Of a DNA stretch of 32,944 nucleotides, positions 1 through 32,944 are shown in pieces. A model generated the notes under the pieces. It did not search any database, had not been told where the DNA came from, and saw only the letters and a program-made list of their open reading frames with translations. Positions within the stretch are counted from its first letter, which is position 1. Each line of letters opens with the position of its first letter. Location: the NCBI GenBank assembly GCA_025455065.1, contig JALONG010000072.1, positions 1 through 32,944 of the forward strand, in the 5' to 3' direction. This stretch comes from Candidatus Kapaibacterium sp. (GTDB lineage Bacteria > Bacteroidota > Ignavibacteria > Kapaibacteriales > UBA4661). The position numbers were made by a program, and so were the translations under genes.

Positions 1-87
1 GTAGAGGGCATCAGCAATGACATTATACGCTCTCTTGTTAGTCCTGATTGGGTTATGGAGATTGTTAATGCACAATTATTAACTTAA
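1..87 (+). CDS. 3' end of an unknown gene (partial)
   Basis: The first reading frame is open from the window edge to a TAA at 85-87, giving 28 residues that end in ...IVNAQLLT. The composition (SLVSPDWVMEIVNAQ) reads like an ordinary protein C-terminus, but the stretch is too short to identify a family. The next gene starts about 100 nt downstream on the same strand. It could equally be chance open frame. Confidence 0.35.
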   Translation, partial: VEGISNDIIRSLVSPDWVMEIVNAQLLT

Positions 88-193
88 ATTGGTATAAGTT
101 TCTATGCTGGTTGGTAGTTCCGTATCGTCTCTGATTTGCCGTGTAAATTTCCTTGGTCAACTCTCCAAAACTTTTCACTTTTTTTTGACTACT

Positions 194-3100
194 ATGCGAT
201 TCTTTGCAACAAAGCACCGCTTGGGCTTGCTATATAGCGCCCTTCTGGTGAACTTACTTTTGTGTGCTGTTCCAACGGTGTGGGCATCTTCTCCAACATG
301 GAAACGTTTCGGCGCGTTACAACAAGCCCGACACGCCTTTGCAGCCTATCCGATTTCTTCTTCTCGTGCGCTGGTTATTGGCGGATACACTGGCGCGGCA
401 AGTGGCACGTTTTCCGGCTCACCAACGGCACGTTGTGAGATTATTGACGCTGATGCACGAACAATTACCGCCGGACCTTCGATGAATGTGCCTCGTGCAG
501 AGTTTGCTTCGGTGCAGATGCCCGACGGCAGCATTGTTGTCGTAAGCGGCGTAAATGTTGCAGGCGGAGGCTTGACTAATACTGTGGAGGTCTATAACCC
601 AAGTACGCAAACATGGCGTAATGTGGGTAGTGTCAATATTGCCCGTCGTCAGCACGTTGTTTGTGCGCTGAACGCTGATGAAATCTTAGTCGTAGGCGGA
701 CGATTAGCAAATTTGAACAGTATTGCCGCTTCAGAAATTGTGAATATTCGCACCGGAGTAAGCCGTCGTGTGGCGGATTTTCCCTATCCAATCAATTCCG
801 GTGCTGCTGTGCAATCCTCTTCAGGAAAACCACTTTTTTTTGGTGGAAGAAGCGGTGGCGGGGACAGTTACCGAACAACGGCAATGTATGAGTACGACCA
901 AGCCACAAACCAATGGCTTGTTTTCGGTAATATGACTGCTGCCGTGCAGTCCGTCGTAGCGTTCAAACATTCTTCTGGCAGATTTGTTCTTTCAGGCGGT
1001 ACAGCGCGGGAAAGTTTTACGCCATTTCTGGGGAATCGCACGGTAAGTATTGAATCGGCAAATAGTGTGAGTGTTGTTGCCGCAATGCAAATTGACAGAG
1101 TATGGCACAGCGTTGCCGAATGGAATGCGGATTCAATCGTAACCATTGGTGGTTTGAATAACATGAATACTTCCACAAGTAGTGTAGATTGGATAAATCT
1201 GAGTAATGGTCAAAGCACCGCAGCCGCTTCATTACTTACGGAACATTCACACGGACAAGCCGTCAGTCTGCCCGGCAGAGATGCAAACGGACGTGTACAG
1301 CCTCGCATACTGATGATTTCCGGCTTTTCTGCTGGTTATCGGGAAAATTCTTCCATCGAAATCCTCGACCGCAGCGCCGACAGCAATTCCACCGCCGCAA
1401 CCGCCCCACGAATCACTTCCATTGAGCCGTTGCAAGCAAGCATTGGCGCACGGATAACGCTTCGTGGGCGAAATTTTACGGGTGCAAGTCGCATTACCTT
1501 TGGTGGTGTTCCGGCAGCAAGTTTTATCGTGCAGTCCGATAGCGTCATTATTGCAACGCTTGGTCAAGGCGCATCGGGTGTTGTGCGGGTGACTACGCCT
1601 GTGGGTAGTATTCAGGCAGAGGGTTTTGTGTTTACATCGCCTCCGGTGATTGCCTCATTTAGCCCCGCCCGTGCGAATGTCGGAGGGCGCATTGTGATTG
1701 TCGGTTCAGGATTTATCGGTGCGCGAAGTGTGAGTATTGGCGGTGTAGCAGCAGAAATATTTAGCGTAGATTCTGATTCGCGGATTACTGCTGTTATTGC
1801 TGCCGGAGCAGTAAGCGGCGATGTGGTTGTCCGGGCAGACGGTGGAGAAGCGCGTCGTAGTGGCTTTTCATTGGATGTACCGCCTGTTATTACTGCCTTA
1901 CGGGATACGATTGCGACCCTCGGCGACACGATTCGTATTCACGGGCAGCATTTCACAGGTGCAAGCGATGTGCGTTTCGGCACAACAACGGCATCGGTGC
2001 GGGCAATTTCTTTCCGTGTTGTATCGGATTCGTTGATTGTGGCGGTCTTGGGAAGCGGGATGTCGGGCGGTGTTGTGGTTACGACACTGGGCGGCACGGT
2101 GTTTTATCGTGGATTGCGGTATATTGAGCAGATGACCTCGCTGGGGCAGTTCGGGTATGGGATGTACCAGCCGGCGGTTGATTCTAAGGGTAACTTGTAC
2201 ATTTCCCAAGAAATGCGCGGTGTGTGGAAAATCGAACCAAGCGGCAAAGCAAGCATGGTCTTGGGTACACCGAACAGGCTCGCAGGCGGTATTGTTATTG
2301 ACAGCAGTGATAATGTCTTTATTGTGGACAAAGAAACTAACGGCGTTGTCGGAACGCGGATTGTCAAACTCACACCCGCAGGCGTATTTACGGTCATCGC
2401 CGAAAGCCCTCTGTTCCAGAGTATTTACGGTTTGGTAATGGATAAAGACGGCAATATGTATGCCGTGAGTTATGCCAATCACGCTATCGTCAAAATTACG
2501 CAAGAAGGCGTTGTTAGTTATATTTACTCCGGTGAACCTTTAAATGAACCCGTAGGTTTGAACTTCGACAGCAACGGAGATTTGCTGATAACCAATTACA
2601 AAGGCGCTGCTATCGTACGGTATTCCTTTTGTAGCGGTCAGGCGGATGTGGTTTATGACGGCAGGGCAATCAACCTTCCCCATGGTATTTTGGTGGCGCA
2701 AAGCGGGAATATGTTTATTGCAGACCACTTCGGAAGCAAAATTTTGAAGATGACACCCGAAGGCACGTTTGAGGAGTTTATTGGTGCAAGCGCTCCTTTT
2801 CCTCGTAATATCTCGCTTCTCCGCCCGACGGGTCTGGCACTCACGAAAAACGGCACATTCTATGTCGTGGATTATCAAAACGGGCGCATTTTCAGCACTC
2901 CTTCGATTGACGAAAAGCCGATAGATCGCTCGAAAATGGGCAGTCCGCTAGAAATCAGATCCTTCGTCCCAACTACCGGCACCGTCGGTCAGCAAGTCAG
3001 TATTCGCGGGCTTGGCTTCTCGTGTGGGGTTTCGGGAGTATTTTTTGGTGGAGCGCCTGCTCGCTCTATCCGCATCGTTTCGGATTCATTGATTATCGCA

Positions 3101-6100
3101 ACCGTTGGCACGGGTGCAACAGGCGAAGTCCGTGTTGCAACCGAAAGTTCTTTTGCCGCAATGATGCTTTTCACCTTCACAGGGACAACCTCCGGTACGG
3201 TTGTTACTCCACCAAACCGCGTCCCGCCTCGTATTCTGGGATTCGCACCTGCAACGGTAGCTGTGGGAGCGCGTATCACTATCACAGGCGTAGGGTTTCT
3301 TGGTGCGAGTTCCGTGCGTTTTGGCTCTTCGACGGCATCAGTAGCGGCTTCGTCGTTTACGGTATTATCGGACTCGGTGATTATTGCTGTTGTTGCAAAC
3401 GGGACATTATCGGGAAGCGTTTTTGTTACCACACCCTTGGGAACAGCCCGACGCGAAGGCTTTCGTATTCCAGAAGCAATCCGTCAATTAGGACAATTCG
3501 GGTATGGGATGTATATTCCGGTGATTGATTCACGTGGTAACATCTATATCACCCAAGAACTTCGGGGTGTCTGGAAAATAAGCCCTGACGGCACATCACG
3601 TCTTGTCTATCGTTCTGCATTCCCAACAGGCGGTATTACCGTTGATAAGCAGGATAATGTCTATATGTGCGATGAAGGTGGTACGAGCATTGTCAAAATT
3701 TCACCGAGTGGCGTTGCGAGTCTTTTTTGTCGCAGCCCACTGTTCAAATCTGTTGCCGGATTAGAAATTGACAACGAGGGGAATATCTATGCTTCGGCAT
3801 ATGAAACAAATTCCATTCTGAAAATTACCCCTGATGGTAGGACGGTTACAACTGTCTTTCGTGGTGCGCCGCTTGATGGCTGTATAGATTTGAAGTTTGA
3901 TGCGGAGGGAAATCTTATTGTCGCAAATTATGGCAATAACGCACTGGTGAAAATTACTCCCTGTGGAACGGCTTCTATCCTGTATCAAACACCTGCTGCC
4001 AACACATCGCCAATGCATTTCCCGCATGGTTTGACGATTGCTCGTAGCGGCAAAATTTTCGTTGCCGGATACAGAAGTGGTGCGGTTATTCAGTTACCGA
4101 GGAATGGTGGGACGCCTGTTCAATATGCAAGCTCAGCGCCAAGTGCCGTGCGCAATATCTCGCTGCTGGAGCCGCTCGGAGTTACAATTTCTCCCGAAGG
4201 CTGGATGGTCGTAGTGGATTACCGCAACGGTAACGTTTGGCGTGTGCCAGACACGGGTGAAGAGCCGCTCCCGCGCGAAGCAATTCTCACAACTCCCGCA
4301 ATTACGTCTTTCACTCCCACAACAGGCACGGTCGGACAGACGCTTACCATTCGTGGGCAACGCTTTTCGTGCGGAGTTTCGCGCGTGAGTGTGGGAGGCA
4401 TTCCTGTACGGGAATATACAGTTGTGGCAGATTCACTGATTATTGCGACACTTGGAACAGGCGCAACAGGCGCTGTGAGCATTACAACGCCTCTCGGCAC
4501 TGCTTCGCGTGAACGGTTTGTATTCGCAACATCTTCTACAATGAACCCTGTCAGCACAACGCCGACGATGACCGTTACAACCCCTACCGTTACTGCACCG
4601 ACGCTTACGCTTGTCCCGCCGTCCATTCTGACGTTCACCCCGACGCAAGGCACGGCAGGCACAATCATCAGCATCATTGGTCAAGGTTTTATCGGTGTTC
4701 ACAGCGTGATGTTCGGTTCTGCGACGAATGCCACACCTGCCGCAACGTTCCTTGTGCGCTCGGATTCGCTCATCGTTGCGACGCTGGGAAGCGGCGCTTC
4801 GGGGAATGTTACGGTGATAAGTACGACAGGAATAGCAACACGACCGGGATTTGTGTTTATTCTTCCAACACCGCCAATTTCGACAACGCCGACAGTCGTC
4901 GTTGTGCCACCGCCTACTCCTGCGGACACAACAAGCATGACGCTGCCTCCGCCAAGCATTACCACATTCGCGCCTTCCTGCACGGCAGGAGGAAATCAAC
5001 TCACCGTTGTCGGAACAGGCTTCACAGGCAGACCGGAAGTCCGCGTGGGGCGTTTGGCTTCGGCAAATGCTCCGGCGCAGTTGGTCTTGGCAAATGCGAT
5101 TGTCGTTGTCTCGACAACGCAGATTTTAGTAACGCTTCCAAGCGGCTTGTCTCGCTTCACAGGCTTACCAAGCGGTTTGCGGGATTTTGGTGTGAGCGTC
5201 AGTACAACCACAGGCACGGCAACGCGCTCCGGCTTGCAATACGTCGAAACGCCGCCTACAATCAACGCTTTTTCGCCTTCGTCGGCAACGCAAGGCGACA
5301 GGCTTTTTATCGTTGGTCAGGGCTTTACGTGTGTGAGCGATGTTCGCGTCGGTGGCAGCACCGTTGCAAATTATCAGGTCGTTTCCGACACACTGATTGT
5401 GGCGACGCTTGGCGCTACAACTTCAGGCACGGTGCGGGTTACAACGCCTGCGGGTGTGGTGGAGCGCGGCGGATTTGTGTACGCCGTATTCCCACTTTCG
5501 CTCTTGCCTTCGATTACAAGTTTTGCGCCCACAGCTGCTCGCGTTGGGCAGACCGTAACAATCACAGGTTCAAACTTTAGCGGTGTTGCCTCTAATGGAG
5601 CGCCCTTTACAACAACATTCGTGAGTCTGGGCGGTGTTCCGCTTCCCTTCACAGTTGTTTCGCCAACGCAAATAACCGTGAGGATTCCGGCGGATTTTGC
5701 TCCTACAAACACCGATGTTCGCGTGATGACTCCGGGCGGAAGCGTCTCGGCGCAAGGATTTACGTTTATTCCTGAACCCGTCATTACCTCGTTTGGTCCG
5801 ACTTCGGCAAGCACAGGCTCTGTGGTGCTGATTTCAGGACGGAATTTCACGGGAACAAACGCCGTGCAGTTCGGTAGCGTACGGGCGCAGTCGTTCACCG
5901 TGCTTTCCGATACGCTCATTAGCGCGGTTGTCGGCGACGGCGCAAGCGGCGATGTGCGCGTAACAACGCAAAACGGCACGGCAACACGCTCCGGCTTTAC
6001 TTTTGTCATTCCGCCGCCGTTTATTACCTCCTTTACACCGACGCAATTTGTTGCTTCGACGACAATTACGATTACGGGACGCAACTTCGTTGGAAACGGC

Positions 6101-8875
6101 TACACAACGCAACTTGTGCTGATTGGCAATAATCCCTCAACAATTATTTCTGTCAATCCTACGACGCTCGTTGTTCGCGCTCCGTTGGCTATTCAATCAA
6201 CCACCATCACCGTCATTACGCCCGGAGGCACAGCAAATGCTTGCTGTCTGACCGTTCCACAAACGATGATGCCGTCGTTGCCGCAACCGCCGCGTATTAC
6301 GGGCTTTTCGCCTCCCTTGGCGAGTGTCGGAGCAGTGGTAACAATTCGCGGTGAACATTTCACCAATGCTAATGATGTGCGCTTTGGCGGTGTTACAGCA
6401 GCGTCCTTCCGCGTCGTTTCTCCGACCGAAATTCAGGCAACCGTTGGTGCTGGGGCGACAGGCGAAATCACCGTCCGCACATCGGTCGGAACGGCTGGGT
6501 TTGCAGGCTTCACGTTTATTACGCCGCCGCAGCCCATTATCACCGGCTTCTCTCCGGCAACAGGCGCGGCGGGCGATACGGTGCGGGTTCGCGGACAACA
6601 TTTGCTCACAGTTTCTTCGTTTACGATTACCGGCGACCCGAATATTACAGTAAACGCCAACTTCACAACAAGCGGCGACACGCTTGTAACGGCGGTCTTG
6701 GGCGCGGGACAAAGTTTCTCGCTTGGCACAATCAACCTGCGCACACTTGGCGGAACGGCTCGTGCGACGGGCTTTACGTTTATTGCAGCGCCCGTCATCA
6801 CGTCGTTTTCGCCGAGTATTGCAGGAAATGGCGATGCGGTGGTGATTAACGGGGCAGGCTTCGACAATGTGCAGTCAGTGGCGTTTGGTAACTCTCCGAA
6901 TGTGGTGCAAGCGGCATCGTTTGTGGTTAATTCTCCAAGCCGCATCACTGCTCGCCTCAGCACAGGTGCAACGGGAAGCGTCGTCATCACAACACGCGGC
7001 GGTACTGCTTCGCGCGAAGGCTTCATTTTTGCTCCTGTGCCTGTGATTACGCGCTTTTCGCCGGATTCGGCTCGTGCAGGTGAAAGTGTGCGCATCGTGG
7101 GAAGCGGCTTCATTTCGCAGTCTGCGGTGAGTGTGGTAAATTTTGGCGGTGTTCGTGCTGCATCATGGACGGTCGTTTCTGACAGCGTTATTACCGCAAT
7201 ACCCGCACAAACAGGCGCTACGGGTGCTATCACGCTGACCACGCCCGGCGGAACGGCAACGCGCAACGGCTTTGTGTTCCTTGCGCCATTGCCAACGATT
7301 ACGAGTTTCACGCCGCAACAAGCCAGCGTGGGCGATATTGTAACGATTATCGGCACGAATTTGAACGGTGCTACGTCGGTCAGCTTTGGCAGTCGCGCAG
7401 CCGCTTCATTCCTTGTTTCCTCGCCGACACAGATTGTTGCCCGCGTTGGTAACGGCACAAGCGGTACGATTACCGTTCAAACGCCCGGCGGACGTGCCAC
7501 AGCGCCAAACTTCGTGTTTATCCCCGCTCCGCCTGCGATTACCTCCTTCAGTCCTGACAGCGCAGCCGCAGGTCAGACCATTACGCTGCGCGGACGCGAT
7601 TTTTCGGGCGTTACGGCGGTGCGCTTCACCGCAAACGGTACGACGCACACAGCACAATCTTTTTCGGTTACGAATGATTCCACAATGACTGCCCGCGTTC
7701 CGGCACTTGGTACAAACCGCGTCAGTGCTAGTGTTTCGGTGCAATCTCCGAATGGTACAGGCTCTCGCGACGGCTTGCAATTTGTCCCTGCGCCGACGGT
7801 AAGCGGCTTCACGCCTACTTCTGCGACAGCAGGAACAACAGTTGTCATCACGGGAACAAACTTCACAGGCGCAACGGCGGTGCGCTTTGGCGGCACAAAT
7901 GCTCGGTCGTTTGCGGTTAATTCCGTAACCGAGATACGGGCTGTGGTGGGCGCTGGTGCAAGCGGCGCTGTGAGCGTTGTGAGTTATGGCGGTACGGGCG
8001 CACGAGACGGGTTTGTTTTTGTTGAACCGCAAGTGGTGATTCCTGCGCCGACTATTATTTCGTTCACGCCGCAAGAAGCCGCGCAAAATGCGACGGTTAC
8101 GATTACGGGAACAAACTTTAGCGGCAATGGTTTGTCCGGCATTACCAACGTCCTTTTTGGTGGTGTTCCGGCGCAATCCTACGCGATTCAGTCGCCGACA
8201 ACGATTACGGCAGTGGTTGGTGCGGGTACAAGCGGCGCAATTACGGTAACAAGCGCCAGAGGCAATGCGACGGCAAGCGGCTTCCGCTTTATTCCTGCGC
8301 CGATTATCACAGATTTCACGCCAAAGTCGGCGGGACGCGGTGCGGTCATCAGCATTGTGGGACGGAATCTCGCCGGAGCAACATCGGTGAGCTTTGGCGG
8401 AACAGCCGTGCAGTTCACGGTTTCCGGTGATACGCTTATTCGGGCAACGGTGCAGATTGGTTCCACAGGCGCGGTGAGCGTTACCACACCCGGCGGGACG
8501 GCAACGGCTCAAGGATTTACCTTCCTTTCCGGGGTTTTTGCGGCAACTAATCCTGCGGCAGCTAATCCCAAAGATGGAGCAGTTCTCACATCGGTTGCCG
8601 CACAAAGCAGTATGCAAGCGGGGTTGCGGGTGTATCCGAATCCTGCCCAAGAGATGCTGACGATTGAAGCCGCTTCGGAATGTGCCTCGGTGCAGCCGCT
8701 TCGTTTCGTTGTCCGCAATAGCATTGGTGCGGTTGTGATGACGTTTGATGCTCAAAATCCGAATAGTGCGTTTCGCAAGGAAATCAACGTTGGTGCGCTT
8801 CCTGCGGGAGCGTATTCGGTGGAAATGCTTTGCGGCGCGGGAGAGCGCTTTGTTGCAAGGTTTGTGCGGTTTTAA
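194..8875 (+). CDS. Giant secreted Kelch/NHL/IPT-repeat protein with type IX sorting domain
   Basis: The product is about 2893 residues, probably exported by the type IX system and attached to or released from the cell surface. I chose ATG 194 rather than ATG 104 because it begins a clean signal peptide (MRFFATKHR, then a hydrophobic run ending VWA-SS near residue 31). Order of domains: Kelch-like beta-propeller at about 35-400; three IPT/TIG units from about 403; an NHL/SMP-30-like propeller at about 646-915 (LGQFGYGMY...); two TIG units; a second, closely similar NHL propeller at about 1097-1365; then sixteen further TIG units to about 2778, for 21 TIG units in all. The last 85 residues match a type A sorting domain (RVYPNPAQE, then LPAGAYSVEML, ending FVARFVRF). 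Ser/Thr/Pro-rich linkers flank TIG 7. The ligand is unknown; adhesion or carbohydrate/protein binding is an inference from IPT and Kelch families. Confidence 0.88.
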   Translation: MRFFATKHRLGLLYSALLVNLLLCAVPTVWASSPTWKRFGALQQARHAFAAYPISSSRALVIGGYTGAASGTFSGSPTARCEIIDADARTITAGPSMNVPRAEFASVQMPDGSIVVVSGVNVAGGGLTNTVEVYNPSTQTWRNVGSVNIARRQHVVCALNADEILVVGGRLANLNSIAASEIVNIRTGVSRRVADFPYPINSGAAVQSSSGKPLFFGGRSGGGDSYRTTAMYEYDQATNQWLVFGNMTAAVQSVVAFKHSSGRFVLSGGTARESFTPFLGNRTVSIESANSVSVVAAMQIDRVWHSVAEWNADSIVTIGGLNNMNTSTSSVDWINLSNGQSTAAASLLTEHSHGQAVSLPGRDANGRVQPRILMISGFSAGYRENSSIEILDRSADSNSTAATAPRITSIEPLQASIGARITLRGRNFTGASRITFGGVPAASFIVQSDSVIIATLGQGASGVVRVTTPVGSIQAEGFVFTSPPVIASFSPARANVGGRIVIVGSGFIGARSVSIGGVAAEIFSVDSDSRITAVIAAGAVSGDVVVRADGGEARRSGFSLDVPPVITALRDTIATLGDTIRIHGQHFTGASDVRFGTTTASVRAISFRVVSDSLIVAVLGSGMSGGVVVTTLGGTVFYRGLRYIEQMTSLGQFGYGMYQPAVDSKGNLYISQEMRGVWKIEPSGKASMVLGTPNRLAGGIVIDSSDNVFIVDKETNGVVGTRIVKLTPAGVFTVIAESPLFQSIYGLVMDKDGNMYAVSYANHAIVKITQEGVVSYIYSGEPLNEPVGLNFDSNGDLLITNYKGAAIVRYSFCSGQADVVYDGRAINLPHGILVAQSGNMFIADHFGSKILKMTPEGTFEEFIGASAPFPRNISLLRPTGLALTKNGTFYVVDYQNGRIFSTPSIDEKPIDRSKMGSPLEIRSFVPTTGTVGQQVSIRGLGFSCGVSGVFFGGAPARSIRIVSDSLIIATVGTGATGEVRVATESSFAAMMLFTFTGTTSGTVVTPPNRVPPRILGFAPATVAVGARITITGVGFLGASSVRFGSSTASVAASSFTVLSDSVIIAVVANGTLSGSVFVTTPLGTARREGFRIPEAIRQLGQFGYGMYIPVIDSRGNIYITQELRGVWKISPDGTSRLVYRSAFPTGGITVDKQDNVYMCDEGGTSIVKISPSGVASLFCRSPLFKSVAGLEIDNEGNIYASAYETNSILKITPDGRTVTTVFRGAPLDGCIDLKFDAEGNLIVANYGNNALVKITPCGTASILYQTPAANTSPMHFPHGLTIARSGKIFVAGYRSGAVIQLPRNGGTPVQYASSAPSAVRNISLLEPLGVTISPEGWMVVVDYRNGNVWRVPDTGEEPLPREAILTTPAITSFTPTTGTVGQTLTIRGQRFSCGVSRVSVGGIPVREYTVVADSLIIATLGTGATGAVSITTPLGTASRERFVFATSSTMNPVSTTPTMTVTTPTVTAPTLTLVPPSILTFTPTQGTAGTIISIIGQGFIGVHSVMFGSATNATPAATFLVRSDSLIVATLGSGASGNVTVISTTGIATRPGFVFILPTPPISTTPTVVVVPPPTPADTTSMTLPPPSITTFAPSCTAGGNQLTVVGTGFTGRPEVRVGRLASANAPAQLVLANAIVVVSTTQILVTLPSGLSRFTGLPSGLRDFGVSVSTTTGTATRSGLQYVETPPTINAFSPSSATQGDRLFIVGQGFTCVSDVRVGGSTVANYQVVSDTLIVATLGATTSGTVRVTTPAGVVERGGFVYAVFPLSLLPSITSFAPTAARVGQTVTITGSNFSGVASNGAPFTTTFVSLGGVPLPFTVVSPTQITVRIPADFAPTNTDVRVMTPGGSVSAQGFTFIPEPVITSFGPTSASTGSVVLISGRNFTGTNAVQFGSVRAQSFTVLSDTLISAVVGDGASGDVRVTTQNGTATRSGFTFVIPPPFITSFTPTQFVASTTITITGRNFVGNGYTTQLVLIGNNPSTIISVNPTTLVVRAPLAIQSTTITVITPGGTANACCLTVPQTMMPSLPQPPRITGFSPPLASVGAVVTIRGEHFTNANDVRFGGVTAASFRVVSPTEIQATVGAGATGEITVRTSVGTAGFAGFTFITPPQPIITGFSPATGAAGDTVRVRGQHLLTVSSFTITGDPNITVNANFTTSGDTLVTAVLGAGQSFSLGTINLRTLGGTARATGFTFIAAPVITSFSPSIAGNGDAVVINGAGFDNVQSVAFGNSPNVVQAASFVVNSPSRITARLSTGATGSVVITTRGGTASREGFIFAPVPVITRFSPDSARAGESVRIVGSGFISQSAVSVVNFGGVRAASWTVVSDSVITAIPAQTGATGAITLTTPGGTATRNGFVFLAPLPTITSFTPQQASVGDIVTIIGTNLNGATSVSFGSRAAASFLVSSPTQIVARVGNGTSGTITVQTPGGRATAPNFVFIPAPPAITSFSPDSAAAGQTITLRGRDFSGVTAVRFTANGTTHTAQSFSVTNDSTMTARVPALGTNRVSASVSVQSPNGTGSRDGLQFVPAPTVSGFTPTSATAGTTVVITGTNFTGATAVRFGGTNARSFAVNSVTEIRAVVGAGASGAVSVVSYGGTGARDGFVFVEPQVVIPAPTIISFTPQEAAQNATVTITGTNFSGNGLSGITNVLFGGVPAQSYAIQSPTTITAVVGAGTSGAITVTSARGNATASGFRFIPAPIITDFTPKSAGRGAVISIVGRNLAGATSVSFGGTAVQFTVSGDTLIRATVQIGSTGAVSVTTPGGTATAQGFTFLSGVFAATNPAAANPKDGAVLTSVAAQSSMQAGLRVYPNPAQEMLTIEAASECASVQPLRFVVRNSIGAVVMTFDAQNPNSAFRKEINVGALPAGAYSVEMLCGAGERFVARFVRF

Positions 8876-9182
8876 GCGGTGAAGTTTTTTCGCAAAAAAA
8901 AAGAGCCTGATTGATACTCTCAATCAGGCTCTTGTGGTTTATTCTCGCAGGTGTCTCAATTTTTGCTTACGGTATCATTTCAGAACAAGTGCGGAGAATG
9001 GCAAAACTGGTTGCGTTTACCAGTGCTTTGGGGTGATATGCTTTAAGTCATTATTTATCAATCGTTGTAAAGCGTGTCCTTTGTGCCGATTCTCAAAATG
9101 ATATTTTCCAAGAAGTGGCATAGGTATTGAGTAGTCGGGGCTTGTAATGGTGTTTTTTCTCTCTTTTTTTTCGAGGTGTGTT
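8876..9182. other. Intergenic region between two secreted-protein genes
   Basis: This 307-bp gap holds a terminator hairpin at 8901-8933. The remaining roughly 250 bp show no credible ORF. I found no good TTTG-N20-TAnnTTTG promoter. The best approximation is TTTG-N18-TATTTTCC around 9080-9110, which is too weak to annotate. The promoter of the next gene presumably lies here. Confidence 0.5.
8901..8933 (+). terminator. Rho-independent terminator-like hairpin
   Basis: A perfect 14-bp stem (AAGAGCCTGATTGA at 8901-8914 and its complement at 8920-8933) encloses the loop TACTC. An A-run precedes it and a weak T-rich stretch follows, so it should stop transcription from the giant gene. The A-run would make it a stronger terminator for minus-strand transcription. 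The same hairpin occurs in reversed orientation at 11283-11317. Confidence 0.8.
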
Positions 9183-11207
9183 ATGCGTTCTTGTTTCGTG
9201 GTGGTCTGCTTATTGGTGCTGTCTTTTGGTAAACAAATGCTTGTTGCTCAAGAATTGCACTGGGAGCCGTCATTCGTCCGTTTTGATTGCAGAATCAACC
9301 TTTTTGCAACGAGTGGTCAAACACTTTATGCGGGAGCAAGTGATAATCTTTATCGCTCTGATGATAGCGGCAAAACATGGCGTGGGCAACTTAATAATTT
9401 GGGATCTCCTTCGATAAATGCAATAACCGATTACAGCATCGGCGTTTTTGTAGTCGGCGCTTTTGTAAGTTCTAATGGTTTGTTCTGTAATGGAAATAAC
9501 TGTTCGTCAATCCTTGTCAGTGCAAGGACTAACGCCGTTGCGGCTATTGGAAACATTCTGTTCATTGGTACAGGTACTTCGGGCGTATTACGTCGTACCA
9601 ATTCAGGATGGTCACCCTATAATGTAGGTTTGACATCCAATATTAGCGTTCTTACCACAAGTGGTAGTATCCTGTATGCCGGAAGCCCTCTTGGAATGTA
9701 CCGCACACTTGACAGTGGTTTGACTTGGAGCGCTATCAATCGTGGTTTGGCGGATACTCGTGTGCAGGCAATTGCAGCTAATTCATCGTTTGTTTTTGCA
9801 GCGACAGAGGGCGGTATTTTTCGTTCGCAAGATAGCGGAACTACGTGGATGGCAGTAAATACGGGCTTGACAGAACGTAATGTCAAAGCAGTCATCATCG
9901 GCGATGGAGCAGTTTTTCTTGCCACAAGCACAGGCACAGTTTTCCGTTCTACCGATAACGGCGTTAATTGGATCAGAGTACCGTTTAGCTTTCAAGGCTC
10001 TCCTGTACTGTCATTTGGGAAATTGCAGAATATGATATTTGCTGGAACGCGAGAGGCAGGAATATTTCGCTCTGCGGATAATGGTGTAACGTGGCAACAA
10101 TTTGGCGACGGACTTACCCAGCGAAGTGTTTCCGGTGCGGTTTCTGTGGGTTCATTGCTTCTTCTCAGTCGTGGGAATGCCTTATATTCGCTGGAAAGTA
10201 ATGGGAAAGAATGGAAGTTTTATGCGAATATGCCCGGCGAGGCAGATACGTTCATTGCATTGGGAAAAACGATGTACGCCTACCGACGTTTTGGAAATGG
10301 GATGTATCAGTCCGATAATCTGGGTAAAGTATGGGAGCGAAAAGATGGTTTTGTGAATGTTGTTTCTATGCAATCGAATCTCTTGTTTTCTTGGAGCGTA
10401 GGTGGGGTGCTTCGTAGCTCAGATACAGGTAAAACATTGCAAGTAATCAGTTACCACAATATTCCTAATGCAAGCCTATTTGCTGTTCCTAATTCACGGA
10501 TACTTTTTGCACTGAGTCCCCGAGACAGCAATAGTAAACGTTCCGCAGACAACGGGTTTACATGGAGCAACTTCAATAGCGCACGATTTTCCCCATACTC
10601 ATTTTTCCGCCAAGGCGCGGCAATCCTTGCTGCAACCCCTCGTGGTTTGCAGCGCTCCGACGATGATGGTGCAACATGGAGAGTAGTAGGGGATACGGTC
10701 GTGAGTCGGATACAGGTCGGAACAACGCTATATGCGGCTATAAGCGGTAGCGGAGGTTTTCTGCGTTCAAATGATAATGGTATGACGTGGGCGGTTGAAA
10801 GTTCGGGATTGCCCGGAGTATTTATTGATTGGTTTTATGCCAATAATGGAACAATAATTGCCTCGACAAGCCTAGGTCTTTTCCAAGCAATACTGCCCGC
10901 AACTATCACATCTGCCGCATCCGTAGTGTCGCGCTCATCGGTATCAAGCCACAGTAGTTTTATCTTCCGCCCCAACCCCGTCACCAATCAAACCACGCTT
11001 CAACTCGACCTTGCAAGTACGACACCTGTTACAATGCTGCTGTACAATACGCTTGGGCAGTGTGTCCTTTTGCGGGAATTGGGAACATTGCCCGAAGGCG
11101 CACACGACATCATGCAGGACATGAGCAATATCCCGCGAGGTGCATATACGCTGGTTGTGCAGGCAGGAAGCGAGCGTTTGGCGCGTCAGTTGAGAGTGAT
11201 GCCGTAG
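9183..11207 (+). CDS. Secreted Ycf48/BNR-repeat protein with type IX sorting domain
   Basis: The product is about 674 residues. ATG 9183 is preferred over ATG 9147 because it has a GAGGTG ribosome-binding site just upstream and opens a typical signal peptide (MRSCFVVVCLLVLSFG...MLVAQ-E). The body holds repeated units of about 45-50 residues containing S-x-D-x-G-x-T-W (for example RSDDSGKTW, RTLDSGLTW, RSQDSGTTW, RSADNGVTW). These are characteristic of BNR/sialidase-like and Ycf48-like beta-propellers. The C-terminus (FRPNPVTNQTTLQL, then IPRGAYTLVVQAG, ending LRVMP) is a type A sorting domain. It is probably exposed on or released from the outer membrane. The function is unknown, and no catalytic sialidase residues are evident. 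The N-terminal half of the third large protein (21756-25718, minus) carries similar repeats. Confidence 0.87.
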   Translation: MRSCFVVVCLLVLSFGKQMLVAQELHWEPSFVRFDCRINLFATSGQTLYAGASDNLYRSDDSGKTWRGQLNNLGSPSINAITDYSIGVFVVGAFVSSNGLFCNGNNCSSILVSARTNAVAAIGNILFIGTGTSGVLRRTNSGWSPYNVGLTSNISVLTTSGSILYAGSPLGMYRTLDSGLTWSAINRGLADTRVQAIAANSSFVFAATEGGIFRSQDSGTTWMAVNTGLTERNVKAVIIGDGAVFLATSTGTVFRSTDNGVNWIRVPFSFQGSPVLSFGKLQNMIFAGTREAGIFRSADNGVTWQQFGDGLTQRSVSGAVSVGSLLLLSRGNALYSLESNGKEWKFYANMPGEADTFIALGKTMYAYRRFGNGMYQSDNLGKVWERKDGFVNVVSMQSNLLFSWSVGGVLRSSDTGKTLQVISYHNIPNASLFAVPNSRILFALSPRDSNSKRSADNGFTWSNFNSARFSPYSFFRQGAAILAATPRGLQRSDDDGATWRVVGDTVVSRIQVGTTLYAAISGSGGFLRSNDNGMTWAVESSGLPGVFIDWFYANNGTIIASTSLGLFQAILPATITSAASVVSRSSVSSHSSFIFRPNPVTNQTTLQLDLASTTPVTMLLYNTLGQCVLLRELGTLPEGAHDIMQDMSNIPRGAYTLVVQAGSERLARQLRVMP

Positions 11208-11223
11208 GTTTGTACAATGTGTT

Positions 11224-11261
11224 CGGGAGAGCGCTTTGTAGCGCGGTTTGTGCGGTTTTAA
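11224..11261 (+). pseudogene. Relic of the giant gene's 3' end (GERFVARFVRF tail)
   Basis: Just after the stop of the preceding gene, codons 11226-11261 read GERFVARFVRF followed by TAA. This is identical to the last eleven residues and stop of the giant protein ending at 8875. The similarity continues through the TAAGCGGTGA stretch and into the following terminator hairpin. The relic has no start and is out of context, so it looks like a leftover from recombination between related 3' ends. Confidence 0.7.
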
Positions 11262-11282
11262 GCGGTGATGTTTCTTTTGCAA

Positions 11283-11317
11283 AAAGAGCCTGATTGAGAG
11301 TATCAATCAGGCTCTTT
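11283..11317. terminator. Bidirectional terminator hairpin between convergent genes
   Basis: A perfect 15-bp stem (AAAGAGCCTGATTGA and complement) encloses the loop GAGTA. It has T-rich sequence on the right and an A-run on the left, so it can serve both the plus-strand BNR-repeat gene and the minus-strand lipoprotein gene. Its central 33 bp are the exact reverse complement of the hairpin at 8901-8933. Confidence 0.82.
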
Positions 11318-11337
11318 CGTTTTGTTTACACTTTCGT

Positions 11338-12150
11338 TTATTTCTGCTTATACTCGTGCAAATCCCGCAAGAGCGCTGTAATCCTTGCGTCATTGACAGG
11401 AACAGCCGGAAACGTCGCATTTGCCTTGCTTTGTACGATTTTGGGGAAAGGATTTTTTCGGAACACGCCCGTAAACACGTCAATATGGTTGCCTTTGATT
11501 GCTCCGCCAATATCGCCCGCAAAGAAATACCCGTCGTGCAGGACTTTTTTGCCGGAAGGTAATTCCACCTCCGTTCCGCGAACACCCGGAATATACAGCA
11601 CAGAGCCAATCGGGTACGTGTTCGTATCAACGGCAATCGTGCGAAACGGCACTAACATCAAGCCTTTTACGCCATCACCAAACTCACCCCGGGCGTAAGT
11701 GTAGCGTGTGCGCCCGATAGCTTCCGGCTTGATGAGTGGTCCTTTGAAAAACTTCGAGCAGTCCACCTGCAAATCTTTTCCGCGCCCTGCGTAATTGTAG
11801 GTGCGCAGATTTCCCGCCGAATCTTTCACCAAAATTGTTCCTTCCACGCCGCCATGACACCAATCGTAATCGCTCAAATTCACACCAAAACTTTTGCCGT
11901 CCATGTCCAACAGCGCATGACCATTGGCGTTGGTGGCTTCGGCATAATGCACGTAGTATTGCGTTGCCCAGAGCGAATTTGCCTGCTGCGTAGGCGTGGT
12001 GCTGTTCGGCGTGGTGCTGTATTCCGGCAATCCGAAGGCATATTCGCCAAGTGTGGAACGGTCAATTTGTAACGAAGTTTGCTGCGAAGAAGCGCATGAA
12101 TACAGGGTTAGAGCAGTGCAAAGGGTGAAAAGGAGGGGAAGTTTTTGCAT
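11338..12150 (-). CDS. 3D-domain lipoprotein (MltA-like C-terminal fold)
   Basis: The product is 270 residues. The N-terminus MQKLPLLFTLCTALTLYSC is a lipoprotein signal with lipobox LYSC, placing Cys19 as the acylated residue and the protein in the cell envelope. The C-terminal half carries a 3D (Asp-Asp-Asp) domain: an IAVDTNTYPIGSVLYIPG segment, then GYFFAGDIGGAIKGNHIDVF with the conserved aspartates. This domain forms the catalytic part of MltA-type lytic transglycosylases and related cell-wall proteins, so a role in peptidoglycan cleavage or remodelling is likely but inferred. The N-terminal half (about 30-150) has no motif I recognise. The gene ends at the shared bidirectional hairpin and is followed upstream by a palindromic repeat element. 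Confidence 0.82.
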   Translation of the reverse strand: MQKLPLLFTLCTALTLYSCASSQQTSLQIDRSTLGEYAFGLPEYSTTPNSTTPTQQANSLWATQYYVHYAEATNANGHALLDMDGKSFGVNLSDYDWCHGGVEGTILVKDSAGNLRTYNYAGRGKDLQVDCSKFFKGPLIKPEAIGRTRYTYARGEFGDGVKGLMLVPFRTIAVDTNTYPIGSVLYIPGVRGTEVELPSGKKVLHDGYFFAGDIGGAIKGNHIDVFTGVFRKNPFPKIVQSKANATFPAVPVNDARITALLRDLHEYKQK

Positions 12151-12204
12151 AGAGTTGCGCTTGTAAAATCTCGTAAAATGTTGTTCAAAAATGGTAATGA
12201 GCGA

Positions 12205-12391
12205 GGCTTCCCCGTCCTACCGCTTCTGAGCGGTAGAACGGGTTGCCCGGAACTATAAATCGAGAAACCCGTTCTACCATAGTACATAGCCCAAAAGAAG
12301 CGCCGTTGCTTTTGTTGCCCGGAACTACAAATCGGGAAACCCGTTCTACCGCCGCCCCGAAGACGGTGCGAAGCGTTAGGACGGGGAAGGC
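12205..12391. repeat. Palindromic intergenic repeat element (MITE- or REP-like)
   Basis: The ends are imperfect inverted repeats of 22 bp matching at 20 positions (12205-12226 starting GGCTTCCCCGTCC; 12370-12391 ending GGACGGGGAAGGC). Inside are a short hairpin (TACCGCT-TCTG-AGCGGTA, 12218-12235) and two direct copies of a 36-bp unit (12243-12278 and 12315-12350), both ending AACCCGTTCTACC. GGTAGAACGGGTT at 12232-12244 is the complement of that ending. It has no coding potential. It sits 10 bp beyond the stop of the permease gene, so it may also act as an RNA-processing or termination signal. Confidence 0.65.
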
Positions 12392-12401
12392 AGACAAAAT
12401 A

Positions 12402-13847
12402 TCAATGCCCGCCGCCAACTGCCGCATCGTGGTCAATGCCTTGTGCTTTCAAGACGCGCTGCGTTTGGAAGGTATAAAATACCAAATACGCAAAGCAAAC
12501 GACTGTTACCCAATACGACGTGTGAATCGTGGTTTTATCAGCGATAAAGCCTTGAAGCGGGGGGATAATTGCGCCGCCCAAAATCATCATTATCAGGAAT
12601 AGCGAGCCTTGCGAGGTATATTTTCCCAAACCCGCCACTGCCAGCGCAAAAATACAGGGCCACATAATCGAACAGCACAAACCGCCGCTAATAAACGCAA
12701 AGACCGCGATTTTTCCAGTGGTGAACAGTCCCACGAGCATGGCGAGAATTGCCAATGACGAGAAAATTAGCATCGTGCGGGCGGGTTTGTCTTGGCTGAG
12801 GAAAAAGCCGCAAATTTGAATCACAATGCACACCGCATACACGTACAAATCGCTGACATCATGCCCGTTTAGCACGTTTGCGCCCAGAATCACCGCAAAA
12901 CCTACAAACGGCACAATGACCGTCAGCACGTGCTTCATCGTTTTCGACATTTCAAAGACCGCAATAGCGCCCGTCCAGCGCCCAATCATCAGGCTTCCCC
13001 AATAGAGCGAGATAAAATGCGCGATTTGCGATTCTTTGTAAGAGCCAAATTCCGGCAGTGCCAAAAGCGCACCTAAGTTGCTTTGAATCGTAACTTCCAC
13101 GCCAACGTAGGTGAAAATTGCCGTCATGCCCAGCACGAGCTGCGGGTATTTGAGAGCGCTACCGCCTTTTTCGATGTGTTCGTCATTGGTGATTGTGGGC
13201 AAATTGGAAAACTGAAAAAACACCGCAACTGCCGTAAACAAGACCGCCAAGCCGACATACATTTTGACGACGGAGGCAATTTCTACCGTCACATTCTGGC
13301 TACTCAGCGCCCCGAAGAGGATAAAACTCACGACAATCGGTCCGACGGTCGTTCCGAAGGAATTGACACCGCCGCCAAAGTTAAGGCGATGCGAACCCGT
13401 TTCCGGCGCACCCAAAGCAACCGCAAAGGGCTGTGCGCAGGTTTGCTGAAGCGAGAATCCAAGCGCTATGGCGAAGAACGATGCCAAAATAAACGGATAC
13501 GAACCCACGTTCACCGCAGCTATCATCAAAAGCGCACCCAAGGCGGACACCAGCAAACCATAGATTATACCACGCTTGTAGCCGATTTTGTTCAAAATGT
13601 CTATCCCCGAAAGCCGCTCAAATACATACAGCAAGAGCGAACCCATGAAATACGCGAAATAAAACGCAAAGTCAATGAGTTGTGATTGGAACTGCGTTAA
13701 TTGAAAATGCGATTTGCAAAACGGGATAAATACGCCGTTGGAGGCGGCAAGAAATCCCCAAAAGAAAAAGACCGTGACGAGCGTAAGGAATTTCGGCATA
13801 TCGGTCGAAGAGCCGCCGGAAGGTGTGTATGCTGTGGCTGTGGACAT
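12402..13847 (-). CDS. FucP-type sugar MFS transporter
   Basis: The product is 481 residues with about 12 hydrophobic membrane segments. The N-terminal segment FLTLVTVFFFWGFLAASNG and the following FKSHF-like/FYFAYFMGSL region match the FHS (fucose-galactose-glucose:H+ symporter) branch of the major facilitator superfamily, as does QQTCAQPFAVALGAPETGSH with its N-F-G-G-G-V-N-S-FG continuation. It probably imports a hexose or deoxyhexose by proton symport across the inner membrane. The exact sugar cannot be read from sequence. The ATG at 13847 is the natural start. It lies directly downstream of the small HTH gene on the same strand with a 38-bp gap, but the HTH gene seems to belong to the restriction-modification locus. 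Confidence 0.85.
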   Translation of the reverse strand: MSTATAYTPSGGSSTDMPKFLTLVTVFFFWGFLAASNGVFIPFCKSHFQLTQFQSQLIDFAFYFAYFMGSLLLYVFERLSGIDILNKIGYKRGIIYGLLVSALGALLMIAAVNVGSYPFILASFFAIALGFSLQQTCAQPFAVALGAPETGSHRLNFGGGVNSFGTTVGPIVVSFILFGALSSQNVTVEIASVVKMYVGLAVLFTAVAVFFQFSNLPTITNDEHIEKGGSALKYPQLVLGMTAIFTYVGVEVTIQSNLGALLALPEFGSYKESQIAHFISLYWGSLMIGRWTGAIAVFEMSKTMKHVLTVIVPFVGFAVILGANVLNGHDVSDLYVYAVCIVIQICGFFLSQDKPARTMLIFSSLAILAMLVGLFTTGKIAVFAFISGGLCCSIMWPCIFALAVAGLGKYTSQGSLFLIMMILGGAIIPPLQGFIADKTTIHTSYWVTVVCFAYLVFYTFQTQRVLKAQGIDHDAAVGGGH

Positions 13848-13885
13848 GATTTTTCCTGAACAGTGGATGGAAGAGTTTGATGCGA

Positions 13886-14116
13886 TTATGAAGAAATTTC
13901 GTTTGCTGAACTTGACGAATTGTCATTGTTTGAATATCCTTTGGGACGATAGTGTTCTTTAGGATTCCACTTCTTTGCTTTATTGTCCAAAATGATTACT
14001 TTACGCCCGGAAAATTCTTCAACGGTTAATGAATGAAGATTATTATAGACAGTTTGTCTGCTTGTCTTTTTTGACCGCGCAAAATCAGTAATAGAAATAT
14101 AGTATTTTTCACTCAT
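13886..14116 (-). CDS. Small helix-turn-helix DNA-binding protein
   Basis: The product is 76 residues. I take ATG 14116 as the start (MSEKYYISITDFARS) because the upstream extension to 14125 would use a TTG. The N-terminal 40 residues look like a MerR/excisionase-type winged HTH (ITDFARSKKTSRQTVYNNL, followed by a short wing with GRKVIILD). The rest is polar and Ser/Asn-rich. It is divergent from the adenine methyltransferase gene, with a 117-bp shared promoter region. A role as controller of that restriction-modification locus is plausible. It could also be a stray phage or plasmid regulator. Confidence 0.6.
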   Translation of the reverse strand: MSEKYYISITDFARSKKTSRQTVYNNLHSLTVEEFSGRKVIILDNKAKKWNPKEHYRPKGYSNNDNSSSSANEISS

Positions 14117-14164
14117 TTGAGGCAAGAGACTAATGCTGAGCGCAATGAAAAGAGTAATTTAATG

Positions 14165-14196
14165 TTTGACAAGAGTGTAAAACATTTGTATTTTTG
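14165..14196 (+). promoter_or_regulatory. Bacteroidota-type promoter of the methyltransferase gene
   Basis: TTTG at 14165-14168 and TATTTTTG at 14189-14196 are separated by 20 nt, matching the TTTG-N19/20-TAnnTTTG consensus of the Bacteroidota primary sigma factor. The predicted start of transcription near 14203 is about 30 nt before the ATG at 14234. The surrounding region is strongly AT-rich. Confidence 0.6.
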
Positions 14197-14233
14197 TTGA
14201 ACGAAAAAAATTCAAATAAACCGAAAAGTATCC

Positions 14234-15248
14234 ATGAACCAAGCTATTAACTCGCCATTTCGATATGCAGGCGGAAAATTTTATGCCCGACATCTTATTT
14301 TGGAGCATCTTGTTCCGCACAAGGTCTATGTTGAGCCATTTGCGGGTGGCGGTTCAATATTTTTTGCAAAAAATAAATCCGTTGAAAATTGGCTGAACGA
14401 TGTAGATCCTGATTTAATCAATGTCTATCAAACTATTCGAGACAGACCCGATGAATTGGCTGAAGCGCTGCAATCCGAAGAAGCGACAAAAGAACGCCAT
14501 TCATGGTATAAAAACGAATTCAATCCTCAAAACGATTTAGAACGCGCTGTACGTTGGTATTACCTAAACCGCACTTCGTATTCTGGCATTATGAATCCTC
14601 GAAATTGTTATTGGGGCTATGGCGACAAATACAGTATGCGTCCCGAAAATTGGGGGCGTAATATCGAAAGAACGTCCGCAAAATTACAGAATGTTCGCTT
14701 AACGTGTCTGGATTTTGAAGAGGTAATTACCTCTGTCGAAGCTAGTCTTTGCACATAAGTCTGGAGGGCGCGTCAATGCTTGCCTCTTCGGGGTGCAGTT
14801 TTGCCTTGTTTCATAGTAATCATTGCGAAACTGTCCCACGAGAATCGAAGATAATGCTTTTTTGTTTATTGACCCTCCCTATTTCAACGCAGACCAAGAT
14901 AAATTCTACACATTTTCATTTTCTCACGATGATCATATTCGCTTAAATGCTGTGTTGCAGCGCCATCGTTATCGTATCAAATTCTTGCTGACCTACGATA
15001 ACAGCCATGAAATTCGGGACTTATACTCTTGGGCTGCGGAAATACATGATAAAGAATGGAATTATACCATTAACCGCACCGATGATCAAAAACTGACACA
15101 ATCCATAAAAAATGGAGAAGTAAAGGATGCGAAAACAGAAAAAAAAACGCGCTATAAAGGGAAAGAAATTTTTATTATGAATTACGCGACGAGCCAAGAC
15201 AGCCTATTTCCCACGACTTTTTATCAAGCGCAAGAAGAGGTCTTCTGA
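14234..15248 (+). pseudogene. D12-class (Dam-type) adenine methyltransferase, interrupted
   Basis: The 5' part (14234-14758) holds FRYAGGKFYAR and the AdoMet-binding VEPFAGGGSIFF motif. The 3' part, in another frame, holds the catalytic IDPPYF motif near 14877, then FLLTYDNSHEI and WNYTINRTDDQK to the stop at 15248. Together they form one alpha-class N6-adenine methyltransferase of about 300 residues. The break is a 109-bp insertion bounded by TCGAAG at 14736-14741 and 14845-14850. Removing 109 bp restores a continuous frame reading DFEEVITSVEDNAFLFIDPPY. Without excision, translation ends at the TAA at 14756-14758. The 3' half could only be made separately from a TTG such as 14823. The gene overlaps the convergent endonuclease gene by 45 bp. 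Two-chain activity is possible but not expected. Confidence 0.85.
14742..14850. mobile_element. 109-bp insertion in the methyltransferase gene with 6-bp direct repeats
   Basis: This segment, counted with one copy of TCGAAG, separates the two in-frame halves of the methyltransferase gene. It has no coding capacity and no obvious terminal inverted repeats. It begins CTAGTCTTTGCAC and ends GTCCCACGAGAATCGAAG. The 6-bp flanking repeats resemble a target-site duplication. Its origin (small non-autonomous element or other insertion) cannot be settled from one copy. Confidence 0.6.
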
Positions 15249-16013
15249 TTCTTCAATCGGAATCCAGCGCTGAAGCGGTCTGCCATTGCCATGTTGGAAT
15301 TTAATAGTCGGATAGTTCGGGATAAAACCACAGTTCTTCGGATTTGCACATTTTCTTCGTGAGCATTGTACACCATTTGCTCTAGAGACCACTAATGATG
15401 AGGATTCTGCGACATACATTCTGAAAAAAGCAAAATCTTTCAACGGCTGTTTGGTATCGGTTAGAATGGACGTTAAAAATGCCTCTTCTCGGTTGCTTGG
15501 CTGCCAAATAAATGCACCTTCTTCGTTTGTTCTGTAAAATGCGTTGGCAAGGGAAGTAATAACCACATCAAAATCATCAGCCAAATATTGGTCGTTGTGT
15601 ACGGATAAATCTGTTTCGCTCACCCCTTTTTTCGGAGCGAGTTCCCGCACCATTTCTGCGCCTAGTGTGCGACTGCGCATACATTTCACACGAATTTCAC
15701 AAATGCCAGATGCCTTTACCCGAAATGTTTCTTTTCCTGCAAGTTTACACTCAATACTCAAAGATTTGCCCGTTGGCAAGTGCCGCAAAACAACGTCTTT
15801 GTCATGTGAGCCAAGTTGTGGATTGAGTACGGGTTTTTCTGCTTGCCAAATTTCATTGGGCAAGACACTATTGAGCATAAGCATTACGGAAAACTCAAAT
15901 GCTTTTCCGCGAATCATCGGAATCACTTTGGGGTCGTTTAGAGTATCGGACAAATACTCCAAAGGAATATTCTATTCTTCGCAATACTGCTCAAGTTTAC
16001 GTTGCCATGTCAT
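15204..16013 (-). pseudogene. Putative type II restriction endonuclease with early nonsense codon
   Basis: The open part from codon 17 onward gives about 252 residues. It includes DKDVVLRHLP followed by SLSIECKLAGKETF, a D...ExK arrangement of PD-(D/E)XK nucleases, and a Cys-rich patch near the end (QCSRRKCANPKNC). The only ATG giving a natural N-terminus is at 16013. It reads MTWQRKLEQYCEE, then TAG at 15974-15972, then NIPLEYLSDTLND in the same frame. An intact parent would be about 269 residues. A shorter product could start at the TTG at 15962. The gene converges on and overlaps the adenine methyltransferase, the usual layout for a cognate pair. The recognition sequence is unknown, and assignment as an endonuclease rests on this context plus the ExK motif. 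Confidence 0.6.
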
Positions 16014-16051
16014 AGATTGTTGGTAATGTTGGTGTAACCTTAAAAAAGTGT

Positions 16052-17743
16052 TTACCCCTTCCGAAACTGCACCGCTTTCCACTCGGCAAACAAGTGTTTA
16101 ACGCGGTTGCGCTGATATTTGCCTGTCGTTGTAACGGGCAGGGAATCCGTAAAAACCACCACTTTCGGCGCTTTGCTGAACGGCATTTCAGCACGGCAAT
16201 ACGCCAAAATAGCTTCCTTGCTTGCTTCCGTAGCATTCCGCTCCGTAGTATTTTTCGGGAAGTCGGGAATAACAAGTGCGCCGACTTCTTCGCCATAAAA
16301 ATCATTTTCAAACCCCACACAAATCGCCGCCTTTACCCCCGGCGCACGCGATAAAACCTCATCAATCTCCAATGGCGCAAGATTCACACCGCCGCGAATA
16401 ATCAACTCTTTCAGCCGTCCGGTAATAAAAAAATACGGTCTGCCGCTTGCATCACGCTTGAAAAAGCCTTCATCGCCGCTCCGAAACCAGCCGAATGCAA
16501 AGGTTTTTTCGTTTGCTTCGGGGTTTTGGTAGTATTCTTTCATCACATTTGCTCCGCGAATGACGATTTCCCCGCGTTCCATTTCCTGAAGCGCATGACC
16601 GTTGTCGTCGTGGATTGCCATTTCATTCACGGGAAGCGGTACGCCAATGCTGGGAAAACCAAAGTCTTGCATCCAGCGTGTATGCTCGCTTGCGTCGAGG
16701 TCAATCGGCAAATAGCATGAATAACACGTCGTTTCCGAAAGCCCGTAACCATGCAAAATCCGCACATTGAACGTTTGCTCAAACTGCTCGGCAAGTGAGC
16801 AAGTAAGCGGTCCTGCGCCGCAAATCACGTAACGTAGACTTTTCGGAACGGTGATAGAATCTGTTTTCGCGGCTTCCAGCAAAAATGCCAAAAGCGTTGG
16901 AACAACCGACACAATCTGCACTCCTTCGCGCTCGACGCGCTGAAAAAAATGCTCTGTTTGAAATTTTCGATTGAGAACCGTCGAAGCACCTGCCAGCATC
17001 GGTGTTGTGTGGGTAACAATCGTGCCGTTCACGTGATGCACCGGAAGCACACACATCAGGCGTGAAGCGCTGTTCAGCCCGTGCCACTCTGCAATCGCTG
17101 CTGAATCCGCAAGGATATTGCGCTGCACCAGCACTACACCTTTCGGATTGCCCGTTGTACCGCTTGTATAGACGATAAAACACTCATCGTCTAAGCGGGA
17201 AACTGCGCTATCGGGAAGGTACGGCGTAAGATTGCTGCAACGCTCGTGAAATCCGCCTTGCGTGGTTGTGTCATCGAAAACCTGCACCACATCTATTCCC
17301 TCGGGGATGACGGCGTTCAAGCGTTGAACGTAATCCTCGCGGCAAAAAACTACTTTTGCCGCAGAGTTGGTGAGAATATACCGCAAGCGCTCATCGTCTT
17401 CACTCATGTTCAAAGGAACGACACACAAGTCTGCGAGCCATGCGGCGAAGTATTGCACAATCGTATCAGGATGATTGTGGGCGGCAGTCGCAATGCGGTC
17501 TCCACGCTTGAGTCCCAAAGAGCGCATAAATGCTGCTGCTTTACGCACATTGTCAATGAAGGCTTGGTATGTGTACTCTGTGCGATTATTCTGCTCATCG
17601 TAATACACCAAAAACGTTGCCGAAGCGCTTGTCTGCTCACGTTCTGCCAAAAGATGCGCAAGAGAGCGGTAGGCAAGCGGATATGATTCCGGCGGTATGC
17701 CGTGGGTGGTTTGGGCTGCGTGGATTTTTTCGGAGTATGACAT
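16052..17743 (-). CDS. AMP-forming acyl-CoA synthetase / ligase (ANL superfamily)
   Basis: The product is 563 residues, the normal length of the family. It activates a carboxylic acid with ATP and transfers it to CoA (or another thiol) in the cytoplasm. Visible motifs: the P-loop IVYTSGTTGNPKGV at about 190-205; GYGLSETTC near 335; RSGDEGFF near 425; the hinge ITGRLKELIIRGGVNLAPLEIDE near 445; and the catalytic lysine in TTTGKYQRNRVKHL near the C-terminus. All key residues are present. Chain-length preference cannot be assigned. It resembles long- or medium-chain FadD/CaiC-like enzymes. It follows the PrsW-like gene on the same strand after a 300-bp AT-rich spacer, so it probably has its own promoter. 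Confidence 0.88.
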   Translation of the reverse strand: MSYSEKIHAAQTTHGIPPESYPLAYRSLAHLLAEREQTSASATFLVYYDEQNNRTEYTYQAFIDNVRKAAAFMRSLGLKRGDRIATAAHNHPDTIVQYFAAWLADLCVVPLNMSEDDERLRYILTNSAAKVVFCREDYVQRLNAVIPEGIDVVQVFDDTTTQGGFHERCSNLTPYLPDSAVSRLDDECFIVYTSGTTGNPKGVVLVQRNILADSAAIAEWHGLNSASRLMCVLPVHHVNGTIVTHTTPMLAGASTVLNRKFQTEHFFQRVEREGVQIVSVVPTLLAFLLEAAKTDSITVPKSLRYVICGAGPLTCSLAEQFEQTFNVRILHGYGLSETTCYSCYLPIDLDASEHTRWMQDFGFPSIGVPLPVNEMAIHDDNGHALQEMERGEIVIRGANVMKEYYQNPEANEKTFAFGWFRSGDEGFFKRDASGRPYFFITGRLKELIIRGGVNLAPLEIDEVLSRAPGVKAAICVGFENDFYGEEVGALVIPDFPKNTTERNATEASKEAILAYCRAEMPFSKAPKVVVFTDSLPVTTTGKYQRNRVKHLFAEWKAVQFRKG

Positions 17744-17744
17744 T

Positions 17745-17775
17745 GGTTACTTGGTCATTGGTTAGCTTGGTCATT
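17745..17775. repeat. TTGGTYA short repeats at the synthetase start
   Basis: Four TTGGTTA or TTGGTCA units lie in 31 bp, forming two copies of a 15-16-bp unit immediately upstream of the start codon on the minus strand. They resemble the other heptamer-repeat loci in the window. Confidence 0.55.
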
Positions 17776-17963
17776 AGTCCGGGAGGGCTGTTAATTCTTG
17801 ATTCGTAGATGTTTTCCCACAACTTTTGACCGAAACTCTAAAAACTAAATACATCATTCTTGATTTAAGAAGTTATTTTTAATCAAGTATTTATGCGGTA
17901 TAATAAAAACAAAGTAGCTTAAATACTTGCTTTTTAATAATTACTTATTTTGAGAACAATGTA

Positions 17964-17991
17964 CTAAAAGCTAAAAGCTAAAAACTAAAAA
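17964..17991. repeat. CTAAAAR heptamer tandem repeat
   Basis: There are four consecutive 7-bp units: CTAAAAG twice, then CTAAAAA twice. Two related units (CTAAAAA, CTAAATA) lie at 17838-17851. Confidence 0.7.
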
Positions 17992-18047
17992 AAATGTAGC
18001 CTATTGCATGAACAGACTACACCATATATTTACCTCTACCCTTGATT

Positions 18048-19010
18048 TTATGAGCTTGGTAGCGGGGGCAGCGATTGAACTTTCTTACGGAGTGCTGCCA
18101 AAATTTGATTAGAACGCTCGATTTGATGCGGTGTTCGGAGTTGTCTGTTCGTAATGCGCTCAAAAGCAATTTGCGAACAGATAAGCGCAAGCAAGTATTC
18201 TTCGGCGGAGTTGTGGTTGCGGAAGGGTAATTCAATGTATTCCGGCGGGATTGTACCTGCTTTTGCCTCTTGTTCCAATTCCTCCCGAATTTTGATGTGT
18301 TCATACCGCATTGACCGTGCAAAAGCATAACAAATAATACCAAAAGCAACGGCAACCAGCACAAAACCTCCGATATTCACACCGTAGGAAGTGGAACTGA
18401 TAAAATAGTTCCAGCCAATGTGCAACAGAATTGCGGGAATAATACCAAGCGCCATTTTTGCCGGAATATCGCCGTATTTCCAGCGTCCGTAACCCAGAAA
18501 TGCTGCAAAAACGGACGACGAAAGTGCGTGCATTGTGGCGGAGAAAAATGTTCGGTAAATGACTAATTGCCACCAACCGTCATCGGCAGCAGCATATTGA
18601 ATGAAATAGACAAGATTTTCCGCCATGGCAAAACCAAACCCAACCGTAGAGCCATAGACAATACCGTCCGTCAGGTTGTTAAATTCTCGGACACTTGTGC
18701 TAATAGCGAAAACAGAGCCTTTCAACAGCTCTTCAATAATCGGACCAAGCAACGCCACAGAAAGCAGCACCATTGCTTGCTTATCGGCAGGAGCATTGGA
18801 AATGGACAGTCCCGAAACACCGAGCCAACTTTGCACTTGACCGTTCAGCAATGCCGCGCCGCTCACGGCAATGAGCGCTCCCCACAGAAAGTGGAACGTC
18901 ATCAGCCACAACGGTTCGGGGTCGTATTTGTCCAGTCGGCGCACGACATAGATAAATATCAACATCGGTAAAATGGCGAACGGAAAGGCTAGTAGAATCT
19001 TAAACCCCAT
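18048..19010 (-). CDS. PrsW-family intramembrane protease
   Basis: The product is about 320 residues. I prefer ATG 19010 (MGFKILLAFPFAIL), which starts directly in the first membrane segment and is preceded by a GGTGGTG purine-rich stretch. The frame is open 57 codons further to 19181, but that extension is not membrane-like. Family signatures are clear: VVRRLDKYDPEPLW after the first helix; GPIIEELLKG with the paired glutamates; LTDGIVYGSTVGFGFAMAEN; a histidine in SATMHALSSS; and LLHIGWNYF in a later helix. PrsW proteins cleave membrane anti-sigma factors or similar substrates inside the inner membrane. The substrate here is unknown. A degenerate promoter (TTTC-N20-TACCTTTC, 19029-19060, minus) fits the shorter start. 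Confidence 0.85.
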   Translation of the reverse strand: MGFKILLAFPFAILPMLIFIYVVRRLDKYDPEPLWLMTFHFLWGALIAVSGAALLNGQVQSWLGVSGLSISNAPADKQAMVLLSVALLGPIIEELLKGSVFAISTSVREFNNLTDGIVYGSTVGFGFAMAENLVYFIQYAAADDGWWQLVIYRTFFSATMHALSSSVFAAFLGYGRWKYGDIPAKMALGIIPAILLHIGWNYFISSTSYGVNIGGFVLVAVAFGIICYAFARSMRYEHIKIREELEQEAKAGTIPPEYIELPFRNHNSAEEYLLALICSQIAFERITNRQLRTPHQIERSNQILAALRKKVQSLPPLPSS

Positions 19011-19395
19011 ACCACACCACCTGAAAATGAAAGGTATAACTTTTGGGAATTGCGAGGAAATGCCGCGTCTGCGGAGCGTTTTGTCCAGCACATTTGCAGC
19101 ACGATGAAAATACAATAATCCTGAGAGACGAGCAATAAAAAAACCGTCAGACAACATTCGCTGCTTTGAGCGCTGTGTCATACGGTTCTTTTGTTGTGTT
19201 GCAATCGGTCAGACATTCGTCAATTTGAACGCGGATGACGCGGATTCGTCAGATGAAGACGGATTCGGCGATTGGATCAGTGTTGAGCAGAATGTTTTTC
19301 TTTCTCTTGAGACCCGCGTCAATCCTTATCATCCGGGCTTCATCCGCATTCAATATTCTTTGTTCAACATTTTTTTTGGTTTGAGTGAAGAGTGC
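19011..19395. other. Intergenic region with a palindromic GCGGAT element
   Basis: No gene is supported in these 385 bp. The left half could hold the promoter of the PrsW-like gene. The right half holds the inverted element at 19223-19354, which may also influence the 3' end of the OmpA-family transcript. Confidence 0.5.
19223..19354. repeat. Imperfect inverted repeat with GCGGATGACGCGGAT motif
   Basis: The left arm (TTTGAACGCGGATGACGCGG from about 19223) and the right arm, whose complement reads ATTGAATGCGGATGAAGCC, form a large imperfect palindrome of about 130 bp. GCGGAT/ATCCGC-rich palindromes of this kind are a common dispersed intergenic repeat type in environmental bacteria. This copy looks degenerate and non-coding. 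Confidence 0.5.
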
Positions 19396-21594
19396 TTATT
19401 TTACCTGCGTTTTCACTTCCACTTGCACGAAGCGGTTGTACACACGTCCTTCAGGCAGGGAATTGTTGTGGAAGGTCGCAACGCCGCCGCCTGCAACAAT
19501 CATATCCGGCAAATTCATTTGATTGGCAACGTTTTGTGCCTGCTGCTCGGTGAGTGCCGCCGCATTGCCTGTGGAAAGCCGTGCATCCACATAGCCCGTG
19601 ATTGCTACTTTGGAGCCGGGTTTTACGCCTTTGCGCATGATGCTGACAAGTTGGCGCTGCACACTCGCATCGGCGCTTGAATAGGCGCTTGAGCCTTGCA
19701 TTGACGAATAAATGTGGTAAATATCGGTGCGAGCGGATTTCGATTTTGCGACTGACAAAATCTCTACGGGAATTGCCGTGTAGGGTGAACGAGCGGATTT
19801 ACTGTTGCGGTCGGTTGCTTCGATGCGGAGCGCGATTTCTTGCGCGTTTTGGGGCAAACTGTCCAAAGGAGCGCTTGCTAAATTCCACTCAAACGTTTGC
19901 GGATACGTGTCGCCGCCGCGAATGGTTTTGAGCGGCACATCGTCTTGCGTGGCTTCAAGTTTCCACGCTTGCAGCCCCGCAGGAGCATCAATATCAAATC
20001 GCGCCTTGATGACAGGTGGCGTAACGACTTTACCGCGATAATCAAACCGCAATTCGTCCAATATCTCCGGTGTATCGCTGGTTATCTCCACGCGGCGATT
20101 TTCCTCCATTTCGTGCGTGTCTTCGCGGTTTGTTTGGAAGGTTGTCCGCGAAAGCACCGAAATACGGCTCGCCGTAATGCCCCAAACACCTGTCAAATAC
20201 TGCTTCACAGCCTCTGCACGGGCAAGAGCAATCGTCTTGTTGTTTTTCTCCACAACGGCATCGGACATTCCGGCAAGCGTTAGTTTCGCCTTCGGCTTTG
20301 TGGTCATGCGCTGTCCGATGATGTTGAGCAAGTGATAATACGTGTCAATATCGTTCAAAAGCGCGAGACTTTCAGTTTTGAACCGTGTGCGTTCCGGTGC
20401 AGTAATCATGCGGTATCTGGTGGGAATACTCGTACCGTTTTCATCAAAGAAGACCGAACCCAATATCGGGCGCGATTTCGTTGCAATAATTTCTTCGATG
20501 CGAATAGTCGGATTCGGCACTTGCGCACCGTCCCCGCTTACGCCGACAACGGAATACAATTTCACCGCCGGAGGCTGATTGCTTGTGGGGCGCGAGGTAT
20601 TGTTTTGCGCAACGGTTTCTTGTCGTGTGGTTTGCTGCTGCTCTTGTTGAGGCGGCGCTACGGGCAATTCCACATTGGTCGGATTCGGCGAGAATCGTAA
20701 GGAAATACCTGCACGGATAGAATTCATGCGCCATGTACGCGATGCGTCATTGAGCAAACTAAAAAGCGGAACGGTCGGCAGTTGGAATTGATAGAACACT
20801 TCCGGTGCAAGCATGACCGTACCTTGCTCGTTGAGCGGGATTTCATAACTCAAGCCGCCCGTGAGCCAAAGCGGAACAGTGCGGAAGTTTGGAATGTCTT
20901 GGTTGAACTCGGCGCGGCGATCGACAGGGTTGAGAGTGATTGGGTCTATGAATGTAAGATTTTGGTCGTTGGGAAGAACACGCTCATACTGATAAACACG
21001 GCGTTGGAGTGCATATCCGGCTGTTCCGCCGACATAAAGCGATAAATATCGCAAAGGACGTAGCCAGAGAAGCAAGCTGCCATCAAGTGTTCCAAGCTGT
21101 GTTTCCGCAAAATAGCCTATGGGAACATCCACAGGCTGGTTATCAGTGCCTACGGGCGCAATATCTTGCGAGTTGAAGGTCGCACCAAAACTGGAATATC
21201 CCGCACGAAGGGCAATGCCAAAGGGTCCGGCAATCGGCAACTCAAACAGCCCTCCGGCAGAGAACAGCAGCCCGTTTACGCCTGTGATAGACGTTACGGG
21301 GCTGAAATTTACGCCAAAGGGTGTAGGAACAAGGTCTTTGAAGCCCGGCTGGTGCTGATTGTATGAGCCTTGCCCGTAAATGCCATAGCGAATGTAAGGC
21401 GTGGGAACGACTGCCGGAGCGGGTGTGGCTTGCGGCGGTGGCTGTGTGCTTGGTTGAGTGCCGCGTGTGCTGTCTTTGGTGGTCGGCAAAGAGTTAGGGC
21501 GGTCTTGCGCGAAAGCCTCATCAAATCTTGCGACAGCGAAGATTACCACGAGCAAAAATGCCGTTAAATACCAAGTGCGAAATCGAGAAGTCAT
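19396..21594 (-). CDS. OmpA-family outer-membrane protein
   Basis: The product is 732 residues. A signal peptide (MTSRFRTWYLTAFLLVVIF...AFAQ) is followed by a Pro/Thr-rich linker. A probable beta-barrel region comes next (about 65-295, with alternating Gly/aromatic strands such as IRYGIYGQGSYN and LSLYVGGTAGYAL), then a Gln/Asn-rich spacer. An OmpA-C-like periplasmic module lies around 385-500, with KLTLAGMSD, a helix with NNKTIALARAEAVKQYL and the ENRRVEI signature typical of peptidoglycan-binding domains. A second, more divergent module of similar shape ends the protein (VAITGYVDARLST, ALTEQQAQNVANQM, RVYNRFVQVEV). It likely anchors the outer membrane to peptidoglycan. It lies 161 bp downstream of the large secreted-protein gene on the same strand, so co-transcription is possible. 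Confidence 0.82.
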   Translation of the reverse strand: MTSRFRTWYLTAFLLVVIFAVARFDEAFAQDRPNSLPTTKDSTRGTQPSTQPPPQATPAPAVVPTPYIRYGIYGQGSYNQHQPGFKDLVPTPFGVNFSPVTSITGVNGLLFSAGGLFELPIAGPFGIALRAGYSSFGATFNSQDIAPVGTDNQPVDVPIGYFAETQLGTLDGSLLLWLRPLRYLSLYVGGTAGYALQRRVYQYERVLPNDQNLTFIDPITLNPVDRRAEFNQDIPNFRTVPLWLTGGLSYEIPLNEQGTVMLAPEVFYQFQLPTVPLFSLLNDASRTWRMNSIRAGISLRFSPNPTNVELPVAPPQQEQQQTTRQETVAQNNTSRPTSNQPPAVKLYSVVGVSGDGAQVPNPTIRIEEIIATKSRPILGSVFFDENGTSIPTRYRMITAPERTRFKTESLALLNDIDTYYHLLNIIGQRMTTKPKAKLTLAGMSDAVVEKNNKTIALARAEAVKQYLTGVWGITASRISVLSRTTFQTNREDTHEMEENRRVEITSDTPEILDELRFDYRGKVVTPPVIKARFDIDAPAGLQAWKLEATQDDVPLKTIRGGDTYPQTFEWNLASAPLDSLPQNAQEIALRIEATDRNSKSARSPYTAIPVEILSVAKSKSARTDIYHIYSSMQGSSAYSSADASVQRQLVSIMRKGVKPGSKVAITGYVDARLSTGNAAALTEQQAQNVANQMNLPDMIVAGGGVATFHNNSLPEGRVYNRFVQVEVKTQVK

Positions 21595-21721
21595 TGCTGC
21601 GTTGTGAAATGAGAAATACGGTTGTAGTTGTTGCTATTTGGCTCAGGATTGATGAAAGAATACAGAAAGAGTGTTCTCAGAAATGAATGTCAAGAAGGCG
21701 CTTCAGTACTGCGTTTCTTCG

Positions 21722-21756
21722 CTTCATCCTTCATCATTTATACTTCATACTTTCCT
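21722..21756. repeat. CTTCATC heptamer tandem repeat
   Basis: Five consecutive 7-bp units (CTTCATC, CTTCATC, ATTTATA, CTTCATA, CTTTCCT) sit directly downstream of the stop codon of the large minus-strand gene. The last two are degenerate. Confidence 0.55.
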
Positions 21757-24700
21757 TACTGCCCCAAGACAATAAGTTGCTTACTGACAATCTCCGTACC
21801 GCGCCGCGCAACAAGCGTATATGCGCCCGGTGAGAGATTTGCCGTGTTCAGCGTTATGGCATAATCGCCTGCTTCTTGCAATGTAGCCTTTTCAGTGCGC
21901 ATGGTCAAACCCATGCTGCTGACGATGCTCAGTTCAATATCTGCTGCCTCGTTTACCTTGACAAGCGCTTCAACACTGCTTCCGGCGGGGTTTGGCGCAA
22001 TGCCGAGTGCTGCAATAACCGCCGTCCCGCGTGGGCGAATAAGCCGCCCGTAGGTTTCAAGCGTGATTGCGGTGTCGCGGAGGATGCGGCGAATGTTTGC
22101 GCCCCCTGTTGCTGCGCCTTGCCCGGCATCGTTCCATGTAAATTCCGCAAGACGAATTGCTGTTGTCGTGGTGTCGGTCAAAAGCGCCCGTGCGCGGAAC
22201 TCCGCCAAAACAACATCACTTGTGCGGTTGCCCCGTGCCACTGCAACGTTGCGAAGCCGGATACGGTTTGGTGTGATGGTGCGCTGTTGGTCGGTCAAAT
22301 TCGCAGGTTGTGAAATGCTCAAAGGGAACAGCACATTAGCGTTCACTATCCAAATATCCGCCGTGAAATTTTGCGCACGTCCGGCATAGAGGGCATTATC
22401 CAAACCGCTTGAACGCCGCATAAGGACTTGCACCGTAACAGTATCGCCAACTTCGGGGCGAGGGATATTGTTTTTGAACGGCGCAAAGCGAAAGCCAATC
22501 TCGGTTTCCGCACACGCGGCTTGAACACTCGCCGGAAGGCACGTAACGCCTGTGCCGGACAGCAGCGCATAAAGCGTGTCGCCGGAAGCAGCGCGGAAGC
22601 GCACTACGCCTTGATGCAGCACGGTATCACGCGGAGAAAATGTTGTAATAAAACTCGCCGGAGAGCGCGTCGTTACTGTGCTGCGGTTAAATGTTGGATT
22701 AAGCGAAAAAGCGCTTCGTGGCGCACTTGCAGGCGGAAATATTTCCGCGCCCACGACTTCCAAGGGCGTGGTTTGTTGGGTGTTTAAGCGGGTTTGGATA
22801 CCGCGCCGTTCTGTTTCATTCAGCACAACATTACCAAACTCCAAGCGCGTCGGGTCTAAGACCATACGTTGCGCTGCGGCGGGAGGTGTGATAAAATAAA
22901 GCGGAATAGACCACGTGCTGCCGGTAACGCTGTTGCTTGCGCGAATTGTCCACGAGTATGCGGTGTTTGGTTGCAGTGTGAATGCGGGTTGCGTGGTGGT
23001 TACACGGTTTACCGTCGAAGTAAATTGCGGCGAAGTTAATCCTGTTTGTTGGCTGAACGCCGCATCAACACGAGCTATCTGCACGGTGTAATTTGTCGGA
23101 ACGGATAAAAATTCCGACGGAAGCCACGAAAGCGGCGGTGCTGTGCCGTTTGGCACACGTCCGTCGGGCTGCGTTGCCACAGGCAGAAGCACAGGCGGCG
23201 GCAGCACAGGCGTTGTGCGGAAGCCGCTTACAACCACGCGCACAAAGCGGTCGCAGGGACCAAAGGTCAGCGTCAGCGTGTCGAGAAATGCGCCGTCGCG
23301 TGTGGGTTCAAAAACAACCGGCAAATCAAGCGACTGCCCCGCAGGAACACTTGCACCAACGCCCGAAACAATGCGAAATGCTCCGGTGGAAGAACGCGGA
23401 GTACCAATAACAAGCGTTGTTCCGTCGGGGCTGGTATTGCTGAAGCGCACGGTTTGGGTGGTTGCGAGGCGGAAAAAGGTGTTTACTGTGTCAAACGCCA
23501 CTGCTGCGGGAGCGGATGCTTGTGGTTGCAGAATTTCCATTTGGATAGACGTTGTGAGCGGAACTCCTGCGCCATTGCGGTCGGTAACGGTCAGCGTGTA
23601 GCGTGTGGGTTGCGTCGGCGAGATAAATGCACGGATATTGCCGTTATTATCAACGCTTGATGAATCCACTGCCGGAGACCACACGACGCGGAAGGGTGGA
23701 ACACCGCTTGAAATCATAGCGTTGAGCGGAGTTGTTACACCCGGACAAATGCGCGTTTGCGGCGTTGAAATGGGCGACAAACTGAAAGGAACGACGTTCA
23801 GCCGTGTTTCCGCAAACTGCCCGTCAGCATTGGTCAAACGCAGCGTGAGAGTGGCTTCGGAGGTAACGAGCGTTGCCGGAACAGCGACCACAACACGCGA
23901 GGACGTTGTGTTTTCAATGATTCTAAGCGGAACGTTTGCCAAACGAATGAAAATTGGTGGTAATCCGGGTTCTTCAACATTGCGTTCAGTAAAAAAATTC
24001 TGTCCGTTAATCGTCAGTTCAAAATCGGAGTTCCCAACGCTTACACGCGGCGGGTCAAGGTTCACAATGCGCGGCGGAAAGGCGCGAACACGGAAAGGAA
24101 AATCGAAAAACTGTCCATTGGGATTAGTAACACGGAGAATTTTTCGTCCGGGTTCGGCGATGGCTTCCGAAGGCACACGACCAAGTATGGATGCCGTTCC
24201 TACGCGCCCCGTGATTTCCACGGGAACACCAAACATCGCAATCGGCGCTCTGCCTAAGACCACTTTTGCGCTGCTGTCGGGATTGTTCGTGCGAGGGTTG
24301 TTAAAAAATGTTCGCCCGACGATTTGAATATCAAACGGCGGGTCGCCGACGGTAACGGAATCGGGTTCAATATCGGCGATAAACGGCGCAACAGCGCCCG
24401 AAACGGTGAAAAATGATGTTGTTCGCTGTCCGTCGGCATTTTGGAGAGAAATGATTTTTACACCGTCAAACACAAGTTGTGATGCGGGAACACGAAACAC
24501 GGCAACCGTCGGCGACCAGCGAACAAGCTGCTGTGCAACGCCGTCGAACAAAATAAGCGGGTTATTAAATTCTCTGCCTGTAAGTGTGATTTCAACAGGC
24601 TCACCCGTCAAACGTGAAGGCGTTGAAGACGGCGAAACAAGGTTGATAATGGGCGGACGGGTGAAAAAGACCGTTCCGCGCAGAACATTGCTGCCTGCAG

Positions 24701-25718
24701 CAACGAATAACTGGTTTTCAAAGGGTAATATAGAGCCTGCGGAGCGAATCGGGAATCCGGTGTTGATGTTTGTCCAGAATCGCCCTGCGTTTGCCGTTGC
24801 ATAAATACCAATCGTCGTAGCAGCATACAAGCGGGTTCCGGCTACAGCTAACGCGCTGACGTTGGGGTTTGCAAGGTCGCTGTTAATGGGAGTCCACGTA
24901 GTACCTTCGTCCATGGACTGAAACACGCCTGCACCGTTTGTTCCTGCGATAAGGCGCGTTCCAAGCGATGCAAATGACGAAACGGAAAGCGGGAATAAAC
25001 CTTGCCTCGGCTGTCGCCAAGAATCGTTTGCCGTACCTAAGCCGATAAACAAAACGCCGTCATTGGGCGTTCCGGCAAAAAGGCGTTGATTAAACACGTG
25101 CAGTGCAGAAATATACTGCGTCGAAGGCAAGCCTTGATTGAAATATTCCCACGTGATGCCGTCGTCAAAAGTGCGAAAAACACCGTTGATTGAACCGACA
25201 AAAATGGTTTTGCGTCCGCCTACCTGTCCAATCACACCGCAGGTGATAAATGATGTGCCAAAAGGAAAACCATTGAACAGCGCCCGCACGGGAACTGCTT
25301 CCCAGCGCTGCCCCGCATCGCCGGTGCGGAAAAGCCCGGAGGCTGTTCCGGCGTAAATCGTGGAACCGTCGGCGAAAAGCGCATTAACGGTGAGGTTGGT
25401 TAGTCCGATGTTTACTGCTGCCCACGTGCGTCCGGTGTCGGATGAGCGGAACACGCCGGCACCTGCTGTGGCGGCGTAGAGAATTGTGGTCGGAGCGAAG
25501 CGGTTGGGAGCGCTGACGAGCGCAGTAATGTTGAGGACACGCGGCGGGGTGCCGGTAGTGGGGAGTCCTTGGCTGCTAAATTCCCAATTCAGCGTTGTGA
25601 TGTCGTCTTGCGCTTGAAGCGGAGTATGTGCCGAAAAGAGCGGTAGGAAGCAAACGCATAATGCGCTTAGAGCGATGATACGCCGAAACAACAATGGACA
25701 AGGAAAACGTGATTTCAT
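21756..25718 (-). CDS. Large secreted BNR/IPT/Ig-like protein with type IX sorting domain
   Basis: The product is 1320 residues. Signal peptide at about 1-36 (LIALSALCV-type core ending LQAQ). Residues 40-350 hold Ycf48/BNR-like units (RSSDTGRTW, RTGDAGQRW, QSMDEGTTW). About 365-650 holds three IPT-like units (for example PPIINLVSPSS, APFIADIEPDS, PPRIVNLDPPR). These are followed by a PKD-like segment (CPGVTTPLNAMISSG), ASH-like segments (TVRFSNTSPDG; PTRLEFGNVVLNE), a fibronectin-III-like segment (NTAYSWTIRASNS) and a cohesin-like region. The end (LGIAPNPAGSSVEALV, then LSPGAYTLVARRG, ending QLIVLGQ) is a type A sorting domain. It is probably surface-exposed or secreted. The binding partner is unknown. 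A well-formed promoter lies 56-87 bp upstream. The N-terminal repeats resemble those of the protein at 9183-11207. Confidence 0.87.
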   Translation of the reverse strand: MKSRFPCPLLFRRIIALSALCVCFLPLFSAHTPLQAQDDITTLNWEFSSQGLPTTGTPPRVLNITALVSAPNRFAPTTILYAATAGAGVFRSSDTGRTWAAVNIGLTNLTVNALFADGSTIYAGTASGLFRTGDAGQRWEAVPVRALFNGFPFGTSFITCGVIGQVGGRKTIFVGSINGVFRTFDDGITWEYFNQGLPSTQYISALHVFNQRLFAGTPNDGVLFIGLGTANDSWRQPRQGLFPLSVSSFASLGTRLIAGTNGAGVFQSMDEGTTWTPINSDLANPNVSALAVAGTRLYAATTIGIYATANAGRFWTNINTGFPIRSAGSILPFENQLFVAAGSNVLRGTVFFTRPPIINLVSPSSTPSRLTGEPVEITLTGREFNNPLILFDGVAQQLVRWSPTVAVFRVPASQLVFDGVKIISLQNADGQRTTSFFTVSGAVAPFIADIEPDSVTVGDPPFDIQIVGRTFFNNPRTNNPDSSAKVVLGRAPIAMFGVPVEITGRVGTASILGRVPSEAIAEPGRKILRVTNPNGQFFDFPFRVRAFPPRIVNLDPPRVSVGNSDFELTINGQNFFTERNVEEPGLPPIFIRLANVPLRIIENTTSSRVVVAVPATLVTSEATLTLRLTNADGQFAETRLNVVPFSLSPISTPQTRICPGVTTPLNAMISSGVPPFRVVWSPAVDSSSVDNNGNIRAFISPTQPTRYTLTVTDRNGAGVPLTTSIQMEILQPQASAPAAVAFDTVNTFFRLATTQTVRFSNTSPDGTTLVIGTPRSSTGAFRIVSGVGASVPAGQSLDLPVVFEPTRDGAFLDTLTLTFGPCDRFVRVVVSGFRTTPVLPPPVLLPVATQPDGRVPNGTAPPLSWLPSEFLSVPTNYTVQIARVDAAFSQQTGLTSPQFTSTVNRVTTTQPAFTLQPNTAYSWTIRASNSVTGSTWSIPLYFITPPAAAQRMVLDPTRLEFGNVVLNETERRGIQTRLNTQQTTPLEVVGAEIFPPASAPRSAFSLNPTFNRSTVTTRSPASFITTFSPRDTVLHQGVVRFRAASGDTLYALLSGTGVTCLPASVQAACAETEIGFRFAPFKNNIPRPEVGDTVTVQVLMRRSSGLDNALYAGRAQNFTADIWIVNANVLFPLSISQPANLTDQQRTITPNRIRLRNVAVARGNRTSDVVLAEFRARALLTDTTTTAIRLAEFTWNDAGQGAATGGANIRRILRDTAITLETYGRLIRPRGTAVIAALGIAPNPAGSSVEALVKVNEAADIELSIVSSMGLTMRTEKATLQEAGDYAITLNTANLSPGAYTLVARRGTEIVSKQLIVLGQ

Positions 25719-25773
25719 GCGGTCTTGAGAGATGTTCGTGTTTTATTTCGAGAGTGTTGAGAATGATATTGCA

Positions 25774-25805
25774 CAAAAGTAGTCCAAAATGAGACACTTC
25801 ACAAA
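25774..25805 (-). promoter_or_regulatory. Bacteroidota-type promoter of the large secreted-protein gene
   Basis: Read on the minus strand, TTTG (25805-25802), 20 nt, then TACTTTTG (25781-25774) is a full match to TTTG-N19/20-TAnnTTTG. The predicted start is near 25767, leaving a leader of about 50 nt before the ATG at 25718. Spacing is identical to the methyltransferase promoter at 14165-14196. Confidence 0.68.
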
Positions 25806-26016
25806 GCAGTTTGGTCGTATAACCACCCTCAAAGCCTTATATTGTCTTGTTGGAAGCTGTTTTGCGAATAATCATCCTGCACAGACTATGCCATTTTTAT
25901 CTGCCCCGCAAGCGACGCTGATGATTGATAATTACTCGAATGCCCGAAAACATTCAAAATACGGAACTTTCTTGTTTTGACCGCATAATTTTGTTCCTAA
26001 GAAAAGACGAAATGCG

Positions 26017-26024
26017 TAACTTTG
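26017..26024 (+). promoter_or_regulatory. Possible -7 element upstream of the PD-(D/E)XK-like gene
   Basis: TAACTTTG matches TAnnTTTG. The nearest upstream TTTG is about 23 nt away, a little too far, so the match is partial. The predicted start would be about 60 nt before the ATG at 26092. Confidence 0.35.
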
Positions 26025-26091
26025 TGGCTTGGTATGTTTTTTTTTGAACACCCAATTTGAAATATGCAATCAATAATGAGCAAACAGAACT

Positions 26092-26715
26092 ATGTCGTAT
26101 CGTAGATTCAAAATGCCCGAACTCAAGCGAGAGTTTGGGTTGGAGGAAAAGCGCAGCAGCTTATTTCCTCATGTACAGCCCATAGAGCCGAGTCAGTGGC
26201 TGAAAGCAAACTTGGCGGCAGGGCGGAGGATGCCACTTGTGAGTGAGAAAGCGAAATCAGAATTCCTCGTTGCGCCGATACTCACGGAGTTATGCCTTCG
26301 CGCAGATGCTGCTTTTGGTGTGTTTTCGGGCATTTCGTTGGATGCCGATAAAAAATCACACTTGAATGGCGAATGTGATTTTATCTTATCCGACAAGAAC
26401 ACCTTTTCACTGGAATCATCAGTATTTGCACTCGTGGAAGCAAAAAAAGACAGTTTGGAAGATGCAGTACCGCAATGCACCGCACAAATGCTTGCTGCAC
26501 GAATCTTCAATGGCAATGACGAGAATCAAGTTATCTACGGCTGCGTCACCAACACCAACGAATGGCAGTTTTTGAAACTTGACCAAAAGACGATTATTAT
26601 TGACCGCGACACGTATTATTTCAACCAGTTACCGACCATTTTAGGTATAATTTTGCATATCGTTGGGCAGTATGTGGATTTGCCGGAACTGGCACCGGAG
26701 CCAATTTTAACGTAG
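26092..26715 (+). CDS. PD-(D/E)XK nuclease-like protein of unknown role
   Basis: The product is 207 residues. The central region has the arrangement GECDFILSDKN then VFALVEAKKDSLEDAVPQC, which is D-x(n)-ExK as in PD-(D/E)XK nucleases. It is followed by AQMLAARIFNG and VIYGCVTNTNEWQFLKLD. This pattern (SEKAKSEFLVAPILTEL ... ECDF ... VEAKK ... Q-C-x-AQM) resembles an uncharacterised family I remember as frequent in cyanobacteria and Bacteroidota. That recollection cannot be verified here. No partner methyltransferase is adjacent. It begins the plus-strand block that carries several defence and toxin genes. A nuclease function is inferred. Confidence 0.7.
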   Translation: MSYRRFKMPELKREFGLEEKRSSLFPHVQPIEPSQWLKANLAAGRRMPLVSEKAKSEFLVAPILTELCLRADAAFGVFSGISLDADKKSHLNGECDFILSDKNTFSLESSVFALVEAKKDSLEDAVPQCTAQMLAARIFNGNDENQVIYGCVTNTNEWQFLKLDQKTIIIDRDTYYFNQLPTILGIILHIVGQYVDLPELAPEPILT

Positions 26716-26728
26716 TTTGCAAAAACTT

Positions 26729-27211
26729 ATGGTCGCCGAACACCGCTTACATACATGGATGATGAGCTTTACGGCTAGCCTCATTGAGGATTTGTCGGAT
26801 GAGCAGATATATCTCCGCATTGGCACGACCAATTCGCCCGCATGGATACTGGGGCATTTAGCGGCAGAGGGCGATAAAGCACTGACAACGCTTGGAAAAA
26901 CGGCACTTCTGCCCTCAACGTGGCACGAATCCTTCTTGCAAGGTTCTTCGCCCGATAAAATGAGTGTTCAACCCAGTAAGCAGGAACTATGGCAAGCAAA
27001 TGTGCGGGTTTACAAAGAACTTTCGGAAGCCGTATTAAACCTTGCTTCTGAGCAGCTTGCCGAAGCCTCGCACAGCGATTTTTTGCGTGAATATCTTCCG
27101 ACACGCGGCGCATGGCTTGGGCATATTTTGACGACGCATATTGCCATGCACGCAGGGCAGATTCAGTATTGGCGGCGTTTGCAGGGTTTGGAGCGCGGGT
27201 TTGAGAAGTAA
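26729..27211 (+). CDS. DinB-family protein
   Basis: The product is 160 residues. I use ATG 26729 (MVAEHRLHTWMM). The frame continues to a TTG at 26717, which would nearly abut the previous stop. The fold signature is a four-helix DinB/YfiT-type metal-binding protein: PAWILGHLAAEGD supplies the first histidine, and THIAMHAGQIQYWRRLQG near the end supplies the other two. Members are diverse (thiol transferases, damage-induced proteins), so the reaction is unknown. It is 13 bp downstream of the PD-(D/E)XK-like gene and probably co-transcribed. A vapC relic follows directly after its stop. Confidence 0.8.
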   Translation: MVAEHRLHTWMMSFTASLIEDLSDEQIYLRIGTTNSPAWILGHLAAEGDKALTTLGKTALLPSTWHESFLQGSSPDKMSVQPSKQELWQANVRVYKELSEAVLNLASEQLAEASHSDFLREYLPTRGAWLGHILTTHIAMHAGQIQYWRRLQGLERGFEK

Positions 27212-27213
27212 CT

Positions 27214-27341
27214 TTACCGTATCATCACGGCGACCCGTTTGCAAGGATGCTCATCGTTCAGGCACAGCACGAAACCTTGACATTCGTAACGGCTGATACT
27301 CGTATTCCAAAGTAAAGTATGGTGTGGAAACGGTGTGGTGA
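27214..27341 (+). pseudogene. vapC (PIN toxin) C-terminal relic
   Basis: Directly after the DinB stop, the frame reads LPYHHGDPFARMLIVQAQ, then HETLTFVTADTRIPK and a TAA at 27313-27315. The pattern LP..H.DPF.R.LI.QA....L..VT.D is the typical C-terminal third of VapC PIN-domain ribonucleases. At the break AAAGT is tandemly duplicated. Dropping one copy continues the frame as YGVETVW and a TGA at 27339-27341, the usual kind of VapC ending. The N-terminal two thirds and any antitoxin are missing. This is a remnant of a former toxin-antitoxin locus. Confidence 0.75.
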
Positions 27342-27390
27342 TTCTTCTGAAAAATTCTGTCTCATCCTATTTTTTGGTGAAACTCAAATA

Positions 27391-27597
27391 ATGCGCCTTC
27401 TTTCTACGAAAATTAAGCCATTCCTGAAATGGGCTGGCGGAAAATCTCAACTTCTCAGCCAACTAGTACCAAAATTGCCCGTTGAGTTGAAACTTGGCAT
27501 CACTAAACGTTATGTTGAGCCGTTTGTCGGCGGCGGTGCGGTATTTTTCCATGTTGCTTCGGTGTATGAAATTGAAGAATTGAGTACTTGCTGCTAA
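27391..27597 (+). pseudogene. Truncated D12-class (Dam-type) adenine methyltransferase
   Basis: From ATG 27391 the 68 residues contain KPFLKWAGGKSQLL and RYVEPFVGGGAVFFHV, the N-terminal and AdoMet-binding motifs of Dam-type methyltransferases. After VYEIEEL the frame hits TAA at 27595-27597. The target-recognition region and the DPPY catalytic motif, normally another 200 or so residues, are absent from the window. The next gene, an endonuclease, starts 33 bp later. An internal deletion probably removed most of the methyltransferase. The product would be inactive. Confidence 0.82.
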
Positions 27598-27629
27598 ATT
27601 TGTTGCTTACCCCTTGTTCGGAAGTGAGA

Positions 27630-28424
27630 ATGAAAATCCTTAAAAATCCTTGGAAACATGAGTTTCTACAACTAGTTGCAAGCGCAGAGTTTTCAATCAA
27701 AATAACGTCGCCTTTTGTCAAAAAAAACATTTGTGAAGAAATATACTCAGTAAAAAATAAAGAGGCAAAATTTGAGCTGATTACAACCTTTAAACTTGCA
27801 AATGTTTACAATGGTTCGCTTGATATGGGAGGGATTGAACATATTCTTAGCAGACGAGGTATTGTCAAGAATTATCCCCGTCTGCACTCTAAAATTTATA
27901 TCTTTGATGATAGTCACGCGGTTGTAACCTCAGGTAATTTGACAAATGGCGGGCTTACCTCTAATTTTGAGTATGGAATCTTTATTGATGAACAAAGTTT
28001 GGTCAATGATATTGTTTCAGATTTCACGGTACTTTCAACAAGTTCATTAACTGGTATAGTAAAAAAAGAGCATATTCATCAAGCAAAAAATATTCTATCG
28101 AAAATCACCCCTTTACCAGCGAAAAGATTTCCTGAATTTTCCATTGAAACCCCCGAGATAAATTTTGATGTGTTCTCAAATGGTATCGAACCAATAACTT
28201 CGTCATTATCAGGCTGGAAACTTGATGTATTCATCTGCATCAATCAAATAAGCGGACAAGAGCTATCTTTAGAGCAAGTTTATCGCTTTGAAAAACATCT
28301 AAGGCTGCTCCACCCAAAGAATAACAAAATCAAAGACAAAATTCGTCAACAATTACAAGAACTTAGGGATTTAGGTTTACTTGAATTTTTAGGAAAAGGT
28401 AGGTATCGTAAGCTATGGATGTAA
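27630..28424 (+). CDS. PLD-type restriction endonuclease with C-terminal winged helix
   Basis: The product is 264 residues. ATG 27630 (MKILKNPWKHEFLQL) is preferred over the more upstream non-ATG start. A single phospholipase D motif is present: HSKIYIFDDSHAVVTSGNL (HxKx4D followed by SGN) near residues 90-108, preceded by LITTFKLANVYNGSLD. Nucleases of the BfiI/NgoFVII kind carry one such motif and act as dimers without metal. The C-terminus (KDKIRQQLQELRDLGLLEFL then GRYRKLW) is a winged-helix domain seen at the end of several type II endonucleases such as DpnI. It sits directly after a truncated adenine methyltransferase, so it should be the nuclease of that pair. The reading frame looks intact even though the methyltransferase is gone. 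The substrate sequence is unknown. Confidence 0.75.
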   Translation: MKILKNPWKHEFLQLVASAEFSIKITSPFVKKNICEEIYSVKNKEAKFELITTFKLANVYNGSLDMGGIEHILSRRGIVKNYPRLHSKIYIFDDSHAVVTSGNLTNGGLTSNFEYGIFIDEQSLVNDIVSDFTVLSTSSLTGIVKKEHIHQAKNILSKITPLPAKRFPEFSIETPEINFDVFSNGIEPITSSLSGWKLDVFICINQISGQELSLEQVYRFEKHLRLLHPKNNKIKDKIRQQLQELRDLGLLEFLGKGRYRKLWM

Positions 28425-28594
28425 ATAATGAATTACAAGAACAACTTGATAAAATTCACTCATTTTTCAAATATACTACAGAACCCTACGATTATTGGGA
28501 TTGGGATGGTGAATCGCTTATTGTAGTTCTGAACGATGAAGTGATTGAGGAATACACATTTCAGGATTTGAGAGATTTCGAGGTTCTTGACTAA
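28415..28594 (+). CDS. Small highly acidic protein overlapping the endonuclease gene
   Basis: The ORF is 59 residues, beginning MDVNNELQEQLDKIHSFF and ending FQDLRDFEVLD. Its ATG lies inside the last codons of the endonuclease gene (overlap 28415-28424), an arrangement that usually means translational coupling. I count 17 Asp/Glu against 3 Lys/Arg, plus an aromatic patch (EPYDYWDWDGE). No family is recognised. Strong acidity next to a DNA-cleaving enzyme is compatible with a DNA-mimic inhibitor or an accessory subunit, but that is a guess. Confidence 0.6.
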   Translation: MDVNNELQEQLDKIHSFFKYTTEPYDYWDWDGESLIVVLNDEVIEEYTFQDLRDFEVLD

Positions 28595-28666
28595 ATCTAC
28601 TAAATCTATTACTGCATCATCACCTAATGAGTAAAGTAGAACCTTCAACCTTTACGAAGAAACTAT

Positions 28667-28882
28667 ATGCCCGCACAATCCTACAACTGCCCAGAATGCG
28701 GCTCTGAAGAGTTTGTTACACAACCAAACAGATATGATGTTCTCACATTTACCGCAATGGGCTTTCACATATCCGACACGTGTAGCACTGACGATATAGA
28801 AATTATTTTTTGCCGCGAGTGTGGAAATCGTGTTGATATTGAACAATCGTTATCAGCAAACAACGTAGTTTTGCTTCCCTAA
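28667..28882 (+). CDS. Small zinc-ribbon protein
   Basis: The product is 71 residues. Two Cys pairs are visible, NCPECGSEEF at 7-16 and IFCRECGNRV at 47-56, forming a four-cysteine zinc ribbon separated by about 37 residues. The function is unknown. It lies 72 bp downstream of the acidic ORF and immediately upstream of the duplicated alaS leader. It may be the original upstream neighbour of alaS or part of the acquired block. Confidence 0.6.
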   Translation: MPAQSYNCPECGSEEFVTQPNRYDVLTFTAMGFHISDTCSTDDIEIIFCRECGNRVDIEQSLSANNVVLLP

Positions 28883-28888
28883 ACACCG

Positions 28889-28970
28889 CATAAAAACTCA
28901 AAACTCATCACTCAAAACTTTCTTCAACCACAATGACCTCACGCGACATCCGACAATCGTTCCTTGATTT
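28889..28970 (+). repeat. Upstream copy of the alaS leader and first 12 codons
   Basis: From GCATAAAAACTC to GATTT this segment matches 29644-29732. The coding part (ATG 28933 onward) is identical at 36 of 38 positions. The leader part differs mainly by one heptamer unit: four ACTCAAA-type units here against five at 29651-29685. Confidence 0.88.
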
Positions 28971-28974
28971 ATGA
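28933..28974 (+). pseudogene. alaS 5' fragment forming a 13-codon leader ORF
   Basis: ATG 28933 reads MTSRDIRQSFLDL and stops at TGA 28972-28974. The first 12 residues are identical to the start of alanyl-tRNA synthetase at 29695. The stop codon overlaps the PIN start codon as ATGA. If the alaS initiation signals still work, ribosomes ending here could reinitiate on the toxin gene. Confidence 0.7.
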
Positions 28975-29378
28975 ATGCGATACTTGATACCAACGTGCTT
29001 GTCGCCGGAGTACGCTCCAATACAGGCGCGTCGTTTCGAGTACTAGAGTTGGCGCTGCGTAAAGTTTTCACACTTCACGTTTCCACGCCACTGTTATTGG
29101 AATATGAAGAAGTTTTACTACGGCAAACGCCCTTGAATAGTACGGAAGTCTCAAGCCTCCTTACTCTGCTGACCATCATTGCGGAAGAGCATGAGATATA
29201 TTTTCTCTTTCGTGGTGTTCTGCCCGATGACGATGATGCCATGCTTTTAGAGCTGGCAATCAAAGCCCAAGCCTTGATTATTACGCATAACGTCAGGCAT
29301 TTTGAAAAAGCAGAGGATTTCGGTATTATCGTCTTGCGACCACAAGAATTTCTCCATCAATTCCAACCAAGGCTATGA
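28971..29378 (+). CDS. PIN-domain toxin of a toxin-antitoxin pair
   Basis: The product is 135 residues. PIN-domain acidic residues are visible: MNAILDTNVLVAG (Asp6), LLEYEEVLLR (conserved Glu), LPDDDDAMLLELAIKAQA (Asp cluster), and THNVRHFE near the end. This is the COG1569-like branch of PIN ribonucleases, expected to cleave RNA and block translation. The start codon overlaps the stop of the alaS-derived leader ORF, and the 3' end overlaps the antitoxin start by 4 nt (ATGA at 29375). The toxin-first order is less common for PIN pairs. The catalytic residues look intact. Confidence 0.8.
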   Translation: MNAILDTNVLVAGVRSNTGASFRVLELALRKVFTLHVSTPLLLEYEEVLLRQTPLNSTEVSSLLTLLTIIAEEHEIYFLFRGVLPDDDDAMLLELAIKAQALIITHNVRHFEKAEDFGIIVLRPQEFLHQFQPRL

Positions 29379-29617
29379 CTATCACAATGGATGTTCCCCA
29401 GTCTGTGTACAAGCATTTAGTACGCATTGCCGAAACTCACTATGGCGACAGTTCTCCGCAAACGATTGGACTACTGCTCAGTGAAAACCTGAATGAAGTT
29501 TTAGGGCATTCACTCAAAGAACGTTTACACCAAAAGGATACGTCGGCTGAAGAAATACTTGCGATGATTAGCAAACACGGTGAAGGCAAAGAACCTGAAG
29601 AATACGACCGTTTGTAA
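29375..29617 (+). CDS. Antitoxin partner of the PIN toxin
   Basis: The product is 80 residues. The short N-terminal strand (MTITMDVPQSVYKHLVRIAE) and following helix look like a ribbon-helix-helix DNA-binding domain. The C-terminal third (AEEILAMISKHGEG then EEYDRL) would be the toxin-binding tail. It overlaps the toxin gene by 4 nt, which supports the pairing. Autoregulation by the complex is usual for such pairs, but no operator was identified. Confidence 0.7.
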   Translation: MTITMDVPQSVYKHLVRIAETHYGDSSPQTIGLLLSENLNEVLGHSLKERLHQKDTSAEEILAMISKHGEGKEPEEYDRL

Positions 29618-29643
29618 TCATCGTTCTGACTCAGCACCATTTC

Positions 29644-29732
29644 GCATAAAAACTCAACACTCAAAACTCATCACTCAACACTTTCTTCAAAACAATGACC
29701 TCACGCGACATCCGACAATCGTTTCTCGATTT
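29644..29732 (+). repeat. Downstream copy of the alaS leader and first 12 codons
   Basis: This copy belongs to the intact alaS gene and pairs with 28889-28970. It has five heptamer units (AACTCAA, CACTCAA, AACTCAT, CACTCAA, CACTTTC) upstream of the start codon. Confidence 0.88.
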
Positions 29733-32241
29733 TTTTGCTTCTAAGCAGCACCGCATTGTGCCTTCTGCGCCCGTTGTGCCGCATGGCGACCCGACCTTGC
29801 TTTTCACTAATGCAGGGATGAATCAATTCAAAGACGTGTTTTTAGGCACGGGTAAACGCGAGTATTCACGCGCTGCCGACACGCAAAAGTGTATCCGCGT
29901 TTCCGGCAAACACAACGACCTAGAAGAAGTTGGTTACGACACCTATCACCACACGTTTTTCGAGATGTTGGGGAACTGGAGTTTCGGCGATTACTACAAA
30001 TCCGAAGCCATAGATTGGGCATGGGAACTGCTCGTCGGCATTTGGAAACTCGACCCCAAGCGTCTTCACGCAACTGTCTATAAAACCGACGACGAAGCCG
30101 CAAAACTTTGGGAGCGATACCTCCCGAAAGAGCGTATTCACTACTTTGCCGAAAAAGATAATTTCTGGGAAATGGGCGAAACCGGACCCTGCGGACCGTG
30201 TAGCGAAGTCCATTACGACCGCACACCCGATTTTTCCGGTGGACCCCTCGTCAATGCTGGTGTTCCTGAAGTAATTGAAGTGTGGAATTTGGTCTTTATC
30301 CAATACAACCGCAAAGCAGACGGCTCACTCGAAGAACTCCCCGCAAAGCACGTTGATACGGGTATGGGATTCGAGCGAATTTGCGCTGTTGTGAATGGCA
30401 ACGATTCCAACTACGACACCGACGTATTTACGCCGATTATCAGCACGATTGCAAGCATGAGCGGACGCGAGTATCAAGGCGCACTCGACGACAAAGATTC
30501 AATCGCCATGCGGGTTATGGCTGACCACATTCGCACCGTGAGCTTCAGCATTGCCGATGGCGCATTGCCGGGCAATGAAGGGCGTGGCTACGTGCTTCGC
30601 AGAATTTTACGCCGTGCTTCGCGGTATTCTCGTAATTTGGGTTTCCGCGAACCCGTTTTGTACAAACTCGTCCAAACGCTGGTGGACACGATGGGCGATG
30701 TGTTTCCTGAAATTAAGGAGCAGCAAAATATCGTTGAGCGCGTGATTAAGGCGGAGGAAGAATCGTTCTTGCAAACGCTCGACAGAGGGTTGGAAAAATT
30801 TGAAGATATTGTCAGCCGTTTGCGTCCGAATGACCAAGAGCGTATTGCCGGAGCGGATGCGTTTTTGCTGTACGACACATTCGGCTTCCCGCTAGATTTG
30901 ACGCAGCTTATTGCCCGTGAACGCAATTTGACGGTGGACGCGGCGGAGTTCGTTGCGCTTATGGATGAGCAGCGTGAACGCTCGCGCAAGGCTCGTAAAA
31001 CCACGTTGCAAGAAGTAGAAATGTCTGTCCTTGCGGAACGAAGTGGCTTTACAGGCTACAACGAACTCACGACCGAATCAACCGTGCTGCACGTGCAGGG
31101 TAATCAAATCGTCTTGGCAAAAACACCGTTTTATGCGGAAATGGGCGGGCAAGTCGCCGACCAAGGTACAATCACGCTTGGTGGCACGGCGTACAACGTG
31201 GTGGACGTGCAGAAATCCGGCGATGCGATTGTGCATATCTGCGACCGCGAAGTAGAGCCACTTGTGGGGCAAACAGCCCTTGCCAGCGTGGATAAACGCC
31301 GCCGTGCGGACATTATTGGCAACCACTCTGCGACGCACCTTTTGCATGAGGCTTTGCGCCGCGTACTGGGAACGCACGTCCAGCAGGCGGGTTCGGTGGT
31401 AACGGCTGAAGGTTTACGCTTTGATTTCCCGCATTTCCAGAAAGTTACGCCGGAAGAAATGCAACAAATTGAGGATATGGTCAATGAAAAAATCCGTGAG
31501 AATATCCCTGTGCGCACTCTCGAACTGCCTATTGAAGAGGCACGCAAAGTACCGGGCGTAAAAAGTTTCTTCGGCGATAAGTACGGCGACGTGGTGCGTG
31601 TGGTGATTATAGACGACAAGTTTTCGGCGGAGTTCTGCGGCGGAACGCACGTTGGTAACACGAGCGAAATCGGCTTGTTCAAACTCACGGGCGAATCTTC
31701 GATTGCTGCCGGAACACGCCGTTTGGAGGCTGTTACAAGCGCAGGTGTGCAAAAGTACATTGCGAATCTTCATGCGCAAATGACCGACAAACAGCGTGAA
31801 TTCGAGGAAGTGCAGCACAAAATGAAGCAACTCGAAAAAGAACTCTCAAAATTTCAAGTAAACGCCCTCGCAGGGCAAGTACAAGGCTTCCTCTCGAAAG
31901 CGCAAAGCGTGAATGGGGGCGGCTTGCGCGTCGTTGCAGAGCAAATCGAAGTAGCACACATTGACCAGCTAAAAGCACTCGGCGACGAACTCCGCAACAC
32001 ACTCGGAAAACAAGGCGTAGGGCTGCTTGCAAGCATTATTGACGATAAAGTCCAACTCGTCTGCGTTTCAACGGACGACATGAAAGACAAATATCCGGCA
32101 GGAAAAATCGTTGGTGCGCTGGCGAAGGAACTCGGCGGCGGCGGCGGCGGAAAACCGCATTTGGCAACAGCAGGCGGGAAAGATGTAGAGAAACTTCCTC
32201 AGATTCTGAGCGGCTTTGCGGGGTTTGTGGAGAAGTTTTGA
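29695..32241 (+). CDS. alaS: Alanyl-tRNA synthetase
   Basis: The product is 848 residues, close to the usual length. It charges tRNA-Ala with alanine in the cytoplasm and edits mischarged serine or glycine. The N-terminus (IRQSFLDFFASKQH then PTLLFTNAGMNQFKDVFLG) and EMLGNWSFGDYYK are signature class II catalytic segments. Editing-domain zinc ligands are present in NHSATHLLHEALRR and FCGGTHVGNTSEIG. The C-Ala domain ends with a Gly run and KPHLATAGGKD. The gene appears complete and functional. Its leader and first 12 codons are duplicated upstream around the PIN pair, so its original promoter may now lie on the far side of that cassette. Confidence 0.97.
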   Translation: MTSRDIRQSFLDFFASKQHRIVPSAPVVPHGDPTLLFTNAGMNQFKDVFLGTGKREYSRAADTQKCIRVSGKHNDLEEVGYDTYHHTFFEMLGNWSFGDYYKSEAIDWAWELLVGIWKLDPKRLHATVYKTDDEAAKLWERYLPKERIHYFAEKDNFWEMGETGPCGPCSEVHYDRTPDFSGGPLVNAGVPEVIEVWNLVFIQYNRKADGSLEELPAKHVDTGMGFERICAVVNGNDSNYDTDVFTPIISTIASMSGREYQGALDDKDSIAMRVMADHIRTVSFSIADGALPGNEGRGYVLRRILRRASRYSRNLGFREPVLYKLVQTLVDTMGDVFPEIKEQQNIVERVIKAEEESFLQTLDRGLEKFEDIVSRLRPNDQERIAGADAFLLYDTFGFPLDLTQLIARERNLTVDAAEFVALMDEQRERSRKARKTTLQEVEMSVLAERSGFTGYNELTTESTVLHVQGNQIVLAKTPFYAEMGGQVADQGTITLGGTAYNVVDVQKSGDAIVHICDREVEPLVGQTALASVDKRRRADIIGNHSATHLLHEALRRVLGTHVQQAGSVVTAEGLRFDFPHFQKVTPEEMQQIEDMVNEKIRENIPVRTLELPIEEARKVPGVKSFFGDKYGDVVRVVIIDDKFSAEFCGGTHVGNTSEIGLFKLTGESSIAAGTRRLEAVTSAGVQKYIANLHAQMTDKQREFEEVQHKMKQLEKELSKFQVNALAGQVQGFLSKAQSVNGGGLRVVAEQIEVAHIDQLKALGDELRNTLGKQGVGLLASIIDDKVQLVCVSTDDMKDKYPAGKIVGALAKELGGGGGGKPHLATAGGKDVEKLPQILSGFAGFVEKF

Positions 32242-32275
32242 TGGGCGGTTATGAGCAATTATTTGGAGTACGAAT

Positions 32276-32587
32276 ATGAATATCAGTCGTATCAATTTCG
32301 AGTGGCATGATGAAAAAGCTGCAAGCAATCTCAAAAAGCATGGAATATCATTTGAGGAAGCCGAAACGGTGTTTGGAGATGAATTTGCGCTTGTGAATCG
32401 TGATGACAAACATTCTGAAATTGAAGAGCGTTGGCTGATTATTGGCACAGCAAGTATTGGGTATATTTTGATAGTTTCTTTCACCATGCGAGACCACAAA
32501 ACCCGCATCATTTCAGTAAGGAGAGCAAATGAAAAAGAGCGTGAACAATACCAAACCTTCAGAACCGGACGACTTGGAAGTACCTGA
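32276..32587 (+). CDS. brnT: BrnT-family toxin
   Basis: The product is 103 residues. The pattern INFEWHDEKAASNLKKHGIS followed by FEEAETVF, then ERWLIIGTASIGYILIVSFT and TRIISVRRANEKEREQY, is characteristic of BrnT (DUF497), a RelE-like ribonuclease that stops translation. It starts 35 bp after alaS and overlaps the following BrnA-like gene by 59 nt, the normal toxin-first layout. It appears intact. Confidence 0.9.
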   Translation: MNISRINFEWHDEKAASNLKKHGISFEEAETVFGDEFALVNRDDKHSEIEERWLIIGTASIGYILIVSFTMRDHKTRIISVRRANEKEREQYQTFRTGRLGST

Positions 32588-32780
32588 GTTCAATTTTGAA
32601 GGTGCGATTCAAAATCCCTTTTTTGTAGCATACCGGAAGGGCGTTACGCGAACCGTCATCAAAAGCGATGGTACAAAAGAACAATTCATCCGCTTAGACC
32701 CCGATGTAGCAAAGCATTATCGCTCTGCTGTGTCGGTAAATGAGGTTTTGCGTCATGCACTACAAAATCGGCAACGCTAG
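32529..32780 (+). CDS. brnA: BrnA-family antitoxin
   Basis: The product is 83 residues. A disordered polar N-terminus (KKSVNNTKPSEPDDLEVPEF) precedes the C-terminal ribbon-helix-helix region (QFIRLDPDVAKHYRSAV, then NEVLRHAL). It should bind and neutralise BrnT and repress the operon. The start lies inside brnT, out of frame by the 59-nt overlap. Confidence 0.85.
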   Translation: MKKSVNNTKPSEPDDLEVPEFNFEGAIQNPFFVAYRKGVTRTVIKSDGTKEQFIRLDPDVAKHYRSAVSVNEVLRHALQNRQR

Positions 32781-32896
32781 AAAAAAGTTGATTATGCAAC
32801 GCCAATTTGTCCTTTGCATTCACGGTAAAACCGACGACCGAAACACTGAGCTGCTCCCCAAAATTCGGACAGGTAGCTTAGGTAAAAACTAAGCGT

Positions 32897-32904
32897 TATA
32901 TTTG
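32897..32904 (+). promoter_or_regulatory. Possible -7 promoter element of the last gene
   Basis: TATATTTG matches TAnnTTTG and lies 20 nt before the ATG at 32925. No TTTG is found at the expected distance upstream (GTAG instead), so the match is partial. Confidence 0.35.
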
Positions 32905-32924
32905 CCGAAAACGAGGAGTCAATC

Positions 32925-32944
32925 ATGGCGAAAAAACGTATCAA
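32925..32944 (+). CDS. 5' end of an unidentified gene (partial)
   Basis: ATG 32925 begins MAKKRI and runs to the window edge. A GAGGAG ribosome-binding site lies 6 nt upstream of the start (32913-32918), which is strong for this group. Six residues do not allow identification. Confidence 0.6.

Follow-up and report, generated by a model that had tools for sequence, protein, structure and literature searches.

The 3′ end of a giant gene in Candidatus Kapaibacterium sp. occurs a second time behind the neighboring gene, and the loop of the hairpin that closes this unit is reverse-complemented between the two copies. The two copies are the only such pair in the genome, and their codon differences are exclusively synonymous. 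The window analyzed here is the whole 32,944-nucleotide stretch of contig JALONG010000072.1. The giant gene (104–8875, plus strand) is an ORF of 2923 aa with Kelch and NHL repeats, many TIG domains, and a C-terminal T9SS sorting domain (Por_Secre_tail, residues 2843–2908). The next gene, gene 2 (9147–11207, plus strand), is an ORF of 686 aa with a BNR/sortilin-like propeller and its own T9SS sorting domain; its start is more likely at 9183 than at 9147. A scan of a collection of genome contigs with gene 2 found eight distant loci, with a best-segment identity of at most 29%. A 3D-domain protein gene (11338–12150, minus strand) is convergent to gene 2.

Copy A (8838–8933, plus strand, 96 nt) comprises the last 11 codons of the giant gene, its stop, the 3′ untranslated stretch, and the hairpin. 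Copy B (11224–11316, plus strand, 93 nt) is a noncoding second version of the tail, stop, and hairpin, on the same strand at a distance of 2.4 kb. Both copies contain the 11 codons for GERFVARFVRF followed by TAA. Their alignment has 97 columns (84 identical, 8 mismatches, and 5 gap columns), which confirms the recurrence of about 95 bp of gene tail reported in the preliminary description, and the likeness stops precisely at the hairpin end. Copy B begins 16 nt past the TAG stop of gene 2 (11205–11207). It is in frame with gene 2 by chance and would be translated only upon readthrough of that stop, in agreement with the earlier view that it does not function as coding sequence. The only ORFs of at least 80 aa between the copies are gene 2 and three short overlapping frames. 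An integrative element with att sites at gene ends was considered in view of the direct repeat and was rejected, as no integrase match was found in gene 2 with Pfam and NCBIfam.

The uniqueness of the pair was examined by BLAST using 126 bases around copy A as the query against the whole genome (5,614,454 bases). Copy B was the sole other A-like place (E = 6.8e-26), and no third tail–hairpin unit was found; with reverse hairpin matches set aside, the next-best match was 18 bases long (E = 0.05). The tail was searched genome-wide as DNA, and the peptide-level search of the genus used the 88-residue sorting domain rather than the 11-residue peptide.

Hairpin A (8901–8933, plus strand) has 14-bp arms, the loop TACTC, and a long T-run on the minus strand. 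Hairpin B (11284–11316, plus strand) has the same arms and the loop GAGTA, and separates gene 2 from the 3D-domain gene that converges on it. The two hairpins are exact reverse complements over 33 nt with 0 mismatches, as the preliminary description had stated for the terminator core. The arms are identical over 28 nt, and the perfectly paired arms extend over 14 bp in hairpin A and 15 bp in hairpin B. When AGCCTGATT followed 3–20 nt on by AATCAGGCT was searched genome-wide, as had been proposed, only the sites of A and B were found. The looser core AGCCTGA..TCAGGCT is present at seven sites in this genome, including A and B, and at 23 sites across eight genomes of the genus (0 for a reversed control pattern). 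The AGCCTGA core is thus a recurring theme, and the full A/B unit is not repeated. The seven core sites would suit a dispersed terminator family, in which unrelated hairpins share the stem and have random loops. This explanation is exceedingly improbable and was rejected, because the longer stem occurs at two sites only in the 5.6-Mb genome, the homology spans the whole 93–96 bp with the codons included, and each loop is the exact reverse complement of the other. A survey of 110 records of this genome (G000) and the related genome G007 yielded 17 perfect hairpins with arms of ≥10 and loops of 3–8, among which only the A/B pair has the inner nine stem bases in common.

Both hairpins are probable transcription terminators, as predicted from the sequence. 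A stable G+C-containing stem followed by a T-run, the hallmark of intrinsic terminators, is present, and the RNA folding z values are −5.8 to −7.4. A terminator scan of the region found seven sites, compared with 3.8 expected in shuffles; it assigned hairpin B to the plus strand and hairpin A to both strands, and the plus strand of hairpin A is T-poor. No Rfam match at gathering scores and no tRNA or tmRNA genes were found in the window.

The inversion of the hairpin between A and B, already suspected from the first reading of the sequence, is well supported. An exact inversion of the loop through point substitutions has a probability of about 1.9e-5 at the local divergence (5 of 59 sites differ in the flank outside the arms), and the arrangement of arms and spacer agrees with that of published spacer inversions. 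Template switching between hairpin arms is a known kind of mutation. According to PMC8604942, template switching between short inverted repeats in yeast coding genes results in inversion of the spacer and homogenization of the arms, with arms >9 bp and spacer changes of 2–5 bases. The A/B pair shares with these cases the perfect arms >9 bp, identical between the copies, and the short spacer, which is the exact reverse complement. It differs in that it is a bacterial terminator-like hairpin and in that the comparison is of two copies within a single genome, not of strains. Hairpin-associated small inversions are also described for chloroplast DNA (PMC6005162 and PMC2939885; Kelchner and Wendel 1996, as cited there); the loop alone is inverted in a stem-loop, as in A/B, whereas the plastid cases concern plastid DNA and a comparison of orthologous sites. 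The most likely cause of the loop flip in the A/B pair is therefore a template switch between the arms, an ordinary slip of replication. Five hairpins with arms of at least 8 were compared between the relatives G002 and G004, and none had an inverted loop (four were the same and one had a single-base change), so loop flipping is not independently seen in the genus.

Comparison with relatives in the genus suggests which copy is the older. Orthologues of the giant gene were found in G001, G004, and G007. An AGCCTGA-core hairpin sits at the corresponding position behind the gene in G001 and G004, with loops other than TACTC or GAGTA, and is absent there in G007. The presence of the same-core hairpin in two of the three relatives supports copy A as the resident gene end. 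The orthologue of gene 2 (G001:C450, 44% identity) also lies behind a giant gene, and the giant gene, the stretch that follows it, and gene 2 are arranged in G001 as in the window, with short common blocks in the same order (the hairpin core, TCGGGGCTTGTA, and the region before the start codon). No tail copy was found behind gene 2 of G001. A check at the DNA and peptide levels found no tail in any of the 3D-gene loci from seven relatives (L065–L071). Read by eye, the contents beyond the 3′ end of the 3D gene in these seven never resemble those of the window; G001 resembles G007, G005 resembles G006, and the other three differ. Judged by the relative that has the same order without copy B and by its absence beside the 3D gene in all seven relatives, copy B is apparently the acquired one.

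The codons carry a further hint. All three nucleotide differences between the codons of A and B are synonymous (P = 0.013 if the changes were independent and 0.005 if they were clustered), which hints that copy B was formerly a real gene end. Here, we propose that copy B is the leftover 3′ end of a giant-type gene, a reading to which we give about an even chance. By illegitimate recombination, a second giant-gene end would have been joined, from its final 11 codons onward, to the DNA just past gene 2, and this end would have retained the stop, the 3′ stretch, and the terminator ahead of the 3D-domain gene. Such a junction may have formed when a block bearing gene 2 was inserted through one homologous and one illegitimate joint, or when most of a duplicate was deleted. 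Homology-facilitated illegitimate recombination (PMC3240628) combines a homologous and an illegitimate joint and could thereby bring in a block and leave the stump of a gene end behind; it is a putative route for copy B. The stump might persist since hairpin B would terminate transcription in the gap where gene 2 and the 3D-domain gene converge. In a separate event in either A or B, the polymerase would have crossed from one perfect arm to the other as its template and then back, so that the 5-base loop was replaced by its reverse complement while the arms stayed the same. The recombination at 3′ ends suggested in the preliminary description is thus plausible, and its individual steps are deduced.

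Several observations bear on the stump in either direction. Copy B is closer to the tail of G004, with 26 of 29 bases the same, and copy A to that of G007 (25 of 27 bases), affinities that fit two separate alleles. The intermediate state, with either a second giant gene or one that runs toward the 3D gene in convergent orientation, was found in no genome, which argues against the stump. The three codon differences fall within 5 bases, so that one event could have made them, and they would be uninformative about B if all arose in A. Over 12 tail codons, copy A has fewer mismatches than B to three of the four relatives (7 versus 9, 5 versus 6, and 4 versus 6), and B has fewer to G004 (6 versus 8 for A). 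The majority pattern also fits a B that is a drifted copy of A. It speaks for the rival view that copy B was templated directly on copy A, as a replication or repair patch of ~95 bases pasted behind gene 2 that was never a real gene end; the hairpin would have flipped during that template switch or a subsequent one. The proximity of the copies on one strand and the restriction of the duplication to the tail and terminator, with the block ending where the hairpin ends, are equally as expected from such copying, and template switching alone would cover both the duplication and the flip. The synonymous-only codon differences speak against it, as do two copy-B states found in the G004 orthologue (the third base of GCG and the first base of CGG), which would sit better with a formerly coding B. 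We regard direct copying as a tentative possibility, short of an even chance.

The preliminary description further proposed that the tails of sorting domains are exchanged in this manner; these two copies do not show it. The sorting domains of the giant gene and gene 2 have 52% DNA identity in a global alignment, near background, and copy B was rejected as a sorting-domain exchange because it consists of just 11 codons past the stop of gene 2, whose domain is unrelated. Elsewhere in G000 and G007, whole T9SS sorting domains seem to have been exchanged, without hairpins. The family has 150 scored matches in this genome (E up to 0.01). In several pairs from the two genomes, the identity at fourfold sites is higher in the sorting domain than in the gene body: 8 of 11 pairs at an uncorrected one-sided P < 0.05, and 4 of 11 after division by 11. 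These pairs were chosen for DNA similarity at the domain and therefore show that such pairs exist, not how frequent they are; pairs related over the full or nearly full length (e.g., L142/L152) and the L225 pair were omitted. In the two C95b pairs, the upstream sequences align no better than by chance (8 and 9 sites), and the test means little. In C95y/z and G7C90b/c, a body tract of ~345 bases is also 84% and 87% alike, and this patchy likeness in the body as well as in the domain argues against a domain-specific process. The first 100 bases of the 3′ flank in the examined pairs are at background (40–53% in global alignments), indicating that the terminator does not travel with the sorting domain.

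These results bear on two broader readings. In the first, the tail and terminator form a working exchange cassette, T9SS cargo genes recombine their 3′ ends at the hairpins, and B is a spare or spent unit. The domains that are more alike than their bodies would favor it, since 3′-end exchange probably happens in the genus. It is very unlikely, because the exchanged tracts are whole sorting domains that leave the terminator behind, copy B is 11 codons outside the used frame, and a third unit is absent from the genome. In the second, which is also unlikely but less so, T9SS cargo genes of the genus would have a recombination hot zone at their 3′ ends, with sorting domains passed between unrelated secreted proteins through exchange from near the YPNP boundary, copy B as the scar of one tail swap, and the hairpin as the switching point. 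Among the titles and abstracts of the literature matches listed, none describes T9SS sorting-domain exchange as a general process. Domain rearrangement is reported for Porphyromonas gingivalis surface proteins that carry T9SS C-terminal domains (PMC5266723). That case likewise involves recombination among T9SS cargo genes; the rearrangements described concern adhesin domains and alleles, in contrast to the noncoding tail of copy B.

The A/B pair provides a clean bacterial instance of loop inversion in a terminator-like hairpin within one genome, and cautions against taking flipped hairpins for special elements. The fourfold-site excess in the selected pairs suggests that sorting-domain tracts are exchanged; if they truly are, this would help to explain the many interchangeable C-terminal export tags per genome.

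The window corresponds to contig 79 of a draft genome (G000) of 5.61 Mb in 131 contigs. The giant gene (ORF 104–8875, 2923 aa) encodes Kelch, NHL, and TIG repeats and a C-terminal T9SS sorting domain. Behind it lies gene 2 (ORF 9147–11207), which has a BNR/sortilin-like propeller and its own T9SS sorting domain, unlike that of the giant gene; gene 2 is followed by a 3D-domain protein gene in convergent orientation (11338–12150). Gene 2 probably starts at the ATG at 9183 and not at 9147, because its orthologue in the congeneric genome G001 carries an ATG at the corresponding position; the product (MRSCFVVV...) begins like a signal peptide, and the single in-frame TGA of the G001 orthologue seems, by eye, to lie just upstream of that ATG. 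A short dispersed element that is bounded by terminal inverted repeats and resembles a MITE has its end at positions 60–99, just upstream of the giant gene; this end matches a copy in locus L153 at 90% over 40 bases. A 131-base query of this element from locus L163 gave at least 43 matches in G000 (40 of 253 first-look candidates scored), at least 41 of them spanning 97 bases or longer, and a copy lies downstream in 4 of 62 records of T9SS genes. A 78-base direct repeat (92% identical) is also found at 28893–28970, ending just ahead of ORF 28971–29378, and at 29656–29732, overlapping the start of ORF 29695–32241.

Copy A (8838–8933), comprising the last 11 codons, stop, and hairpin of the giant gene, and copy B (11224–11316), behind gene 2, share 84 identities in 97 columns, with 8 mismatches and 5 gap columns. 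Copy B is the sole other place in the whole genome that resembles copy A (E = 6.8e-26). The looser AGCCTGA core occurs 7 times in G000 and 23 times across the eight genomes of the genus, and a reversed control pattern 0 times. Numerous hairpins sharing this stem but differing at random in their loops would have refuted the preliminary description; the stem AGCCTGATT/AATCAGGCT has no occurrence in the genome beyond copies A and B, which are therefore a real pair, and no second such pair was found in G000. Among 99 genomes, G000 included, copy A was matched (E up to 0.001) in G000 and G007 only, the G007 match being 37 bases of coding tail at two places; this search missed the orthologue tails of G001 and G004 and therefore detects close copies only.

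Giant gene orthologues are present in three relatives of the genus, G007, G004, and G001. A hairpin with the AGCCTGA core stands behind the gene in G001 and G004, matching the position of copy A, and none was found there in G007. In G001, a gene 2 orthologue (44% identity) follows the giant gene as in the window, the interval between them shares short blocks with the window in the same order, and no tail copy lies behind gene 2. No gene 2 turned up downstream of the giant gene within the stretches covered, ~9 kb in G004 and 1.5 kb in G007. The 3D gene is present in 8/8 genomes of the genus, and the tail lies beyond its 3' end in 0/7 relatives. The orthologue hairpins, the G001 gene order, and the absence of the tail in relatives thus indicate that copy A is in place and that copy B arrived in this lineage, with its junction 16 nt past the gene 2 stop.

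Copy B may once have formed the end of a real gene. Within the 11 codons, the two copies differ at three sites, all synonymous; the probability that the peptide stays unchanged after three random substitutions is 0.013, or 0.005 if they are clustered as here. In local DNA matches, copy B is nearer the giant gene tail of G004 and copy A nearer that of G007. The synonymous-only differences and the separate nearest relatives favor this reading but fall short of proof: a single event may have produced all three changes, which sit within 5 bases; changes arising in copy A would be filtered anyway; and plain mismatch counts put copy A nearer than copy B to the tails of three of four relatives.

Outside the hairpin, the copies differ at 5 of 59 sites. 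At that divergence, P is 0.08 for all 28 arm bases staying unchanged and ~2e-5 for point substitutions yielding an exact reverse-complement loop. Because the arms are perfect, a flip of the loop only and a flip of the whole hairpin yield identical sequence. Spacer inversion with homogenized arms, produced by template switching, has been described for arms over 9 bp and spacer changes of 2–5 bases (PMC8604942). Plastid DNA is likewise known to carry small inversions at hairpins (PMC6005162, PMC2939885). The geometry here (arms of 14, loop of 5) fits published spacer inversions. In the sole independent comparison, between two genomes ~92% identical at the compared places, 0/5 hairpins had an inverted loop.

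In RNA folding, both hairpins are far more stable than shuffled sequence (z from −5.8 to −7.4). Hairpin B separates two convergent genes and is flanked on each side by a T-rich stretch, resembling a two-way terminator, but the terminator scan reports it for the plus strand alone; in hairpin A, the minus strand carries a long T-run and the plus strand just a weak one. Both hairpins are putative transcription terminators. Copy B is a non-coding stump with a flipped loop in a putative terminator. Two ordinary events most likely account for the feature: illegitimate recombination at the 3' end would have left the stump, and a template switch would have flipped the loop.

The exchange of sorting domains, which the preliminary description had tentatively linked to this pair, is a separate question. 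Copies A and B give no evidence of it: copy B holds just 11 codons, none of them part of a reading frame in use, and the gene 2 domain is unrelated in DNA (52% in global alignment). Other genes in G007 and G000 give it support. Two G007 genes are 85% identical over 235 bases from the YPNP region to the stop, with the preceding DNA near background; these are different giant genes, and the 85% tract (L073, 10909–11149; L074, 1525–1765) runs from the domain start to the stop codon. In a G000 cluster on contig 95, one gene has a body with 78% protein identity to that of a first neighbor, and its sorting domain is nearer that of a second (84% versus 69%), to whose body its own is 27% identical. Fourfold-site identity was higher in the domain than in the body in 8/11 pairs, drawn from 62 G000 and 48 G007 records and chosen for similarity (uncorrected P < 0.05; 4/11 after dividing by 11). 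The first 100 bases of the 3' flank in the selected pairs were at background (40–53% in global alignments); therefore, terminators do not accompany the domain. Two of these pairs share a body tract of ~345 bases (84–87% alike), and exchange, if real, therefore reaches beyond the domain. On G007 contig 11 (L225), a 710-base tract occurs twice (1077–1786 and 6568–7277), 99% identical and ~5.5 kb apart, each copy spanning the region of a T9SS gene that encodes the sorting domain. On contig 95 of G000, the sorting domains of seven T9SS cargo genes (L168, 15500–30500) are 63–85% alike in DNA and those of two more (L182, 97600–101500) are 91% alike; at each locus, the genes adjoin each other, and most of their bodies show no relationship or a lower similarity than the domains. 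Judged by these sequence comparisons, an exchange of sorting domains is possible at both loci.
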